Assembly (NCBI RefSeq): GCF_001273845.1
Contig: NZ_JHBW01000066.1
Location: 1-64,000, forward strand
Reading direction: 5' to 3'
Origin: Leucobacter musarum subsp. musarum
Lineage (GTDB): Bacteria > Actinomycetota > Actinomycetes > Actinomycetales > Microbacteriaceae
DNA: 64,000 bases
Positions within the stretch are counted from its first letter, which is position 1. Each line of letters starts with the position of its first letter. This document shows positions 1-64,000 of the stretch, one piece after another. Both the position numbers and the translations under genes were made by a program. The notes below the pieces were generated by a model that saw only the letters and a list, made by a program, of their open reading frames with translations, did no database searches and was not told the origin of the DNA.

Positions 1-237
1 GCTGGTGGTCTCCCACGGGGTCGAAGCGAGCGTCTCTGAGGGTGTCAGTGCTGCGGTCTCCGCTGCGGCGCCGAACGCGCTCGTTGATGCTGCAGGGGCA
101 GCCGGGGCGGAAGCAGCAAACGCGGCGCCTGCCGGCAGCACGCAGAGCGTCGCTGCGGCCACGGCAGTAGCAACCAGCAGCGGTCGGCGAGCGCGCCGAG
201 GCGTGGTGGCTGCGGAGGGGGTGTTGCGATCAGACAT
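1..237 (-). CDS. Secreted protein, N-terminal part (cut by window edge)
   Basis: Only the first 79 codons are present; the gene runs off the left edge. The start ATG (complement of 235-237) has an AGGA Shine-Dalgarno about 7 bases upstream. The product begins with a basic stretch ending RRARRPLLV, then a hydrophobic core (VATAVAAATLCVLPAG) and an AFAAS-type signal peptidase I site near residue 42, so it is a Sec-exported protein. What follows is Ala/Ser/Thr-rich and low in complexity, typical of a linker, so no function can be read. It lies downstream of, and on the same strand as, a two-component system, with two small palindromes in the gap, so it may be a target of that system (inference). 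Confidence 0.75.
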   Translation of the reverse strand, partial: MSDRNTPSAATTPRRARRPLLVATAVAAATLCVLPAGAAFAASAPAAPAASTSAFGAAAETAALTPSETLASTPWETTS

Positions 238-300
238 CGGGGTTCCTGTTCTTCGGCGATCGTGTGTTTCCACGCTACGAACGATGCAGAACGGGGGAAT

Positions 301-331
301 CAACCGATTGGTTGAACCTGCGATATATCGC
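301..331. promoter_or_regulatory. Two small palindromes upstream of the secreted-protein gene
   Basis: CAACC-GATT-GGTTG (301-314) and the perfect 12-bp palindrome GCGATATATCGC (320-331) sit in the 105-base gap between the response-regulator gene and the secreted-protein gene. Their position, 64-95 bases upstream of the start codon at 237, suits operator sites. A NarL-type regulator is encoded next door, so binding by it is a reasonable guess, but nothing in the sequence proves it. Confidence 0.35.
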
Positions 332-342
332 GGAGTTGCACC

Positions 343-963
343 TCAGATGCGAATCACTCCCCGCTTCACCGCTGCTGCGATTGCGGCCTGACGATTGTCT
401 GCGCCGAGCTTGATGAAGGCGTGGTGCAGGTGGGTCTTCACGGTTGCCTCGCTGACGACGAGCTGACGTGCAAGATCGCGGTTCGACAGACCCGTTGCCG
501 CCAAGGTGAGTACTTCGAGTTCACGTGCCGTCAACGCGTCGTCGGGGTGCTCTGATCTGCGACCCAAGCGCTCGGCTATATTGCCCGCGCGACCGCCGGA
601 CGCGGCTGCTCTGATGGCGCGGAAGACCTCTTCTGGTCGGCTGTCTTTGACGAGGTACCCTGCGGCTCCGGCGTCTGCCGCTCGCACGACGTCCGCATCC
701 GAATCGAATGCGGTAAAAACGATGACGCGGGCGGCGTCTGGGTTCGATCGGATCGCGCGGGTCACGTCGAAGCCGTTGGGAAGCCCTTCACCCAGATCGA
801 GGTCGACGAGCGCGACGTCAAACGTATGCGATTCCAGACGCGCACTCGCTTCGTCGAGACTGCCGGCCTCAGCGCTCACCTCGAGGTCGCTCTGCGTCTC
901 GAGCAGAGCGCGCATTCCGTGTCGCACGACCGGGTGGTCGTCGACCAGCAGAATTCGAATCAT
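343..963 (-). CDS. NarL/LuxR-family response regulator
   Basis: A 206-residue cytoplasmic response regulator. Residues 1-120 form a receiver domain with the acidic pair D8-D9, the phospho-acceptor D54 (motif ALVDLDLGEG) and the conserved Lys in GYLVKDS. Residues about 140-206 form a LuxR-type helix-turn-helix (LTARELEVLTLAATGLSNRDLARQL followed by VSEATVKTHL). Start chosen at 963 because MIRILLVDDH begins the receiver fold and its ATG overlaps the kinase stop codon as ATGA, which implies translational coupling to the upstream kinase gene. It should be phosphorylated by that kinase. Targets are unknown; the next gene downstream on the same strand is a secreted protein. Confidence 0.93.
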   Translation of the reverse strand: MIRILLVDDHPVVRHGMRALLETQSDLEVSAEAGSLDEASARLESHTFDVALVDLDLGEGLPNGFDVTRAIRSNPDAARVIVFTAFDSDADVVRAADAGAAGYLVKDSRPEEVFRAIRAAASGGRAGNIAERLGRRSEHPDDALTARELEVLTLAATGLSNRDLARQLVVSEATVKTHLHHAFIKLGADNRQAAIAAAVKRGVIRI

Positions 964-2159
964 GGAGTGATCGTCCCTTCGTCCGTGCACTGCAGTGGCA
1001 CGCTGGCCGCGATCACCGTACCCTGCCCGAGCTGGGATTCGATGGCGAGCTCGCCCCCGAGATCGCGCAGGCGCCAACGCATTGCCCGGAGCCCGTACCC
1101 ACCACCATCGACTCGAGGCTCCGTGACTGGTTCAGAAGCATTCTCGGCGTCGAACCCGCACCCGTTGTCGACGATATCGACGCCGATGGAGGTGGGAAAG
1201 AAGGTCACGGTGACTCTGACGGTGTCGGCTTGTGCATGCGCAGCAGCATTGAGCAGTGCTTCTCTGGTGACCCGTTGCAACGCATGTACGACGGGGTCTG
1301 GCACGTCGGTTTCGGTGCCTGAGATCACAAAGTGCGCTCCGGCCGCGTCGGCCTCGGCTCGTAGCGCGCTGGTGAGCGTGACTCCCGTCGTGCGGGGGTC
1401 TGCAAGGCCGTGCACGAGCCGTCGAGTTTCGACGAGTGTTTCTCGGAGGGCCTCACGGGCATCGGCGACGGTGCCGTCGGCCTCGGCTCGGTCGCCTCGC
1501 TGGTCCACTGACTCGAGGAGGAGGAGCGCACTTGCCGTGCGTTGCACCACGGTGTCGTGCAGCTCACTCGCGAATCGATTACGTTCGGCGAGTGCGCCGG
1601 CCTCACGTTCGAATCTCGCGAGTTGCGCCCGGGTATCGGTGAGTTCGGTGATGACCGCGCGTTTTGCCGCGATCGTCTGCGTCAATGCGGCGTAGGCGTA
1701 AGAAAGGACGAGGCCGCCGAAGAACGGGCCGAGCACGAGACCCAGATCTTGCCCCCGCGACATGATGAGCAACCCCAGACTGACGGCGACGACGATGATC
1801 GTCGAGATGATCAGAGCCGTGCGCGTCGAGAGCACCCGGTGCACCGCGAAGACGAGCGCGAAGGCGCACCAGCCAAACGACGGGGCGAGCACGGTGAGTG
1901 GGAGCCAGAGTGCCGTCGCGAGCAGAATGCCTACGCGCTGCTGCGCGAGCGCCGTATCGCGAACGAGCGGGCGCGCAACCGCGATGCCGTAGGCGATTCC
2001 CGTGCCGATCGCGAGCACCAGAGCGAGTATTCCGGTGCCCTCGAGCGGGTGGTACACGAAATAGCGCCACGTGCAGACAGCGAGCAGGATCGCAAAGCCG
2101 GCGTCAACGGTCAGGTCGAGGGCCGGGCTGCGGTCGGCATCCGTGCGGGCGTCGGTCAT
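960..2159 (-). CDS. NarL/DesK-type sensor histidine kinase
   Basis: A 399-residue membrane kinase. Residues about 18-165 hold five or six hydrophobic segments. A short linker leads to a HisKA_3 dimerisation domain with the phospho-acceptor H201 in RFASELHDTVVQ, then a HATPase_c domain with the N-box (REALLNAAAHAQ), G1 (DIVDNGCGF) and G2 (GGYGLRAM) motifs. There is no recognisable extracytoplasmic sensor domain, so the signal is probably membrane-related. Start taken at 2159 (MTDARTD); longer in-frame starts would add an implausible Ser/Arg-rich tail. The stop overlaps the response-regulator start, so the two form one operon. Confidence 0.92.
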   Translation of the reverse strand: MTDARTDADRSPALDLTVDAGFAILLAVCTWRYFVYHPLEGTGILALVLAIGTGIAYGIAVARPLVRDTALAQQRVGILLATALWLPLTVLAPSFGWCAFALVFAVHRVLSTRTALIISTIIVVAVSLGLLIMSRGQDLGLVLGPFFGGLVLSYAYAALTQTIAAKRAVITELTDTRAQLARFEREAGALAERNRFASELHDTVVQRTASALLLLESVDQRGDRAEADGTVADAREALRETLVETRRLVHGLADPRTTGVTLTSALRAEADAAGAHFVISGTETDVPDPVVHALQRVTREALLNAAAHAQADTVRVTVTFFPTSIGVDIVDNGCGFDAENASEPVTEPRVDGGGYGLRAMRWRLRDLGGELAIESQLGQGTVIAASVPLQCTDEGTITP

Positions 2160-2202
2160 GCCTCCGAGACTACGCGGAGCCGCCGACACTGCGGTTGGAA
2201 AC

Positions 2203-3522
2203 CTAGCCGCGCGCTTTGACGGGCAGGAGGAGTAACAGTCCGATGAGGAGCACGATGCCGATGCCGATGATGCCGAAGATCGTCGAACCGCCAATGGCGA
2301 TGGCCACGGTGAAACCGAGCGGGGCGAGGAACGAAACGGCTCGGCCCGTGGTCGCATAGAGGCCGAAGATCTCGCCTTCCCGCCCGGCTGGAATGAGTCG
2401 TGCGAGGAACGATCGGCTTGCCGACTGCACCGGGCCGACGAAGATGCACAGGAGGAGCCCGAAGACCCAGAACACCCAGGTGCCGAAGGAGTGCAGCGCG
2501 AAAACGAGCAATGCGCAGACCACCATGAGGAGAATCGACCAGATCATGACGCGCTTCGCGCCGAGTCGATCCTCGAAAATGCCGACGCCGATCGTGGCGA
2601 GGCCGGCGACCACGTTCGCGGCAATAGCGAACAGGATCACCGTCGTGTTGTCGAACCCGAAGCTGCGAGCGGCGATTACGCCGCCGAACGTGAAGACACC
2701 GGCCAGCCCGTCGCGGAACACGGCGCTTGCGAACAGGAAGTAGAGCGTCTGGCGCGCATTGCGCCACAGGTCAGCAATGCTCCGGAACACATCTGCGTAC
2801 GCGCTGAAGAACCAGCGCCCGACGCTCTTCGGGTGGTGTGCGGCTTCGATCTCAGGAACGGCGAAGAAGACCGGGATCGCGAACACCGCGAACCAGGCGG
2901 CCGACAGGAGCATCGCGATGCGCACGTTCCAAGAGCCTTCGGCCGTGACCCCGAACCACCCGACATCCGGGAAGATGAAGCCGACCAGGATGATTGCGAG
3001 GAGCACGATGCCGCCGAGGTAGCCCATGCCCCAGCCGATGCCCGAGATCTTGCCGACATTGCGGTTGTTGGCGATTTGGCCGAGCATCGCATTATAGCTC
3101 ACGCTCGCGAATTCGAATGCGACATTGCCCACGGCGAGCAGGAAGAGTCCGAAGATGAGGAACTGCTGGTTCGGGGCGACGAACACCATGAGCACGGTGC
3201 TTGCAACCACGATGGCAGTGTTGACGCCGAGCCAGAATTTGCGGCGCCCGGCCTGGTCGGTGAGTCGACCGATCACCGGCGCGAAGAGTGCGACGACCAC
3301 GCCGGCGATGAGCAGCGCGACGCCCAGTTGCGCGGAAACTTGCTCCTCCGGGCCGAACGGGGCGCTCGTGATGTAAACGCTGAAGACGAACGTCGTGACA
3401 ACGGCATTGAACGACGCCGAGCCCCAATCCCACAGCGACCAGGCGAACACGGTGCGCTTCTTCACGGATTCGATGTCTGCGGGGCCCGGCGAGGAGGGGG
3501 CCGGCAGGACGTGCTTGGTCAT
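2203..3522 (-). CDS. MFS transporter, UMF1/Atg22-like
   Basis: A 439-residue integral membrane protein with about twelve hydrophobic segments. The early motif WSLWDWGSASFNAVV resembles the start of the UMF1 (Atg22-like) branch of the major facilitator superfamily, and the 2-3 loop VIGRLTDQAGRRKF matches the MFS signature. The start at 3522 (MTKHVLPAP) is the in-frame ATG nearest the membrane domain. It ends 43 bases before the histidine-kinase gene on the same strand. UMF1 proteins are proposed to export small metabolites or amino acids; the substrate here is not predictable. Confidence 0.88.
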   Translation of the reverse strand: MTKHVLPAPSSPGPADIESVKKRTVFAWSLWDWGSASFNAVVTTFVFSVYITSAPFGPEEQVSAQLGVALLIAGVVVALFAPVIGRLTDQAGRRKFWLGVNTAIVVASTVLMVFVAPNQQFLIFGLFLLAVGNVAFEFASVSYNAMLGQIANNRNVGKISGIGWGMGYLGGIVLLAIILVGFIFPDVGWFGVTAEGSWNVRIAMLLSAAWFAVFAIPVFFAVPEIEAAHHPKSVGRWFFSAYADVFRSIADLWRNARQTLYFLFASAVFRDGLAGVFTFGGVIAARSFGFDNTTVILFAIAANVVAGLATIGVGIFEDRLGAKRVMIWSILLMVVCALLVFALHSFGTWVFWVFGLLLCIFVGPVQSASRSFLARLIPAGREGEIFGLYATTGRAVSFLAPLGFTVAIAIGGSTIFGIIGIGIVLLIGLLLLLPVKARG

Positions 3523-3683
3523 AGGGACAGCGTAGCTGTGTGCAAGCACCGGAGCACGGGCGATTTGTGTGGAGTTCAGGGTCGAGACACCACTCGTTCT
3601 CCGAGGTGGAGCATCCGACCTCATCGATGTCAGAGGTGCTGCGTATGCTCGGAATCCACGTTCGATTACCGTCAGGAGATCCC

Positions 3684-4004
3684 ATGTCGCTGCAACACAC
3701 CGTCGTCTTTCGTCTCGTGCATCCTGCCGGGTCGATGCAGGAGCAGGAATTTCTTGAAACCGCTCATCGCTTACTTCCGAGCATTCCCGGGGTGACTGAG
3801 TTCGCGGTGAATCGGCAGGTGAGCTCGAAGAGCGATCTTGCGTGGCAGTTCAGCATGGTGTTCGTCGATCAGGCAGCGTACGAGGCGTACAACGACCACC
3901 CCGTGCACCAGGAGTTCGTTGCGACCCGTTGGGTCACAGAGGTGGAGTCGCATCAGGAGTACGACTTCGAATCGCATCCTCTCGCGGGTGATTCTGAGAG
4001 TTGA
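3684..4004 (+). CDS. Dabb (stress-responsive alpha/beta barrel) protein
   Basis: A 106-residue protein of the dimeric alpha/beta barrel (Dabb) type: it opens with a His-containing strand (MSLQHTVVFRLVH), and contains SIPGVTEFAVNRQV and the typical helix VDQAAYEAYNDHPVHQEFV. A second Dabb protein lies at 44187-44489. Start at 3684 is set by an AGGAG Shine-Dalgarno at 3674-3678. It is divergent from the MFS gene and precedes the dnaK operon; its stop codon lies inside the first HAIR operator. Dabb proteins may be enzymes or stress proteins; the precise role is unknown. Confidence 0.85.
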   Translation: MSLQHTVVFRLVHPAGSMQEQEFLETAHRLLPSIPGVTEFAVNRQVSSKSDLAWQFSMVFVDQAAYEAYNDHPVHQEFVATRWVTEVESHQEYDFESHPLAGDSES

Positions 4005-4020
4005 GTGAGATCGACTCAAG
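4000..4020. promoter_or_regulatory. HAIR operator 1 (HspR site)
   Basis: GTTGAGT-N7-ACTCAAG matches 13 of 14 bases of the HAIR consensus CTTGAGT-N7-ACTCAAG that HspR binds in actinobacteria. It overlaps the stop codon of the Dabb gene and lies just upstream of the predicted dnaK -35 box. The hspR gene is in the operon it would control. Confidence 0.88.
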
Positions 4021-4035
4021 TTTGCGATTGTGAAC

Positions 4036-4063
4036 TTGACCTTCATGCGGGTCCGAGTAAACT
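4036..4063 (+). promoter_or_regulatory. Predicted dnaK promoter
   Basis: A -35 box TTGACC (4036-4041) and a -10 box TAAACT (4058-4063) are separated by 16 bases. HAIR boxes flank it on both sides and the second touches the -10 element, which is the arrangement expected for repression by HspR. Confidence 0.7.
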
Positions 4064-4082
4064 TGAGTCCATCGGGCTCAAC
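4062..4082. promoter_or_regulatory. HAIR operator 2 (HspR site)
   Basis: CTTGAGT-N7-GCTCAAC: the left half is a perfect HAIR half-site and the right half matches five of seven bases. It overlaps the end of the -10 box and the likely transcription start of dnaK, so bound HspR would block open-complex formation. Confidence 0.8.
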
Positions 4083-4095
4083 CTCGAATTCGTGA

Positions 4096-6021
<1,926 letters not shown>

Positions 6022-6023
6022 CC

Positions 6024-6629
6024 ATGGCGAACGAGGAACAGCGCACGCCCGGGCAAGACCCGAACGCTGACGAGGTTCCCGCTCAGGAGCCGGAGTCGCA
6101 GGACTCCGGCTCCGCCGGCCAGGCATCCGACGAAGACGCGCAGGCCGATCTCACGGTCGACGATATTCTCGGTGCCGAGCAGAGCGAGGACGCGGCGGCG
6201 GCGGATGACGCCAACAACCCGTATCTCGACGATCTGCGTCGCCTGACCGCCGAGTACGCGAACTATCGCAAGCGTACCGAGGCGAACGCGCTGCTCGAAA
6301 AGCAGCGCGCGATCGCCGCGGCCGTGACGCCGATGCTCACCGTGCTCGACGATCTTGATCGGGCCGAGAAGCACGGCGACCTCACCGAAGGCACCGCGTT
6401 CGCGACGATCGCTCAGAAGATTCGCGGCACATTCGAGCGGCTCGGGGTGCAAAGCTTCGGTGAAGCGGGCGAAGTGTTCGACCCGCAGCTTCACGAAGCG
6501 ATCGCCCAGGTGCCGGTGCCCGGCACCGAGCAGCAGACCGTGCTTGACGTGGTCGAACGGGGCTATCGCATCGGCGATGTCGAGCTGCGCCCCGCCAAGG
6601 TAGCGGTGGCGGTGGGAGCGGATGGCTAG
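6024..6629 (+). CDS. grpE: Nucleotide exchange factor GrpE
   Basis: A 201-residue GrpE, the ADP/ATP exchange factor for DnaK. An acidic, low-complexity N-terminus (about 1-65) precedes the long dimerisation helix (LRRLTAEYANYRKRTEA) and the C-terminal beta domain, which ends in the family signature (VVERGYRIGDVELRPAKVAVA). It starts two bases after the dnaK stop codon and overlaps dnaJ by eight bases, so all three are translated from one message. Confidence 0.98.
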   Translation: MANEEQRTPGQDPNADEVPAQEPESQDSGSAGQASDEDAQADLTVDDILGAEQSEDAAAADDANNPYLDDLRRLTAEYANYRKRTEANALLEKQRAIAAAVTPMLTVLDDLDRAEKHGDLTEGTAFATIAQKIRGTFERLGVQSFGEAGEVFDPQLHEAIAQVPVPGTEQQTVLDVVERGYRIGDVELRPAKVAVAVGADG

Positions 6630-7575
6630 TCAGGATTGGCTCGACAAAGACTTCTACCAGCTGCTCGGCGTTTCGAAGAGCGTCAGCGACGCTGACCTGA
6701 AGAAGTCGTACCGCAAGCTCGCTCGCAAGTATCACCCGGATTCCAACCCGGGCGATGCCGCAGCCGAAGCGAAGTTCAAAGAGATCAGCGAGGCGTACTC
6801 GGTGCTCTCGGACTCCGAGCAGCGGGCCGAGTACGATCAGATCCGCGCAATGGGCGCCGGCGGTGCCCGTTTCACCTCTGGCGGCGGCGCGCAGGGCTTT
6901 GAAGACATGTTCGGCGGTCGTTTCGGCGGCGCGGGTGGGCGCAATACCCACTTCCAATCGGGCGGTCCGCAGGGCTTTGAAGACCTCTTCGGCGGTATGT
7001 TCGGCGGCGGGGCCCCTCGGGGTCCGCAGCCCGGTCGCGATATTCAGGCCACGACGACGCTCGATTTCGAAACGGCCGTGCAGGGCAAGACCGTGACGCT
7101 GCAGGCGTCCACGGGCTCCGTCAAGGTCAAGATTCCCGCGGGCGTTGCCGACGGTCAGAAGATCAAGGTGCGCGGCAAGGGTGAGCCGAGCCCGACCGGT
7201 GGGCCGGCGGGCGACATCATCCTGACAGTGAGCGTGCGCAAGCACCCCGTGTTCGAGCGCGACGGTCAGAACCTGCGGCTCAAGCTGCCGGTGACGTTCT
7301 CGGAGGCCGCGCTCGGCGCGACCGTCGAGGTGCCGACGCTCGGTGGGGCCCCGGTGAAGCTCAAGGTGCAGCCCGGAACCCCGAGCGGTCGGGTGCTGCG
7401 CGTGAAGGGTCGCGGAGTCTCGAGTTCCAAGGGAACCGGCGACCTGCTTGCCGAAGTGCAGATCGTGGTGCCGTCGCACCTGTCGGCCGAGGCTACCGAG
7501 GCGCTTGAAGCGTTTCGTGCCGTCGAACCGCAGGAGAACCCGCGCGAGGATCTGCTCGCGCGGGCGAAGGGGTAA
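6622..7575 (+). CDS. dnaJ: DnaJ/CbpA-type J-domain co-chaperone (no zinc finger)
   Basis: A 317-residue Hsp40. The J domain (about 9-75) has the HPD motif (KYHPDSNPG) that stimulates DnaK ATPase activity. A Gly/Phe-rich linker follows, with repeated QGFEDMFGG / QGFEDLFGG units, then two beta-barrel C-terminal domains (KVKIPAGVADGQKIKVRGKG). The four CxxCxGxG zinc repeats of classical DnaJ are absent, so it belongs to the class B/CbpA type usual for the HspR operon of actinobacteria; a second zinc-containing DnaJ probably lies elsewhere. It starts inside the end of grpE. After it there are 99 bases before hspR. Confidence 0.97.
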   Translation: MASQDWLDKDFYQLLGVSKSVSDADLKKSYRKLARKYHPDSNPGDAAAEAKFKEISEAYSVLSDSEQRAEYDQIRAMGAGGARFTSGGGAQGFEDMFGGRFGGAGGRNTHFQSGGPQGFEDLFGGMFGGGAPRGPQPGRDIQATTTLDFETAVQGKTVTLQASTGSVKVKIPAGVADGQKIKVRGKGEPSPTGGPAGDIILTVSVRKHPVFERDGQNLRLKLPVTFSEAALGATVEVPTLGGAPVKLKVQPGTPSGRVLRVKGRGVSSSKGTGDLLAEVQIVVPSHLSAEATEALEAFRAVEPQENPREDLLARAKG

Positions 7576-7674
7576 CCCGAACATGCGATCGGGCGAGGCG
7601 CGGTACCGAGTCATGCACTCGTGCCGCGCTTCGCGCCGCGCGCAACATCGTCGTACAGAAAGCAGGTGAGCGTC

Positions 7675-8097
7675 ATGGCCCTTCCGCAGATGGACCGCTT
7701 CACGCCGGTCTTCGCGATCGCCGCAGCCGCAGAGCTCGCGGAAATGCATCCGCAGACCCTGCGGCAGTACGACCGCATCGGCCTGGTGTCGCCGCAGCGC
7801 ACCCGTGGCAACACGCGTCGCTACTCCCTGCACGATGTCGCTCGACTGCGCGAAGTGGCTCGACTCTCAGCCGAGGGGCTGAGCCTCGAAGGCATCCGTC
7901 GCGTGCTGCAGTTGGAAGACCGTGTACGCGAGCTCGAAGGGCGCGTGCGCGACCTCGAGCGGGCCCTGACGGAAGAACGTCTGCAGCGCCCCGACCGACG
8001 CGTCTTCGCGGCCGGCTCGGCCGGAGGCGAAGTGGTGACGCTGAAGCGCGGTACGCGTATGCGACGCAACGCGGAAGTCGTCGTGTGGCACCCGTGA
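7675..8097 (+). CDS. hspR: Heat-shock repressor HspR (MerR family)
   Basis: A 140-residue MerR-family repressor of the dnaK operon. The winged helix spans about residues 10-75 (AAAAELAEMHPQTLRQYDRIG, then SPQRTRGNTRRYS), followed by a coiled-coil (LEDRVRELEGRVRDLERAL) for dimerisation and a tail ending in GTRMRRNAEVVVWHP, typical of HspR. The ATG at 7675 is preceded by AGGTGAG; an in-frame GTG eight bases upstream is a less likely alternative. It binds HAIR sites, two of which lie upstream of dnaK, so the operon is negatively autoregulated. Confidence 0.96.
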   Translation: MALPQMDRFTPVFAIAAAAELAEMHPQTLRQYDRIGLVSPQRTRGNTRRYSLHDVARLREVARLSAEGLSLEGIRRVLQLEDRVRELEGRVRDLERALTEERLQRPDRRVFAAGSAGGEVVTLKRGTRMRRNAEVVVWHP

Positions 8098-9317
8098 TCG
8101 GTGCCGATTCCCTGCCCGATCCGGCGGCTGCCTCAGGCGCTGAGGCTCCGAGCGAGCACCACCCGCTGATCGACGACCGGCTCACCGAGGTGTTCGCGCA
8201 ACTTAGCCGTGATCCCGACTTCGACGCCGAAGAGCTCCAGGCATTCGACGCCGCAGACCACCTCATCGTGCGCACCGCCGCGACTGCGGTCCCTGACCTC
8301 ATCGCCGCGCCCGGCAACACCGTCATCATCGGTGATCGGCACGGCGCGCTCACACTGGGACTCGCCACGCTCGGGGCGACGGCGATCCGCACCCACCAAG
8401 ACCCGCTGCTCGGCGAGCGCGCGCTCGCGCAGAACGCCGATCGACTCGGGCTCTCCGCCCGATTCAGTTCTCACGAGCTCAACGCAGAACTGCTCTCAGG
8501 GGCGCGCCTCGTGTTGCTGCAACTGCCCCGAGGGCTCGACGCGCTCGATGAGATCGCGACCGCGATCGCGCGGTGGGCTGCTCCTGACGTACGCGTCTTC
8601 GCTGGCGGCCGGGTGAAACACATGACGCGCACCATGAACGACGTGCTGGCCCGCTCGTTCGTCGACGTCTCTGCCGGCCTCGGCTGGCGCAAATCACGAG
8701 TGCTTACGGCGAGCTCTCCACGTCCGGTCGTCGCACGCGACTCCGATGCGATCTCGCCGCGCTGGGGCGACGATGCGGCGCTCGACTTCCGGCTCGCCGC
8801 CTTCGGGGCGACCTTCGGCGGCCCGGTGCTCGACCACGGCAGCCGTCTGCTGCTCGACACACTCGTGACTGCGCCGCCCGAGGCGACGCAGATTGTCGAT
8901 CTTGGGTGCGGCAACGGGGTGCTCGCGGTGACGGCGGCGCGAACGTTTCCGACAGCACGCGTGATTGCAACGGACCAATCGATGGCGGCCGTCGCAGCGA
9001 CTTATGCGACCGCTGAAGCCGCCGGGGTCGAAGATCGCATTGACGTTCGGCGGGCCGACGCGCTCGAGGCGGTGCCCGACGCATGGGCAGACCTGATCCT
9101 GCTGAACCCTCCGTTCCACACGGGAGCCACGGTGCACGCCGGAGTCGGTCAGCGACTCATCAGAGCCTGTCGTCGCGCATTGGCGCCGGGCGGCGAGCTG
9201 CGGCTCGTCTTCAACTCGCACCTGCCCTATCGATCGATCGTTGAGCGCGAGATTGGTCCCGCGCAGCAGCTCGCGCGTACAGCAACCTTCACGGTGCTGG
9301 CGGCACGGCGTCGGTGA
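8085..9317 (+). CDS. RsmC/RlmG-like class I SAM-dependent methyltransferase
   Basis: A 410-residue protein with the architecture of 16S/23S rRNA guanine-N2 methyltransferases (RsmC/RlmG): a degenerate N-terminal half (about 45-215) and a catalytic C-terminal half with the SAM-binding motif IVDLGCGNGVLAV near residue 270 and the catalytic motif LILLNPPFHTGA near residue 330. It probably modifies rRNA. The GTG start at 8085 lies 8 bases after GGAAG and overlaps hspR by 13 bases; a GTG at 8094 with a GTGA overlap is an equally possible start. It is the last gene of the heat-shock operon on this strand. Confidence 0.85.
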   Translation: MAPVIGADSLPDPAAASGAEAPSEHHPLIDDRLTEVFAQLSRDPDFDAEELQAFDAADHLIVRTAATAVPDLIAAPGNTVIIGDRHGALTLGLATLGATAIRTHQDPLLGERALAQNADRLGLSARFSSHELNAELLSGARLVLLQLPRGLDALDEIATAIARWAAPDVRVFAGGRVKHMTRTMNDVLARSFVDVSAGLGWRKSRVLTASSPRPVVARDSDAISPRWGDDAALDFRLAAFGATFGGPVLDHGSRLLLDTLVTAPPEATQIVDLGCGNGVLAVTAARTFPTARVIATDQSMAAVAATYATAEAAGVEDRIDVRRADALEAVPDAWADLILLNPPFHTGATVHAGVGQRLIRACRRALAPGGELRLVFNSHLPYRSIVEREIGPAQQLARTATFTVLAARRR

Positions 9318-9326
9318 CGGGGCGTC

Positions 9327-9641
9327 TCAGGCTCCGCGGCGGCGATCGTCGCCCGCCCGTGCCCGAATCAAATCGCGCACCGTGACCTGGTGGGCCCGGG
9401 TGCCGTAGTCGTCAGCGGTGATGCCGGTGAGAAAAGCGCCGGGATCAACCTCGAGTGCGGTAGCGATACGCACCAGCGACTCCGCGGTCGGGCTCGATAC
9501 GCCCCGCTCGATTTTGCCGATACTGGTCCAACTGATCTGCGCCAGTTCACCCAAGTCTTCGAGCGAAATACCCAGCTGATGGCGCACCTCGCGCACGCGC
9601 CGGCCGATCTTCACGGCAGCATCTGAGTGGGTCTGGGGCAC
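9327..9641 (-). CDS. XRE-family transcriptional regulator
   Basis: A small DNA-binding protein of about 104 residues. The helix-turn-helix spans residues about 10-65 (VREVRHQLGISLEDLGELAQIS, then IGKIERGVSSPTAESLVRIATAL), a Cro/CI-type fold, followed by a short tail rich in charged residues (RARAGDDRRRGA). The start is uncertain: a GTG at 9641 gives a compact regulator, while a GTG at 9674 would add a hydrophobic 11-residue extension; neither has a clear Shine-Dalgarno site. It converges on the methyltransferase gene (10-base gap) and diverges from an MFS transporter, which it may regulate. Confidence 0.78.
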   Translation of the reverse strand: MPQTHSDAAVKIGRRVREVRHQLGISLEDLGELAQISWTSIGKIERGVSSPTAESLVRIATALEVDPGAFLTGITADDYGTRAHQVTVRDLIRARAGDDRRRGA

Positions 9642-9680
9642 CGCACCATCGTCCAAGACCCAGGCGATCAGCACCAGAAA

Positions 9681-9700
9681 GCAAACACCCTGGGTGCAAA
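9681..9700. promoter_or_regulatory. Candidate XRE operator
   Basis: CACCC-T-GGGTG (9686-9696) is a perfect inverted repeat flanked on both sides by copies of GCAAA, in the interval between the divergent XRE regulator and MFS transporter genes. The position fits an autoregulatory operator. No binding evidence can be read from the sequence. Confidence 0.35.
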
Positions 9701-9763
9701 CGCATCAAGATGAAAGACGAGGCCGCATTCGGCGACCACTGCCGACGTTACGCTGGAACCCAT

Positions 9764-11026
9764 ATGACGAACTCAGCACCGGCATTTCTCCGGAAATTGG
9801 CCCCGAGCATCTACGGGCCATCAGTGCTGTTCTCGCTCGGCGAGTACGCGATCCTGCCGCTCGTGCCCGTCATCGCCGTGCAGATGGGTGCCGGCATTGG
9901 GCTCGCGGGCGTGATCGCATCAGCCGCGGTCGTGGGCCAGGTGCTCGGCAACCTGCCCGCGAGCTGGGTGGTCGCGCGAGCGGGGGAGCGCACCGCGATG
10001 CTGATCGCCGCGGGCGTCGCGCTGCTCGGAGCGCTCGGGATCGCCTTCGCGCCCAGCCCCGCCGTGCTGGGGCTGGCTGTGTTCATCATCGGCTTCGCCG
10101 GTGCTGCGTTCGGGCTCGCCCGCCACTCGTTCATGACGAACCGGGTGCCGATCGCGTTTCGGGCCCGCGCGCTCTCGCTGCTCGGTGGCACCAACCGCCT
10201 CGGTCGATTCGCCGGGCCGTTCGCCGCCGCGGGGCTGATCGCGCTCACGACTGATCATGAATCGCCGGTGTGGGCATTCGTCGGCTGCCTGATCCTCGCT
10301 GCCGCGCTCGTCGCTTTCGCGCCCGACCCCGAACGCATCGTCGTCGCGACGCCGCCCCAGTTCACGGATACGGGATCTCTGCCGGCGCCTCCGCGTGATG
10401 GCGTGTGGGGAGCAATGCGCGACGGCGGGGCAGGGCTGCTGCGTGTGGGAGGCGCCTCCGCGATTCTTGCGGGCATGCGTTCGATCCGCGACGTGCTGCT
10501 GCCGCTGTGGGGTGTTTCGATCGGGCTCGACGCCACGCAGGTGGCGCTCGTCGTGGGCATCTCGGGCACGGTCGACTTCGCACTGTTTTACACGAGCGGC
10601 CAGGTCATGGATCGCTACGGGCGTCTGTGGGCGAGCTTGCCCGCCATGATCGTGATGGCCGTCGGGTTCGGTGTGCTGTCGATTAGCCACGACTTGCCGG
10701 GTGCTGGATACTGGCTGCTCGCGGTTGCCATCGTTGTCGGGCTCGGTAACGGGCTTTCCAGCGGTATCAATATGACGCTCGGCGCCGACCTCGCTCCGCA
10801 GGGGAATCCCGCCCCGTTTCTCGCTGCCTGGCGCACCCTCACCGATTTCGGCGGTGCGGTCGCGCCGCTCGCGATCTCGGGTATCGCGGTCGCGTCGCTG
10901 CCGCTCGCGAGTGGCGCTGCCGGAGTGCTTGCGGTACTCGGAGCGATGGGATTCGCGAGGTGGATCCCGCGCTATATTCCGCACACGCGCGGCGGGCGCG
11001 GCCAGAGCGAGCCCACCGGCAAGTGA
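9764..11026 (+). CDS. MFS transporter
   Basis: A 420-residue membrane protein with about twelve hydrophobic helices in two halves, separated by a hydrophilic loop near residues 195-230. It includes the MFS-type loop WVVARAGERTAML after the second helix and a repeat of this motif in the second half (GQVMDRYGRLWAS). The ATG at 9764 follows GGAA. It probably exports a small molecule by proton antiport; the substrate is not identifiable. A hairpin follows at 11029-11068. Confidence 0.88.
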   Translation: MTNSAPAFLRKLAPSIYGPSVLFSLGEYAILPLVPVIAVQMGAGIGLAGVIASAAVVGQVLGNLPASWVVARAGERTAMLIAAGVALLGALGIAFAPSPAVLGLAVFIIGFAGAAFGLARHSFMTNRVPIAFRARALSLLGGTNRLGRFAGPFAAAGLIALTTDHESPVWAFVGCLILAAALVAFAPDPERIVVATPPQFTDTGSLPAPPRDGVWGAMRDGGAGLLRVGGASAILAGMRSIRDVLLPLWGVSIGLDATQVALVVGISGTVDFALFYTSGQVMDRYGRLWASLPAMIVMAVGFGVLSISHDLPGAGYWLLAVAIVVGLGNGLSSGINMTLGADLAPQGNPAPFLAAWRTLTDFGGAVAPLAISGIAVASLPLASGAAGVLAVLGAMGFARWIPRYIPHTRGGRGQSEPTGK

Positions 11027-11028
11027 CG

Positions 11029-11068
11029 CTCAGGCGCGGTGGGGGTCGATGACCACGCCGCGCCTGAG
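11029..11068. terminator. Hairpin after MFS gene
   Basis: CTCAGGCGCGG (11029-11039) pairs perfectly with CCGCGCCTGAG (11058-11068), with further partial pairing inside the 18-base loop. It starts 3 bases after the MFS stop codon. No T-run follows. Confidence 0.6.
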
Positions 11069-11186
11069 GACTGCTCGGATGCGCGCTTTGTAGACTGGGC
11101 GCAGCTCGTCGCGCATCATCGCGCGGCTCCCGCGCGGCGTGCCGTGCGGGCTCGTCCCAGCATCGACCGAAGGAACCACGCGCACC

Positions 11187-12371
11187 GTGAGTACCCCAGA
11201 AGGCCCGGCACCGCTTCGCATCCTCATCGGCTGCGATACCTTCCTGCCCGATGTGAACGGCGCGGCCCGCTTCGCCGAGCGCCTCGCGGCCGGCCTCGTG
11301 CAGCGGGGGCACGATGTGCACGTCGTCGCTCCCTCGAAACGCCACAATCGCACGGGATCGTTCGCCGAGACCATCGAGGGCGAGCAGATGACGGTGCATC
11401 GCTGGGCGAGCTGGCGGTGGTACCCGCACGACTGGCTGCGCTTCGTGCTGCCGTGGCGGGCACGCGGCTACGCTCGCAAACTGCTTGACCGGGTGCGTCC
11501 CGACGTGATCCACATTCAGTCGCACATTGTGATCGGGCGCGCGCTCGCCATCGAGGGGTCGAAGCGCGGCATCCGCATCGTAGCGACGAACCATGTCATG
11601 CCCGAAAACGTGCTCGACTTCACCCTGCTGCCCGAGAAGGCGAAGCGCCTGTTCGTGCGCTGGGGCTGGAACGCCGCCGACCGTGTGCTGCGCCTCGCCT
11701 CGGCAGTGACGACGCCGACCCGCCGCGCTGCCGACTTCCTCGAGCGCAGCACGCACCGCCGCGGGGTGCTGCCGGTGAGCTGCGGGCTGCGCGCTTCGAA
11801 CTACACAGCGGATCTCACCCCGCGCACCGCCAACCGACTCGTGTTCGTGGGGCGCGTCACGCTCGAGAAGGAGATCGATGTGATTCTCCGCGCGATCCCG
11901 CGCCTCGATGCCGAGCTCGACGTGCACTTCACTGTCGTCGGAGACGGCGATCAGCGGAAGAATCTCGAAAAGCTCGCGGCCGATTTGGGGATCGCCGATC
12001 GGGTGGAGTTCACCGGTCGTGTCACCGATGAGCAGTTGCGAGCGCACCTCACCCACGCCAGCATCTTCACCATCGCATCGATCGCCGAATTGCAGTCGAT
12101 CGCGACGATGGAAGCGATGGCTTCTGGTCTACCCATTGTCGCGGCCAACGCGATGGCGCTGCCGCACCTCGTGCACGATGGAGAGAACGGCTATCTCTTC
12201 CAGCCGGGCAATGATCGTGAGCTCGCGAGTCGCATCCGCCGCATTCTGGCGCTCTCACCCGACGACTACCGCACGATGCAGCAGGCCTCGCTCGACGCCG
12301 TGCAGGTGCACGACATCGATCGCACCCTCGACACGTTCGAGGGCCTGTACCGCGGCGACGCTCGGGCCTAA
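11187..12371 (+). CDS. GT4-family glycosyltransferase
   Basis: A 394-residue glycosyltransferase of the GT-B fold, family 4. The N-terminal domain opens LRILIGCDTFLPDVNGAARFAERLAAGL, the pattern seen in PimB/MgtA-like mannosyl- and glucosyltransferases; the C-terminal nucleotide-sugar domain has RLVFVGRVTLEKEID, FTGRVTDEQLRAHL and the E-x7-E motif region (AELQSIATMEAMASGLPIVA). It likely transfers a hexose to a lipid or cell-envelope acceptor at the inner membrane face. The GTG start at 11187 follows AGGA at 11171-11174. It is two bases ahead of a second GT4 gene, so both are in one operon. Confidence 0.9.
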   Translation: MSTPEGPAPLRILIGCDTFLPDVNGAARFAERLAAGLVQRGHDVHVVAPSKRHNRTGSFAETIEGEQMTVHRWASWRWYPHDWLRFVLPWRARGYARKLLDRVRPDVIHIQSHIVIGRALAIEGSKRGIRIVATNHVMPENVLDFTLLPEKAKRLFVRWGWNAADRVLRLASAVTTPTRRAADFLERSTHRRGVLPVSCGLRASNYTADLTPRTANRLVFVGRVTLEKEIDVILRAIPRLDAELDVHFTVVGDGDQRKNLEKLAADLGIADRVEFTGRVTDEQLRAHLTHASIFTIASIAELQSIATMEAMASGLPIVAANAMALPHLVHDGENGYLFQPGNDRELASRIRRILALSPDDYRTMQQASLDAVQVHDIDRTLDTFEGLYRGDARA

Positions 12372-12373
12372 CC

Positions 12374-13594
12374 GTGCACGTACTTATCGTCACCGACCAG
12401 CACGCCGAGTCGCTCGGTGGGGTGCAGGTGGCGATTCGGTTGCAGCGGCGCGCGCTCGAGCGGCAGGGGCACCGGGTCACGATCGCGGCTCCGGCGCTGC
12501 ATCGCGCGGGCTATGTGACATCGGCGCAGGATCGCCGGGCCTACATCGACTTGCCGTCGCGGGCGATCACCGCAGATCGCGAATACGGCATCTCGTGGCC
12601 CGGGCGTCGCACGGATCGGTTTCTGGCGCGGGCACTCGCAGCGTTGCCTCCGGTCGATCTCGTGCACGTTCAGGGTGACTTCTGGGGCGCTCTGATCGGT
12701 ATCCGTGCGGCGCGCGGGCTCGGAGTACCGATCGTGCACACCATGCACAACCACGTCGACGCAGGCACGCGCGCGGTGACGCCGCTCGCACCCGTGGCGT
12801 TCGCCGGACTGCGCGGGTGGCGTGCGCTCGCACTCGGGCGGCCCCGAGGGGCCGTTTCGCCGGCGTCTCGAGGCGCCTGGCGCTACCTTGCCGAGATCGC
12901 CGCCGAGGCCGCGATCGTCACGGCGCCGTCGCAGCACTTCGCCGACGAACTCGTTGCACACGGCGTTGCCGAGACCGTGCGGGTGACGGCGGGCGGTGTC
13001 GACGATGACGTGATCGCGGAGACCCGGGAACGGTCGCGTTCGCTGCGCAGCAGACCGAAGCTCGTGTGGCTCGGACGCATGAGCCACGAGAAGCGTGTGC
13101 TCGAGTTCATCGAAGCGATCGCGGCCTCAGCGATTGACGCTGATATCGCCTTGCACGGTGCCGGATTGCTGCTGCCGCGCGTGCAGCAGCGCATCGCCGA
13201 TCTGGGGCTTGCCGATCGCGTCACGATTCCCGGGCCCGTGCCGTATGCAGAGGCGCTCGCTGCGATCCGTGATGCGGACGCGTTGGTGCAAACCTCGGTC
13301 GGCTTTGAAACTCAGGGGCTCACCCCCTATGAAGCCGCGGCGCTCGGTACGCCCACGATCTTCTGCGACCCCAACATCGCGCAGGATGTCGCGGTGATTC
13401 CGCAGTGGTTGGTGGCCGACCGCAGCGTGAACGCGCTGGCCGCGACACTGCGCGAGGCGGTTGCGGCACTCGCCGACGCGATCGACGGAGAGACGCTCCG
13501 GGTCTCGGTCGAGACGTCGGCGCGCTTCGTGCAGTCGGCGCGGAGCGAGGAGATGCTCGCGGTGTATGCAGACGCGCTCGATCAGCGGGGCTGA
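12374..13594 (+). CDS. GT4-family glycosyltransferase
   Basis: A 406-residue GT-B glycosyltransferase. It starts MHVLIVTDQHAESLGGVQVAI, has a nucleotide-binding C-terminal domain (PKLVWLGRMSHEKRVLEFIEAI, IPGPVPYAEALAAI) and a shortened donor motif (FETQGLTPYEAAALGTPTIF). The GTG start lies two bases after the stop of the preceding glycosyltransferase, so the two are co-translated and may act in sequence on one glycolipid or polysaccharide. Donor and acceptor are unknown. A strong terminator hairpin follows. Confidence 0.88.
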   Translation: MHVLIVTDQHAESLGGVQVAIRLQRRALERQGHRVTIAAPALHRAGYVTSAQDRRAYIDLPSRAITADREYGISWPGRRTDRFLARALAALPPVDLVHVQGDFWGALIGIRAARGLGVPIVHTMHNHVDAGTRAVTPLAPVAFAGLRGWRALALGRPRGAVSPASRGAWRYLAEIAAEAAIVTAPSQHFADELVAHGVAETVRVTAGGVDDDVIAETRERSRSLRSRPKLVWLGRMSHEKRVLEFIEAIAASAIDADIALHGAGLLLPRVQQRIADLGLADRVTIPGPVPYAEALAAIRDADALVQTSVGFETQGLTPYEAAALGTPTIFCDPNIAQDVAVIPQWLVADRSVNALAATLREAVAALADAIDGETLRVSVETSARFVQSARSEEMLAVYADALDQRG

Positions 13595-13640
13595 GGCGCA
13601 GCTCTGCGCGCTTCGCCACTGGCCGACGTCACGCACACAC

Positions 13641-13678
13641 GCGAGAGGCCCGCTCCCTCATGGGCGCGGGCCTCTCGC
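13641..13678. terminator. Bidirectional terminator between convergent genes
   Basis: A perfect 13-bp stem, GCGAGAGGCCCGC (13641-13653) with GCGGGCCTCTCGC (13666-13678), loop of 12 bases. It sits between the convergent glycosyltransferase and CHAP-like genes. Confidence 0.82.
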
Positions 13679-13704
13679 GAAATCGTCGGTGGTGTTCTGC
13701 CGAC

Positions 13705-14343
13705 TTAGAAGCGCCACACGGCGGCGGTGAAGCCTGCCGGGGGAGCCGGGGTCCAGTTGGTCTCTTCGGTCACGAGACCGGAGCCGCCGGGGCTGTTCGA
13801 CTGCACGATATCGAACGTGCCGTCGTCGTTTACCGCGGTGATCAGCACGGTGTGCACGCCGGTGACCCACGAGGTGGGGGATGAGGTGTACTCGTACTGG
13901 ATGATGTCGCCCGCGTCAGCGTCGGCGAGCGTCATGCGGGTGGCGCCCTTGTAGTTGTTGACGGGGTCGCCGCTGCCGGTCCATGCGGCACCGCCGGCGA
14001 GCAGCCAGCGCTGTGCCGACATGATGCACTCTCCCGGAGCGCTCCAGCCGGTGGGGCGGCTCGTGCCGACCTCGCTCTTGGCGAGCGCGATGGCGGCCTT
14101 GACGTCGTAGTTGTGGGGAACCTTCGAGACCTCTTCGATCTCGAGGACCGAATCGATCGAGGTGCCGGCCAGTGCCTCAGCGGTGGTGTCGAGTTGCTGC
14201 GACACTGCGGTGGCGGGCTGGACGGAAGCGGCGGGGGAGGAGAAGTCCTCAAGAGGCGCGTCGGCTACCGCGGGTGCTGCGCCGAGGGCGAAGGTAACCG
14301 TAGATACCAGGCCGACAACGAACGCCTTGGCAGATAAATTCAC
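13705..14343 (-). CDS. Secreted CHAP-like cysteine amidase/peptidase
   Basis: A 212-residue exported protein. A Sec signal peptide covers residues 1-28 (hydrophobic core FVVGLVSTVTFALG, AVADA cleavage region). A Ser/Ala/Thr-rich segment precedes a C-terminal domain of about 115 residues with the order expected of CHAP/NlpC-like hydrolases: C106 (PGECIMSAQRWL), H164 (GVHTVLITAV) and N183 (IVQSNSPGG). It probably cleaves peptidoglycan or modifies the cell wall; the family call is moderate since it rests on triad order only. The GTG start at 14343 follows CCGGAG at the right spacing. The 5' leader is short and begins with a very stable hairpin. Confidence 0.72.
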   Translation of the reverse strand: MNLSAKAFVVGLVSTVTFALGAAPAVADAPLEDFSSPAASVQPATAVSQQLDTTAEALAGTSIDSVLEIEEVSKVPHNYDVKAAIALAKSEVGTSRPTGWSAPGECIMSAQRWLLAGGAAWTGSGDPVNNYKGATRMTLADADAGDIIQYEYTSSPTSWVTGVHTVLITAVNDDGTFDIVQSNSPGGSGLVTEETNWTPAPPAGFTAAVWRF

Positions 14344-14372
14344 TCGTAAAACTCCGGACTTTCCAACAAAAA

Positions 14373-14395
14373 GCGCCGGGCGGTGGCCCGTGCGC
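14373..14395 (-). promoter_or_regulatory. Terminator-like hairpin at the 5' end of the CHAP-gene mRNA
   Basis: Read on the minus strand, GCGC-A-CGGGC-CACC-GCCCG-GCGC forms nine G-C pairs with one bulged A and a four-base loop, followed directly by TTTTT (14368-14372). The predicted transcription start is only 1 base upstream, so the transcript would open with this hairpin. It could stabilise the mRNA or terminate early transcription. Confidence 0.65.
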
Positions 14396-14402
14396 CTCAA
14401 CC

Positions 14403-14431
14403 AGTATGCGTTACCTTTCTGTTACTTTCAA
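14403..14431 (-). promoter_or_regulatory. Predicted promoter of the CHAP-like gene
   Basis: Minus-strand -35 TTGAAA (14426-14431) and -10 CATACT (14403-14408) are separated by exactly 17 bases. Transcription would begin near 14396, giving a leader of about 53 bases. Confidence 0.6.
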
Positions 14432-14547
14432 GTTCGGCCACGTTTTCTCAGATCTGCTCAGGGTTCTCACGGGATCACATCCGCCCTGGATGAGGCGCCC
14501 CTCTGTGGCGCGGGCGCGTCGATCGCGACCGCGTAATCGCCTCGGTT

Positions 14548-14575
14548 CTGACCACTGGCGAGAACACGCTAGACT
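14548..14575 (+). promoter_or_regulatory. Predicted tRNA-Ser promoter
   Basis: -35 CTGACC (14548-14553) and -10 TAGACT (14570-14575) with a 16-base spacer end 25 bases before the tRNA. Confidence 0.6.
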
Positions 14576-14600
14576 GGATCGCGCTGGCTTCGGCCAGTAA

Positions 14601-14688
14601 GGAGGATTCGCCTAGCGGCCTATGGCGCACGCCTGGAACGCGTGTTGGGTTCACGCCCTCAGGGGTTCAAATCCCCTATCCTCCGCCA
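14601..14688 (+). tRNA. tRNA-Ser (anticodon GGA)
   Basis: The acceptor stem GGAGGAT (14601-14607) pairs with ATCCTCC (14678-14684). The D arm has GCCTAGCGGCCTATGGC, the anticodon loop reads CTGGAAC with anticodon GGA, a long variable arm typical of serine tRNAs follows, and the T arm is AGGGG-TTCAAAT-CCCCT. G73 and an encoded CCA (14686-14688) end it. Confidence 0.95.
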
Positions 14689-14774
14689 CAACTGAAGGGC
14701 TCGTCGCAATGCGACGGGCCCTTCAGGGTTTCTGCGGCTGGAAGCCGGCGGGCTTTCAGACCCCCGCCCTCGCG

Positions 14775-14835
14775 GAATCGGTGTCACTTTCTGTGGCAAC
14801 AAGCGACGATTTGCCGCAGAAAGTGACACCGATTC
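14775..14835. repeat. Palindromic intergenic repeat, copy 1 (GAATCGGTGTCA type)
   Basis: The arms GAATCGGTGTCACTTTCTG (14775-14793) and its exact reverse complement (14817-14835) are 19 bases with no mismatch. Pairing continues through one G-T wobble and GGCAA/TTGCC, giving a 25-bp stem around an 11-base loop. There is no T-run. Related termini occur at 14900-14970, 43716-43790 and 56721-56793. The 442-base gap 14689-15130 holds this copy, the next copy and an AT-richer segment (15005-15130) that carries the upstream region of the surface-protein gene. Confidence 0.85.
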
Positions 14836-14899
14836 GTCGCGCATGCCGGCGTTGCTGCCGCGACGCCGCTCTGCCGCCGCGATGGCGCTGAGCCACGGC

Positions 14900-14970
14900 G
14901 AATCGGTGTCAAAAAATGCTGCCTGCGGGCCCGAATCGGGCATTTTGACTGCACTTTTTGACACCGATTC
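14900..14970. repeat. Palindromic intergenic repeat, copy 2 (GAATCGGTGTCA type)
   Basis: The arms GAATCGGTGTCAAAAA (14900-14915) and TTTTTGACACCGATTC (14955-14970) are perfect reverse complements of 16 bases. The inside is only partly paired (ATGC/GCAT and an inner GCCCG-AAT-CGGGC hairpin). It shares the first 12 terminal bases with copy 1, 64 bases away, but has a different core, so the termini are conserved and the centre varies. Confidence 0.85.
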
Positions 14971-15130
14971 CGTGCTGTGCAGTAGTGACTCGTCATGCAT
15001 CCGCGACGAGGTGAAAATTCAGATGAAAATTTTCGCATTCACGCGTCACGATTCTCCCGATTCTTAGTGTTAGCTACGGAAGTTCCAGGTTAGAGAAACA
15101 TCTCAATGGTGATTTGGTAAGGAGCATGCG

Positions 15131-18100
15131 ATGTCGAGATTGAAGAAACCACCCGTTCGTAGCAAAGCTTGGGGCCTATTGCCCACTGCCTTGATAAGTG
15201 CGGGAGTGCTCGTTGTGGGGCTGCTCTCTCCCGCTCCGGCTCTTGCCGATGACCTCAGCAAGCCAGATGCTCAGGTCTCGGAGCTCGACTCGAGCAACCC
15301 CACGACGACCGACTCCGATGCCGCTCTTTCCGAAACATCGAATGCGTCGGGCGGCGAGGCAGACGCGTCTGGTTCCTCCGACGCAGCGACGAACGCCTCG
15401 GAGGTTGCAGAGTACGCTCCGGCGGCACGTGCAGAGGCGACCCCTCTTGCGATCGGGGATGGCGTGCTCAATGTCGTGCTCTCACAAGCGACGGGAACCG
15501 AACCGTTCCAAGACAACGACAACCCCGGCAACGACTCGGGTCCGAATAATGACATCGTTCGCACGAATGACTCGGTGACGTACAACGTCAGCGTGCGCTT
15601 TGAAGGATCTGACCACACCAACCCGACGATTTCCTTCGATCTTCCGCGGGGTGAAGAGCTCGTCTCTCTGCCACCGTTCTGCTTGGCCGGGTCAGGAGTC
15701 ACACCTGCGTCGCTCCCCGCACCCTCCGTGCCGGTGACATCGACCAGTTGGACAACTCTGCCGGTGCAATCGGTCACCTGCGTGGTCGACGATCAGACCC
15801 AGGGCACATCGCTTGACTATCGATTCGTCTCGAAGGTCCGACCGGAGGTGCCGAATGGCACGGTACTGGACTCGGTAACCGCGACGGCAACGTCAGCGGA
15901 AGTCGCAGCTCCGGCGGTTTCCAACGCGGTCTCCCACTCCGTTTCCGCGGCGGCGAACTTCGACGTCTCGAAGCGTACGGGAAGCTCCGTCGATAACAGC
16001 GGGCCGCTCGTACAGTACTTTCTTCCGTGCTCCTGGGATGCAGACCGATTGTGCGCATATTTGGAATTCCCATTGACGATGGAGGCTCCTGCAGGTGGAA
16101 AAGGTATTAGTCCGCTGGCTTCGCCCATCGTCGTGACCGAAGATCTGCGTCCTGATTCATTCTTTGGTGCCGGTACGACGACGTCAGCTGCATGGCTTTC
16201 TGCAGGAACCGAAGCTCTGGACAAGTACGCGCCGAGAATTCGCACCTGCTCTGGAATTCAGAACATCTACGGTTCGATTCCCGGCATGAAGCTGGGCACC
16301 ACGGTGAACTCAGTTCGAGATAGCGGTGTCGCAACGTGCTCGCAGGCCGAACTGGGAACTCCCGTCGACATCACTTTCACCAACACGGATACAACGGGTT
16401 ACACCGTGCCTTCCACCACGCTCGACGGCACTCCTTTGCCGGCGAATACCGGGTACGTATTGTCAACGGCGGTAGCGATTGAAGTGCCGATGGACGCTGT
16501 TCAGGACCTCGGTGAGCATATTGGTGACTCCTACACGCTCGCCTGGAAGAACACATACTCAGACGTGCAAGCCACCGCGATTGACGGCAGCCCGAACTTA
16601 GGCGAAAAGCCCGAAAACAACGTGAGAACTGGCACAACACGGTTCGAAGTCGGCGCTTCGGGCTTCAACATGTCAAAAGCATTCAGTGGTGTCACGGGGC
16701 AATCAGGGAACACGTTGAGCAACGTCTACACCAACTGGGAGTACGAAGGCTCACCGGGCGCGTCGCGATGGCACGACGGAAACACCGTGGTCCTTCCTGG
16801 CCAAACGCTGCTCAGTAACGTGCTGGTCAACCAGGACATCGTTCCGCTGACCGGAACTCAGCAGTCCCGGAGCTTCGTGGCCTGTGACGTGTGGGACAAC
16901 ACGAAGCTAGCAATGCCTGAATCGTTTGAGTTTGCCGGAGCCGCCTACACTCGGGTGCAGATTCCTTCCGCTGGGGCGCCAGCCTGGATCTCCAGCATTG
17001 ACCACGACACCTGGCGGCTCGACACCGATGACTTGAACAATCTAAGTATCGAGTACAGTTACACCGCTCAGCCAGGAAATGGGTCGAATGCGGATTGCGG
17101 TGCCGGTGAATGGGCGTCAAGTCCTGGCGAGGTCGCAGGTGCGTCCGTTGTTGACGGTGTATGGCAGGGCGTCAACCGTGTGCGCTTTTCGTTCAGTACG
17201 GAGGCGGGTCGTACATCACCTCGTTACGGAGTGAACCTCTCGATCGCGATGCGGGTTCTCGAATCTGCTGGCGCAACCGGGACGGTGATTCCGAACTGGG
17301 CGAGCATGCAGTCGCGCGCAGGAGTGCATGATCTCGACGGCGTTCTCGCTGAACCGGACAACATCCGCGTGTCGACCTACGCCGCAGACACGAACTTCGG
17401 CGAGTACGGCGACCGCCTGATCGTGGGCCAAGCGTCTGCGCGCATCAAGAAATTCGTGAAGAATCCTACGACCGAAGAGTTCACGGAGTCCGCGACGCCG
17501 CAGTACACGGCCGGGTCCACGGTCTCTTACCGGCTCAATCCGTCACTGACGGCTGATGCCTCGGTCACTGGTCTGACGCAGAACGTGACCATCGAAGATT
17601 GTCTGCCGAGGTATCAGTCGTTTGTCTCCTCGCAACGCGAGAGCGGAGCGGCAATCGCTCCGATCATCCTGCAGGCCGGTGCGCCTGCAGGCGCAGAAAT
17701 CTCGTGTGCTGACAATCAGACCTATGTGAAGTGGGATCTGGGAGCGCAAGAGATCAACGTCGCGATCGATCCCATCGTCTATGAGGTCGAGGTCGCAGCA
17801 ACCGCGCGCAATGGTGTGTACACGAATACTGCGGTCGTGGCGGCTCCCGGTGACCCGTCGGCGGTCGCCGCGCGTACGTCGACCGCCCAGATTCAGCTCG
17901 TGGTGCCCACCGGTATCAAGATTGCGAAGACCGTCGATAAGCCCAGCGTCGAGTCGAATCGAGAGGGGCTGCAGAACCCCCGATCGTTCGTGTGGACGAT
18001 CGATTTCGTGAATATCGATTCGCCGACGCAGGTTTCGAACGTCGATCTCATCGATGTGCTGCCAGAAAGTGGTCTTCTCGGGAGCGAATTCACCGGAGGG

Positions 18101-19468
18101 TTTAATCTCTCGGGTGTCTCGATTGCGGCCGGTTCAGGGATCAACGTGCGATACACGAGCGCCGATCCCGCATCTCTGGTTGTCGATCCCAGCGATTCGA
18201 CGAATCAGCCGACTGGTTCGACGGTCTGGTGCGACGCTTCAGTCGGCGGATCCGTCGTGAGTGGCGTCGGAACGGCCTCCGCGTGCCCGGCTTCGATGGG
18301 CGATGTCACAGGACTGCGGTTCTCGCGCGACGGAGAGTTCACACCGACCGATGAGCTGACGGTGCAGGTTGCCATGACACCCTTTGGAAACATTGATGGC
18401 GATGTGTATGTGAACCGTGCATCGGGTCGCGTCGATGGGGTGACGCAACCGGTCGGTCCGGCGGTTCGGCGGGTTGAAGTGGTGTCATCGAGTGTCGGGG
18501 ATCGGGTCTGGGAAGACGTGAATGCGAACGGCATCCAAGACGAGGGCGAGCCAGGGGTAGCCGGTTTCCCGGTTCGACTGGAAGGTACCGATGTCGATGG
18601 AAATGTGATGAATCTCACGACAACCAGCGATGAGAGCGGAAACTATCGATTTGACAACCTCGCTTCGGGTACGTATCGCGTGGTCTTCGACCCCAATGGG
18701 TTGAACTCGAACACCCGGTTCACATCGCAGCATCAGGGGGAGGATCCTGCGGTTGACTCTGACGCAGATACGCAGACGGGTGCGACTCAGGAGTTCACGC
18801 TTGCACGAGACAGTGAAGATCTGACACTCGACGCCGGTCTGATCATTGACCGCGACGTCGACATCCTGCTCGACAAGGAGTTCCTCGGAGCTTCGGAGCT
18901 CGATGAGCAGAACCAGACAACGGTTTCGTACGCGCTCCACGCCTCGAACCTGGGCACGGCCGAAGGAACCTACGACCTTTCGGACACCCTTAGGTTCGGC
19001 GGTGACGTCGAGATCAACGACGTGAGCGTGCGCAGCGAATCGGGCACTGGCGTGATGACGAATCCTGACTTCGACGGCCAGACCAACACAACCGTTGTCT
19101 CTGGCATCGAACTCGCCGGTCGCGCGACGCACACGTACGTCGTCACCGTGTTGGCGACGGTGAACACCGAAGTCACGAATGTAGAGACGGAGTGCGACAT
19201 CACGTCGACGGAGTCGGGCAGCGGTTTCTTGAACGAGGCCGAACTGTCGATGGACGACGTCACGGTCACCGACAAAGTGTGCGGTGAGCCGCCTACGCCG
19301 ACGGATCCGCCGACGCCCACGACGCCGCCAGAGAAACCGGCAACCGTCAAGCCGATTCCGGGGCTCGCCGTAACCGGTGGGCAACTGGTTGCCACGTTCG
19401 GGATTGCGATGCTGCTCATCGCGGGAGCGGGCACGGTACTGATCATCCGTCGCAAGCGATCCGCATGA
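15131..19468 (+). CDS. Large cell-wall-anchored adhesin (DUF11/SdrD-B repeats, LAVTG sortase signal)
   Basis: A 1445-residue surface protein. Signal peptide at about 1-40 (LLPTALISAGVLVVGLLSP, ALADD cleavage site), then a Ser/Ala/Thr-rich spacer to about 105. Several Ig-like modules follow, each opening with a Lys-containing strand of the kind that forms isopeptides in DUF11/Cna-B domains (NFDVSKRTG, FNMSKAFSG, ARIKKFVKN, GIKIAKTVDK, DILLDKEFLG). Near residues 1120-1235 is an SdrD B-like domain with a calcium-type loop (DVNANGIQDEGE). A Pro/Thr linker leads to the class E sortase motif LAVTG (1412-1416), a membrane helix and the tail RRKRSA. It probably mediates adhesion. Start at 15131 follows AAGGAG. 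Base composition is less GC-rich than neighbours, which suggests transfer or fast evolution. The sortase is not in this window. Confidence 0.92.
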   Translation: MSRLKKPPVRSKAWGLLPTALISAGVLVVGLLSPAPALADDLSKPDAQVSELDSSNPTTTDSDAALSETSNASGGEADASGSSDAATNASEVAEYAPAARAEATPLAIGDGVLNVVLSQATGTEPFQDNDNPGNDSGPNNDIVRTNDSVTYNVSVRFEGSDHTNPTISFDLPRGEELVSLPPFCLAGSGVTPASLPAPSVPVTSTSWTTLPVQSVTCVVDDQTQGTSLDYRFVSKVRPEVPNGTVLDSVTATATSAEVAAPAVSNAVSHSVSAAANFDVSKRTGSSVDNSGPLVQYFLPCSWDADRLCAYLEFPLTMEAPAGGKGISPLASPIVVTEDLRPDSFFGAGTTTSAAWLSAGTEALDKYAPRIRTCSGIQNIYGSIPGMKLGTTVNSVRDSGVATCSQAELGTPVDITFTNTDTTGYTVPSTTLDGTPLPANTGYVLSTAVAIEVPMDAVQDLGEHIGDSYTLAWKNTYSDVQATAIDGSPNLGEKPENNVRTGTTRFEVGASGFNMSKAFSGVTGQSGNTLSNVYTNWEYEGSPGASRWHDGNTVVLPGQTLLSNVLVNQDIVPLTGTQQSRSFVACDVWDNTKLAMPESFEFAGAAYTRVQIPSAGAPAWISSIDHDTWRLDTDDLNNLSIEYSYTAQPGNGSNADCGAGEWASSPGEVAGASVVDGVWQGVNRVRFSFSTEAGRTSPRYGVNLSIAMRVLESAGATGTVIPNWASMQSRAGVHDLDGVLAEPDNIRVSTYAADTNFGEYGDRLIVGQASARIKKFVKNPTTEEFTESATPQYTAGSTVSYRLNPSLTADASVTGLTQNVTIEDCLPRYQSFVSSQRESGAAIAPIILQAGAPAGAEISCADNQTYVKWDLGAQEINVAIDPIVYEVEVAATARNGVYTNTAVVAAPGDPSAVAARTSTAQIQLVVPTGIKIAKTVDKPSVESNREGLQNPRSFVWTIDFVNIDSPTQVSNVDLIDVLPESGLLGSEFTGGFNLSGVSIAAGSGINVRYTSADPASLVVDPSDSTNQPTGSTVWCDASVGGSVVSGVGTASACPASMGDVTGLRFSRDGEFTPTDELTVQVAMTPFGNIDGDVYVNRASGRVDGVTQPVGPAVRRVEVVSSSVGDRVWEDVNANGIQDEGEPGVAGFPVRLEGTDVDGNVMNLTTTSDESGNYRFDNLASGTYRVVFDPNGLNSNTRFTSQHQGEDPAVDSDADTQTGATQEFTLARDSEDLTLDAGLIIDRDVDILLDKEFLGASELDEQNQTTVSYALHASNLGTAEGTYDLSDTLRFGGDVEINDVSVRSESGTGVMTNPDFDGQTNTTVVSGIELAGRATHTYVVTVLATVNTEVTNVETECDITSTESGSGFLNEAELSMDDVTVTDKVCGEPPTPTDPPTPTTPPEKPATVKPIPGLAVTGGQLVATFGIAMLLIAGAGTVLIIRRKRSA

Positions 19469-19535
19469 TTGCCGGGGTGCGTCGAATCAGTGATTCCTGA
19501 GATTCACGTATTGGGCGCACCCTGGTGAACCCGAT

Positions 19536-19582
19536 CGCTCTGCGGCGGGTGGCGGGTAAACTCCACCACCCGCCGCAGAGCG
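19536..19582. terminator. Terminator hairpin after the surface-protein gene
   Basis: A perfect 17-bp stem: CGCTCTGCGGCGGGTGG (19536-19552) with CCACCCGCCGCAGAGCG (19566-19582), 13-base loop. It begins 68 bases after the stop codon. Confidence 0.82.
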
Positions 19583-19667
19583 CCGCGCTGTGGCCGGCTT
19601 GCGAACTCTCACCCCACCCCCACCCTGAGCTCGTAATCCGGTTCACTCAGTGGTGCCCTGCACCACA

Positions 19668-19709
19668 CATGTGAGGCCCTCCGCCGAATCTGGCGAAGGG
19701 CCTCACATG
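19668..19709. terminator. Terminator hairpin after aceA
   Basis: CATGTGAGGCCCT (19668-19680) pairs perfectly with AGGGCCTCACATG (19697-19709); an inner CGCC/GGCG pair extends the stem. It lies 30 bases beyond the aceA stop, on the minus strand side. Confidence 0.78.
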
Positions 19710-19738
19710 CATTCCGCTCGAAGTGAGCGCAGCAGCAA

Positions 19739-21334
19739 TCAGCTGAACTGGTTCATCGTGTTCTCGGCACCGCCGGCCTTGAGCGCTGCGTCGCCGGCGA
19801 AGTACTCCTTGTGGTTGTCGCCGATGTCGCTGCCGGCCATGTTCTGGTGCTTGACGGTGGCGATCCCCTGACGAATCTCTTCGCGCTGCACGTCGCGCAC
19901 GTAGGTGAGCATGCCCTCGTCGCCGAAGTAGCCCTTCGCGAGGTTATCGGTCGACAGCGCCGCGGTGTGGTAGGTCGGCAGCGTGATGAGGTGGTGGAAG
20001 ATGCCGGCCCGCTGCGAGCCGTCGCGCTGGAAGGTGCGAATCTTCTCGTCGGCGAGGCGGCCGAGTTCGGTGCCGTCGTATTCGGCGTTCATCAGGTTGT
20101 CGAAGTTGTAGGCCGAGACGTCTTCGCCCGCCGCGACGAGCGCCTCGTAGGCCTGCTTGCGGAAGCTGAGCGTCCAGTTGAACGACGGGCTGTTGTTGTA
20201 CACGAGCTTCGCATTGGGCACGGCTTCGCGAATGCGATCGACCATGCTGGCGATCTGCTCGACGTGCGGCTTCTCGGTCTCGATCCACAGCAGGTCGGCG
20301 CCGTGCTGCAGCGAGGTGATGCAGTCGAGCACCACGCGATCCTCACCGGTGCCGGCACGGAACTGGTAGAGGTTGCTCGCCAGGCGCTTCGGGCGCACGA
20401 GCTTGCCGTCGCGTTCGATGACGACGTCGCCGGCGCTGAGCTGAATATCGGCGACGTCTTCGGTGTCGAGGAACGAGTTGTACTGGTCGCCGAGGTCGCC
20501 GGGCTCGTGCGAGACGGCGAGCTTCTGGGTGAGCCCGGCACCGAGCGAGTCGGTGCGGGCGACGATGATGCCGTTGTCGATGCCGAGCTCGAGGAAGGCG
20601 TAGCGCACGGCGTTGATCTTCGCGATGAAGTCCTCGTGCGGCACGGTGACCTTGCCGTCTTGGTGACCGCACTGCTTCTCGTCAGAGACCTGATTTTCGA
20701 TTTGGATCGCGCAGGCGCCTGCCTCGATCATCTTCTTCGCGAGCAGGTAGGTCGCCTCGGGGTTGCCGAATCCGGCGTCGATGTCGGCGATGATCGGCAC
20801 GACGTGCGTTTCGAAGTTGTCGATCTGCGACTGGATGAAGTCGGTGGCGGTGTCGTCGCCGGCCCGGCGCGCGTCGTCGAGCTGCGTGAAGAGCAGGTCG
20901 AGCTCGCGGGCATCGGCCTGGCGCAGGAAGGTGTAGAGCTCTTCGATGAGTGCCGGCACGGCCGTCTTCTCGTGCATCGACTGGTCGGGCAGGGGGCCGA
21001 ACTCGGAGCGCAGTGCGGCGACCATCCACCCCGACAGGTAGAGGTAGCGCTTGTTGGTGCTCTGCAGGTGCTTCTTGATCGAGATCAGCTTCTGCTGGCC
21101 GATGAAGCCGTGCCACACGCCGAGCGACTGGGTGTAGACGTTCGCATCGGCGTCGTACTCGGCCATGTCGCGACGCATGATGTCGGCCGTGTACTGCGCG
21201 ATCTGCAGCCCGGTGGTGAAGATGTTCTGCGCGCGCATGCGGGCGACGTGCTCTGGATTGATGGCGTCCCAGGTGCCGCCGGTCTGGCTCTTGAGCGCTT
21301 CGATCGCAGCGACGGTGTCTTGGAAATGAGTCAC
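19739..21334 (-). CDS. aceA: Isocitrate lyase
   Basis: A 531-residue isocitrate lyase of the longer subfamily (about 530 residues). It splits isocitrate into glyoxylate and succinate, the first step of the glyoxylate bypass, in the cytoplasm. The catalytic Cys lies in EKQCGHQDGKV (KQCGH variant of the usual KKCGH); other signatures are PIIADIDAGFGN (metal site), IIVARTDSLGA and LVYNNSPSFNWTLSF. The GTG start at 21334 is placed by AGAAGG about 9 bases upstream. It is divergent from aceB with 325 bases between them, a shared control region. Confidence 0.98.
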   Translation of the reverse strand: MTHFQDTVAAIEALKSQTGGTWDAINPEHVARMRAQNIFTTGLQIAQYTADIMRRDMAEYDADANVYTQSLGVWHGFIGQQKLISIKKHLQSTNKRYLYLSGWMVAALRSEFGPLPDQSMHEKTAVPALIEELYTFLRQADARELDLLFTQLDDARRAGDDTATDFIQSQIDNFETHVVPIIADIDAGFGNPEATYLLAKKMIEAGACAIQIENQVSDEKQCGHQDGKVTVPHEDFIAKINAVRYAFLELGIDNGIIVARTDSLGAGLTQKLAVSHEPGDLGDQYNSFLDTEDVADIQLSAGDVVIERDGKLVRPKRLASNLYQFRAGTGEDRVVLDCITSLQHGADLLWIETEKPHVEQIASMVDRIREAVPNAKLVYNNSPSFNWTLSFRKQAYEALVAAGEDVSAYNFDNLMNAEYDGTELGRLADEKIRTFQRDGSQRAGIFHHLITLPTYHTAALSTDNLAKGYFGDEGMLTYVRDVQREEIRQGIATVKHQNMAGSDIGDNHKEYFAGDAALKAGGAENTMNQFS

Positions 21335-21433
21335 GGTACAACCTTCTTTGCCTGTGAAATGCGTGATGTAGTTCCACCATCGCTGCCGCGGAGCAGCCAG
21401 TGAGCGCGAATCGTGCTGAAAATCACGCACTAT

Positions 21434-21548
21434 TTCTGCGATTCAGAAGGATCGCACCCTCAGGGGGCTCGAGTGCGGCGAAAACCGCGAGCGGGGCGAA
21501 AGCAGCGTGAACAACCCCGGCTCTTCTCTTCGCGAGAAGTACACGGCA
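21434..21548. promoter_or_regulatory. Paired inverted repeats in the aceA-aceB control region
   Basis: Two inverted repeats have the same form TTCTN-N5-NAGAA: TTCTG-CGATT-CAGAA (21434-21448) and TTCTC-TTCGC-GAGAA (21534-21548, extended by one more C/G pair). Their centres are 100 bases apart. They fall in the 325-base interval (21335-21659) between the divergent glyoxylate genes and look like a regulator pair site. They do not resemble the RamB motif of corynebacteria. Confidence 0.45.
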
Positions 21549-21659
21549 ACTTCCGGGAGACTTTCTCGGCGCGGTCGTTCGAGCGAGGCGCACGATGAGT
21601 GATGTAGCCACACATTCGCCGGTGGATCCCCACCGCACCGAAGCAGGAGATGAAGCATC

Positions 21660-23282
21660 GTGAGCCAAACCGCACTCGCCATTGACGCCCGCATCGAGGT
21701 GCTGGGCCGCCCCTTCGCCCGCAGCGAAGAGATCCTCACCCCCGAAGCGCTGGATTTCGTCACGCAGCTCCACGCGCGCTTCGCCAGCATCCGCCATGAG
21801 CGTCTCGCAGATCGGCAGCGCCGCCGGTACGAGATCGGCAACGGTCGTGACCCGAAGTTCCGCGCCGATACCCGCGCGATTCGTGAAGACGCGTCGTGGC
21901 GCGTGGCCGGAGCCGGCCCGGGCCTGGAAGACCGCCGAGTCGAGATTACTGGCCCGACTGATCCGAAGATGACCATCAACGCCATGAACTCGGGGGCGCG
22001 CGTCTGGCTCGCCGATCAGGAGGACGCGACGAGCCCGACCTGGCACAACGTCATCGGCGGCCAGCTGTCGCTCTTCGACGCGATTCGCGAGCAGCTCGCG
22101 TACACGAGCCCGGAGGGCAAGGAGTACCGGGTCACGGCGGAGCGCACGCCGACCATCGTGATGCGCCCGCGCGGCTGGCATTTGGTCGAGAAGCACCTGC
22201 GCTTCACCGACGCGTACGGTCGCGCCGGTGCGGCATCGGGCAGCCTCGTCGACTTCGGTCTGTACGCGTTCCACAACGCGCAGGAGCTCGTCGCGCGCGG
22301 CCGCGGGCCCTACTTCTACATCGCCAAGCTCGAGTCGAGCGAGGAGGCGAAGCTCTGGGACGACGTGTTCACCTACACGGAGGAGGCCCTCGGCCTGCCC
22401 CACGGCACGATCCGCGCGACGGTGCTGATCGAGACGCTCCCGGCGGCGTTCGAGATGGACGAGATTCTCTACGTGATGCGGGATCATATCGCCGGTCTGA
22501 ATGCGGGCCGCTGGGATTACATCTTCTCGATCATCAAGAACTACCGCGGCCGCGGCGCTCGTTTCGTGCTCCCGGATCGCAGCGAGGTCACCATGACGGT
22601 GCCGTTCATGCGGGCGTACACGGAGCTGCTGGTGCAGACCTGCCACAAGCGCGGCGCGCACGCGATCGGTGGTATGAGCGCGTTCATTCCGAACCGTCGC
22701 GACCCCGAGGTCACCGCGCGCGCCGAAGAGAAGGTGCAGGCCGACAAGCGACGCGAGGCGGGTGACGGCTTCGATGGCACCTGGGTCGCGCACCCCGATC
22801 TCATTCCGGTGGCCCGGGCGGAGTTCGACGCGGTGCTCGGTGATCGCCCCAATCAGGTGGATCGCCAGCGCGACGATGTCTCGGTGACCGCGGCGCAGCT
22901 GCTCGACGTGCACATCGGCCGTGAGATCACCGACGCCGGCGTGCGCGAGAACGTGTCGATCGGTCTGCGCTACATCGAGGCCTGGTTGCGCGGACTCGGA
23001 GCCGTCGCGATCGACAACCTGATGGAAGACGCGGCGACGGCCGAGATCAGCCGGTCGCAGATCTGGCAGTGGATCCACCAGGATCAGCAGACCGCCGAGG
23101 GCACCCGCATCACGCGCGAGTGGGTCGCCGAACTCGTGGACGAGGCGGTTGCGGGGTTCGCGCGCAGCGACGGCGATCGGTTCGCCGATGCGGCGACGCT
23201 GTTCGCCGATGTCGCACTCGGTGACGACTTCCCGACCTTCCTCACCGTTCCGGCGTACAGCCGCTACCTCGTCGACGCGTAA
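21660..23282 (+). CDS. aceB: Malate synthase A
   Basis: A 540-residue malate synthase of the A type (about 530-540 residues). It condenses glyoxylate with acetyl-CoA to malate, the second step of the glyoxylate bypass. Signatures include DQEDATSPTWHNVIGGQ, GLYAFHNAQELVARGRGPYFYIAKLES, HIAGLNAGRWDYIFSIIKN and FDGTWVAHPDLIP. The GTG start at 21660 follows AGGAG at 21645. It is transcribed away from aceA, and a hairpin with a TTCG loop follows its stop. Confidence 0.98.
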   Translation: MSQTALAIDARIEVLGRPFARSEEILTPEALDFVTQLHARFASIRHERLADRQRRRYEIGNGRDPKFRADTRAIREDASWRVAGAGPGLEDRRVEITGPTDPKMTINAMNSGARVWLADQEDATSPTWHNVIGGQLSLFDAIREQLAYTSPEGKEYRVTAERTPTIVMRPRGWHLVEKHLRFTDAYGRAGAASGSLVDFGLYAFHNAQELVARGRGPYFYIAKLESSEEAKLWDDVFTYTEEALGLPHGTIRATVLIETLPAAFEMDEILYVMRDHIAGLNAGRWDYIFSIIKNYRGRGARFVLPDRSEVTMTVPFMRAYTELLVQTCHKRGAHAIGGMSAFIPNRRDPEVTARAEEKVQADKRREAGDGFDGTWVAHPDLIPVARAEFDAVLGDRPNQVDRQRDDVSVTAAQLLDVHIGREITDAGVRENVSIGLRYIEAWLRGLGAVAIDNLMEDAATAEISRSQIWQWIHQDQQTAEGTRITREWVAELVDEAVAGFARSDGDRFADAATLFADVALGDDFPTFLTVPAYSRYLVDA

Positions 23283-23297
23283 CTCGGGCTCGGTGAC

Positions 23298-23340
23298 GCC
23301 TCGAGCCGACTCTGCCTTCGGGCAGGGTGCGGCTCGAGGC
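23298..23340 (+). terminator. Terminator after aceB
   Basis: GCCTCGAGCCG (23298-23308) pairs with CGGCTCGAGGC (23330-23340); inside, CTGCC-TTCG-GGCAG gives a stable tetraloop. Located 16 bases after the stop codon. Confidence 0.82.
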
Positions 23341-23598
23341 GATCTTACCTTTCGGGAAAAGCCCTAGAATACTAGGGTCCTATTCTCGATTGCACGTAGT
23401 CCGGAGGCCTGCATGGAGGCGTCGACCCCATCGTCTGCAGTACTGCACCCCTATGACAGCCCCAGCCCCAGGCCGACGCGAACGACTCCACACCCGAGCA
23501 CTTGGTGGGAGAAACGTCTGACTGCTTGGGCGATCAGCCACTCGCCCGAGAACAGTCCGCACACGTGCTCGGGCTGTTGCGACTCTGCGGCCGCCGCG
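23341..23598 (+). other. Gap with palindrome and possible remnant of a GntR regulator gene
   Basis: This 258-base interval has no clear gene. It holds the palindrome CCCTAG-AATA-CTAGGG (23362-23377), a possible -10 box TATTCT (23381-23386) and a GGAGG site before an ATG at 23413. The reading frame from that ATG is not recognisable and runs into hisD. In another frame, 23453-23521 encodes 22 residues including GRRERLHTRALG, which recalls the N-terminus of FadR-type GntR regulators, then stops. A decayed regulator with its operator is one reading; it is speculative. Confidence 0.25.
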
Positions 23599-24909
23599 TC
23601 AGGCGAAGCGCGCGCTCACAGCCTCGCCGTGGGCCGGGAGCCCTTCGGCCTCCGCGAAGTGCACGGCGCGCGTCGACACCACGGCTAGAGCATCGCGCGT
23701 GTACTCGATGAACTGCACCGGGCGCAGGAAGGTCAGCGCGCTGAGCCCCGAGGTGAAGCGGGAGGTGCCCGAGGTCGGCAGCACGTGGTTCGACCCGGCG
23801 CAATAGTCGCCGAGCGAGACCGGCGACCACTCGCCGACGAAGACCGCGCCGGCATTCGTCACCGTAGCGGCCACATCTGCGGCGCGCTCGGTGTGAATCT
23901 CGAGGTGCTCGGCGCCGTAGCGGTTCGCGATCACCACTGCGTCGTCGATGGTGTCGACGAGCACGATGCCCGACTGCGGGGCCTCCAGCGCGATCCCGGC
24001 GCGCTCCGCGTGCGCGGTGCGGGGGAGCAACTGAGCGAGCTCCGCCTGCACGGACTCCGCGAGCTCTGCGGAATCGGTGACGAGCACGCTGGCCGCGTTG
24101 GGGTCGTGTTCGGCTTGGCTCAGCAGGTCTGCGGCGACGAATCGCGGGTTGGCGTGCGCATCGGCGACGATCATGATCTCGGTCGGCCCCGCGACGGCGT
24201 CGATGCCCACGTCGGCGCGCACGAGATTCTTCGCCGCGGCGACGAAGACGTTGCCCGGGCCGGTGATCACGTCGACAGCTTCGAGCGGGGTGCCGTCACC
24301 GGCATCGGGAAGGCCGTAAGCGAGCGCGGCGATCGCCTGTGCCCCGCCCATGCCGTAGACCTCGGTGACGCCCAGTGCCGCGCAGGCCGCGAGCACGGCG
24401 TCGGCGGGCAGACCCGTCTCAGCATTCGGCGGTGATACGACGGCGATCGACGTCACTCCCGCGACCTGTGCGGGAATCACGTTCATGATGACGCTCGACG
24501 CGTAGGCGGCGAGCCCACCGGGGGCGTAGAGGCCGACACGGCGCACGGGCAGGTAGCGCTGGTGCACCAGGGCACCCGTCGCGAGTTCGGTCGTGACCGA
24601 CGTGGGCAGCTGGGCGCGGTGCCCGGCGGTGACGCGCTCGATCGCCAGCGAGATCGCGCCGCGCACGTCGTCGGAGGCCTCGGCCCAGGCGCGATCGATC
24701 GCTGCCTGGGGTACGCGGAAACGATCGATCTCGACGCGATCGAAGCGCGCGGTGATCTCGCGTACTGCGTCGATGCCGCGGGCGCGCACATCGGCGATGA
24801 TCCGGGCCGCGGCATCGGTGGCGCTCGCGAAGCTCGCCGCGGCACGAGGAATGGCATAGCGGTGCGCGCTGTCGGTGCCGCGCAGATCGGTGATGCGGAG
24901 GTGTGCCAT
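23599..24909 (-). CDS. hisD: Histidinol dehydrogenase
   Basis: A 436-residue histidinol dehydrogenase, which oxidises L-histidinol to L-histidine in two NAD-dependent steps. Signatures are VGLYAPGGLAAYASSVIMN, GMGGAQAIAALAYG, the zinc-site region DLLSQAEHDPNA, the catalytic Glu/His region RYGAEHLEIHT and DYCAGSNHVLPTSGTSR. Start at 24909 follows AAAGGA. No other his gene lies nearby: the neighbours are a divergent TetR regulator and an APC permease, so it may be the biosynthetic enzyme in an isolated place or a paralogue used in another pathway. Confidence 0.95.
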   Translation of the reverse strand: MAHLRITDLRGTDSAHRYAIPRAAASFASATDAAARIIADVRARGIDAVREITARFDRVEIDRFRVPQAAIDRAWAEASDDVRGAISLAIERVTAGHRAQLPTSVTTELATGALVHQRYLPVRRVGLYAPGGLAAYASSVIMNVIPAQVAGVTSIAVVSPPNAETGLPADAVLAACAALGVTEVYGMGGAQAIAALAYGLPDAGDGTPLEAVDVITGPGNVFVAAAKNLVRADVGIDAVAGPTEIMIVADAHANPRFVAADLLSQAEHDPNAASVLVTDSAELAESVQAELAQLLPRTAHAERAGIALEAPQSGIVLVDTIDDAVVIANRYGAEHLEIHTERAADVAATVTNAGAVFVGEWSPVSLGDYCAGSNHVLPTSGTSRFTSGLSALTFLRPVQFIEYTRDALAVVSTRAVHFAEAEGLPAHGEAVSARFA

Positions 24910-24932
24910 CAGGGGTCCTTTCATCGGGGGAG

Positions 24933-24958
24933 CGCGTCGCCGCGAAGCGTGCGACGCG
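24933..24958. promoter_or_regulatory. Inverted repeat between hisD and the TetR gene
   Basis: CGCGTCGC-N10-GCGACGCG has perfect 8-bp arms in the 116-base interval between divergent hisD and tetR-like genes. A TetR dimer site is plausible. Confidence 0.4.
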
Positions 24959-25025
24959 AGTCGTGCCGAACGCGCGGCGCGGCGGTGTGATTGAGTAGGT
25001 GCGAATGGTGCGAAAAGGAGTGCGC

Positions 25026-25652
25026 GTGGCGACACCCGAAGGAGGGCCCGGACGCCCGGGTCTGGGCAAGGCGAGGCTGCTGGCTGCGGCCCGGCTCGTG
25101 ATCGCCGAGCACGGCGTGGAGGGCATTCGGGTGCGCCGTCTGGCGGCGACTGCGGGCGTCTCGGCGCCGTTGGTCTCGTATCACTACCCCGATCAGGCGG
25201 ATCTGGTGCTCCACGTGCATCGCGATCTGGTCGACGACTACTTCGGGCATCGTGCTGCCCTGGTGCGCGAAGCGGAAGACGCGATCGAGCAGCTCCGCGC
25301 CTGCGCGCGAGCGGGCCTGCCGCCCGGGGTCGATCCTGAACTGATCGCACCCCTTTTCGAACTCCACGGCCTGGCCCGACGCGATGCGGCGCACGCGGAG
25401 ATCATGAGCAACCTCTGGATCTCGGAGCACGCCCTATACGCGCGCATCATTTCGGCGGGCCAGCGCGCGGGGGTCTTCGCCGCCGACGCCGACGCCGAGC
25501 GGGTGGCGGCATCGCTGCTCGCGCTCGAAGACGGTCTCGCGCTGCACATCATCGGCCGCAACTCGGCGATCGATGAGTCGTGGCCGCTGCGCAACCTGCT
25601 GCGCGTCGCGGCCCTCGAGCTCGACTGCGCGCAGCTCGAGCTCGCCGACTGA
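25026..25652 (+). CDS. TetR-family transcriptional regulator
   Basis: A regulator of about 208 residues. The TetR DNA-binding domain spans about 10-60 (KARLLAAARLVIAEHGVEGIRVRRLA, then TAGVSAPLVSYHYPDQADLV); the rest is the helical ligand-binding and dimer domain. The GTG at 25026 follows AAAGGAG with a 5-base gap; an ATG at 25005 is a possible longer start. It is divergent from hisD and ends 26 bases before the convergent permease gene, so it may control hisD, the permease or both. The ligand is unknown. Confidence 0.9.
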   Translation: MATPEGGPGRPGLGKARLLAAARLVIAEHGVEGIRVRRLAATAGVSAPLVSYHYPDQADLVLHVHRDLVDDYFGHRAALVREAEDAIEQLRACARAGLPPGVDPELIAPLFELHGLARRDAAHAEIMSNLWISEHALYARIISAGQRAGVFAADADAERVAASLLALEDGLALHIIGRNSAIDESWPLRNLLRVAALELDCAQLELAD

Positions 25653-25678
25653 GCCTGGCTCGAAGGCATCGCTCAGAC

Positions 25679-27118
25679 CTACACCGTGGTGTCGCGAGCG
25701 GTGTCGCGCGCCGCATCGTGCGCCCCGTCGCGAAGCACCTCGACGGGGGTCGTGAGGGTGCCGGCGCGATGCGGCAGGAAGAGTCCGATGATGAAGGCAA
25801 CGAGCAGGATCGCACCCCAGACGAACGCCGAGACGTTGCTGCCGACGAGCACGGGGAAGTTGCTGATCGAGATCGCCAGCACCCCGACGAGCCCGAGGCC
25901 GCCGAGTGCTGCCGCGATGGCGACCCAGGGCGACGCCGGTGCGCGCCCGCGTTCGCGCCGCAGGAAGGCGAGCACCGCGACACTCGTCAGCGTCATCATC
26001 CAGATGACGCCGAGCGCACCGGCACCCGAGTACCAGGTGTAGATTTCGAGCACCGGATCGAGCTGCGCGAGCGCCGACACCAGCACGACGACTGAGGTGA
26101 CGATGCTCACCCAGAGCGACGCGGCCGACGGGGCGCGGTGCCGCATGTGCACGACCGCGAGCGATGCCGGGAGCACGCCGCGCTGGCCCAGCGTGAACAG
26201 GTAGCGGGTCACGATGTTGTGGAACGACAGCATGCAGGCGAACATGCTGGTCACGACGAGCACCTGCACGATGTCGCCGACGATCGGCGCGATAACGTTC
26301 GCGGCGAGGCCGATGACGACGCGGTCTGGCGCGTCGGTCGAGGCGGCCACGGCGTCATCGGGTCCGATGCCGACGATGACGAGCCAGGACGAGATGAAGT
26401 AGAGCGCACCGATCGAGATCACCGCGACGTAGGTGGCGCGGGGCACGGTGCGATTCGGATCCTTCGCCTCGTTGCGGAACACGGCCGTGGCCTCGAACCC
26501 GAAGAAGCCGAGGAACGCGAACAGCAGGCCGAGACCCGGGGCGCCCTGCAACGCTTCCACGGGGTTCAGCGGGGACGTCGAGAGCTCAGCTCCCGAGAAC
26601 AGCACGCCGAGGTCGATCGCGAGCACGGCGATGACCTCGAGCACGAGCACGACGCCGAGCACCTTCGCCGACAGCTCGATGTCGCGGTAGCCGAGCAGCC
26701 CGACGATGAGCAGCATCACGGCCGAGATCGCCCACCAGGGGGGAGTGACGCCGAGCCAGAGCTCGATCAGGTTGCCGGCCTGCACGCCGAGGTAGCAGGT
26801 CATCGAGACGGTAAGCAGCACGTACGACAGCACGGCGATCGCTGCGGTGCCGAGGCCCGCGCGGCGCCCGAGGCCGCGGTGCACGTACGAGTAGAACGCG
26901 CCGGCGTCGGGCACGCGCGGCGTCATCCAGGCGTACCCCACGGAGAAGAGCAGCAGAATAGCGGTCGCCGCGAGAATCATCGTCGGTGCACCGATCGACC
27001 CCGAGATCGAGATGATGATCGGGAAGTTCGCGGCGACAACGGTGATCGGCGCCGCGGCGGCGATCACCATGAAGACGATTCCGGTGACTCCGAGTCGTCG
27101 TTCGAGCGTGGTTTGCAC
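25679..27118 (-). CDS. APC-family amino-acid permease
   Basis: A 479-residue transporter with about twelve membrane helices. The N-terminal region GVTGIVFMVIAAAAPITVVA and the FPIIISISGSIGAP stretch match the first helices of amino acid-polyamine-organocation carriers; FLGFFGFEATAVFRNEAKDPNRTVPRA is the family's helix 6 region. The tail repeats AARDTARDTTV. The GTG start at 27118 follows a strong AAGGAGGAG site. It faces the TetR gene. Import of an amino acid or amine is likely; the substrate is unknown. Confidence 0.9.
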   Translation of the reverse strand: MQTTLERRLGVTGIVFMVIAAAAPITVVAANFPIIISISGSIGAPTMILAATAILLLFSVGYAWMTPRVPDAGAFYSYVHRGLGRRAGLGTAAIAVLSYVLLTVSMTCYLGVQAGNLIELWLGVTPPWWAISAVMLLIVGLLGYRDIELSAKVLGVVLVLEVIAVLAIDLGVLFSGAELSTSPLNPVEALQGAPGLGLLFAFLGFFGFEATAVFRNEAKDPNRTVPRATYVAVISIGALYFISSWLVIVGIGPDDAVAASTDAPDRVVIGLAANVIAPIVGDIVQVLVVTSMFACMLSFHNIVTRYLFTLGQRGVLPASLAVVHMRHRAPSAASLWVSIVTSVVVLVSALAQLDPVLEIYTWYSGAGALGVIWMMTLTSVAVLAFLRRERGRAPASPWVAIAAALGGLGLVGVLAISISNFPVLVGSNVSAFVWGAILLVAFIIGLFLPHRAGTLTTPVEVLRDGAHDAARDTARDTTV

Positions 27119-27277
27119 AGCTCCTCCTTCATTGGCGGGTGTTCTGTGCTGTGCGCATCACGACGCGGGCCGTCAGCGATGCCGGTTTCGTCGTGCGACA
27201 CAGCAGAGAATTTCTGTTCCGTCTCAATGTACGATTCACCGCGCCACGAATTCCTGAACATCCGTTAAATGGTTTCC

Positions 27278-27295
27278 GGTATCCCAGACGATACC
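27278..27295. promoter_or_regulatory. Small inverted repeat upstream of the permease gene
   Basis: GGTATC-N6-GATACC is a perfect 6-bp inverted repeat, 160 bases upstream of the permease start and 88 bases beyond the aminotransferase stop. It could be an operator or a weak stem. The rest of 27119-27382 shows no gene. Confidence 0.3.
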
Positions 27296-27382
27296 ACGAC
27301 ACGAGTGTGCGCCTCGGTCGGCCGTCGTAGACCGCGCCTCGTTCGGGCCCTGACGAAACCGGCGCTCAGGCGCTGTATATGC

Positions 27383-28633
27383 TCAGGCGCCGTGTGCGCG
27401 CGAGGCCTCCGCGATGCGCTCGGCGGTCAGCCCGGCGAGACGCGACACCGCGGTCTGCAGCGTCTCCGTATCTTTCACGAAGGTGAAGCGCACCCAGGGC
27501 GCCAGTTCGCGCGCGGTAGGGGAGCCATCGCGACAGAACGCGGCGATCGGCACGCACGCCACCCCGGCCGCGTGCGGAAGGGCTCGGGCGAAGGCGGCGC
27601 CGTCGGGCACCTCTTCGCTGAGAAACGGCGTCGCATCGGCGCAGACGAAGTAGGTGCCGCCGGGCACCACGACATCGAACCCTGCCTCGCGCAGGCCGGC
27701 GACCAAGAAGTCCTTGCGATCCGCCAGCGCACCGCGCAATTCGGCGATGTCGGCGTCGCCCTCGGCCAGCGCTCGCGCGATCGCGGGTTGAAACGGTGCG
27801 CCTCCGGTGTACGTGAGAAACTGCTTCACCGCGGTGATCGCCTCGATCAGTGCCGCGGGCCCCACGGCCCACCCGATCTTCCACCCGGTCAGCGAAAACG
27901 TCTTGCCCGACGACGAGATGGTGACGGTGCGCTCGGCCATGCCGGGCAGCGCAGCCAGCGAGCGGTGCTGCTGCCCGCCGAACGTGAGGTGCTCGTAGAC
28001 CTCGTCGGTCACCACGACGGCGTCAGTGCGCTGCGCGGTGGCGGCGATGCGGGCGAGCTCGTCGGCCGTGAGCACGGTGCCGGTCGGGTTGTGCGGGGTG
28101 TTGATCAGGATCACGCGCGTGCGCGCGCCGACCGCCGCATCGAAGGCGTCGAGATCGACGCGGAACCCGCCGTCGACCGGACGCAGCGGCACGGTCACGT
28201 GCGTTGCGCCGGCCAACGCGACGGCAGCCGCGTAGGCGTCGTAGTAGGGCTCGAGCGTGACGACCTCGTCACCGGGGCCGGCGAATGCGAGCAGCGCGGC
28301 GGAGAGCGCCTCGGTCGCTCCCGCCGTCACGAGCACCTCGGTGGCGGGGTCAACCGCCACGCCATAGTGCCGTTCCTGATGCGCGGCGATGGCTTCGCGC
28401 AGCGCGGGAATGCCGCGGCCGGGCGGGTACTGATTCGCACCGTTCAGGATCGCCTCAGCCGCCACTCGGCGAATCCATTCGGGGCCGTCGGCGTCGGGAA
28501 ACCCCTGGCCGAGGTTCGCCGAACCGGTCGCCGTCGCGAGCGCAGTCATCTCGGCGAAGATCGTCGGGCGGGTGGACCCATCGGCGGCGGCCAGGCCTGC
28601 TGCGGTCGCCACGGATCGCCATCGCTCAGTCAT
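27383..28633 (-). CDS. Class I/II PLP-dependent aminotransferase (KAT/MtnE/DapC-like)
   Basis: A 416-residue fold-type I aminotransferase. The N-terminal stretch IFAEMTALATATGSANLGQGFPDADGP and the PLP lysine in SSSGKTFSLTGWKIGW are those of the kynurenine/methionine aminotransferase branch, which also includes mycobacterial DapC. Other signatures are INTPHNPTG and VVVTDEVYEHLTF. It transaminates an amino acid with a 2-oxo acid in the cytoplasm. It lies 515 bases upstream of mtnC on the opposite strand, so a role in the last step of methionine salvage (2-oxo-4-methylthiobutanoate to methionine) is attractive but unproven. Confidence 0.87.
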   Translation of the reverse strand: MTERWRSVATAAGLAAADGSTRPTIFAEMTALATATGSANLGQGFPDADGPEWIRRVAAEAILNGANQYPPGRGIPALREAIAAHQERHYGVAVDPATEVLVTAGATEALSAALLAFAGPGDEVVTLEPYYDAYAAAVALAGATHVTVPLRPVDGGFRVDLDAFDAAVGARTRVILINTPHNPTGTVLTADELARIAATAQRTDAVVVTDEVYEHLTFGGQQHRSLAALPGMAERTVTISSSGKTFSLTGWKIGWAVGPAALIEAITAVKQFLTYTGGAPFQPAIARALAEGDADIAELRGALADRKDFLVAGLREAGFDVVVPGGTYFVCADATPFLSEEVPDGAAFARALPHAAGVACVPIAAFCRDGSPTARELAPWVRFTFVKDTETLQTAVSRLAGLTAERIAEASRAHGA

Positions 28634-28702
28634 GCGGCCAGTCTAGGCGGGTGCACACCGGCCTCGCGGCGTGCTGCCAGCGAAGCGACATACACTCGCC
28701 GC

Positions 28703-29044
28703 ATGTCTGCACCGACCACTCCTCGCCGCGAGCTCGGCAGGCGTCGCCGGCGACGGCTTGCGGCCGGAGCCGCGCGGCTGCGCGCCGCAATCCGCACCCG
28801 TCCCTGGCTCGACGCCGCATACCGTGTCACCGTGACCGTGGTCGGTGCGCTGGTGGTGCTCATCGGGCTGATTCTGGTGCCGCTGCCCGGCCCCGGCTGG
28901 CTGATCGTGTTCTTCGGCCTCGCGATCCTCGGCAGCGAATTCCATTGGGCGCGCCGCCTGCTCGGGTGGGCCCGGGCGACAGTCGCGCGAGGCGCCGAAC
29001 GCTGGCGGTCGTGGCGCGCCGCCCGGCGGGCGTACGGCACCTGA
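28703..29044 (+). CDS. PGPGW-motif transmembrane protein (TIGR02611-like)
   Basis: A 113-residue membrane protein. After a very basic N-terminus (GRRRRRRLAAG), two hydrophobic segments surround the signature LVPLPGPGWLIVFFGLAILGSEF at about residues 60-85, as in the TIGR02611/PGPGW family of actinobacterial membrane proteins with unknown role. A basic tail (RWRSWRAARRAYGT) ends it. Start at 28703 gives the compact family length. It is divergent from the aminotransferase gene (69 bases apart). Confidence 0.8.
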   Translation: MSAPTTPRRELGRRRRRRLAAGAARLRAAIRTRPWLDAAYRVTVTVVGALVVLIGLILVPLPGPGWLIVFFGLAILGSEFHWARRLLGWARATVARGAERWRSWRAARRAYGT

Positions 29045-29147
29045 ACGGCGGAGGCGGAGCGGGCAGTGACGCGGGGCGTCGCACGGCACGGAGATGTCAC
29101 TGGTGCGCGATAGGATCAGGCGAATTGTTCCCGCACTCGGAGGCCGC

Positions 29148-29858
29148 ATGACGACGCCGTTCACTCTGACCGCCGATGTGGTGGTGGTCGACCTCGAAGG
29201 CACCACGAGTGCCGCAGGTTTCATACTCGGTGACCTTTACGATTACGCCCGCCCGCGCCTCGACGAGGTGCTCGGGCGCGACGACGCGACCGTGCGCGAG
29301 GCTCGGGCGCAGGCGATCGTCGAGATCGGCCTCGACGCGGATGCCGATGATGCGACTGTCGCCGAGGCGCTGCGCGGCCTCATGGCCTCCGACGTGAAAT
29401 CGACGCCGCTCAAGACCATCCAGGGCATCATCTGGGCCGAGGGCTTCGCCGCCGGTGAGATCACGTCGCACTTCTTCGACGACGTACCGCCGCAGTTGCG
29501 CGCGTGGGTGGACGGTGGAGTACGTCTGGCCGTCTACTCGTCAGGGTCGGTCGCCTCGCAGCAGCCCTGGTTCCGTCACGCGCCGGGCGGCGACCTCTCG
29601 GGCCTGGTCTCCGGGTGGTTCGACACGGTGAACGCAGGCCTGAAGAAAGACGTCGCGTCGTATCACCGCATCGCCGAGGCGCTCGACGTCGCCCCTGAGC
29701 GCGCACTGTTTCTTACCGATCACCCCGACGAGGTGAGCGCGGCGCTCGCCGCCGGGTGGCAGGTCATCGCGCTCGACCGGGCGGGCGAGCCCTGGGCCGG
29801 CAGCGATTTCGCCGCTCCATCCGTCTCCGCCTTCACCGAGATCGAGGTCACCCGATGA
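29148..29858 (+). CDS. mtnC: Acireductone synthase (enolase-phosphatase E1)
   Basis: A 236-residue HAD-superfamily enzyme of methionine salvage. It enolises and dephosphorylates 2,3-diketo-5-methylthiopentyl-1-phosphate to acireductone. HAD motif I is unusual but typical of this family (VVVVDLEGTTSA), motif II is VYSSGS, the Lys motif is GLKKDVASYHRIA and motif III is FLTDHPDE. The family also shows IQGIIWAEGFAAGEI. The ATG at 29148 follows TCGGAGG. Its stop overlaps the mtnB start as ATGA. Confidence 0.95.
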   Translation: MTTPFTLTADVVVVDLEGTTSAAGFILGDLYDYARPRLDEVLGRDDATVREARAQAIVEIGLDADADDATVAEALRGLMASDVKSTPLKTIQGIIWAEGFAAGEITSHFFDDVPPQLRAWVDGGVRLAVYSSGSVASQQPWFRHAPGGDLSGLVSGWFDTVNAGLKKDVASYHRIAEALDVAPERALFLTDHPDEVSAALAAGWQVIALDRAGEPWAGSDFAAPSVSAFTEIEVTR

Positions 29859-30505
29859 GCACCGTCACCGCTCCCACCACCGTCACGGCCGTGCACCTGC
29901 GCGAGGCCGGTGCGACCCTGGCGCACGAGGCCGCGAGGTTCGCCGACCTCGGGTGGATGCGGGGCACCGCGGGCAACCTCTCGCTCGTGCTCGCCCGTGA
30001 GCCGCTGCGTCTCGCGGTGACGGCATCGGGCCTCGACAAGTCGGAGCTCACCGAGGCCGACGTCGTACTCGTCGACGGTGACGGGCGGTCTGCCGACACC
30101 GATGACCCCCGGCGCCCCTCGGCCGAATCCGGCCTGCACGCCCACATCGCCGCCCGCACCGGCGCGAACGCGATCTTCCACGTGCACGCCCTCGATGCCG
30201 TGCTCGCCGGCGAGTACTGGCCCGACGGCATCGAGATTCGAGATCTGGAAATGCTGAAGGGGATCGGCCACCCCGCCCACGATGTCACCGTCACCATCCC
30301 GGTGATCCAGAACCACCAAGACATGGCGGTCGAAGCCGAGCGCTTCGACGCGGTGTACGCGGGCGCCGCCGACGGCGTGCCCGAGGTGCCGGTGCTCGTC
30401 GTCGCCGGGCACGGCATGTACGCCTGGGGCGCGACCGCGCAGCAGGCGCGGCACCGCCTCGAGATCGCCGAATGGCTCCTGCGCTACCGCGTCGCGGTGC
30501 GCTGA
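29855..30505 (+). CDS. mtnB: Methylthioribulose-1-phosphate dehydratase
   Basis: A 216-residue class II aldolase-like dehydratase that converts methylthioribulose-1-phosphate to the substrate of MtnC. The metal site is formed by SGLHAHIAART and IFHVHALDAV and a later His in VVAGHGMYAWG; the phosphate-binding loop is MRGTAGNLS. It overlaps mtnC by four bases and is followed after 67 bases by mtnD, forming a compact salvage operon. Confidence 0.95.
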   Translation: MSTVTAPTTVTAVHLREAGATLAHEAARFADLGWMRGTAGNLSLVLAREPLRLAVTASGLDKSELTEADVVLVDGDGRSADTDDPRRPSAESGLHAHIAARTGANAIFHVHALDAVLAGEYWPDGIEIRDLEMLKGIGHPAHDVTVTIPVIQNHQDMAVEAERFDAVYAGAADGVPEVPVLVVAGHGMYAWGATAQQARHRLEIAEWLLRYRVAVR

Positions 30506-30572
30506 GCCGGCCGCACGCCACCAGACCCCCAGAACCACCCCGTTTGCGCACCGAACCCGAGAGTAGGACCTG

Positions 30573-31157
30573 ATGACACTCCTCACCGTCTGGAACGAGA
30601 CCGACCCGACCACCCCCATCATCGAGACCATCGACGACGCAGAAATTGGCGCCGTGCTGACCGGCCTCGGCGCTCGCTTCTCGCACTGGGAGGTGAAAGA
30701 CTTCGCCGACGACGCCACGCTCGAAGAGATTCTCGCGCTCTACACCGATGAGGTCGAAGCCGTGAAGCAGAGCGAGGGCTACACGCTCGTCGACATCGTC
30801 GGCTTGAGCCCGGCGCAGGCCAACTACGACGAGGTCAAGGGGCCGTCGCGCGAGAAGTTCCTCTCGGAGCACCGTCACGACGACGACGAAGACCGCTTCT
30901 TCGCCAAGGGCGCCGGCGTCTTCTACCTGCACGTCGAAGGCAAGGTGCACGCGCTCTACTGCGAGCCCGGTGACCTCGTGTCGGTGCCGGCGAACACCAC
31001 GCACTGGTTCGACATGGGTACCGCGCCCGAGTTCACCTCGATCCGTTTCTTCCACGACGATGACGGCTGGGTCGGCCACTTCACCGGCAGCCCCATCGCG
31101 AGCACGTTCGCGACCTTCGATCAGCTGCACGCGCGCCGCGCCGAGCTGGCCGCATAG
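30573..31157 (+). CDS. mtnD: Acireductone dioxygenase (ARD)
   Basis: A 194-residue cupin that oxidises acireductone. With Fe it gives the keto acid precursor of methionine; with Ni it gives methylthiopropionate, formate and CO. The metal ligands are in SEHRHDDDEDRFF (two His and a Glu) and the later His in NTTHWFDMG. Start at 30573 follows GTAGGA. A strong terminator follows. Upstream steps (MtnN, MtnK, MtnA) are not in this window. Confidence 0.95.
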   Translation: MTLLTVWNETDPTTPIIETIDDAEIGAVLTGLGARFSHWEVKDFADDATLEEILALYTDEVEAVKQSEGYTLVDIVGLSPAQANYDEVKGPSREKFLSEHRHDDDEDRFFAKGAGVFYLHVEGKVHALYCEPGDLVSVPANTTHWFDMGTAPEFTSIRFFHDDDGWVGHFTGSPIASTFATFDQLHARRAELAA

Positions 31158-31184
31158 GGCGTCACCCACGCCGCTTCCCGGAAA

Positions 31185-31230
31185 CGAGCAACGCCCCCGA
31201 TCCGCGTCAGCGGGCCGGGGGCGTTGCTCG
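31185..31230. terminator. Bidirectional terminator after mtnD
   Basis: A perfect 14-bp stem, CGAGCAACGCCCCC (31185-31198) with GGGGGCGTTGCTCG (31217-31230), loop of 18 bases, between the convergent mtnD and DUF4870 genes. Confidence 0.85.
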
Positions 31231-31242
31231 TGCCGGTCGAAA

Positions 31243-31929
31243 CTACTTGACCAGCGGAATGTTGAAGATGAAGCCGGGCTGCTCGCCACGGCGGAACCCG
31301 TCGCTCGCCTTGACCGCAGCGATGATGTGGAACACGAAGCCCACGATCTGCGCGATCCAGAGCAGCGGCACGAGCACGAGGTTCACGTAGGGAATGAACG
31401 ACGCGATGACAATCGCGAGGTACACGCCCGTGCGCAGCAGCGAGAAGTTCAGGTTCTCGCGCTGGTACAGGTAAAGGCGCTGGTCACCCTTGTCTTTGTC
31501 GACGAAGAAGAAGATGAGCGCCGGAATCCACGTGAAGAAGACCGACAGCCAGTAGTTCAGCGTGACGTTGCTGGTCGGGTCGGCGACCGGCTGTGCGTAG
31601 CCGGGCTGCGCGTAGCCGCCGGGGGGCGGCGTCTGGCCGGCCTGCGGGGCGCCGTACTGGGGCGCCGCGTACTGGGGCTGACCCGGCTGCTGCGGCTGCT
31701 GCGGCGGAACGGGAGGGGCCTGCGGAGCCTGGAACTGCGGCTGTGCGGGCTGCTGCGGCGGCACGGGGGGTGCTGCGGGCGCCTGGTGCTGCTGCACCGG
31801 GGGAGCCTGCGGCGGCTGCGGTGCAGCAGGCGGCGCCGTCGGTGCGGCGGGCGCCGCGGTTGAGGGATCGCTCGTCGGCTCGCCGCCAGTCCCCTGTCCG
31901 TGCTGACCTTCTGGTGGCAACGTCGTCAT
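31243..31929 (-). CDS. Pro/Gln-rich DUF4870-like membrane protein
   Basis: A 228-residue protein. Residues 1-115 are a Pro/Gln/Ala-rich tail with near-repeats (QAPPVPPQQP, PQYGAPQ, GYAQPGYAQP). Residues about 118-228 match the DUF4870 membrane domain: NYWLSVFFTWIPALIFFFVDKDKGDQ, then two further hydrophobic segments and an ending PGFIFNIPLVK. The proline-rich part probably lies in the cytoplasm as in similar actinobacterial proteins. ATG at 31929 follows GGAG. Function unknown. Confidence 0.85.
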   Translation of the reverse strand: MTTLPPEGQHGQGTGGEPTSDPSTAAPAAPTAPPAAPQPPQAPPVQQHQAPAAPPVPPQQPAQPQFQAPQAPPVPPQQPQQPGQPQYAAPQYGAPQAGQTPPPGGYAQPGYAQPVADPTSNVTLNYWLSVFFTWIPALIFFFVDKDKGDQRLYLYQRENLNFSLLRTGVYLAIVIASFIPYVNLVLVPLLWIAQIVGFVFHIIAAVKASDGFRRGEQPGFIFNIPLVK

Positions 31930-32017
31930 GGTGTTCTCCTTCGACCGGTCATTTTCGCTTATGAGGCTACTGCAGCGCGCGGGCGAGCGGTAGATGCTTG
32001 CGCGTGCGTGACGGGAA

Positions 32018-32057
32018 ATGAAGCGGCCCGCCTCCCGGAGGGGGCGGGCCGCTTCAT
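32018..32057. terminator. Terminator after the winged-helix regulator gene
   Basis: A perfect 15-bp stem, ATGAAGCGGCCCGCC (32018-32032) with GGCGGGCCGCTTCAT (32043-32057), loop of 10 bases, located 46 bases past the regulator stop (minus strand). Confidence 0.82.
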
Positions 32058-32103
32058 GTGATGTCGGGCGGGTCGGAGCGCGGAGCGCGACCGAGCGGAA
32101 GGC

Positions 32104-32799
32104 TCAGAACGCGTCGGGGCTCGGGGCCGCGGTGTGCAGGATCGACACGTCAGCGTGGCGGTCGAAGCGGTAGCCCGTGCCGCGCACGGTGCGCACGATG
32201 TCCTGGTACTGCGCGAGCTTCACGCGCAGGCGGCGAATGTGCACGTCAATGGTGCGCTCGCTCGGCGCCTCTTCGTCGCTGCCCTCGCTCCAGAGCGCGG
32301 TGATCAGTTCTTCACGGCTGATGGTGCGGCCCTCGCGCAGCACGAGGTACTGCAGCAGTTCGAATTCGCGGAACGTGAGTGCGGCGGTCACGTTGTCGAG
32401 CAGTACCCGCTTGCGCGAAAGGTCGAGGATCACGCCGCTCGCCGCGCGATCCTGCTCGTCGGCTTCGTGCTGCTTCTGACGTGCATGGGCGGCGGGATCG
32501 CCGAGCGCCAGACGCACCACGTCGACGTCGCGACCACCGGTGTGCTCGGGGGCGAGCGCCACGGCGGCGTACGTCTCGGCAGCCGGGGCCAACTCTGCGA
32601 CGAGCTGCTTGATGCGGGTCACGATGGCGCCGAGCTTCGGGTCGCCGTCGGCGATCTTGTCATCGGCGAGGCCGACGTAGAGCGCGAAGCCGCGCACCTC
32701 GGTGCCGTCGGGCACGCGGCGCTCGGCGGTCGGAGCCGGCGCGAGATCTGCAGCGAGGTCGGGGCGGGCGGCGCGAAGGGTCTGGGTGGTGGCGTTCAT
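32104..32799 (-). CDS. Orphan winged-helix (OmpR/PhoB-type) regulator without receiver domain
   Basis: A 231-residue protein. The C-terminal 95 residues are a Trans_reg_C winged helix (LTFREFELLQYLVLREGRTISREELITALW, then SERTIDVHIRRLRVKL and VRTVRGTGYRFDRH). The N-terminal 120 residues are not a receiver domain: no acidic pocket or phospho-Asp is visible. They hold a conserved-looking block (RGFALYVGLADDKI, LKQLV-type helix, AAVALAP) of unknown function that could sense a ligand. ATG at 32799 follows AGGAA. It is preceded by a leader of nearly 300 bases with hairpins and a Cys-ended small ORF, so translation-dependent control is likely (inference). Confidence 0.88.
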   Translation of the reverse strand: MNATTQTLRAARPDLAADLAPAPTAERRVPDGTEVRGFALYVGLADDKIADGDPKLGAIVTRIKQLVAELAPAAETYAAVALAPEHTGGRDVDVVRLALGDPAAHARQKQHEADEQDRAASGVILDLSRKRVLLDNVTAALTFREFELLQYLVLREGRTISREELITALWSEGSDEEAPSERTIDVHIRRLRVKLAQYQDIVRTVRGTGYRFDRHADVSILHTAAPSPDAF

Positions 32800-32851
32800 G
32801 ATGATGTTCCTAACGAGGCTGTCGTTCGGGTGCGACGCAGCAGTGCGCGGA

Positions 32852-32956
32852 CCCGGATGGCCGATGTCGGCCGGGAGTGCGTGGGGAGCGGAACCGGTCT
32901 CGATCAGATACGAGATACCGGAAGTTCCGCAGAGTGGTGATCTCGTTCAGATCACC
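32852..32956 (-). promoter_or_regulatory. Series of RNA hairpins in the regulator leader
   Basis: On the minus-strand transcript three structures follow the small ORF: (1) GGTGATC, 7-base loop, GATCACC (32936-32956); (2) a long hairpin whose outer arms GCGGAAC/GTTCCGC (32924-32930 and 32888-32894) enclose CGGT/ACCG and CTCG/CGAG pairs around an 8-base loop; (3) GGCCGA/TCGGCC or the alternative CCCGG/CCGGG within 32852-32875, which are mutually exclusive. This order suits an attenuator or riboregulator between small ORF and regulator gene. Confidence 0.6.
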
Positions 32957-32988
32957 GGCGTGGACGCAGAATCAGATTCGGGAAACGT

Positions 32989-33093
32989 TCACATGCACAT
33001 TCGACAGCGCATGACACCCTGACCGGCCATCATCATGCCGGTCTGCCCAATGTTCACCTCGAAGGCGGACTGGGGACGATTGGTCTCATGCAT
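32989..33093 (-). CDS. Leaderless small ORF ending in a Cys/Met-rich motif (putative leader peptide)
   Basis: ATG (complement of 33091-33093) opens a 34-codon frame: it begins MHETNRPQSAF, has three Met in a row at 20-22, and ends GVMRCRMCM before TGA. The ATG falls exactly where transcription from the predicted promoter at 33101-33130 should start, so it would be leaderless. Cys-ended leaderless upstream ORFs are known to control cysteine-linked genes by attenuation in mycobacteria; this one precedes an orphan winged-helix regulator by 189 bases of structured leader. Not similar to any protein I can name, so the coding call rests on context. Confidence 0.55.
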   Translation of the reverse strand: MHETNRPQSAFEVNIGQTGMMMAGQGVMRCRMCM

Positions 33094-33100
33094 AACCGCA

Positions 33101-33130
33101 AGTTAAGCAAACTATTGCTTCGCGTGTCAA
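33101..33130 (-). promoter_or_regulatory. Predicted promoter of the regulator leader
   Basis: Minus-strand -35 TTGACA (33125-33130), a perfect consensus, and -10 TTAACT (33101-33106) with an 18-base spacer. Seven bases separate the -10 box from the ATG at 33093. Confidence 0.6.
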
Positions 33131-33153
33131 GCGGAGCGAGGAGAAAATCTGTG

Positions 33154-33183
33154 GGGGTGCGGCGCGCCGTTGCGCGGCACCCC
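33154..33183 (-). terminator. Terminator hairpin after upp
   Basis: GGGGTGC (33154-33160) pairs with GCACCCC (33177-33183), and inner GCGC-rich bases extend the stem. Located 70 bases beyond the upp stop codon. A further 7-bp inverted repeat GACCGGC/GCCGGTC (33021-33043) falls inside the small ORF. Confidence 0.6.
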
Positions 33184-33253
33184 TGAGCCGATGGATCGCC
33201 CCCTCACGAGGGCGCCCCAGCAGGGCTCGTCGTCGAAGCTCGATGGCCGACGG

Positions 33254-33892
33254 TTAGTGGCCGACGGTGCCGTAGAGACGGTCACCGGCGTCACCGAGAC
33301 CCGGCACGATGTAGGCGTTCTCGTCGAGCCCCTGATCGAGTGCCCCGAGCACCAGGGTGACTTGGCGGTCGCCGGCGGCCTCGCGAATCGCTTCGACGCC
33401 CTCGGGAGTGCCGAGCACGCAGATCGCGGTCACGTCGTCGGCCCCGCGGTCGAACAAGAACTTGATCGCTGCCGCGAGCGACCCGCCCGTCGCGAGCATC
33501 GGATCGAGCACGAAGCACTGGCGACCGGCGAGCGAATCGGGCAGGCGTTCGGCGTACGTGGTCGGCTGCAGCGTCTCTTCGTCGCGCGCCATGCCGAGGA
33601 AGCCGACCTCGGCGGTGGGAACGAGCTTCACCATGCCCTCGAGCATGCCGAGACCGGCGCGCAGGATCGGCACGATTAGCGGCAGCGGTTCGCTCAGGCG
33701 CACACCCGTGGTCGGAGCGACCGGGGTCTCGATCTCGTGCGGCTCGACGCGCACCTCGCGCGTGGCCTCGTAGGCGAGCAGCGTCATCAGCTCTTCGATC
33801 AGCAGACGGAACGTCGGCTGCGGGGTTTTCGCGTCGCGGAGCACCGTGAGCTTGTGGGTGATGAGGGGATGATCCGCAACGAAGACTCGCAT
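33254..33892 (-). CDS. upp: Uracil phosphoribosyltransferase
   Basis: A 212-residue cytoplasmic enzyme of pyrimidine salvage that makes UMP from uracil and PRPP. It starts [20 protein letters not shown], carries [14 protein letters not shown] and the PRPP loop [16 protein letters not shown], and ends [16 protein letters not shown], all typical of bacterial Upp. The start codon lies 17 bases from the tadA start on the other strand. A -10 box TAGAAT ends six bases before the ATG, so leaderless transcription is likely. Confidence 0.97.
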
Positions 33893-33897
33893 GGTCC

Positions 33898-33904
33898 TAT
33901 TCTA
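33898..33904. promoter_or_regulatory. Overlapping divergent -10 elements for upp and tadA
   Basis: TATTCTA reads as -10 TATTCT on the plus strand (33898-33903) and TAGAAT on the minus strand (33904-33899). Each ends six bases before its own start codon (GTG at 33910, ATG at 33892), so both transcripts should be leaderless. Confidence 0.55.
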
Positions 33905-33909
33905 TTGGC

Positions 33910-34383
33910 GTGACGCTGATCCCTCCATCGCCGGCCGAGCACGCCGCCATGGGCGTCGCGCTCGAGGCCGCCGTTGACGCGGCGCGAGCCGGTGATATTC
34001 CGGTCGGCGCCGTCGTGCTGAACGCTGCCGGCGAGGTAGTGGGCGTCGGTCGCAACACGCGAGTGCACGTGCCCGACCCGACGGGGCACGCCGAAGTGCT
34101 GGCGATCCGGCAGGCCGCCGAAGCGCTCGATGATCGCGTGCTCGCCGACTGCACGCTGGTCGTGACGCTGGAGCCGTGCGTGATGTGCGCGGGCGCGATT
34201 CTCGCCGCCCGACTGCCGCGCGTCATCTTCGGGGCCTGGGACGAGAAGGCGGGCGCCGTCGGCAGCGTCTACGACCTGCTGCGCGACGGGCGCCTGCCGC
34301 ACGCGGTGCCCGAGGTCGTCGCCGGGGTGCGCGCCAACGAGGCGACGGCCCTGCTGCGCGCGTTCTTCGCCGAGCGCCGCTAG
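33910..34383 (+). CDS. tadA: tRNA adenosine(34) deaminase
   Basis: A 157-residue deaminase of the cytidine/deoxycytidylate fold that converts wobble A34 of tRNA-Arg(ACG) to inosine. The zinc site is HAE in PTGHAEVLAIRQA and PCVMC in TLEPCVMCAGAI; the C-terminal helix region includes GAVGSVYDLLRD. GTG start at 33910 with no Shine-Dalgarno, consistent with leaderless transcription from the shared -10 element. Confidence 0.95.
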   Translation: MTLIPPSPAEHAAMGVALEAAVDAARAGDIPVGAVVLNAAGEVVGVGRNTRVHVPDPTGHAEVLAIRQAAEALDDRVLADCTLVVTLEPCVMCAGAILAARLPRVIFGAWDEKAGAVGSVYDLLRDGRLPHAVPEVVAGVRANEATALLRAFFAERR

Positions 34384-34402
34384 CCCCGCCGCCGCGCCGC
34401 CG

Positions 34403-35500
34403 CTATGGGCGGGGCGCCACCGTGACCGGCTCCGGGGCGAACGCCACCTCGACGCGGTCGCCGGCGCGGAACTGTGCGTCGGCGGGGTGCTGCGAGGCGA
34501 GCTCTGTACCATCCGCGAACTGCACGACGGTGCGGCGGATCGGCCCGAGGAACCCGCTCGAGACCACGGTGGCCGCGAGCTCGCCGGCTGATCCCGAACC
34601 TGCAGCGGCACCCGCAAGACGCACGTGCTCGGGGCGTACATACGCCGTGACCCGGGCGCCCGTCACGCCGGTCGTGCCGTGATCTGCGGAGCTGATCACC
34701 GGCAGCCACGTGCCGCGCAGGTTCACGCGATCGCCCTCGAGTGTCGCCTCGAGCTGGTTCGACAGTCCGACGAAGTCAGCGACGAAGGGCGACGCGGGCC
34801 GCTGGTACAGGTCTTCGGGGGTGCCGAGTTGAGCGATCCGGCCGCCCTCCATGACCGCGACCCGGTCAGAGATCGCAAGCGCCTCCTCCTGGTCGTGCGT
34901 CACGAAGACGGTCGTGATGCCGAGCTCCGTCTGGATCGCGCGGATCTGCTCGCGCAGGCGCACGCGCACCTTCGCGTCGAGAGCCGAGAGCGGCTCGTCG
35001 AGCAGCAGCGCCCGCGGGCGGGTGACGAGCGCGCGCGCCAAGGCGACGCGCTGCTGCTGCCCGCCCGAGAGCTCATGCGGAAAGCGCTCGGCGAGGTGCG
35101 CGAGGCCCACGATCTCAAGCATCTCGCCGATGCGGGTGACGCGCTCGGCCTTCGGCACCTTGCGCATGCCCAGCCCGAACTCCACGTTGCGGGCGACGGT
35201 GAGGTGGGGAAAGAGCGAGTACTGCTGGAACACCATGCCGATGTCGCGGCGGTTCACCGGCACGTGCGTCACATCGTCGTCGCCGATGCGCACGTGCCCC
35301 GAAGTGACCTCTTCGAGGCCGGCGATGCAGCGCAGCGCGGTGGTCTTGCCGCAGCCCGACGGGCCGAGCAAGCAGATGAGTTCTCCGGGCTCAAGCGCGA
35401 GATCGATGCCGTGCAGCACGGTGGTCGAGCCGTAGGCCTTGGTGACCTGCTCGAGGCGCACCGCGGCGCCCGCACGGGTCTGGGTCAGCGTTTCGGTCAT
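34403..35500 (-). CDS. ABC transporter ATPase (PotA/FbpC type)
   Basis: A 365-residue ATPase. Walker A is GPSGCGKTTALR, signature LSGGQQQRVALARAL, Walker B ALLLDEP and the H-loop FVTHDQEEAL. A C-terminal TOBE domain (about 270-365) is present, as in importers for polyamines, iron(III), thiamine or 2-aminoethylphosphonate. It is the last of four genes on the minus strand (binding protein, two permeases, ATPase), two bases after the second permease gene. The substrate cannot be fixed from sequence. Confidence 0.92.
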   Translation of the reverse strand: MTETLTQTRAGAAVRLEQVTKAYGSTTVLHGIDLALEPGELICLLGPSGCGKTTALRCIAGLEEVTSGHVRIGDDDVTHVPVNRRDIGMVFQQYSLFPHLTVARNVEFGLGMRKVPKAERVTRIGEMLEIVGLAHLAERFPHELSGGQQQRVALARALVTRPRALLLDEPLSALDAKVRVRLREQIRAIQTELGITTVFVTHDQEEALAISDRVAVMEGGRIAQLGTPEDLYQRPASPFVADFVGLSNQLEATLEGDRVNLRGTWLPVISSADHGTTGVTGARVTAYVRPEHVRLAGAAAGSGSAGELAATVVSSGFLGPIRRTVVQFADGTELASQHPADAQFRAGDRVEVAFAPEPVTVAPRP

Positions 35501-35502
35501 GT

Positions 35503-36342
35503 TCAAGACTCCTGGGAGGGGTTCGAGCGGGAGCTGCGTCGCGGGCGCCGACGTCGCGGGGCGCCACCGGTGCTGCTCACGAGCAGAAGTACGAGGAATG
35601 CGCCGACCAGTGAGAGCAACGATACCGCCACCGCGACGAACGGGTCGGACTTCGAGATCTGCAGCAGCGCGGTCTGGAGGGTCACACGGTTGAGCAGCGA
35701 CGACACGGTGAACTCGCCGAGCACGATTGCGATCGTCAGCAGTGAGGCGGCGAGCAGGCCGCGACGCACCCCGGGGGTGATGATGCGCACCAGCACGGTG
35801 ATCCACCCCGCGCCGAGCGAACGCGCGGCCTCGGTGCGTGTGCGCGCATCCATGCCCTGCAGATCGGAGTTGATCGACCGGTACGCGAACGGCAGTACCA
35901 GCACGCCGTAGGCGAGGCAGAGCGACCACACGCCCGAACCGAACACGGTGCCGATGCCGCGGTAGATCGGTGCGAAGCCCACCACAAGCACGATCGCCGG
36001 GATCGCGATCGGCAGCACGGTCAGCAGGTCGAGGGCGCGCTCGAGCTTCGGGAATCGCAGGTGCACGAGCACGATCGTCGGGAAGAACACGACGAGCACG
36101 ATCGCGAGCGTCAGCGCGGACAGCAAGAAGGAATTGCCGAGACCCTGGAACAGTGGGCGGTAGGCGCGCGCGTTCTCGGGATCGAACAGTGCGAGCCAGT
36201 GCTCCGCACCGTAGCCGCCCGCGGTCTGGCGCAGCGTGAACTCGAGCATCGCGATGAGCGGGACCATGAAGATGAGCCCGATCACCGTGATCACGGTGTA
36301 GGCGACGGGGCGCGACGGGCGCCCGGGAACGCGCGCGCTCAT
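35503..36342 (-). CDS. ABC transporter permease (second subunit)
   Basis: A 279-residue inner-membrane permease with about six helices and the EAA-type coupling loop (RTEAARSLGAGWITVLVRIITPG). It pairs with the permease encoded just upstream. ATG at 36342 overlaps the upstream stop as ATGA. It belongs to the PotC/ThiP-like half of type I importers. Confidence 0.9.
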   Translation of the reverse strand: MSARVPGRPSRPVAYTVITVIGLIFMVPLIAMLEFTLRQTAGGYGAEHWLALFDPENARAYRPLFQGLGNSFLLSALTLAIVLVVFFPTIVLVHLRFPKLERALDLLTVLPIAIPAIVLVVGFAPIYRGIGTVFGSGVWSLCLAYGVLVLPFAYRSINSDLQGMDARTRTEAARSLGAGWITVLVRIITPGVRRGLLAASLLTIAIVLGEFTVSSLLNRVTLQTALLQISKSDPFVAVAVSLLSLVGAFLVLLLVSSTGGAPRRRRPRRSSRSNPSQES

Positions 36343-37184
36343 CGCTGCCACCGCCCCGCACGCGCCATGAGCCGGCCGTACGCCAGCATCACGACGGTCA
36401 TGACAATGATCATGCCGAGCGCGAGCACACCGGCCGACGCGGAGTTGGATCCACCGGTCTCACCGATAAGTGCGGCGCGAATCTGCAGCGGCACGATCTG
36501 CGACCCCTGACTGATGAGCGCTGCCGCGGTCGCGTACGACGAGAACGCGTTTGCGAAGAGCAGCAGCAGCGAGCCGAGAAACGCGGGGGCGAGCACCGGC
36601 AGGCCGACGCGCGTCCAGTAGCTGAAGCTCGTGCCGCCGAGCGTCGCGACCGCCTCGGCCCAGCCGGGCTTCAACGCGATGACCGCGGGGAGGAAGGTGA
36701 TGACCATGAGGGGAACCTGGAAGTAGACGTAGGGCAGGATCAGGCCCGGCAGCTCGTAGAGCCACACGCCGTCGGCATACATATCGACGCCGAGCCGCTC
36801 GCGCAGCATCACGGTGATGAGGCCCTGGATGCCGATCGTCGCGACGAACGCGAACGCCAACATGACGCCACCGAACTGGGCGAGCACCGAGCTGGCTGCG
36901 TCGAAGACGCGACGCAGCGGGCCGCTTTCGGGCAGTGCCGCGAGCGCCCAGCAGAGAATCGCGCCGATCATGGCGCCGACGAGCGCGGTGATGACGCTCA
37001 CCCAGATGCTCGCGCCGAATGCGCCGAGCGTCGCGGGGGTCGTCAGCACGCCGAGGTTCGCGAGTGTGAAGCCGTTCTCGTTCGAGAATCCGCTGCCGAT
37101 GGCCAACACGGTCGGAACGGCGAGGAAGAAGAAGATGTAGACGGTGAACGGGGCGAGCCCGAGGGTGGAGAGGAAGCGTTTCAC
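36339..37184 (-). CDS. ABC transporter permease (first subunit)
   Basis: A 281-residue permease with about six helices; the coupling loop is WAEAVATLGGTSFSYWTRVGLPVL. The GTG start at 37184 follows GGAG. It is separated from the binding-protein gene by 107 bases that hold a strong hairpin, which probably lowers its expression relative to the binding protein. Confidence 0.9.
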   Translation of the reverse strand: MKRFLSTLGLAPFTVYIFFFLAVPTVLAIGSGFSNENGFTLANLGVLTTPATLGAFGASIWVSVITALVGAMIGAILCWALAALPESGPLRRVFDAASSVLAQFGGVMLAFAFVATIGIQGLITVMLRERLGVDMYADGVWLYELPGLILPYVYFQVPLMVITFLPAVIALKPGWAEAVATLGGTSFSYWTRVGLPVLAPAFLGSLLLLFANAFSSYATAAALISQGSQIVPLQIRAALIGETGGSNSASAGVLALGMIIVMTVVMLAYGRLMARAGRWQR

Positions 37185-37250
37185 TGAAGCTCCGAGCAGG
37201 GGTGGAGGAGTGTGGCGTGCGGGGCGCAGAACGGTGCGGTGGACACAACT

Positions 37251-37283
37251 GTGCGGTGGGGGCTGACTACGCCCCCACCGCAC
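37251..37283 (-). promoter_or_regulatory. Inter-cistronic hairpin in the ABC operon
   Basis: A perfect 13-bp stem, GTGCGGTGGGGGC (37251-37263) with GCCCCCACCGCAC (37271-37283), 7-base loop. It lies between the binding-protein stop (37292) and the first permease start, with no T-run, suggesting mRNA 3'-end protection or partial termination. Confidence 0.7.
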
Positions 37284-37291
37284 GAGTGGAC

Positions 37292-38428
37292 TTACTTGAT
37301 CGCTGCAGCCCAGCGCTCGGAGAGGAGCGTGTTCGCGGCGTCGGTCTGATCCATGTCAGGCGTGATCCAGTCTTCGCTCGAGGTGCCGAAGGTGGCGGCC
37401 TCGATGAGCTTCTCGTCGGCCGAACCGGCCTCCTTCAGCGCGTCGACGCGCACGGGCACGGCGTTCGCCTCGAGGAAGAGCGACTGCACCTCGTCCGAGA
37501 AGATCCACTCCTGCCACAGGCGAGCGGCGGCCGGGTTCGGCGCGTCGGCGTTGATCGCCTCGTTGTAGAAGGAGACGTAGGCCGGTCCGTCAAGCACGGT
37601 GGTCTTCCAGCTCGGCTTGTCGGCCGCAGCCGCGATGTTGTTGAACGACCAGTCGAAGACCAGCGGGGTCTCGCCCGAGGCGATCGTCGCGGGGGTCGGG
37701 TCGACGGTCAGCAGGTTGCCCGCCTGACGCAGCTCGGTGATGAAATCGACACCGGGGCCGAAGTCGTCGACACCGCCGCCGTTGAGCGCGGAGATCGAGC
37801 CGACGGCAGCGAACGCCGCGCCCGCCTGCGTCGGGTCGCCGTTGAGCACGACCGCGCCCTTGTAGTCGGCGCCGAGCAGATCCTTCAGCTCCTTGGGCTC
37901 CGGCAGCTTGTCGGAGTCGTAGCCGACCGACATGACGCCCGAGTAGTTGTTCACCCAGAGGCCGGTGGCCTCCTTGTTGCCCTCGGGGATGTCGTCCCAG
38001 TTCTCGACCTGGTACGGCGCGAACTTGTCGGTGTTGGTGAGTGCGACGGCCGCACCGAGGTCGAAGACGTCGGGAGCGGTGTCCTGGCCCTTGAGGTTGT
38101 CAGCGGCCTGGATCTCTTCGGCGCTCGACGCGTCGGGCGAAGCCGAGTTGACGGTGATGCCGTACTTGTCTTCGAAGCCGCTGATGATCTTGCCGTAGTT
38201 GGCCCACGTCTCGGGGAGTGCGACGACGTTGAGTTCGCCCTCTTCCTGAGCGGCGGCGATCAGCGCATCGAGGCCGCCGAAGTCTGCGGCACTGGTCGCG
38301 GTGGCGGCGTCGGTCGACGAGCCTGCGTCGCCTTCAGCGTTGCTCGCGGTCGAGCATGCGGCGAGCGAGCCGGCCATGAGCAGTGCGGTGAGCACGGCGG
38401 CGGAGCGCACGAAAGCGCGTGAGGTCAC
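37292..38428 (-). CDS. ABC transporter substrate-binding lipoprotein
   Basis: A 378-residue lipoprotein. The signal peptide ends in the lipobox LAAC (LLMAGSLAACS), so the mature protein is anchored to the outer face of the membrane. A Ser/Thr-rich linker precedes a type 2 periplasmic-binding fold of the PotD/FbpA group (EGELNVVALPETWANYGKIISGFEDKYGI, APDVFDLG, FDWSFNNIA). The GTG start at 38428 follows GAAGGA. First gene of the importer operon. Candidate ligands are polyamines, iron(III) or aminoethylphosphonate. Confidence 0.9.
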   Translation of the reverse strand: MTSRAFVRSAAVLTALLMAGSLAACSTASNAEGDAGSSTDAATATSAADFGGLDALIAAAQEEGELNVVALPETWANYGKIISGFEDKYGITVNSASPDASSAEEIQAADNLKGQDTAPDVFDLGAAVALTNTDKFAPYQVENWDDIPEGNKEATGLWVNNYSGVMSVGYDSDKLPEPKELKDLLGADYKGAVVLNGDPTQAGAAFAAVGSISALNGGGVDDFGPGVDFITELRQAGNLLTVDPTPATIASGETPLVFDWSFNNIAAAADKPSWKTTVLDGPAYVSFYNEAINADAPNPAAARLWQEWIFSDEVQSLFLEANAVPVRVDALKEAGSADEKLIEAATFGTSSEDWITPDMDQTDAANTLLSERWAAAIK

Positions 38429-38627
38429 GGGAGTTCCTTCCGATACAGGGAGACGGATCGCCCAGAGGGGCGCGTGCGGCCTGCCTGCAGCGGCAGCCGA
38501 TCCGTGACCCAACGCTAGGAGGGCGCGGTGTCGGGGAAGGAACTGATCGATAGCCTCGGAGTGAACGGTGCGTGGCGCGCGGACGGTGCGTCGTTCACCG
38601 TGCGGTGCGGCGCCGGATCATCGGGCG

Positions 38628-39590
38628 TCAGTCGCTCGAGAGCATCACGATGGAGCTCGTCGACGGCGTATCTGCGTTCGGGTCGAGGTACACGTCGGGT
38701 TCGATGTAGATGACGCGCGCCGCTGGCACGGCCTCGCGCACGCGGCGCTCGGCGAGGTTGATGATCACCGAGACCTCGTTCATTGTCTTCGTAGGGGCGA
38801 TGTCGACCTTCGCGCCGATCATGAACTCGTCGGGGCCGAGGTACAGGGTCTTCATGTGGATGATGCGACCGATGTCTTGCGACTTCAGCAGTGCGGCCTC
38901 GATCTTCTCGACGTCTTCATCAGAGGCGCCCTCGCCGACGAGCAGGCTCTTCACCTCGATGCCCAGGATGATCGCCACGGCGACCAGCAGCACGCCGATC
39001 GCGATGGTCGCGATACCGTCGAAGAGGCCGTTGCCGGTCAGTACCGTGAGCCCGACGCCGATGAACGCGATCACGAGGCCCGTGATCGCCGCGAAGTCTT
39101 CGAGCAGCACGACGGGCAACTCGGGAGCCTTGGAGCGGCGAATGAACTGCAGCCAGCTCGACTTGCCCTTGTGCGGTCGGCTTTCTCGGATCGCGGTGCG
39201 CAACGAGAACCCCTCGAGCACGATGGCGACGGCCAGCACGAGCAGCGGCAGCCACCACACCTCGAGGGCGTGCGGGTGCTGCACCTTCGAAACGCCCTCG
39301 TACACCGAGAAGACGCCACCGATGGAGAAGAGCACGATCGCGACGACGAACGCGTAGACGTAGCGCACGCGACCGTACCCGAACGGGTGCTCTTTGTCGG
39401 CTCGCTTCTGCGCGCGCTTGCCGCCGACGAGCAGCAGCACCTGATTGCCCGAGTCGGCGAGCGAGTGCACGCCCTCGGCCAGCATCGACGACGAACCGGA
39501 GAACGCCCAGGCGATGAACTTCGTCACGGCGATGCCGAGATTCGCGAGTAGTGCCGCGATGATCGCCTTGCTGCCGCCTGACGCGCTCAT
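38628..39590 (-). CDS. Cation diffusion facilitator (metal exporter)
   Basis: A 320-residue CDF protein with six membrane helices and a cytoplasmic C-terminal domain. The metal site in helix 2 is HSLADSGNQVLLL (HxxxD) and the partner in helix 5 is LLEDFAAITG. The modulating C-terminal domain runs from about residue 215. It should export Zn, Mn or Fe by proton antiport. The branch, with GYGRVRYVYAFVVAIVLFSIGG, resembles ZitB/YdfM-like proteins. It is divergent from proC (138 bases). Confidence 0.9.
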   Translation of the reverse strand: MSASGGSKAIIAALLANLGIAVTKFIAWAFSGSSSMLAEGVHSLADSGNQVLLLVGGKRAQKRADKEHPFGYGRVRYVYAFVVAIVLFSIGGVFSVYEGVSKVQHPHALEVWWLPLLVLAVAIVLEGFSLRTAIRESRPHKGKSSWLQFIRRSKAPELPVVLLEDFAAITGLVIAFIGVGLTVLTGNGLFDGIATIAIGVLLVAVAIILGIEVKSLLVGEGASDEDVEKIEAALLKSQDIGRIIHMKTLYLGPDEFMIGAKVDIAPTKTMNEVSVIINLAERRVREAVPAARVIYIEPDVYLDPNADTPSTSSIVMLSSD

Positions 39591-39716
39591 TCCAGATGCC
39601 TCCCCATCGCGAACGTCGAGTGTCCGCGCGATGCGCCAAGTCTATGACCCCACCCGAAGTCGCAGCGGTATGAAAACGGACAAGACCGCGCCCCCGATTC
39701 TGTCGGCGGTGCTCCA

Positions 39717-39722
39717 TACACT
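39717..39722 (+). promoter_or_regulatory. -10 box for leaderless proC
   Basis: TACACT ends six bases before the proC ATG (39729), and no Shine-Dalgarno site is present, which points to leaderless transcription. The -35 region is weak. Confidence 0.45.
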
Positions 39723-39728
39723 GGGATC

Positions 39729-40592
39729 ATGAGCGAATCGACGAATCCCCGCACCGACGCCCGTTTGCCGCGCACCGCCATGATCGGCGTCGGTTCGATG
39801 GGGGGCGCGATCCTCGCCGGGCTGCGCGCGCCCGAGGTCGATATCGAGCGGCCCATCGTCGTGACGACGCACTCGCAGCGGAGCGCCGACGCCTATGCGG
39901 CGGCGAGCGACGTCACCGCAGTGGCATCTGAGACCGACCCCGAGGCGAATCGCGCAGCGGTGCGCGGAGCGCAGATCGTCGTGCTCGGGGTGAAGCCCTG
40001 GGCGCTCGTCGACGTCGCGCGCGAGATCGCCGCAGACCTCGAACTCGACGCGATCGTCGTGAGCGTGGCAGCCGGCGTGCCGTGCGCCGCGATCGAAGCC
40101 GTGCTGCCCGCGGGCACCGCGGTGGTGCGGGCCATGCCCAACACGCCATCGACTATCGGTCTCGGTGCAACCGGCATCGCCGGCGGCGCGACGGCGACCG
40201 ACGCGCAGATCGCACTCGTGCAGCGGTTGTTCGCCACGGTGGGCGAAGCGCTCATCGTGCGCGAAGACCAGATCAACGCCGTCGCCGCGGTTTCGGGGTC
40301 GGGGCCTGCCTACCTCTACCTCTACGCCGAAGAGATGACGGCGGCAGCGCAGCGCGCGGGTTTCGACGAGGCGCAGGCGCGCCTGCTCGTGCAGCAGACC
40401 ATTGTCGGCTCCGCGCAGCTCTGGGCGACCAGCGGCGAGCTGCCCGAAACCTTGCGACGCAATGTAACGAGCCCCAAAGGAACCACCGAGCAGGCCATCC
40501 TGGTGCTGCAGCAGGGCGGCCTCGCCGACCTCTTCGATCGCGCGCTCGCCGCGAACGTGCGTCGCTCGGAAGAGCTCGAGCGCGGGGAGTAG
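39729..40592 (+). CDS. proC: Pyrroline-5-carboxylate reductase
   Basis: A 287-residue enzyme that reduces 1-pyrroline-5-carboxylate to L-proline with NAD(P)H, the last step of proline synthesis. The Rossmann loop is AMIGVGSMGGAILAGL; other signatures are VLGVKPWALVDV, VRAMPNTPSTIGLG, AVSGSGPAYLYLYAEEM and VTSPKGTTEQAI. It is a single gene between CDF and KtrA genes and ends at a terminator hairpin. Confidence 0.97.
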   Translation: MSESTNPRTDARLPRTAMIGVGSMGGAILAGLRAPEVDIERPIVVTTHSQRSADAYAAASDVTAVASETDPEANRAAVRGAQIVVLGVKPWALVDVAREIAADLELDAIVVSVAAGVPCAAIEAVLPAGTAVVRAMPNTPSTIGLGATGIAGGATATDAQIALVQRLFATVGEALIVREDQINAVAAVSGSGPAYLYLYAEEMTAAAQRAGFDEAQARLLVQQTIVGSAQLWATSGELPETLRRNVTSPKGTTEQAILVLQQGGLADLFDRALAANVRRSEELERGE

Positions 40593-40598
40593 CGCGGG

Positions 40599-40628
40599 GC
40601 TTCGGCCAGCGTGAACGTCGGCCGAAGC
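40599..40628. terminator. Terminator between proC and ktrA
   Basis: GCTTCGGCC (40599-40607) pairs with GGCCGAAGC (40620-40628), loop of 12 bases, between convergent genes. Confidence 0.72.
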
Positions 40629-40641
40629 GTGCCCGGAGCGC

Positions 40642-41307
40642 CTATCCGATCGCAGCGAAGCGCTCCACGTCGGCGGCGGTGCCGCTGACGATGATGAGGT
40701 CGTGCGTCGACACGACGGTGTCTTGCGTCGCGTGCGTGAACGGCTGACCCGGGGTTTTCACGCCGACCACCGTCACGCGGTAGCGCGTGCGCACCCCGCT
40801 CTCGGTGAGCGTGCGATTGCGAATCGATCGCGGCGGGTACATCTTCGCGATGACGTAGTTGTCGTCGAACTGAATGAAGTCGAGCATGCTGCCGCTCAGC
40901 AGGTGGGCGACGCGTTCGCCCGCTTCACGCTCGGGGTAGATCACGTGGTGCACGCCGATGCGCTCCAAGATCTTGCCGTGCGACAGCGAGATGGCCTTCG
41001 CCCAGATCTGGGGCACCCCGAGATCCACGAGGTTTGCGGCGATGAGCACGCTCGACTCGATCGAGGCGCCCGTCGCGACGACCGCGATCTGAAATTCGTC
41101 GGCACCGATCTGCTTCAACGCCTCCATCGAGCGGGCGTCGGCCTGCACCGCGTGCGTCACGCGATCCGCCCACTTCTGCACGAGCCCCGAATCGGTGTCG
41201 ACCACGAGCACTTCGCGATCCTGACGATCAAGCTGGCCCGCTGTCGCGGCGCCGAACCGACCGAGACCGATCACGATCACCGGTGCATCACTGCGAATAT
41301 CAACCAA
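40642..41307 (-). CDS. ktrA: Potassium uptake regulatory subunit KtrA/TrkA
   Basis: A 221-residue cytoplasmic RCK protein that gates the KtrB channel. The N-terminal RCK_N domain binds nucleotide (VIVIGLGRFGAATA, then the acidic strand end VLVVDTDSGLVQ); residues about 145-221 are the RCK_C domain. The TTG start at 41307 follows AAAGG by 8 bases, and overlaps the ktrB stop by eight bases, so the two are translationally coupled. Confidence 0.93.
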   Translation of the reverse strand: MVDIRSDAPVIVIGLGRFGAATAGQLDRQDREVLVVDTDSGLVQKWADRVTHAVQADARSMEALKQIGADEFQIAVVATGASIESSVLIAANLVDLGVPQIWAKAISLSHGKILERIGVHHVIYPEREAGERVAHLLSGSMLDFIQFDDNYVIAKMYPPRSIRNRTLTESGVRTRYRVTVVGVKTPGQPFTHATQDTVVSTHDLIIVSGTAADVERFAAIG

Positions 41308-42724
41308 CGATCGGCCTTTCTTCGGGGAGGCGGAACATACGGGAGCGACTGGTCGCCGCGACCGCTGCGGCAAGCGTAACCGTGCCGACGCGACCCGCCC
41401 ACATCGTGGCGGCGAGAATGTACTTGCCGGGGTCGTCAATCGACGCCGATAGGCCGGTTGTGAGACCGCACGTGCCAAACGCGGAGATCACCTCGAACAG
41501 CACGATGTCGAGCGGCTCGCCGGTCATCTGCATGATGGCGACGGACGCGGCAAGCACGATGGTCGCGCCCCAGATCAGGATCGACACCGCGACGCGCAGT
41601 ACCTCATTCGGAATACGACGACCAAACGCCTGCATGTCGTGGTACCCGCGAGCCTCGGCGTACGCGGCGAGGAAGAGCACGGCAATCGTCGTCACCTTGA
41701 TGCCGCCCGCGGTCGAAGCGGAGCCGCCGCCGACGAACATCAGCATGTCCATGACGAGCAGCGTCGAGCCATGCATCTCGGTCGGGTCCATGATGCCGAG
41801 ACCGCCCGAACGGGTCATCACCGACATGTACGCCGAGCTGAAGAGGGTGTCGCCGAGCCCCTGCGACCCGAGCGTGCGGGTGTTGTTGAATTCGAGGCCG
41901 GCGATGGCGATCCAGCCGAAAATGACGAACAGTAGCGTCGTCGTGAGCGTGAGCTTCGCATGAAGCCCGAGTCGCTTGTGCGCGCGCCAGCCGCCACCGA
42001 CCACGTAGCGGTAGAGCGCGAAGATCACCGGGAACCCGATGCTGCCGAGAAAGACGCCGACGGCGAGCACGGAAAGCAGATACGTGTCGGTCTCGAACGG
42101 CGCCAGGCCTCCCGGCAGCGGTACGAAGCCGGTGTTCGTGAAGGCGGAGGCCGCGAGGTAGAAGCCGTTCCAGAGGGCGTGCCAGAAGTTATAGCCCTCC
42201 ATCATGAGGCGCGGCGTGATGAACGCCGTCAGCGCGACCTCGATGACGACGAGGCTCGTCGCGACGGCGCCGAGCAGCCCGCCGATTTCGCCGAGACCGA
42301 CCGCCTGGCTCTCGGACGCGCCCTTGGCCATGCGCATCGGGTTCGTGTCGCCTGCCGCGAGCAGGCGCGTGCGAAGGCCGAGTCGTCGCGTCACCGTCAG
42401 ACCCAGGATGCTGGCGAGCGTGAGCACGCCGATGCCGCCGATCTGCAGACCGCCCAGAATGAGTAGATCGCCGAAGAGTGACCAGTGCGTCGCCATGTCG
42501 ACGGTCGAGAGCCCCGTGACGCAGATCGCCGATACCGCGGTGAACAGGGCGTCGGCGAGCGGGGTCACCTCGTTCGAGCGGCTCGCGATCGGGAGCGAGA
42601 GGAGCGCGGTCCAGAGCAGGATCAGGCCGGTGAACACCAGCAGCGCGAAGCGTGCGGGTGACGAGTGGATCATGCCGCCGATCCACGACTTCGGCGAGAG
42701 CAGATCGGCGAACCGACCGCTCAC
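41300..42724 (-). CDS. ktrB: Potassium uptake membrane subunit KtrB/TrkH
   Basis: A membrane protein of 474 residues with four M1-P-M2 repeats. The four selectivity-filter segments are visible: AICVTGLSTVD, AFTNTGFVPL, VMTRSGGLGIM and AFGTCGLTTGL. With KtrA it forms a Na- or proton-coupled potassium uptake system. The start at 42724 (GTG) is preferred because GAGGA lies 8 bases upstream; a GTG at 42739 is an alternative with a Shine-Dalgarno site that is too close. Confidence 0.93.
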   Translation of the reverse strand: MSGRFADLLSPKSWIGGMIHSSPARFALLVFTGLILLWTALLSLPIASRSNEVTPLADALFTAVSAICVTGLSTVDMATHWSLFGDLLILGGLQIGGIGVLTLASILGLTVTRRLGLRTRLLAAGDTNPMRMAKGASESQAVGLGEIGGLLGAVATSLVVIEVALTAFITPRLMMEGYNFWHALWNGFYLAASAFTNTGFVPLPGGLAPFETDTYLLSVLAVGVFLGSIGFPVIFALYRYVVGGGWRAHKRLGLHAKLTLTTTLLFVIFGWIAIAGLEFNNTRTLGSQGLGDTLFSSAYMSVMTRSGGLGIMDPTEMHGSTLLVMDMLMFVGGGSASTAGGIKVTTIAVLFLAAYAEARGYHDMQAFGRRIPNEVLRVAVSILIWGATIVLAASVAIMQMTGEPLDIVLFEVISAFGTCGLTTGLSASIDDPGKYILAATMWAGRVGTVTLAAAVAATSRSRMFRLPEERPIVG

Positions 42725-42863
42725 AGCGCGTGTCCTCACGACTCCTGCTTTCTGGCGTTGATGGGGCGTCGAGGCCTGCCAGGGTCGCGACTCACTGCGC
42801 CCATGCTACACACGCGGGCGAGGCTTCGCGCGCACCGTGCGAGGCGGGACGACGCGTGATACC

Positions 42864-42892
42864 GGGACAGAGCCGCTCGCTCCGGCTACTCT
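42864..42892 (+). promoter_or_regulatory. Promoter of the ArsR-type gene
   Basis: -35 GGGACA (42864-42869) and -10 TACTCT (42887-42892) with a 17-base spacer; the -10 box ends seven bases before the ATG at 42900, so the mRNA should be leaderless. Confidence 0.55.
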
Positions 42893-42899
42893 GGTGCCT

Positions 42900-43364
42900 A
42901 TGCCAGATATTTTCGGAGTCATCGCCGATGCGACGCGGCGCGACATTCTGCAGGCACTGCTCGAGAAGCACGCGCAGGACGCCGAGATGAGCGTGTCCGA
43001 GATCGTCGGGCAACTGGAGATCAGTCAGCCGACCGTGTCGAAGCATCTCAAGGTGCTGCGCGAGGCAGAGCTGGTTACGGTGCGCGAAGAGGGCCAGCAC
43101 CGGTTCTACTCGTTGGACCCCGAACCGCTCGAGATGGTTGAAGACTTCGTGATCCCGTTTCTCTCGGCCGGATTCGATACCGAGGTCACCGTCGAGTACC
43201 TCTCTGAAGACGGTGAGCGCGTGGCCGGTCCCGACGAGGCGGATGAATTCGGCGAAGTGCTGCCCGAAGAGGCGACGGCCGCGGCCGAGCGCATCGGTCG
43301 CGCTGCGGCTCGTGCCGAGCACCGGGTGAAAGAGCTCGTCGCGCGCTTCAAATTGCGCGGCTGA
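42900..43364 (+). CDS. ArsR-family winged-helix regulator
   Basis: A 154-residue regulator. The winged helix is at about residues 3-80 (ATRRDILQALLEKHAQDAE, then VSEIVGQLEISQPTVSKHLKVLREAEL). The metal-binding ELCVCDL motif of metal-sensing ArsR proteins is absent, so it is a non-metal member. An acidic middle and a helical C-terminus (AERIGRAAARAEHRVKELVARFK) complete it. It is 105 bases upstream of the bS22-like gene. Target unknown. Confidence 0.88.
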   Translation: MPDIFGVIADATRRDILQALLEKHAQDAEMSVSEIVGQLEISQPTVSKHLKVLREAELVTVREEGQHRFYSLDPEPLEMVEDFVIPFLSAGFDTEVTVEYLSEDGERVAGPDEADEFGEVLPEEATAAAERIGRAAARAEHRVKELVARFKLRG

Positions 43365-43469
43365 GACGTCGTTTCGTCGCTCGGTTCGCATCGAACGGCA
43401 TGAACGGCTAAGATCTATGTTTTATGGGCCCCGACTCCCAGCGGCCCGAGAGACGTTGTGAGGTTAATC

Positions 43470-43568
43470 GTGGGTTCAGTTATCAAGAAGCGTCGCAAGC
43501 GCATGTCGAAGAAGAAGCACCGTAAATTGCTTCGGAAGACGCGTCACCAGCGCCGCAACAAGAAGTAA
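43470..43568 (+). CDS. Tiny basic ribosomal protein (bS22/AURKAIP1-COX24 type)
   Basis: A 32-residue, extremely basic peptide: begins [17 protein letters not shown] and ends [11 protein letters not shown]. It matches the AURKAIP1/COX24-domain peptides of actinobacteria, known as bS22 in the mycobacterial 30S subunit. The GTG start at 43470 follows GAGG with a 6-base gap. It is short enough to be missed by automatic callers. Likely an essential-like component of the small ribosomal subunit. Confidence 0.9.
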
Positions 43569-43715
43569 GCGACGCCGCCGCGAGACGGTGATTGCTGACA
43601 CACGCCGGGCCCGATGGGCTCGGCGTTTGTCGTATGTGCGGGGCTGTTATTGCCGCTGCTGCGCCGCGCCGCTGCTGTGCTGCCGCTGCCGCGCGCGGAT
43701 GGCGCCTGCCGATAC

Positions 43716-43790
43716 GGATAGGTGTCGATATCTGCGCGAACGGCACCGGCTTTCGCGCAGATTGTGACACCGATCGTGACACCGATCGGG
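43716..43790. repeat. Palindromic intergenic repeat, copy 3 (degenerate GGTGTC type)
   Basis: Inner arms ATCTGCGCGAA (43730-43740) and TTCGCGCAGAT (43752-43762) are perfect; the outer arms GATAGGTGTCG and TGACACCGATC are imperfect. The right outer motif TGACACCGATCG is present twice in tandem (43765-43787). It shares the GGTGTC/GACACC ends with the repeats near 14.8 and 56.7 kb. It lies in the 258-base gap between the bS22-like and glutaredoxin-like genes. Confidence 0.65.
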
Positions 43791-43826
43791 TGAGTACGGG
43801 CTCGGCGGTCGTAAACTGAACGCACC

Positions 43827-44120
43827 ATGTCTGCAGTGCGTCTCACCCTCATCGGCAAGCCCGGCTGTCACCTCTGCGACGACGCGCGTCAGGTGATCGA
43901 CGACGTGCGACGAAACCTCGCCAATGCGGGCGTCGAGACGAGGCTCGAGGAGCTCGACATCTTGCAAGACGCGGCGCTCGCGCGCAAGCACTCCGAGCAC
44001 ATCCCGGTCGTGCAGATCGAGGGGCGTCGGCATGCGACGTTGCGGGTTGATCCGGGTCGCCTGACCGCGGCCATCGAGAAATCCGCGCGCAACCCGCTGC
44101 GCGTTCTGCGCCGTTCATAA
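43827..44120 (+). CDS. Glutaredoxin-like protein
   Basis: A 97-residue thioredoxin-fold protein with the redox motif CHLC (KPGCHLCDDARQVID) and the cis-Pro region EHIPVVQIEGR. It belongs to the DUF836/glutaredoxin-like group common in actinobacteria. Probably a cytoplasmic thiol-disulfide reductase; partner unknown. It is followed by a Dabb protein gene. Confidence 0.88.
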   Translation: MSAVRLTLIGKPGCHLCDDARQVIDDVRRNLANAGVETRLEELDILQDAALARKHSEHIPVVQIEGRRHATLRVDPGRLTAAIEKSARNPLRVLRRS

Positions 44121-44186
44121 CCCGGCTTCGCAACCCGGTTCCGTACCCCAGCTTCGCCCCGCCCACCACAGTCACAAGGAGTACTC

Positions 44187-44489
44187 ATGACCCTGCGCCA
44201 TATCGTCAGCTGGAAGTTGTCGGGAGAGACCCGCGAAGAGCGCGATGCTCAGGCCGCTCAGGCGATCCCGGCCATCGAAGCACTCCGTGATCTCATTCCG
44301 ACCGTGCGGTCGCTCACGGTGCATCGCAATGAGCTGCACGACGGTACGAACTTCGATCTGACGCTTGTTTCCGAGTTCGATGACGCCGAGGGGCTCGCGG
44401 TCTACGCGACGCACCCCGAGCACCTGCCGGTGATCGACCTCGTGAAGGGCATGACCGTCGCTCGCGCGGCGACCGACTTCACGGTCTAG
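44187..44489 (+). CDS. Dabb (stress-responsive) family protein
   Basis: A 100-residue dimeric alpha/beta-barrel protein: MTLRHIVSWKLSGETREER, with the conserved His, LIPTVRSLTVHRNEL and the helix DAEGLAVYATHPEHLPVIDLVKGM. Start follows AAGGAG at 44176-44181. Same family as 3684-4004. Role unknown. Confidence 0.9.
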   Translation: MTLRHIVSWKLSGETREERDAQAAQAIPAIEALRDLIPTVRSLTVHRNELHDGTNFDLTLVSEFDDAEGLAVYATHPEHLPVIDLVKGMTVARAATDFTV

Positions 44490-44558
44490 CGCACGGCGGT
44501 GTCGGCGCACCGGCAATCGGCACCGGCACGTTCACGAGCCGATCGGCGGCCGACCGCG

Positions 44559-45692
44559 TCAGCGGTGGGCGCTCAGCCGGAAGAACTCCGGGGGCGCCTG
44601 CCGGCTCGACGCCGCATCGGCGAGCACCCTGCCGATGGCGGGCACGAACTTGAAGCCGTGGCCCGAGAACCCGGCGCCCACGGTGATCGGCCCGACGGTA
44701 TCGAGCACGAAGCGGCTCGACGCGGTCGACGTGTAGGTGCAGCTGATCTCGGCGGGCGTCTCGGGGTCGAGCCCCGGGAACCACTCGGCGACGTAGGCGC
44801 GCAGGGTGTCGCGCTGCGAATCGCTCGCGCGGAACCGTCGCGCGTCGGGGTCGACGATGTCGCCGACCGCGTGGAACCCGACTTTGACGCCCTCTCCCGG
44901 GCTTGGCATGCCGTAGACGGGGGCCGGGTACTCCGCGAGCAGCGAGTCGGGCAGCATGTGGTTGAACGACGGCCACACGAGCGCTGCCGAATGGGCGGCG
45001 AAGTGCGCCGGGTGCTCTTCGGTGACGGTGAGCGGCGGCAGTTCGATGACGCCGTCGAGCAGTGCGTGCGCCCAGGCTCCGGCGGTCACGGTGACCCGGT
45101 CGGCGGTCAGTTCGCGCACGCCGCCGGCCCCCTCGGTGCGCACGCGCGCACCCGAGCCGTCGGCGAACGGTGCGATGTCGAGCACGCGTTCGCCGCGCTC
45201 GACGATCGCACCGTGCCGGATCGCCCCGTCTTCGAGCGCCGCGAGCGCGCGGGCGGCGTGCACAATCCCCGCCTCGCGACTGTGCAGCACGTCGCCGGCG
45301 AAGCGCATGCCCGACCAGCGTTCGGCGGCGTCGCTCGCGCTCAGCAGCGACACCGCGGCACCCCGGGCGACGAGGGCGTCGTGCGCGGATGCCACGACGT
45401 GGTCGTCGCCGTGGGTGACGAGACCATGCAGCCCGAGTAACTGCTGCCCCGACTCGGCTTCGAGCCGGCGCCACAAGGTGACGGCTTCGTCGAAGAGGTC
45501 GAGGTACGCGGCTTCGTCGTAGGCGTTGTTCAGGTTGCGGGTCGAACCGTGCGACGCACCGCGAGTGTGGTGCGGCTCGAAGCGTTCGAGGAGGCGCACC
45601 TGGTGGCCGCGCGCGGCGAGATGCCAGGTCGTGGCGAGGCCCATGGCGCCACCGCCGATGACGAGGTGCTCGGTGTGCAGCGGAGCGCTCAC
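44559..45692 (-). CDS. FAD-dependent amine oxidase (MSOX/MTOX family)
   Basis: A 377-residue flavoprotein of the monomeric sarcosine oxidase/N-methyltryptophan oxidase family. The FAD fingerprint is TEHLVIGGGAMGLATTWHLAARGH, then GASHGSTRNL; the Cys that binds FAD covalently in the family fits CTYTSTASSRFV; GFSGHGFKFVPAIGRVLAD is the C-terminal signature. It oxidises a secondary or N-methyl amine, giving H2O2. The GTG start overlaps the SDR stop codon (GTGA). It is the last gene of an operon with an SDR and an FAD/NAD(P) protein that faces an ABC importer, so the substrate may be imported by it (inference). Confidence 0.88.
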   Translation of the reverse strand: MSAPLHTEHLVIGGGAMGLATTWHLAARGHQVRLLERFEPHHTRGASHGSTRNLNNAYDEAAYLDLFDEAVTLWRRLEAESGQQLLGLHGLVTHGDDHVVASAHDALVARGAAVSLLSASDAAERWSGMRFAGDVLHSREAGIVHAARALAALEDGAIRHGAIVERGERVLDIAPFADGSGARVRTEGAGGVRELTADRVTVTAGAWAHALLDGVIELPPLTVTEEHPAHFAAHSAALVWPSFNHMLPDSLLAEYPAPVYGMPSPGEGVKVGFHAVGDIVDPDARRFRASDSQRDTLRAYVAEWFPGLDPETPAEISCTYTSTASSRFVLDTVGPITVGAGFSGHGFKFVPAIGRVLADAASSRQAPPEFFRLSAHR

Positions 45693-46384
45693 AGGCGCGC
45701 GATTTCTTGGCGCGGGCGCACGGCGATATCGGTGAGCTGCACGTCGGCGGGGGCGTCGACGACGAAGCGCACGGTCTGGGCGACCGATTCGGGGCGAATG
45801 TACCGCTCGGGGGTGTACTTCTCGGCGGCGACCTGCCCGCGCAGCATCTCGGTGTCGGTCTGGCCGGGGGCCACGGTGACGACGCGCACGCGGTGCGGCT
45901 CTTCGTCGATGCGCAGCACGTCGGCCACGCCGCGCAGGGCGTGCTTCGTCGCGGTGTACACCGCGCTGCCGGGCACCGCGCGAGTGCTCGCACCCGAACC
46001 GATGAACACGACGGTGCCGGCTGCGGCGCGCAGCAGCGGCAGCGCGGCGCGCGTGATCACGGCGGGGCCGGTCACGTTGATGTCGAAGTGGCGTCCCCAA
46101 GCATCGGCGTCGGCGTCGGCGACGGAGAGATGCTCGCCGATAGCCGCGGCGTGCACCAGCACGTCGAGGCGATCGAGCTCGGCGATGCGCGCGGCGAACG
46201 CGTCGCCGTCGGTGACGTCGAGTTGCCACGCGGTCGCTCCGGTCTCGGCCGCAACGGCGTCGAGCCGCTCGGCGTTGCGGCCCACGGCGATGACCCGATG
46301 GGTGCGGGCGAGATCGCGAGCGATTTCGCGGCCCATGCCGCTCGATGCTCCGGTGACGATGGCGATGGGCAGCGATTCAGTCAT
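45689..46384 (-). CDS. Short-chain dehydrogenase/reductase (SDR)
   Basis: A 231-residue classical SDR. Cofactor loop TGASSGMGREIA, NxxA-like DVLVHAAAIGE, catalytic Ser in VVFIGSGAST and YxxxK in VYTATKHALRG. NADPH preference is suggested by the Arg after the second strand (VGRNAERL). It is coupled on both sides: it overlaps the FAD/NAD(P) gene by eight bases and the amine oxidase gene by four. Substrate unknown. Confidence 0.92.
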   Translation of the reverse strand: MTESLPIAIVTGASSGMGREIARDLARTHRVIAVGRNAERLDAVAAETGATAWQLDVTDGDAFAARIAELDRLDVLVHAAAIGEHLSVADADADAWGRHFDINVTGPAVITRAALPLLRAAAGTVVFIGSGASTRAVPGSAVYTATKHALRGVADVLRIDEEPHRVRVVTVAPGQTDTEMLRGQVAAEKYTPERYIRPESVAQTVRFVVDAPADVQLTDIAVRPRQEIARL

Positions 46385-48533
46385 GGTGGGCTCCTTCGAG
46401 AGGGCGGTCGGCGATGCCGGAGGCGTGGTGCTTCGAGCGTACCGATGCCGCGACGGCGATCAGGCTCGCGGCGACACGATCCGTCTCACGCAGCATCTGC
46501 GGGTCGGTGCCCGGCATCGGGCTGATGATGGTGTCGTGTAGCGCCTCGTCGACCGGAATACCGGCGATGTGCACCCGTGGATCGATCGCGCCGTCGGCGC
46601 CGCGCAGCCGCCCGGTTGCCGGGTCGAGATCGAATGCACCGGTGCGCCGGGGGCTGCCGTCACGAGCGCTGACCTCAAAGGCCCGCGCGCGGCCGGCGTC
46701 GAGCAGGCTCCGCGCGAGTGGGTCTGCGGTCTCCGAGAGGTCGTGGAAGTGCATCCAGGCGTCGATGAGGTGCGGGGCGGTCACGCGTGACGGGGTCACC
46801 ATCGGCGACTCCGATGCGAACCCGGCATCGGTGACGGAGAGGTTCGCGCGGGGGCCAGTCAGCTGCACAAGCCCGACGCGCATGAGTGCGAGCAGCTGCC
46901 GATTGCGGAACGCGGGCGGGCCCGAACCGGCCATGCCGCCGACGGCCTGCAGCATCGCGAATCCCGACGCCCGCGACTCCGCGTCAAAGCCGCCGAGCGC
47001 TCCGAGTCGATTCGCGACGCCGCGCGCGGAGCTCACCGACCACAACCCCGCCTTCATCGCGCTGTCGTGCCCGAGTTCGGCTTCGGCGAGATCTCGTGCG
47101 ACGCGCTCGGCGATCCAGTCGTTGTACGTCTCGCGATCGGCGAAGGGCCGGCGCACCGGATGCATTTCGCCCGCGAGATCGAAGCGGTCGCTCGGGTCGG
47201 GGATGACGCGGCCCATCGCGTCGGCGACGCTTGCCTCCACGGTATCGAGCGGGTGCGGGTCGTCGGCATTGCCGAGGTGCGGGGCGATGGCGTGCGCGAT
47301 GAGCGTCTCGAGTTCGCGCTCGTCGACGATGACCGCTGCAGGGCGCACACGACGCAGCGTGCGGGCGTGGTCGAAGTACGCGTCGGCGACGATGCGCGGC
47401 CAGAGTTGCCGGTCGAAGTCGATCGGCCGGGGGAGTGCCGACCAGTCGACGCCGGTGAGGAAGCGCTGCTCGGCGCGCGGCGGTAGCGACCCGTACAGCG
47501 TCTTCGCGCGGAACGGCACGCCGCGGCCCGAGGTGACGTGCATGACGGGCTCTTGCCCCGAGAAGCGGTAGCGCAGACCGCCGGGCTGATCCGGCGCCGC
47601 TTCGAATCTGCCTCCGCGACCGATCGTGAGCAGCGCCATGGTGTCGAAGAACCCCATGCCGAGCCCACGCACGATCACGTGCTCGCGCGCTCCGATCGCG
47701 CTGAGGTCTTGCTCGACCGGGCTGCCGGGGCGCACCCACGTGAGTTCGGGGCGAGACGCGAGAACGCTGCTGAGTTCGCGCTCGCCCGACGTCTCTGCGC
47801 GCGGCATCCACCCGGTGGCGAGCACGATGGCGTCGGCGGGCAGTTGCTCTCCGGTGTCGAGTCGCACCGCATCGCCGGAGACAGTGCCCGTGCCGAGATC
47901 CAGCCCGGCATCCTCGTCGACGCTCGCGATGCCGATCGCGCGGGCCCGGTGCTGCACCACCGTGACGCCGTCAGGGAGCTCGGCAACGGCGCGGTCGAAG
48001 CACCAGGTCAGGTACTCGCCGTAGAGGGCGCGGCTCGGGTGCGATTCGGGGCGCATGGCGAGCAGTTCGTCGCGGTACTCCTCGGCGAGACCCGGGCGGT
48101 GCGGGTACGTGCGAACGACGGCGCGGTGCGCATCGGGTATCGCCGCGATCCGGGTGGCCGGATCGCCGGGCGCATCGGCAGCGTCGGCGCCGGTGAGCGC
48201 GAGCACGCACCATTCGTAGAGCGTTGGCCCGGGTCGCACCGCACCGCGCACCGTGCTGCCGGGTTCGGTGAACAGGGTGACGGCGTCGGCGAGCGTGTTC
48301 ATGCAGAGTTCGCGGGTCTGATCGGTGCGCCAGATGCGCCCGGCGCCGCGCGGGGTGTCGTCGACGACGTGAATCTCGAGGCGGTGCGCGTGCAGGGGCG
48401 ATTGCGGGTCGCTCAGGTGCGCGCCGAGGCGTTCGAGCAGTGAGGCACCGCGCGGGCCGGCGCCGATGATGACAATGGAGCTCGGTGCGCTCGTGGGCGC
48501 TGTGGAGGGGGACTGCTGGGGAAGGTGATTCAT
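46377..48533 (-). CDS. FAD/NAD(P)-binding protein (NAD_binding_9 type)
   Basis: A large flavoprotein of about 718 residues. The N-terminal dinucleotide fold has SIVIIGAGPRGASLLERLG, as in the FAD-NAD(P)-binding (NAD_binding_9) group; ELCMNTLADAVTLF and IVLATGWMP are typical of it. The second half (from about 330) is without clear motifs. Such proteins are often encoded beside siderophore or amine catabolic genes. The ATG at 48533 is used; a GTG at 48548 would add five residues; neither has a clear Shine-Dalgarno. It is divergent from the ABC importer operon, with about 110 bases between them, partly AT-rich (ATAAGA repeats at 48569-48584). Confidence 0.85.
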   Translation of the reverse strand: MNHLPQQSPSTAPTSAPSSIVIIGAGPRGASLLERLGAHLSDPQSPLHAHRLEIHVVDDTPRGAGRIWRTDQTRELCMNTLADAVTLFTEPGSTVRGAVRPGPTLYEWCVLALTGADAADAPGDPATRIAAIPDAHRAVVRTYPHRPGLAEEYRDELLAMRPESHPSRALYGEYLTWCFDRAVAELPDGVTVVQHRARAIGIASVDEDAGLDLGTGTVSGDAVRLDTGEQLPADAIVLATGWMPRAETSGERELSSVLASRPELTWVRPGSPVEQDLSAIGAREHVIVRGLGMGFFDTMALLTIGRGGRFEAAPDQPGGLRYRFSGQEPVMHVTSGRGVPFRAKTLYGSLPPRAEQRFLTGVDWSALPRPIDFDRQLWPRIVADAYFDHARTLRRVRPAAVIVDERELETLIAHAIAPHLGNADDPHPLDTVEASVADAMGRVIPDPSDRFDLAGEMHPVRRPFADRETYNDWIAERVARDLAEAELGHDSAMKAGLWSVSSARGVANRLGALGGFDAESRASGFAMLQAVGGMAGSGPPAFRNRQLLALMRVGLVQLTGPRANLSVTDAGFASESPMVTPSRVTAPHLIDAWMHFHDLSETADPLARSLLDAGRARAFEVSARDGSPRRTGAFDLDPATGRLRGADGAIDPRVHIAGIPVDEALHDTIISPMPGTDPQMLRETDRVAASLIAVAASVRSKHHASGIADRPLEGAHHD

Positions 48534-48645
48534 GAAGTTCTGTGACACTCGGCTTCGTCTCTGGTTATAAGAATCATAAGATAAGTGGCATTGTCATTCG
48601 TGATGGCCGCCGACCCTCGGCCGGCCAGGATCTCAAAGGAGCCTC

Positions 48646-50289
48646 ATGAACAAGCGTCGGATCGCCTGGATCGCCGGCCTCGCTGTTGCCGCGATTGCGC
48701 TGACCGGATGCTCCGCGAGCGGTGGCTCCGGGAGCGGATCGGGCGAGGCGCAGGAGGGTGGCACGCTGAGCTACCTCGAGCCGCAGACCTGGAACACCCT
48801 GTACCCGCCGGCCGCGGGCTTTTACCCGAACGGCGGCATCATCAATCAGGTGACGGATCGCCTGCTCTGGCAGAACCCCGAGACCCTCGAGCTCGAGCCG
48901 TGGATCGCGACCGCGCTGCCCGAGGTCAACGCCGATGCGACGGAGTACACCTTCACGCTCCGCGACGACGTGACCTACTCGGACGGCACCCCGCTCGACG
49001 CCGAGAACGTGGTCAAGAACTTCGATCTCTACGGCAAGGGCGACACCGACCGGGCGCTCTCGATCTCTGAGGCGATCAACAACTACGACCACGGCGAGGT
49101 TGTTGACGACCACACCGTGAAGTTCGTCTTCTCGGCGCCCTCACCCGGTTTCGCGCAGGCGACTTCCACGATCAACTCGGGTCTGCTCGCCAACGCCACG
49201 CTCGATCGCACGAACGAGGAGTTCGGCCCCGGCAACGCGACCGACATCATCGGCAGTGGCCCGTTCGTCATCGCCGATGAGCAGATCGGCAAGGAGACCG
49301 ACCTCACGGTGCGTGAAGACTACGACTGGGCACCCGAGTCGCGCGAGCACCAGGGTCGTGCGCACCTCGACGGCGTGAACTTCATCGTCGCCGCCGAGTC
49401 GAGCGTGCGCGTCGGCACCGTGACCTCGGGCCAGGCCCAGGTCGCACGCCAGATTCCGGCGCCCGACGAGGCGCAGTTCGCCGGTGACAACCTGCAGCTC
49501 GTGCACGCCGCGACGAACGGTGTGAACAACAGCCTGAGCTTCCGCTTCTCGCACGCACCGTTGAACGACATCAAGGTGCGCCAGGCGATCATCGCGGGCA
49601 TCGATCGCCAGGCGATCGTCGACACGCTCTTCACCGAGAACTACCCGCTGGCCACCGGCATCCTCGCGAAGTCGGCGCTGGGCTACACCGATACGTCGAA
49701 GTTCTACGAGTACGATCCGGAGCAGGCCGAGAAGCTGCTCGACGAGGCCGGCTGGAAGGCGGGATCGGACGGGATCCGCGAGAAGGACGGCGAGCGACTC
49801 TCGATCACCTTCAACGAGGCGCTGCCGCAGCCGCGCTCGAAGGACGTCGTCACGCTCATTCAGGAGCAGCTCGCGAAGCTCGGCGTCGAGGTCAAGCTCT
49901 TCCCGGGCGACCAGGCTGCGCAAGATGAGGCCCGACTCAGCGCCGACGAGATCCAGGTCTACCACTCCATGGTCGGCCGCGCCGACTACGACGTGCTGAA
50001 GTCGCAGCTGTTCTCCACGAACCGCAACGCGCTGCTCAACCTCGACACTGCGACCGACACCATCGCCGATCCCGAGCTCGACGCCGATCTCGCCGAGATC
50101 GCCTCGGTGCCGACCTCCGATGAGCGCGCCGCCGCCTCCGCGAAGGCGCAGCAGCGTCTGGCCGAGCAGGCCTACGTGCTGCCCCTCTTCGAGGAGCCCC
50201 AGGTCTTCGGCCTGCTCTCGTCCGTGCAGGGCTTCAGCACCGAGTCCATCGGCCGGCCCTCGTTCTACGACGTGCAGCTCACCAAGTGA
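48646..50289 (+). CDS. Family 5 ABC substrate-binding lipoprotein (KPN_01854-like)
   Basis: A 547-residue lipoprotein with the lipobox LTGC (AIALTGCSA). The mature protein is a dipeptide/nickel-type binding protein with GGTLSYLEPQTWNTLYPP, GFYPNGGIINQVTDRLLWQNP, YTFTLRDDVTYSDGTPLDAENVV, FNEALPQPRSKDVVTLIQEQLAKLG and YVLPLFEEPQVFGLLSSV. This pattern is what I recall for the KPN_01854 family (TIGR04028), whose ligand is unknown. Start follows AAAGGAG. It is the first gene of a five-gene operon. Confidence 0.88.
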   Translation: MNKRRIAWIAGLAVAAIALTGCSASGGSGSGSGEAQEGGTLSYLEPQTWNTLYPPAAGFYPNGGIINQVTDRLLWQNPETLELEPWIATALPEVNADATEYTFTLRDDVTYSDGTPLDAENVVKNFDLYGKGDTDRALSISEAINNYDHGEVVDDHTVKFVFSAPSPGFAQATSTINSGLLANATLDRTNEEFGPGNATDIIGSGPFVIADEQIGKETDLTVREDYDWAPESREHQGRAHLDGVNFIVAAESSVRVGTVTSGQAQVARQIPAPDEAQFAGDNLQLVHAATNGVNNSLSFRFSHAPLNDIKVRQAIIAGIDRQAIVDTLFTENYPLATGILAKSALGYTDTSKFYEYDPEQAEKLLDEAGWKAGSDGIREKDGERLSITFNEALPQPRSKDVVTLIQEQLAKLGVEVKLFPGDQAAQDEARLSADEIQVYHSMVGRADYDVLKSQLFSTNRNALLNLDTATDTIADPELDADLAEIASVPTSDERAAASAKAQQRLAEQAYVLPLFEEPQVFGLLSSVQGFSTESIGRPSFYDVQLTK

Positions 50290-51248
50290 CGGGAGCGGCG
50301 CTGCTGCGGCGCGTGGGCCAGGCGATCCTGGTCCTCGCGCTCGCGTACACCGCCGCGTACATTCTGCTCGCGGCGCTTCCGGGCGACGCGGTCATGGCGC
50401 GGTTCGGCAACCCCGACCTGGGGCTCTCACCCGAGCAGCTCGCTGAGATCCGCGCCAGCTACGGTGTCGATCGACCGTTCTTCGTGCGGTTCTTCGACTC
50501 CGTCGGCGCGTTCCTCCGCGGTGACCTCGGGTACTCGGTGCAGAGCGGCGCAGCCGTCTCGACGCTGCTCGCCGAGGCACTGCCCTCGACGCTGACGCTC
50601 GCGGTTGTCGCGCTGGTGCTCGCCGTCTTCCTGGCCGTCGTCATCGCGTTCACCGCGAGCTACGGCGCGGGCACCTGGCTGCGCCGCATCTTCCGCAATC
50701 TGCCGCCGCTCTTCGTCTCGCTGCCGGTGTTCTGGATCGGCATCGTGCTCATCCAGATCTTCTCGTTTCAGCTCGGCCTCGTGCCCACGATCGGTGCGAC
50801 CGAACTGCAGTCACTGATCCTCCCCGCCATCACCCTGGCGTTTCCGATCGCGGCGCCCCTCGCTCAGGTGCTGCTGCGCAGCATCGACGAGGTGAGCGAG
50901 CAGCCCTTCGTGCAGGTGGTGCGCGCTCGGGGTGCGAGCACCTCGTGGCTGCTGTGGCGCAACGTCGCCCCGAACGCGCTGCTGCCCGCATTGACGATGG
51001 CCGGACTGCTGTTCGGCGAGCTCGTCGGTGGCGCCATCGTGACCGAGGCGGTGTTCGGCCGCGTCGGCATCGGCGCGCTCACCGCGCAGGCCGTCGCGAA
51101 TCGCGATACCCCGGTGCTGCTCGCCGTCGTGGTGATCGCGACCGTCGTCTACGTCACCATCAACCTCGTGGTCGATCTGCTGTACCCCGTGCTCGATGCG
51201 CGGCTGCGGCAGCGTACGGCCCGCAAGTCGGCAGGAGTGACGGCATGA
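50286..51248 (+). CDS. DppB-type ABC permease
   Basis: A 320-residue permease with six helices. The N-terminal helix is followed by an extracytoplasmic loop (DLGLSPEQLAEIRASYGVDRPFF) typical of DppB/OppB, and the coupling motif is RARGASTSWLLWRNVAPNALLPAL. The GTG start overlaps the binding-protein stop (GTGA). Confidence 0.93.
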   Translation: MTGAALLRRVGQAILVLALAYTAAYILLAALPGDAVMARFGNPDLGLSPEQLAEIRASYGVDRPFFVRFFDSVGAFLRGDLGYSVQSGAAVSTLLAEALPSTLTLAVVALVLAVFLAVVIAFTASYGAGTWLRRIFRNLPPLFVSLPVFWIGIVLIQIFSFQLGLVPTIGATELQSLILPAITLAFPIAAPLAQVLLRSIDEVSEQPFVQVVRARGASTSWLLWRNVAPNALLPALTMAGLLFGELVGGAIVTEAVFGRVGIGALTAQAVANRDTPVLLAVVVIATVVYVTINLVVDLLYPVLDARLRQRTARKSAGVTA

Positions 51249-52105
51249 CCGCCATCGACGTCTCGGCCGCTCGCGCAGTGCCGGGCGGCAAGCGCCCGTT
51301 CGCCTGGAAATCGCTGCTGCGCCCCGGCGTGCTCGTGCCGGCAATCGTGCTGCTCATCGCGCTCGCCTGGGCGGTCGCGCCCGGCCTGTTCACATCGGTG
51401 AGCCCAAACGAGAGCGTCGGTCTGTCGCTGCAGGCGCCGAGCGCCGAGCACTGGTTCGGCACCGACGCGACGGGCCGCGACCTCTACGCGCGCGTCGTCT
51501 ACGGTGCATCACAGTCGATCACGGCAGCCCTCATCGCCGTGCTCGTCGGCCTCGTCTTCGGGTCGCTGATCGGCGTCTCTGCTGGCGCGGTGGGCGGCTG
51601 GGTCGATGAGGCCCTGATGCGATTCGTCGATGTGCTGCTGGCGATCCCGACCCTGCTGCTCTCGCTCAGCGTCGTGATCTTGCTCGGCTTCGGCACGGCG
51701 AACGCGGCAATCGCCGTCGGTGTCACCTCGGTCGCGGTGTTCGCACGATTGTCGCGCTCGCAGGTCGTGAGCGTGCGCGCGAGCGAGTTCGTCGAGTCGG
51801 CGTACGGCTCGGGCGGCACGTTCTTCGGGGTGCTGTGGCGCCACATCCTGCCGAACTCGGTTACGGCCGTGATCGCACTCGCGGCGCTGCAGCTTGGCTC
51901 CGCGATTCTGCAGATCTCGACCCTCGGCTTCCTCGGCTACGGTGCACCGCCGCCCACCCCGGAGTGGGGCCTGCTCATCTCTGAAGGGCGCAACTACATC
52001 GCCACCTCGTGGTGGCTGACGACCCTGCCCGGTCTCGTCGTCGTGCTCGTCGTCATCGCGAGCAACCGACTCAGCCGCGCCATCAGCGAGGGAGGCAACG
52101 CATGA
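51245..52105 (+). CDS. DppC-type ABC permease
   Basis: A 286-residue permease. The segment APSAEHWFGTDATGRDLYARVVYGASQS is the hallmark of DppC/OppC; the coupling loop is RASEFVESAYGSGGTFFGVLWRHILPN. ATG overlaps the upstream stop as ATGA. It forms the membrane channel with the DppB-type partner. Confidence 0.94.
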   Translation: MTAIDVSAARAVPGGKRPFAWKSLLRPGVLVPAIVLLIALAWAVAPGLFTSVSPNESVGLSLQAPSAEHWFGTDATGRDLYARVVYGASQSITAALIAVLVGLVFGSLIGVSAGAVGGWVDEALMRFVDVLLAIPTLLLSLSVVILLGFGTANAAIAVGVTSVAVFARLSRSQVVSVRASEFVESAYGSGGTFFGVLWRHILPNSVTAVIALAALQLGSAILQISTLGFLGYGAPPPTPEWGLLISEGRNYIATSWWLTTLPGLVVVLVVIASNRLSRAISEGGNA

Positions 52106-53814
52106 GCGCCGACACCGTGCCGCTCCTGAGCATCCGCGACCTCGCGGTGCAGTACCGCACGAAGCAGGGGTCCGTCGACGCCGTGCGCGGCGTCAGCTTT
52201 GACGTGCGCGCAGGCGAGGTCACGGCCGTCGTGGGCGAGTCGGGATCGGGCAAGACCACCGTCGCCCAGTCGGTCATCGGCCTGCTCGCGTCGAACGGCA
52301 GCATCACGGCGGGGAGCGTCACGCTGAACGAGCGCCGCCTCGGCACGACCGAGCTGGTCGGTCTGCCCGAACGTCGGTGGCGCGACCTGCGCGGGCGGTG
52401 CATCGGGCTCATTCCGCAAGACCCCGGCAACTCGTTGAACCCGGTGCAGCCCATCGGCAAGAGCATCAGCGAGTCGCTGCGCATCCACGGCCGACCGAGC
52501 CGGGCCGAGGTGCAGGACCGCGTGCACGCCTTGCTCGAACAGGTCGGCATCGACGACCCGATTCGCCGCGCGAAGCAGTACCCGCACGAGTTCTCGGGCG
52601 GCATGCGGCAGCGCGTGCTCATCGCCGCGGCCCTCGCGAACGACCCCGAACTGATCATCGCCGACGAGCCGACCTCCGCGCTCGACGTGACCGTGCAGCG
52701 CACCGTGCTCGACCTGATCGATCGGTTGCGCGAAGAGACCGGCACGGGCGTGCTGTTTATCACGCACGACCTGGCGGTGGCGGCGGATCGCGCCGACAGT
52801 GTCGTGGTGATGCGCGGGGGCGAGGTGCAGGAGTCGGGCCCCGCCGCACAGGTGCTCGCCCAGCCGTCGTCGGAGTACACGAAGCAACTCATGGCCGACG
52901 CGCCGTCATTCGGCACGTTCGTGGAGCGCGAGCGGGTCGTCGTGTCGCTCGATACCGGAGCTGCCGGTGACGGTGCCGGCGCCGAGGCGATCGCGGGCGA
53001 GGGCGCCGGATCGACAGGAGCCGCCGGCCCGCTCGTCACCGTCACATCGCTGCGTCAGGAGTTCGGTCGAGGCGACGACGCCTTTGTCGCCGTCGACGAC
53101 CTCTCGTTCACGGTGGCGCGCGGCACTACGCACGCGCTCGTCGGCGAGTCGGGGTCGGGCAAGACGACGACGGGCCGCGCGATCGCAGGCTTCTCGGTGC
53201 CCACCTCGGGCAGCGTGCGCGTCGGCGATGCCGAGGTGACGCAGCTGCGGGGGTCGGCGCTGCGCGAGTTCCGGCGCACCACGCAGATGGTCTACCAGAA
53301 CCCGTACGGCTCCCTCGATCCTCGACTGAGCATTGGGCAGACCCTCGCCGAGCCCCTGAAGAACTTCCGCATCGGCACCCGAGCCGACCGTGCCGAACGC
53401 GTCGCGAACGCGCTCGAGGTCGTCTCGTTGCCGGCCGAATTCGCGGCTCGGCGACCTCGAGAGCTCTCGGGCGGGCAGCGACAGCGCGTCGCCATCGCCC
53501 GCGCGTTGATCGTCGAGCCAGAGTTGGTCGTGCTCGACGAGGCGGTCTCGGCGCTCGACGTGACCGTGCAGGCCCAGATTCTGCGCCTGCTCGCACGCCT
53601 GCAGCACGATCTCGGGCTCACCTACGTCTTCATCTCGCACGACCTCGCCGTGGTGCGCCAGATCTCAGACACGGTGACCGTGCTGCAGCGCGGCCAGCAG
53701 GTCGAACACGGCCGCACCGAAGACGTCTTCACGAACGCCCAGCACCCCTACACCCAGCGCCTGCTCGAGGCGATTCCCGGCGCATCGCTGTCGTCCGGGC
53801 ACTGGGAGATCTGA
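52102..53814 (+). CDS. Fused dipeptide-type ABC ATPase (DppD-DppF)
   Basis: A 570-residue protein with two complete ATPase domains. First half: Walker A GESGSGKTTVAQ, signature FSGGMRQRVLIAAAL, Walker B LIIADEPTSALD. Second half: Walker A GESGSGKTTTGR, signature LSGGQRQRVAIARAL, Walker B LVVLDEAVSALD. A Gly/Ala-rich linker joins them (about residues 280-310). The fusion replaces the two separate ATPases of classical Dpp systems. The ATG overlaps the permease stop (ATGA). Confidence 0.95.
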   Translation: MSADTVPLLSIRDLAVQYRTKQGSVDAVRGVSFDVRAGEVTAVVGESGSGKTTVAQSVIGLLASNGSITAGSVTLNERRLGTTELVGLPERRWRDLRGRCIGLIPQDPGNSLNPVQPIGKSISESLRIHGRPSRAEVQDRVHALLEQVGIDDPIRRAKQYPHEFSGGMRQRVLIAAALANDPELIIADEPTSALDVTVQRTVLDLIDRLREETGTGVLFITHDLAVAADRADSVVVMRGGEVQESGPAAQVLAQPSSEYTKQLMADAPSFGTFVERERVVVSLDTGAAGDGAGAEAIAGEGAGSTGAAGPLVTVTSLRQEFGRGDDAFVAVDDLSFTVARGTTHALVGESGSGKTTTGRAIAGFSVPTSGSVRVGDAEVTQLRGSALREFRRTTQMVYQNPYGSLDPRLSIGQTLAEPLKNFRIGTRADRAERVANALEVVSLPAEFAARRPRELSGGQRQRVAIARALIVEPELVVLDEAVSALDVTVQAQILRLLARLQHDLGLTYVFISHDLAVVRQISDTVTVLQRGQQVEHGRTEDVFTNAQHPYTQRLLEAIPGASLSSGHWEI

Positions 53815-53831
53815 CCGAAGGAGCACCACCC

Positions 53832-55142
53832 ATGACCCGCCACGCGACCGGAACCTCCGACCTCATCGCGGCCCTCACCGGCATCGCCCCCGGCGATCTG
53901 CTCGATCAGGCGCGCAGTCGTCGCCCCGAATCGCGCGATCACGCCCAGGGCAGTTTCGAAGCGATCTTCGTGCCGACCGACGCGTCGCAGGTGTCGCTGC
54001 CCGAGCGCGCCGCGGTGGCACTCTTCGTCGCACGACTGCACGAGGAAGCCGAGGCGGTCGAGTTCTACGGTGCGCTGCTGCGCGAGACGGGTGGCGGTGC
54101 GGGCCTCGAGCCGTTGATCGTCGCCGAGGCCGAGCGGGCCGCCGGCCAGGGGCCGTACGGTGCGTTCCGTGCCGAGAACGCACCCGAGAGCGTTGCCGGG
54201 CCCGAGTACACGGTCGCGTCGGTGGAGGCCGCCTACGCGCTCGGCGACCGCCTGTCGGCCGCGCTTGAGCACGCGCACATGCTCGTGCTGCACCCGCGCG
54301 ACGCCGACCGCGAGCGCTTGGGCCGCCTGCTCGAAGCCGGGTGGAGCTCCACCGGCATCGTGACCCTGTCGCAGCTCGTCTCGTTCCTCGCGTTCCAGCT
54401 GCGCGTCGCGCACGGCCTGCGCGAACTGCGCGAGAGCATCGGGGGTGCGGCGGCAGCCGGTGCCTCGCTCACCGAGCTCGCCGCCGACGTCGCGACCGCG
54501 GCTCGAGCACGCGCCGGCGCATCGGCTTCCGCGGCTCCAGTCCCCGCGTCCGAGTCCCTGCCCGCCGCCCCGAAGGTCGACGAGCCGCCGCGCTTCACTC
54601 AGGATTCGCTCGGCTGGAAGCCCTGGATCGAGCCCCTGCCCGTCGCCGAATTCACCGAACACCACTACGAGGCGCTCGTGCAGCGCGACCGCGTGCACAT
54701 GCCGTACTTCCGCCTGCTGGCGCGTGACCCCGACGCACTGCGCGAACGCACGCTCACCGACCTCGACATCTTTTACAACACCGACGCCGGCCTGCCGCGC
54801 GCGGAGCGCGAGCTCGCCGCCGCAGCCGCGTCGCGCTACAACGGCTGCGTATTCTGCGCGTCGGTGCACTCGCGCTTCGCGACCGAGCAGGGGGCGGATC
54901 GCGACGAGGTGCAGCGCCTCCTCGACGAGGGCGTGAGCGCGCGCGTCAACCCGCGCATCGACGCTATCGTGGACGCGACGGTGGCTCTCACGGCGACCCC
55001 GCCGCGCTTCGGTGCGGCCGAGCTCGCCGCGCTGCGCACCGCGGGGCTCGACGAACTCGAACTGCTCGACGCGATTCAGGCCGGTGCGTTCTTCAACTGG
55101 GCGAACCGCCTCATGCTGTCGATCGGCGAGCCCACGGTCTAG
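53832..55142 (+). CDS. Two-domain AhpD/CMD-like protein (Avi_7170-Avi_7169 fusion)
   Basis: A 436-residue fusion of two carboxymuconolactone decarboxylase/AhpD-like halves. The first half (about 1-205) has the helical CMD pattern (SLPERAAVALFVARLHEEAEAVEFYGALL) but no Cys. An Ala/Pro-rich linker follows. The second half (about 245-436) has the AhpD redox motif in YNGCVFCASVHSRFA (CxxC plus His), so it could be a peroxidase or disulfide reductase. This matches what I recall as the Avi_7170 and Avi_7169 families, normally separate neighbours linked to KPN_01854-type importers. It starts 17 bases after the ATPase gene, preceded by GAAGGAG. Confidence 0.86.
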   Translation: MTRHATGTSDLIAALTGIAPGDLLDQARSRRPESRDHAQGSFEAIFVPTDASQVSLPERAAVALFVARLHEEAEAVEFYGALLRETGGGAGLEPLIVAEAERAAGQGPYGAFRAENAPESVAGPEYTVASVEAAYALGDRLSAALEHAHMLVLHPRDADRERLGRLLEAGWSSTGIVTLSQLVSFLAFQLRVAHGLRELRESIGGAAAAGASLTELAADVATAARARAGASASAAPVPASESLPAAPKVDEPPRFTQDSLGWKPWIEPLPVAEFTEHHYEALVQRDRVHMPYFRLLARDPDALRERTLTDLDIFYNTDAGLPRAERELAAAAASRYNGCVFCASVHSRFATEQGADRDEVQRLLDEGVSARVNPRIDAIVDATVALTATPPRFGAAELAALRTAGLDELELLDAIQAGAFFNWANRLMLSIGEPTV

Positions 55143-55182
55143 GTCGCCGCTGCCGCGTGTCTGCCGCGGCTGCTGCCCCACC

Positions 55183-55270
55183 ACCCTTCCGGATCGGGGT
55201 AACTTTCGACCAGTGCGCGCCGTGAAAACCGCCCACACACCGGTCCAAAATTACCCCGATCCGGAAGGGT
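55183..55270. repeat. Long palindromic element between convergent genes (GGATCGGGGTAA type)
   Basis: The arms ACCCTTCCGGATCGGGGTAA (55183-55202) and its exact reverse complement (55251-55270) are 20 bases. Pairing goes on with TTT/AAA and GACC/GGTC (55208-55211 with 55242-55245). No T-run. It lies between the convergent AhpD-like and AraC genes and could terminate both, but its form (perfect outer arms, variable core) is the same as the GAATCGGTGTCA repeats. Confidence 0.8.
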
Positions 55271-55296
55271 TGGTGAGGTCGGCGGGGTCGGCTGCG

Positions 55297-56100
55297 TCAG
55301 TCGGGAGATGCCGCCGACGCGCGGAACGCCGTCGGGGTGACCCCCAGCACCGACTTGAAGTCGGTCGAGAAGTGGGCCTGATCGGTGTAGCCGAGCTGCG
55401 CTGAGAGCGCGGCGATGCTGAGGTCGGGGCGATCCCGCAGCATCGCCGCCGCCTCTTGCAGCCGCCGGCGTCGAATCATCGCGTGGAGCGAGATGCCGAA
55501 TGCGCGGTCAGCGAGGCGCTGCAGCGTGCGCGTCGACGCGTGCAGACGCTCCGCGAGCTGGTCGACGCGGGTGATCTCGGGGAGTTCGAGCAGTGCGCCG
55601 AGGGCGTTCGCGAGCGCCGCATCGCTGCCGGGGTGAGGCATCGGCACGCGCGCTGCGATCCACCCCGACAACAGCCGAGCCGCGTGCTCGCGCCGCGCAT
55701 CGCCCGACGTGTGCGTGTCGGTCATCGCCGCGTCGATCGCGCGGTGCAATTCGACGTCGGCGAGCGGTTGCGCCGTATCGCGGAGCGCAGCGGGTGCGCC
55801 GGTCGTCAACGCGAGTGCGGCTGCGGGCAGCAGCAGCGCGCCAACCGCCCAGCCGCTGCCCGTGAGTACGCGCTCCGATCGGCGCGTCGACGGCCCGACG
55901 AGCTCGATGCCGTGGCCCTCGACCACGACATTGCACGCCGGAAACGGCAGCACCTCTTGGCGCGACTCCGTGCCCTCGGGGAGCTGCCACTCGGGGATCC
56001 AGATCCACCGCACCGCGTGCGCGACCTCGGGGGCGGGCGCCAGTCGGTGAAACTCGGGCAAACGCGCGGGGAAAAGTACGCCGCGACGATCCTGATCCAT
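55297..56100 (-). CDS. AraC-family regulator with DUF6597-like sensor
   Basis: A 267-residue regulator. The C-terminal AraC domain is at about 160-260 (VDQLAERLHASTRTLQRLADRAFGIS, then LGYTDQAHFSTDFKSVLGVTPTAFR). The N-terminal half (WIWIPEWQLPEGTESRQEVLPFPACNVVVEGHGIELVGP) resembles the DUF6597 sensor domain. ATG at 56100 follows GGGGAG. It is divergent from a VOC-family gene 72 bases away, which it may regulate. Confidence 0.88.
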   Translation of the reverse strand: MDQDRRGVLFPARLPEFHRLAPAPEVAHAVRWIWIPEWQLPEGTESRQEVLPFPACNVVVEGHGIELVGPSTRRSERVLTGSGWAVGALLLPAAALALTTGAPAALRDTAQPLADVELHRAIDAAMTDTHTSGDARREHAARLLSGWIAARVPMPHPGSDAALANALGALLELPEITRVDQLAERLHASTRTLQRLADRAFGISLHAMIRRRRLQEAAAMLRDRPDLSIAALSAQLGYTDQAHFSTDFKSVLGVTPTAFRASAASPD

Positions 56101-56172
56101 GCACTCCCCGCTCACCCAAACCTGGCGCAAATCTGCAAGACGGCGCCGCGAGTTTGATCTTACGATGAAGCC

Positions 56173-56694
56173 ATGAATGCTGAATCTCCCTCGAATTCGA
56201 CCCCCTCGCGCGCGGCGACCGGCACCCACACCACGAACGGCCGCCCGCACGGCTCGACCAGCCTGACGCCGTTCCTGGCCATTCCGAACGCCGCCGGCGC
56301 CATCGAGTTCTACCGCGACATCTTCGGCGCGCGCGTGGTCGATGTCACCGAGTTCGGCGGTGTGGTCGCGCACGCCGAACTCGACTTCGGCAACGGACAT
56401 CTGCAGCTCGGCGAGCCGATGCCCGACTACCACCTGGTCGCCGGCCCCGAGGGCGAAGACGATTGCTACTCGATGGGCATCTACGTGCCCGACGTCGACG
56501 ACACGGTCGCGCGGGCCGTCGCGGCGGGCGCGACCGTGCGCGAGCCCGCGACCGACTTCGTGTCGGGCGACCGCTTCGCGAGCATCCGCGATCCGTTCGG
56601 GGTGCGCTGGTCGGTGCTCACGCGCATCGAAGATCTCTCGGAAGAGGAGAGCGCGGCCCGCGTGCGCAGGTGGGCTGAATCCTTCGCAGGCTGA
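56173..56694 (+). CDS. VOC-family (PhnB/glyoxalase-like) protein
   Basis: A 173-residue protein. Residues about 28-155 form a vicinal-oxygen-chelate fold: LTPFLAIPNAAGAIEFYRDIFGARVV, HAELDFGNGHLQLG, then a second unit MGIYVPDVDDTVARAVAAGA and FASIRDPFGVRWSVLTRI. The metal-ligand pattern is of the PhnB/YkcA-like type with unknown substrate. A -10 box TACGAT ends six bases before the ATG, so leaderless. It is divergent from the AraC gene. Confidence 0.88.
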   Translation: MNAESPSNSTPSRAATGTHTTNGRPHGSTSLTPFLAIPNAAGAIEFYRDIFGARVVDVTEFGGVVAHAELDFGNGHLQLGEPMPDYHLVAGPEGEDDCYSMGIYVPDVDDTVARAVAAGATVREPATDFVSGDRFASIRDPFGVRWSVLTRIEDLSEEESAARVRRWAESFAG

Positions 56695-56720
56695 GGCCAC
56701 GCCCGCGCCCGCGCGCCTCC

Positions 56721-56793
56721 GAATCGGTGTCAATAATTGCTGCCGAAGCGCCGCTTTCGCGCCTCAGCACGACAATTTTTGACCCCGATTCGC
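56721..56793. repeat. Palindromic intergenic repeat, copy 4 (GAATCGGTGTCA type)
   Basis: The left arm CGAATCGGTGTCAATAATTG (56721-56740) and right arm CAATTTTTGACCCCGATTCG (56774-56793) pair at 18 of 20 positions. The core holds a second hairpin around GAAGCG/CGCTTTC. It lies between the convergent VOC and GlxA-type genes and carries the same GAATCGGTGTCA end as copies 1 and 2. Confidence 0.82.
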
Positions 56794-56845
56794 CGACGCT
56801 GCCTACGCGCATTCGCTGCCTTCGCTGCCTTCGCTGCCCAGCCGC

Positions 56846-57790
56846 CTACGCCGCCGGGCGGAACGTCGACCGATAAGCGCCGGGGGTGACGCCCACAGCG
56901 CGAGCGAATTGCACGCGGAAGCTGCTGGGCGACGGGAACCCCACCTGGGCGCTGATGCCGTCGACTGTGCGGTCCGTGGTTTCGAGCAGCTCTTGCGCCT
57001 GCCTGACTCGCGCCCCGCCCACCCACTGCATCGGGCTCTGCCCCGTCTCAGCGTGGAAGCGGCGTGTCAGGGTGCGCGGGCTCAACCCCGCGAACTCGGC
57101 AATCGCTTCGAGCGTCAGGGCCTGGTGCGTGTGCGCATCGATCCACTCGAGCACGCGTTCGAGGGTTGCGGTGCGGTCGGTGGGTCGGTTGCGCAGCATG
57201 AACTGCGCTTGGCCCCCGGATCGCTGCAGCGGAGCGACCGCCAGGCGAGCGGCATCGGCGGCGACGGCCACTCCGTAATTGCGCTGCACGAGATGCAGGC
57301 ACAGGTCGAGCCCGGCCGATGCTCCGGCAGAGGTGAGGATCGGCCCCTCGTCGATGTAGAGCGCGTCGGGGTCGACCACGACTGCGGGGTAACGTCGCGC
57401 GAGCTCGTCGGCCGCCAACCAGTGCGTTGTGGCACGTCGTCCGTCGAGCAGGCCGGCTTGCGCGAGTGAGAATGCGCCCACGCAGATGGAGGCCACGGTG
57501 GCGCCGCGATCCGCCGCCGCTTGGAGTGCCCATTGCTGGGACTCGGGCAACGGAGTCGAGAAGTCATTGCGGCCGGGCACGATGACGATGTCGGCGCGCT
57601 CAAGGGCCTCCAAGCCCGCCCCGGGAGCGATGCGCATGGGGCCCGCCTCAACCCAGGGGTCATCTCCGGCAACGATCACGCGATAGCCGGGCCGACCATC
57701 GGGCAGGCGCACGAACCGGAATGTCTCGATCGGAGTGGCGAGATCGAAGCCGATCACATCGGGGACGGCGAGAACGGCGACGGTGTGCAT
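56846..57790 (-). CDS. GlxA-family AraC regulator (DJ-1/PfpI N-terminal domain)
   Basis: A 314-residue regulator. The N-terminal DJ-1/PfpI-like domain (1-185) has VAVLAVPDVIGFDLATPIETF and the nucleophile-elbow Cys in VASICVGAFSLAQAGLLDGRRATTHW. The C-terminal AraC domain (about 215-310) has LTLEAIAEFAGLSPRTLTRRFHAETGQSPMQW and VGFPSPSSFRVQFARAVGVTPGAYR. Typical FtrA/GlxA layout. It is divergent from the DUF membrane-protein operon. Confidence 0.93.
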   Translation of the reverse strand: MHTVAVLAVPDVIGFDLATPIETFRFVRLPDGRPGYRVIVAGDDPWVEAGPMRIAPGAGLEALERADIVIVPGRNDFSTPLPESQQWALQAAADRGATVASICVGAFSLAQAGLLDGRRATTHWLAADELARRYPAVVVDPDALYIDEGPILTSAGASAGLDLCLHLVQRNYGVAVAADAARLAVAPLQRSGGQAQFMLRNRPTDRTATLERVLEWIDAHTHQALTLEAIAEFAGLSPRTLTRRFHAETGQSPMQWVGGARVRQAQELLETTDRTVDGISAQVGFPSPSSFRVQFARAVGVTPGAYRSTFRPAA

Positions 57791-57923
57791 GCGACCACGG
57801 TACTCGCAGCGACGGCATTTCAGGGGCGAAGTGCGCGGATTTTGTCATGTGGCGAGAATTCGGAGAAGTATGTCACAAAAGTCACTCCCGCGCTCACGCG
57901 CGAACCGCGACGATGGGCACATC

Positions 57924-58397
57924 ATGACTGCGTTTCTGCTCTCCGTCCATGTGCTCGCCGCAATTCTCGCCATCGGCCCGGTCGCGATTGCGGCCAGCAT
58001 GTTTCCCGCCACAGTACGAGCGGGGGGAGCGCCGCCAGGGTCGACGGCAGTGCTGGGCATCTTGCACCGGATCTCGCGGGTGTACGCCGTGATCGGCGTC
58101 ATCGTGCCGGTGTTCGGGATCGCCACCGCGGTGAGCCTCGGCGTACTGGGAGATGCGTGGCTGATCATCTCGATGGTGTTGACGGCCGCCGCCGCGGCAG
58201 TGCTGATCGGACTCGTGCTGCCCGGCCAACGCCGGGCGCTCGCGGCACGTGCGACGCCTGTCGGGCAGGCGCTCCAGACGCCCGCTCCGGCGGCCTCGCG
58301 GCTGGCGATGCACGCAGGCATCTTCAACCTGCTCTGGGCCATCGTCGTCGTACTGATGATCGTGCGGCCCGGCTCGACGACGGGCGCGGGTCTGTGA
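57924..58397 (+). CDS. Small integral membrane protein (DUF2269-like)
   Basis: A 157-residue membrane protein with four hydrophobic segments (LSVHVLAAILAIGPVAIAAS, YAVIGVIVPVFGIATAVSLG, LIISMVLTAAAAAVLIGLVL, LLWAIVVVLMIV). The pattern resembles the DUF2269 family. Start uncertain: ATG at 57924 begins right at the membrane segment; an ATG at 57870 preceded by GGAG would add 18 hydrophilic residues. It is coupled to the next gene by a GTGA overlap. Function unknown. Confidence 0.72.
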   Translation: MTAFLLSVHVLAAILAIGPVAIAASMFPATVRAGGAPPGSTAVLGILHRISRVYAVIGVIVPVFGIATAVSLGVLGDAWLIISMVLTAAAAAVLIGLVLPGQRRALAARATPVGQALQTPAPAASRLAMHAGIFNLLWAIVVVLMIVRPGSTTGAGL

Positions 58398-58717
58398 ACG
58401 CGCGTTCGGCCGAGCGGCTGCTCGGCATCGTCGGCGGCATCGAGTTCGCGACCCTGGTGCTCATGCTCATCAACCTGGTGACGGTGCACCACCCGGTGGT
58501 GACCAGCACGCTTGGGCCGGTGCACGGATTGGCCTACACGGCGACCGTGGTCTGCGCCGTGCTCGCAATGCGGGGGCGCCACCGCGTGTGGGTGCTCGCG
58601 CTGATTCCGGGGATCGGGGGACTGCTGGCGGCTCGGGCGGCTCGATCCTCGATGGCAGGGGAACTAGGGCACGCGGAGCACTCTGAGCTCTCTGAGCATT
58701 CGGGGGCTCGCTCGTGA
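58394..58717 (+). CDS. DUF3817-like membrane protein
   Basis: A 107-residue membrane protein: ERLLGIVGGIEFATLVLMLINLVTV, GPVHGLAYTATVVCAVLAM and WVLALIPGIGGLL, three hydrophobic segments in the order seen in the DUF3817 family (with the GPVHG motif). A hydrophilic tail follows. The GTG start overlaps the preceding stop and its own stop overlaps the rhodanese gene start. Role unknown. Confidence 0.75.
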   Translation: MNARSAERLLGIVGGIEFATLVLMLINLVTVHHPVVTSTLGPVHGLAYTATVVCAVLAMRGRHRVWVLALIPGIGGLLAARAARSSMAGELGHAEHSELSEHSGARS

Positions 58718-59055
58718 GTCTCGCGCGGTACGTGCGGCGTCCAGACGCGGTGTCGGTCGGTGAAGCTCGCGCGCTCATCGAGGCCGGCGCGCTGGTTGTC
58801 GACGTGCGAGGTGTCCCGGAGTGGCGGCGCGCGCATATTCCCGGGGCGTTGCACCTGCCGCTCGCGCAGATCGAAGCGCGCTGGGAAGAGCTGCCGGAGC
58901 ACCGCACCCTCATCACCTTCTGCACTGGCGGTTTTGTTTCGGCGTGGGCGGCGAATCTGCTGGTCGAACTCGGGTTCCCGGCGGTGAACCTCTCACGCGG
59001 CCTCGTCGGCTGGCGCGCGGCGGGCGGCCCCCTCGAATCGGAGCCCGCCGGCTGA
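58714..59055 (+). CDS. Rhodanese-like sulfurtransferase
   Basis: A 113-residue single rhodanese domain: VSVGEARALIEAGALVVDVRGVPEWRRAHIPGALHLPL, and the active-site loop TFCTGGFVSAWAA with the catalytic Cys near residue 70. It may carry persulfide sulfur in the cytoplasm. The GTG start overlaps the upstream stop (GTGA), so it is the third gene of a compact operon. Confidence 0.9.
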   Translation: MSLARYVRRPDAVSVGEARALIEAGALVVDVRGVPEWRRAHIPGALHLPLAQIEARWEELPEHRTLITFCTGGFVSAWAANLLVELGFPAVNLSRGLVGWRAAGGPLESEPAG

Positions 59056-59108
59056 CGCCCGCTGCGCTCGCCGCTCCGTGATGCGTGCCCGCCCGTCGCG
59101 GCCCGCGC

Positions 59109-59657
59109 CTACGCGCCGTGCAGGTGCAAGCGCTCGCCGGCCGCGTTAAAGATGCTGATGACCTCGCAGGGCTTGCCGCCGTCGGCGCGCAGGCGATGCG
59201 GCACCGACGTGTCGAATTCGGCGGCCTCGCCGCGACCGAGCACGTGCTCGCGGTCGTCGAGGGTGAGGCGCAGCTTGCCCGAGAGTACGAAGAGCCAATC
59301 GTGCCCCTCGTGCACCTGCAACTCCCGTTCGGGGGCATCAGGGTGGTACGTGATCTTGAACGCGCGCACGTCAGAGGCCTCGCGAGTGAGCGGAGCGATC
59401 GTGAGGCCCTCGCGGCGCAGCGCGGCACGGTGCACGCGCGGGTCTCGGGTGGGCGCGTCGAGCAGGTCGTCGACGCGGATGCCGAGTTGCCGGGTCAGCG
59501 GCAGCAGCAGCTCGAGGCTGGCCTGCCGTTTGCCCGATTCGAGGCGCGACAGGGTGCTCGCCGACATGCCCGCGCGATCGGCGAGCTCGTCGAGCGTCCA
59601 GCCGCGATCTTGCCGCGCGGATCGCAGTCGCGGGCCGAGACGTTCCAATTCATCCAT
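59109..59657 (-). CDS. XRE-family regulator with C-terminal cupin
   Basis: A 182-residue regulator. N-terminal HTH (RGWTLDELADRAGMSASTLSRLESGKRQASLELLLPLTRQLG) at about 15-65, and a C-terminal cupin (LQVHEGHDWLFVLSGKLRLTL, then LGRGEAAEFDTSVPHRL) at about 105-180. Such proteins sense a small ligand and repress neighbouring genes. ATG at 59657. It is divergent from the thioredoxin-reductase-like gene with 66 bases between, which hold a candidate operator. Confidence 0.9.
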   Translation of the reverse strand: MDELERLGPRLRSARQDRGWTLDELADRAGMSASTLSRLESGKRQASLELLLPLTRQLGIRVDDLLDAPTRDPRVHRAALRREGLTIAPLTREASDVRAFKITYHPDAPERELQVHEGHDWLFVLSGKLRLTLDDREHVLGRGEAAEFDTSVPHRLRADGGKPCEVISIFNAAGERLHLHGA

Positions 59658-59666
59658 GCTCACACC

Positions 59667-59717
59667 TTGCCATTTCCGCAAACGAGATTGCAAGTATCGC
59701 ACATTGCCCCGCACACT
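59667..59717. promoter_or_regulatory. Operator-promoter region between XRE-cupin and flavoprotein genes
   Basis: TTGC-N7-GCAA (59667-59681) is a perfect inverted repeat. A plus-strand promoter, -35 TTGCAA (59688-59693) and -10 CACACT (59712-59717) with an 18-base spacer, ends six bases before the ATG at 59724, so the flavoprotein mRNA is probably leaderless. The repeat is well placed for autoregulation. Confidence 0.5.
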
Positions 59718-59723
59718 GTCAGC

Positions 59724-60734
59724 ATGACCCACGAACTCTACGACGCCATCGTCATCGGCGGCAGCGCCGCCGGCCTCAGCTCCGCCCAGGCCCTTGGCCG
59801 CTCCCTGCGACGCACCCTGGTGATCGACGCCGCTCAACCCCGCAACCGCTTTGCCCACCAGATGCACAACGTGCTCGGGCTCGACGGCACGCCGCCGCGC
59901 GAGCTCGTCGCCCGCGGCCGTGCCGAGGCCGAGGCCTACGGCGTGGAGTTTCGCGAGGCCACGGTGCATGCGGTGCGCAACATCGACGCCCCGGGAGTCG
60001 GAAGCGCAGCAGCAGCGGCCGCAGACCCCGCCATCCCCGGAGCCCTGCTCGAACTCGAGCTCGACGGCGGCGAGACGGTGCGCGCCCGCGGCATCGTGCT
60101 CGCGACCGGCGTCACCGACGAGCTGCCCGCGATCCCGGGTCTCGCCGAGCGCTGGGGCACGTCGGTGCTGCACTGCCCGTACTGCCACGGTTGGGAGGTG
60201 CGCGGGCAGCGCCTCGGGGTCATTACGACGTCGCCGCTGGGGCTGCACCAGGCCAAGCTGATCCGCCAGTGGAGTGACGACGTCACCGTCTTCACGGCCG
60301 GGCTCGTCGACGAGACGGGTACGAGTGTGCTCGACGCCGATACGGAGCGCGCGCTGCGCGGCCGCGGCGTGCAGCTCGTCGCCGAGCCGGTGGTCGAGGT
60401 GATCGGCGACGGTGCGCAGCTCACGGCCGTGCGCACCGCCGACGGCCGCGAGTACCCGCTCGACGCAGCGTTTACTGCGGGCACCTTGCGTCCCCACGAC
60501 GGCCTCGTCGCGCACCTCGACCTCGCACGCACCGACACGATCGTCGGGTCGTTCTTGGAGATCGACATGATGCAGCGCACGAGCCACCCGCGCATCTGGG
60601 CGGCCGGCAACGTGACGAATCCGATGGCCACGGTACCGGCGTCGATGGCAGCCGGAGTGATGGCCGGTGCCGCCGTCAACGCGATCCTGGTCGACGAAGA
60701 CTTCGCGCTCGCCGCAGCGGAGATCGCGCAGTGA
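59724..60734 (+). CDS. Thioredoxin-reductase-like NAD(P)/FAD oxidoreductase
   Basis: A 336-residue flavoprotein. FAD fold: YDAIVIGGSAAGLSSAQALGRS; redox motif CPYC in HCPYCHGWEVRG; C-terminal FAD loop IWAAGNVTNPMATVPASMAAG. Length and motifs place it among small thioredoxin-reductase-like proteins. The CPYC motif replaces the CATC of true TrxB, and no thioredoxin gene is adjacent, so it is probably a TrxB-like branch with a different acceptor. It overlaps the methyltransferase gene (GTGA). Confidence 0.9.
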   Translation: MTHELYDAIVIGGSAAGLSSAQALGRSLRRTLVIDAAQPRNRFAHQMHNVLGLDGTPPRELVARGRAEAEAYGVEFREATVHAVRNIDAPGVGSAAAAAADPAIPGALLELELDGGETVRARGIVLATGVTDELPAIPGLAERWGTSVLHCPYCHGWEVRGQRLGVITTSPLGLHQAKLIRQWSDDVTVFTAGLVDETGTSVLDADTERALRGRGVQLVAEPVVEVIGDGAQLTAVRTADGREYPLDAAFTAGTLRPHDGLVAHLDLARTDTIVGSFLEIDMMQRTSHPRIWAAGNVTNPMATVPASMAAGVMAGAAVNAILVDEDFALAAAEIAQ

Positions 60735-61477
60735 CGCAGCAGCAGTCGGCGCCGGATCACCAACACGGCCACCGTCATCACGTGCAAGGTGCGGGGGCGC
60801 ACGGGGTACCTGGCGCCGACACCGATGCCCCGACTGACCCCGTCGCATTCTGGCAGCAGCGCTACGGCGGTGACGACCGTATCTGGTCGGGGCACGTGAA
60901 TCACGCCCTGGGTGAGTTGGCCGCCGATTGGCGCCCGGGTCGCTCGCTCGACCTCGGGTGCGGCGAGGGCGGCGACGTGCTGTGGCTCGCCGAGCACGGG
61001 TGGAACGCGACCGGCATCGACCTCTCGGAGTACGCGGTGGCGCGAGCACGGGCCGCTGCACGCGAGCGTGGCCTCGATGCTGCGCGATTCATCGCCGCGG
61101 ACCTCGGGGAGTGGGCTGATGATCCCGCACGCATCGATGGTCTCGACGACGCGCGCGATCGCGAGGGGTATGACCTGGTGACGGCGAGCTTCTTCCAGTC
61201 GCCGGTGGAGCTGCCGCGCGAGCGCATCTTGCGGGCGGCGGCGCGCAGCGTGGCCCCCGGTGGGCGGGTGGTGACTATCGCGCACGCCTCGGCCCCCGAC
61301 TGGGCTCCGGGGCACGGCGGCGACTTCCCGACCCCCGAACAGGATCTCGCGGCACTGGCGCTCGATTCGAGCGACTGGGAGATCGAGGTCGCGGAGGTGC
61401 GCGAACGCGAAGGTCGCGCACCCGATGGCACTCCGTCGAACTTTTTGGATTCGGTCGTCTCGGTACGCCGTCGGTGA
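60731..61477 (+). CDS. SAM-dependent methyltransferase with His-rich N-terminus
   Basis: A 248-residue class I methyltransferase. The SAM loop is SLDLGCGEGGDVLWLAEHGW, then ATGIDLSEYAVARA. The first 25 residues contain a His cluster (HQHGHRHH) that may bind metal. It fits the group often paired with TrxB-like flavoproteins and XRE-cupin regulators, and resembles thiopurine/tellurite-resistance-type methyltransferases, so a detoxification role is possible. GTG start overlaps the flavoprotein stop. Confidence 0.87.
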   Translation: MTQQQSAPDHQHGHRHHVQGAGAHGVPGADTDAPTDPVAFWQQRYGGDDRIWSGHVNHALGELAADWRPGRSLDLGCGEGGDVLWLAEHGWNATGIDLSEYAVARARAAARERGLDAARFIAADLGEWADDPARIDGLDDARDREGYDLVTASFFQSPVELPRERILRAAARSVAPGGRVVTIAHASAPDWAPGHGGDFPTPEQDLAALALDSSDWEIEVAEVREREGRAPDGTPSNFLDSVVSVRRR

Positions 61478-61528
61478 ACGGACCGCGCCCCCGTTGCCTC
61501 GCGGCCGGGTCTGCGCGATCGTTGGGGC

Positions 61529-62527
61529 ATGGCCTCTGAATCGACGCAGTCCCGGCACGCAGCCACAACTGAGCACCCCACCATGATCGCGATCACACAG
61601 GCGGCGCTCGGTGATCCCGATGTGCTCACCCCGGAGCGGGTCGCAGTGCCGGTGGCCCGCCCCAACGAGGTGCTGGTGCGCGTGCACGCGGCCGGAGTGA
61701 ACCCGACCGACTGGAAGCATCGCCGCACCGGCGGCTTTCTGGGCGACCCGCCCTTCGTGCTTGGCTGGGACGTGTCGGGCGTGGTGATTGCGACCGGGAT
61801 CGGCGTCGCGCGCTTCGCCGTCGGCGACGAAGTGTTCGGCATGGTGTCGTACCCGTTCGGGCATGGCACGCATGCGGAGGTGGTCGCGGTGCCCGCGCGG
61901 GTGCTCGCGCACAAGCCTGCCGAGATTGACCACGTGCAGGCTGGGGCGTTGCCGCTTGTCTCACTGACCGCGTGGCAGGCGCTGCACGACTACGCGCACC
62001 TCGAAGAGGGGCAGCGTGTGCTCGTGCACGCCGCCGCAGGTGGGGTCGGCCATGTCGCGGTGCAGATCGCGAAGGCTGCCGGCGCGCACGTTATCGGCAC
62101 GGCGAGTGCGGCCAAGCACGAGTTTCTCCGGAGTCTCGGTGCGGATGAGGTGATCGACTATCGCACCCAGGAGTTCGATGAGGTGGCCTCAGGCGTCGAT
62201 GTGGTGCTCGACACCATCGGGGGCAACACGTCGTTGCGTTCGCTGCGGGTGCTGCGCCCCGGGGGCATCGTCGTGTCGACGCTGCCGGCGGGCTCCGACG
62301 AGTTCTTCACCGAGGCCGAGCGACTCGGGGTTCGCGCGACGCGCATGCTCGTCGACTCGTCGCACCACGATCTCGAACGCATTGCGGAGCTCGTGCGATC
62401 GGGGGCGCTGCGCGCGACGATCGCTGAGACCTACCCGCTGGTGGAAGCGGCGCGGGCGCACGCGGCCGGCGAGACGGACCGCACCACGGGCAAGCTCGTG
62501 CTCGTCACCGACGCTCTCGGGCAGTAG
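61529..62527 (+). CDS. Zinc-independent quinone oxidoreductase (MDR family)
   Basis: A 332-residue medium-chain reductase. The N-terminal GroES-like domain has AAGVNPTDWKHRRTGGF and the NADPH fold VLVHAAAGGVGHVAVQIAKAAGAHV. The Cys/His zinc ligands of alcohol dehydrogenases are absent, so it is a quinone-oxidoreductase-type enzyme. The ATG at 61529 is used; a second ATG at residue 19 is possible. A compact terminator hairpin follows. Confidence 0.92.
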   Translation: MASESTQSRHAATTEHPTMIAITQAALGDPDVLTPERVAVPVARPNEVLVRVHAAGVNPTDWKHRRTGGFLGDPPFVLGWDVSGVVIATGIGVARFAVGDEVFGMVSYPFGHGTHAEVVAVPARVLAHKPAEIDHVQAGALPLVSLTAWQALHDYAHLEEGQRVLVHAAAGGVGHVAVQIAKAAGAHVIGTASAAKHEFLRSLGADEVIDYRTQEFDEVASGVDVVLDTIGGNTSLRSLRVLRPGGIVVSTLPAGSDEFFTEAERLGVRATRMLVDSSHHDLERIAELVRSGALRATIAETYPLVEAARAHAAGETDRTTGKLVLVTDALGQ

Positions 62528-62530
62528 CCG

Positions 62531-62551
62531 GACGGCGCACCCTGCGCCGTC
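62531..62551 (+). terminator. Hairpin after the oxidoreductase gene
   Basis: GACGGCGCA-CCC-TGCGCCGTC is a perfect 9-bp stem with a three-base loop, 3 bases after the stop codon. Confidence 0.7.
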
Positions 62552-62560
62552 ACACCGATC

Positions 62561-62620
62561 GGGCTTGCCGAAGTGCGGAGCGTTATTTCAGACGATTCTC
62601 CGAATTTTGGCAAGCCCTTT
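62561..62620 (+). terminator. Second hairpin with T-run
   Basis: GGGCTTGCCGAAGTGCGGAG (62561-62580) pairs with CTCCGAATTTTGGCAAGCCC (62598-62617) at 17 of 20 positions, and TTTTG follows. It looks like an ordinary terminator, but its shape (perfect outer arms, looser inner arms) recalls the palindromic repeats elsewhere in the window. Confidence 0.6.
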
Positions 62621-62703
62621 TGTATTTCATGGCTTCGCAGTACGCTCGGAACATAGTGCTGACATAGGAAGGATGTCGGCGCGCGTACAAGGGGGTAGTG
62701 CAG

Positions 62704-63285
62704 ATGTCTGTTGAACACGTGGAAGCGACGACGAAGCCGCGCCGGGGATGGACAAAAGTTCGTGCCGTTCTCGCCGGCGGCCTGGTGCTCGGAGTCGGGG
62801 CGGCGATCACGCTGGCGGCTTGGACCGACAATGAATGGGCGCGCGGCATCTTTGCCAGCGGACAGTTCGGTATTGAGGGATCGACGAACGGCACGACGTG
62901 GGCGGATCATCCGACGTCGGGCACCCCGGCGACCCTGAGTTTCCAGGTCGGCGCCGACAAGCTCGCTCCGGGCAGTGTCGTCTACGCGCCGTTCGCGGTG
63001 CAGTTGAAGACCGGTTCGACGAACGCGGCAACGGTCGCGGTGGTACAAGACAATTCGAGCGCAATCGTGGGCACTACGGCCTCGTACGTCTACACGACCA
63101 GCGCAACGTGCAACGCGACGACCTACGCCGCCGGTACGAACTCGAATGGTGCATCGTTTTCGCTCGCCGCGGTGACGACGCCGACCTACCTGTGCTTCCA
63201 GGTGACGGCGGGCCCGACGCTGGCGCCCGCCTCGACCGGATCGTTCACCTGGACGTTCAACGCCACCTCCGGCGCTGTCTTGTAG
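62704..63285 (+). CDS. Secreted protein with SipW-type signal peptide (1)
   Basis: A 193-residue exported protein. The signal segment VRAVLAGGLVLGVGAAITLAAWTDNEWARG has the AAWTD motif of SipW-dependent ('alternate-type') signal peptides. The mature part is rich in Thr, Ser, Ala and Asn with two spaced Cys. ATG at 62704 follows AAGGGGG. A very similar protein is next. By analogy with TasA/CalY-like proteins they may form surface fibres. Confidence 0.86.
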   Translation: MSVEHVEATTKPRRGWTKVRAVLAGGLVLGVGAAITLAAWTDNEWARGIFASGQFGIEGSTNGTTWADHPTSGTPATLSFQVGADKLAPGSVVYAPFAVQLKTGSTNAATVAVVQDNSSAIVGTTASYVYTTSATCNATTYAAGTNSNGASFSLAAVTTPTYLCFQVTAGPTLAPASTGSFTWTFNATSGAVL

Positions 63286-63291
63286 GTCATC

Positions 63292-63939
63292 GTGTTCCGC
63301 CGAAACCAGCGAACGCGAGTTCGGGGTCGGCGGAGGGCATCCGCGAACTGGTTCACTCGGGTACGGGCGCTCCTCGCCGGAGCGCTCGTGCTCGGGGTGG
63401 GCAGCACGCTGACCCTCGCCGCCTGGACAGACAGCGAGTACGCGCAAGCTACGTTCACCGCGAGTACTTTCGGCATTATCGGATCCACTGATGGCACGAA
63501 CTTCTCCGAGCATGCAACGGGAGCAACCGCAGCCGCGTTGACGTTCGTGGCAACGCCCACCGGCATGTCGCCGGGGGTCACGACCTACGCCAAGTACACG
63601 GTGAAGACGACGACCGCGACAAACGTGGGCGGCACGGCACTCATGGCCGCGCCGACGGTGACGGGCAGCGGGCTCGGCACATACCTGCGCTACGGGGTGA
63701 GCACCATCGACCCGGCCGCGGGCACCGCCTGCAACGCGACGACGTTCGGAACGGGGAACATCGTCGCGGCGAACAGTGCGCTGACCACTGCGCCGACCGC
63801 AACTCAGGCGCTGTCTGCGGGTGGAGCGAATGCCGCTGCATATTGCATCGCGGTCACGCTGCCCGCGGGCACCGCCAATGCCGCACAGGGGCTGAACGCA
63901 ACGCTCGCGTGGACGATCACCGCCACGTCGACCTCGTAG
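63292..63939 (+). CDS. Secreted protein with SipW-type signal peptide (2)
   Basis: A 215-residue paralogue of the preceding gene. Signal segment VRALLAGALVLGVGSTLTLAAWTDSEYAQATF, then the shared pattern TFGIIGSTDGTNFSEH (compare FGIEGSTNGTTWADH) and a Thr/Ala-rich body with two Cys. The GTG start at 63292 lies six bases after the first gene. The tandem pair suggests duplication. Confidence 0.86.
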   Translation: MFRRNQRTRVRGRRRASANWFTRVRALLAGALVLGVGSTLTLAAWTDSEYAQATFTASTFGIIGSTDGTNFSEHATGATAAALTFVATPTGMSPGVTTYAKYTVKTTTATNVGGTALMAAPTVTGSGLGTYLRYGVSTIDPAAGTACNATTFGTGNIVAANSALTTAPTATQALSAGGANAAAYCIAVTLPAGTANAAQGLNATLAWTITATSTS

Positions 63940-63993
63940 TCGAAACAGAGTGACCGGGGCGGTACCGGGGACGACCAGGTGAAGGAGGGGGAG

Positions 63994-64000
63994 ATGACCG
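63994..64000 (+). CDS. Start of a further gene (two codons and one base visible)
   Basis: AAGGAGGGG precedes ATG at 63994-63996 with good spacing, followed by ACC G. In related clusters a SipW-type signal peptidase I gene follows such secreted proteins, so this may be it, but the product cannot be identified from seven bases. Confidence 0.35.

Follow-up and report, generated by a model that had tools for sequence, protein, structure and literature searches.

We analysed a 64,000-nt stretch of Leucobacter musarum subsp. musarum DNA (hereafter the window), in which an open reading frame (ORF) of 34 codons encoding MHETNRPQSAFEVNIGQTGMMMAGQGVMRCRMCM lies on the minus strand, flanked by upp (33254-33892) and by the gene of an orphan winged-helix regulator (Table 1). 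The stop codon of this leader ORF and the regulator ATG (32799) are separated by 189 bases. Cys codons at the end of the ORF are arranged as C-R-M-C, with no contiguous Cys run, and neither a Leu run in the peptide nor a leuA gene downstream of the ORF was found. Searches of Pfam and NCBIfam gave no match for the peptide, Rfam gave no match at the gathering score in the window and none at E≤5 in the region 32700-33200, and a search for other copies of the ORF returned one in its own genome. The regulator matched Trans_reg_C (PF00486, 1.8e-21), with no Pfam match to a receiver domain. Trans_reg_C was also the sole Pfam family at E≤0.01 in 25/25 regulator members scanned, and for the NCBIfam response-regulator and related models all 25 among the matches listed fell below the cut-offs. 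The best sequence and fold matches of the regulator (solved structures; Foldseek) were the DNA-binding domains of GlnR and PhoB, so that the likeness to GlnR and other OmpR/PhoB-type regulators concerns the C-terminal DNA-binding domain. The predicted structure had a mean pLDDT of 70.5, its confident part being limited to the C-terminal winged helix; its N-terminal half was modelled with low to middling confidence, and the GlnR and PhoB fold matches are uninformative on that half. A sequence-only reading of this DNA had proposed a 34-codon ORF with a Cys end, unlike any nameable protein and placed 189 bases ahead of an orphan winged-helix regulator without a receiver domain, and the searches above, together with the relatives described below, bear this out. 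Within the region considered for synteny (window 31243-34383), upp was found upstream in 80 of 110 loci and a DUF4870 gene downstream in 35 of 110, all of them Leucobacter loci or loci from the LEU1 bin of Leucobacter.

Table 1. Positions in the window of the leader elements and of the regulator gene
Feature	Position	Strand	Basis
-35 box TTGACA	33125..33130	-	window sequence; box position in 162/184 distinct copies
-10-like box TTAACT, ending seven bases before the ATG	33101..33106	-	window sequence; commonest hexamers in the copies
Upstream ORF, predicted leaderless, ending MRCRMCM	32989..33093	-	34 codons; relatives; synonymous and nonsynonymous changes
Stem P1, 5′ strand, GCATGAGACC	33082..33091	-	cognate pairing beats swapped partners in both groups
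Candidate local hairpin ACCGGC-ATGATGATG-GCCGGT, Met codons in the loop	33022..33042	-	permutation of paired cells
E1, C ATG ATG ATG (codons of Met20-22), perfect complement of 32797-32806	33028..33037	-	CATCATC counts; RNAduplex
Stem P1, 3′ strand, GGTGTCATGC, just before the Cys codons	33009..33018	-	one mismatch to the 5′ strand in the window
E2, Cys-codon element GCTGTCGAATG with the invariant CGA	32998..33008	-	codon counts; pairing tests
E2′, CGACAGC, just upstream of the Shine-Dalgarno sequence	32818..32824	-	pairing with GCTGTCG of E2
Shine-Dalgarno-like AGGA of the regulator	32808..32811	-	window sequence
E1′, CATCATCATG, including the regulator start codon	32797..32806	-	CATCATC counts
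Orphan OmpR/PhoB-type winged-helix regulator, 231 aa	32104..32799	-	Trans_reg_C; receiver domain not found

The regulator was searched for in 54 Leucobacter genomes and long matches were fetched from 52 of them, two fragmented genomes having given only a piece of the regulator or a paralogue. Results showed the ORF region upstream of the regulator in 52/52 fetched loci, including one (L022) in which a one-base deletion in a C run of the 5′ part puts the ORF one base out of frame, as a sequencing error or a decayed copy. Of 299 genomes from the family Microbacteriaceae, 289 have the regulator at E≤1e-40, which covers 84 of 85 genera, and the ORF profile alone matched 180 of the 299 at E≤0.01. 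At 20 loci from profile-negative genomes (L083-L102), the Cys end was found by pattern in 16 and recognised through the nucleotide motif in L091 and L098; L088 is cut by a contig end and L097 has lost its Cys codons. The leader ORF was found at 78 of 80 named loci, the exceptions being L210, with 44 nt upstream, and L233, a variant that ends RNRMCM, as does L080. The checks that the sequence-only reading had proposed gave a conserved ATG, promoter distance and Cys end across orthologous regulator loci.

Beyond the family, a profile search of the wider order (248 genomes) gave strong matches confined to one other family, with three genomes at E≤1e-5, one of which had contributed a row to the search profile, and a fourth at 0.003. 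A second family within the order contributed two loci, with a regulator ∼45% identical and an ORF ending CCRMHA. At loci farther off (L145-L147, outside the family) no such ORF was found by rule; L145, which comes from a different family within the order, carries a short ORF of another kind, with the end MMRCVRGLR, ahead of a regulator with 40% identity. The 11-mer TGTYGAATGTG was read at 20 places elsewhere in the order, none clearly a leader, L152 possibly excepted. There, again in another family of the order, TGTCGAATGTGC stands directly before the stop of a short frame ending TECRMC, by chance or as a distant leader. In total, 221 loci were collected (species may recur between sets), of which 11 had no rule-found ORF (L022, L080, L088, L097, L145, L146, L147, L192, L209, L210 and L233; in L192 and L209 the ORF is present yet the -35 rule failed), and the rest gave 184 distinct ORFs. 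For the tests on the ribosome binding site (RBS), 26 further loci with no start fitting the Shine-Dalgarno (SD) pattern were dropped, leaving 164 distinct loci.

The sequence-only reading had also placed a consensus promoter directly upstream of the ORF. TTGACA, whose first T is 37 nt from the ATG of the ORF, and TTAACT seven bases before that ATG are indeed present in the window; the -10 box is not consensus, and a strict sigma-70 scan found no promoter. Across relatives, where the -35 rule accepted TTGAC, or else TTG[ACT]N, anywhere 46 to 20 nt upstream (a 26-nt window), the box began 36 or 37 nt ahead of the ATG in 162 of 184 distinct ORF copies. Because the rule demanded such a box, it is the clustering of its position, not its presence, that is informative. 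By the same rule, ATG was the start of the ORF in 177/184 copies, and the commonest hexamers at -13 to -8 were TTTACT (36 of 184), TTAACT (26) and CATAAT (10). By this promoter distance, the ORF is predicted to be leaderless, with the 5′ end of the transcript at or beside the ATG. Between the two boxes of the window lies a palindrome, AAGCAA-TAGT-TTGCTT (33105-33120). Its GCAA..TTGC halves are repeated in many Leucobacter promoters; of the other copies, half were inspected by eye, and the halves were not seen in these. A genus-level operator is possible.

We then examined codon use and the level at which the ORF is constrained. At least two Cys residues were found among the last eight in 181 of the 184 copies, and 133 had an adjacent pair of Cys codons. 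The Arg codon of C-R-M was CGA in every one of the 184 distinct ORFs, under a rule without a codon filter, whereas predicted ORFs from the window and from the named loci use CGA for 12-13% of their Arg codons. Where these leader peptides end in Arg, its codon was CGC in 60/62. Likewise, the Cys codon preceding CGA was TGT in 153 of 184 (background 15%, and 7% in the window). The ratio of synonymous to nonsynonymous changes at the Cys end was 1.83 and 3.77, compared with 0.18 and 0.17 for neutral change (pairs are not independent), and was near neutral outside this end, where the ORF is little diverged. The Cys end is therefore under constraint at the protein level, and no such constraint is visible in the remainder. 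The conserved codons are not purely those of Cys: an in-frame Met run, ATGATGATG, was found in 153/184 distinct ORFs. This run is kept without a coding signature in the compared sequences, probably because it is complementary to the regulator start region. In L100 the Met run is enlarged in frame, by a five-codon unit, MMPVL, present four times.

In the window, E1 can form a helix of ten base pairs with E1′ (33037-33028 with 32806-32797) that contains the regulator start codon, and GCTGTCG of E2 (33008-33002) pairs with CGACAGC (32824-32818). To follow the first of these into relatives we counted CATCATC, the complement of the Met run. Of 164 distinct loci, 89 have it no more than 60 nt from the start of the regulator, against 7.0 expected from dinucleotide shuffles, compared with 0/161 in the first 64 nt past the ORF stop and 2/158 in other predicted ORFs of the named loci. 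Its positions were mainly two, overlapping the start codon or just upstream of the SD. Of 38 distinct Leucobacter loci, 37 have CATCATCATG at the start that was chosen, and over all 164 loci 50 do; the presence of AGGA in relatives proves nothing, because AGGA helped to choose their starts. CATCATC was absent near the start in 75/164 loci, 69 of which carry ATGATG in the ORF; some of the loci without CATCATC can use E2 alone, and others have no obvious partner. Eight loci have no ATGATG, two of which keep CATCATC, too few to show co-occurrence. In the second family, the ORF end contains GAATGC and its complement GCATTC occurs three times in each of the two leaders, the last copy being placed between the SD and the ATG. 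A block, GAAGGATCACACCCTCATCATTAGAGGCCCTTC or close to it, lies upstream of the regulator RBS in L098, L099, L102, L128, L133, L184, L188 and L192. Its CATCAT loop could pair with Met codons; of these eight loci, L098, L099, L102 and L192 no longer have a Met run.

The pairing of E2 was evaluated by several tests, whose p-values are optimistic because the loci are related by descent. The predicted probability of pairing between the E2 core and the RBS was 0.42 in Leucobacter, against 0.09 in shuffled leaders (n=38). Significance was not reached when all 164 loci were taken (0.186 vs 0.088 shuffled, p 0.12) or when Leucobacter was left out (0.115 vs 0.088 shuffled, p 0.07). RNAduplex analysis of 34 hand-picked loci gave a CATCATC site in 33, pairing of E1 there by at least 6 in 30, pairing of E2 in the RBS window by at least 6 in 25, and both E1 and E2 in 22. 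Among the optima for the 164 loci, E1 paired with CATCATC by at least 6 in 80, E2 with the RBS in 133 and both in 63, these being counts without a null. Cognate E2 cores fitted their own leader better than other cores did, relative to shuffles (p 0.0025, relatedness ignored), and the loci with TGC at the single E2 position tested had no cognate preference (0.88 vs 1.04). Duplex z-scores were modest (-0.62; -0.67 when the RBS was shuffled, -0.41 when the ORF was), a control window at -33 scored -0.48, nearly equal to the -0.62 of the E2 core, and 14.5% of 117 loci reached p<0.05 in a contiguous-helix test. Simple masking of the SD was rejected, since predicted pairing of the SD itself was lower in the real leaders than in shuffled ones (0.51 vs 0.57).

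A third pairing, stem P1, involves the 5′ end of the ORF (CATGAC..), which is complementary to the codons ahead of the Cys codons (GTCATG). Its energy in Leucobacter (37 distinct pairs) was -12.3 kcal/mol, compared with -5.7 for letter shuffles and -10.7 for swapped partners; elsewhere (115 pairs) the values were -10.0, -5.6 and -8.9 kcal/mol, respectively. The cognate-pairing test gave p about 0.001 in each group. Stem P1 would either compete with the RBS pairing or stack on it. The window leader as a whole folds better than dinucleotide shuffles (z -3.6). Support for the candidate hairpin around the Met codons came from an A-T/G-C exchange at its sixth pair and from 572 paired cells of 768, against 542 ± 4.5 in permutations. 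A local consensus fold within the ORF was discarded, because in each of the three most frequent ungapped ORF classes alifold energies did not improve on those of column shuffles. The hairpins named in the sequence-only reading (32936-32956, 32888-32930 and 32852-32875) can fold, and by eye they could not be followed into the closest relatives (alignment A3), so as candidates for the switch they were rejected too. Of that interpretation, the attenuator build stands, with an ORF at a leaderless promoter distance, a conserved ATG and a Cys end; its particular hairpins are not supported, and pairings of ORF codons with the RBS and with the 5′ end of the ORF recur instead.

Taken together, these results suggest, with a probability of about 60%, that the leader of the orphan winged-helix regulator acts as a translational attenuator. 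In favour of this, no intrinsic terminator was found in the window leader, and the longest T run was at most 5 in 164/164 leaders. Judging from the promoter distance, transcription would start at or beside the ATG of the 34-codon ORF. When the ORF is free of ribosomes, E1, with its Met codons, and E2, with the Cys codons, would pair with the segment E2′-SD-E1′ and the regulator would be off. A ribosome awaiting cysteinyl-tRNA at the Cys codons would cover E2, undo the pairing and free the RBS, so that a shortage of cysteine would switch on synthesis of the regulator. Because the rear edge of the Cys-stalled ribosome would just reach the E1 codons or stop short of them, freeing the RBS completely may take at least two ribosomes, or the two helices may have to cooperate. 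Sequence comparison shows the ORF, the promoter distance, the coding constraint on the Cys end, the invariance of CGA and, for roughly half of the loci, complementarity with the RBS region. The direction of control, cysteine as the signal, a translational and not transcriptional output, and the regulon are what we infer beyond this. A wider and rather unlikely version would be a family-wide switch for sulfur amino acids, in which Met and Cys codons of one leaderless ORF clamp the regulator start, shortage of Met-tRNA or Cys-tRNA induces a master regulator in place of a biosynthetic operon, and CGA is a timing element.

Other explanations of the same observations were weighed. It is doubtful that the ORF encodes an arrest peptide, the nascent ..GMMM..VMCCRMC stalling the ribosome on a ligand, a metal or a redox state with the same unmasking of the RBS. 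The end of the peptide is rich in Met and Cys, its C30, R31 and M32 are invariant in the Leucobacter alignment A1 and the fixed CGA codon could aid pausing; however, substitutions beyond the Cys end carry no coding signature, the Met run is accounted for by complementarity to the RBS region, and some ORFs are without it. We consider rather unlikely an attenuation of transcription by Rho, from which translation of the ORF would shield the leader, pairing being secondary. The lack of an intrinsic terminator in the window leader and the length of the leaders (116-312 nt in the 164 retained loci) would suit Rho, and Rho has been proposed for mycobacterial cys leaders (PMC1262725), but this explanation leaves the complementarity to the start-codon region unaccounted for. 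That the conserved nucleotides are DNA sites, for instance operators for feedback by the regulator itself, is improbable: E1/E1′ and E2/E2′ are inverted repeats that DNA binding would also conserve, yet E1 and E2 keep to the codon frame within the ORF, and their partners move between clades while remaining near the RBS. Finally, a small functional protein, such as a metal or thiol binder, is very improbable despite the family-wide conservation of a Met/Cys-rich end, given near-neutral substitution over most of the peptide, invariance at the nucleotide level and a position ahead of the regulator at the loci examined.

The preferred reading, translational attenuation, has counterparts among known leaders. 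Polycysteine-encoding leaderless short ORFs of mycobacteria were reportedly described by Canestrari et al. in 2020. In these, attenuation depends on ribosome speed at the Cys codons (PMC9031893, PMC13236596, PMC9094748). The mycobacterial ORFs share with ours a predicted leaderless short ORF with Cys codons, on the same strand and upstream of a gene. In our case, by contrast, an orphan transcription regulator stands downstream as the target, an invariant CGA-ATG interrupts the Cys codons (CCRMC or RCRMC), and a run of Met codons is complementary to the regulator start region. Leader ORFs with Cys codons have also been described for the cys operons of Mycobacterium and Propionibacterium acnes and for cbs of Bifidobacterium longum (PMC1262725). 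They resemble the present ORF in having Cys codons near the stop and no conserved terminator, and differ in that they precede biosynthetic operons, whereas the Leucobacter-type ORF precedes a regulator (PMC1262725). The same source describes the LEU element of actinobacterial leuA leaders, in which a run of leader codons pairs with the leuA SD box in a candidate pseudoknot, and for which, per work cited there, changes to the leader peptide gave results out of line with classical attenuation (PMC1262725). Complementarity of leader codons to a downstream RBS region is common to both, but the LEU element has Leu codons and leuA downstream, and the leader described here has neither. The leader is not classed as a member of the mycobacterial polycysteine, Cys-leader or LEU groups, and full-text searches of open-licence papers turned up no account of it among the entries listed.

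If translational attenuation is confirmed, the leader would be the likely input for a regulator found in 84 of the 85 sampled genera of the family. The target of Cys-codon control would then be a transcription factor and not a gene of a pathway, and the codons of a leader peptide would have been preserved largely through pairing with the start site downstream of it. The CGA-ATG that invariably follows the Cys codon is a sharp oddity of this system that can be tested.
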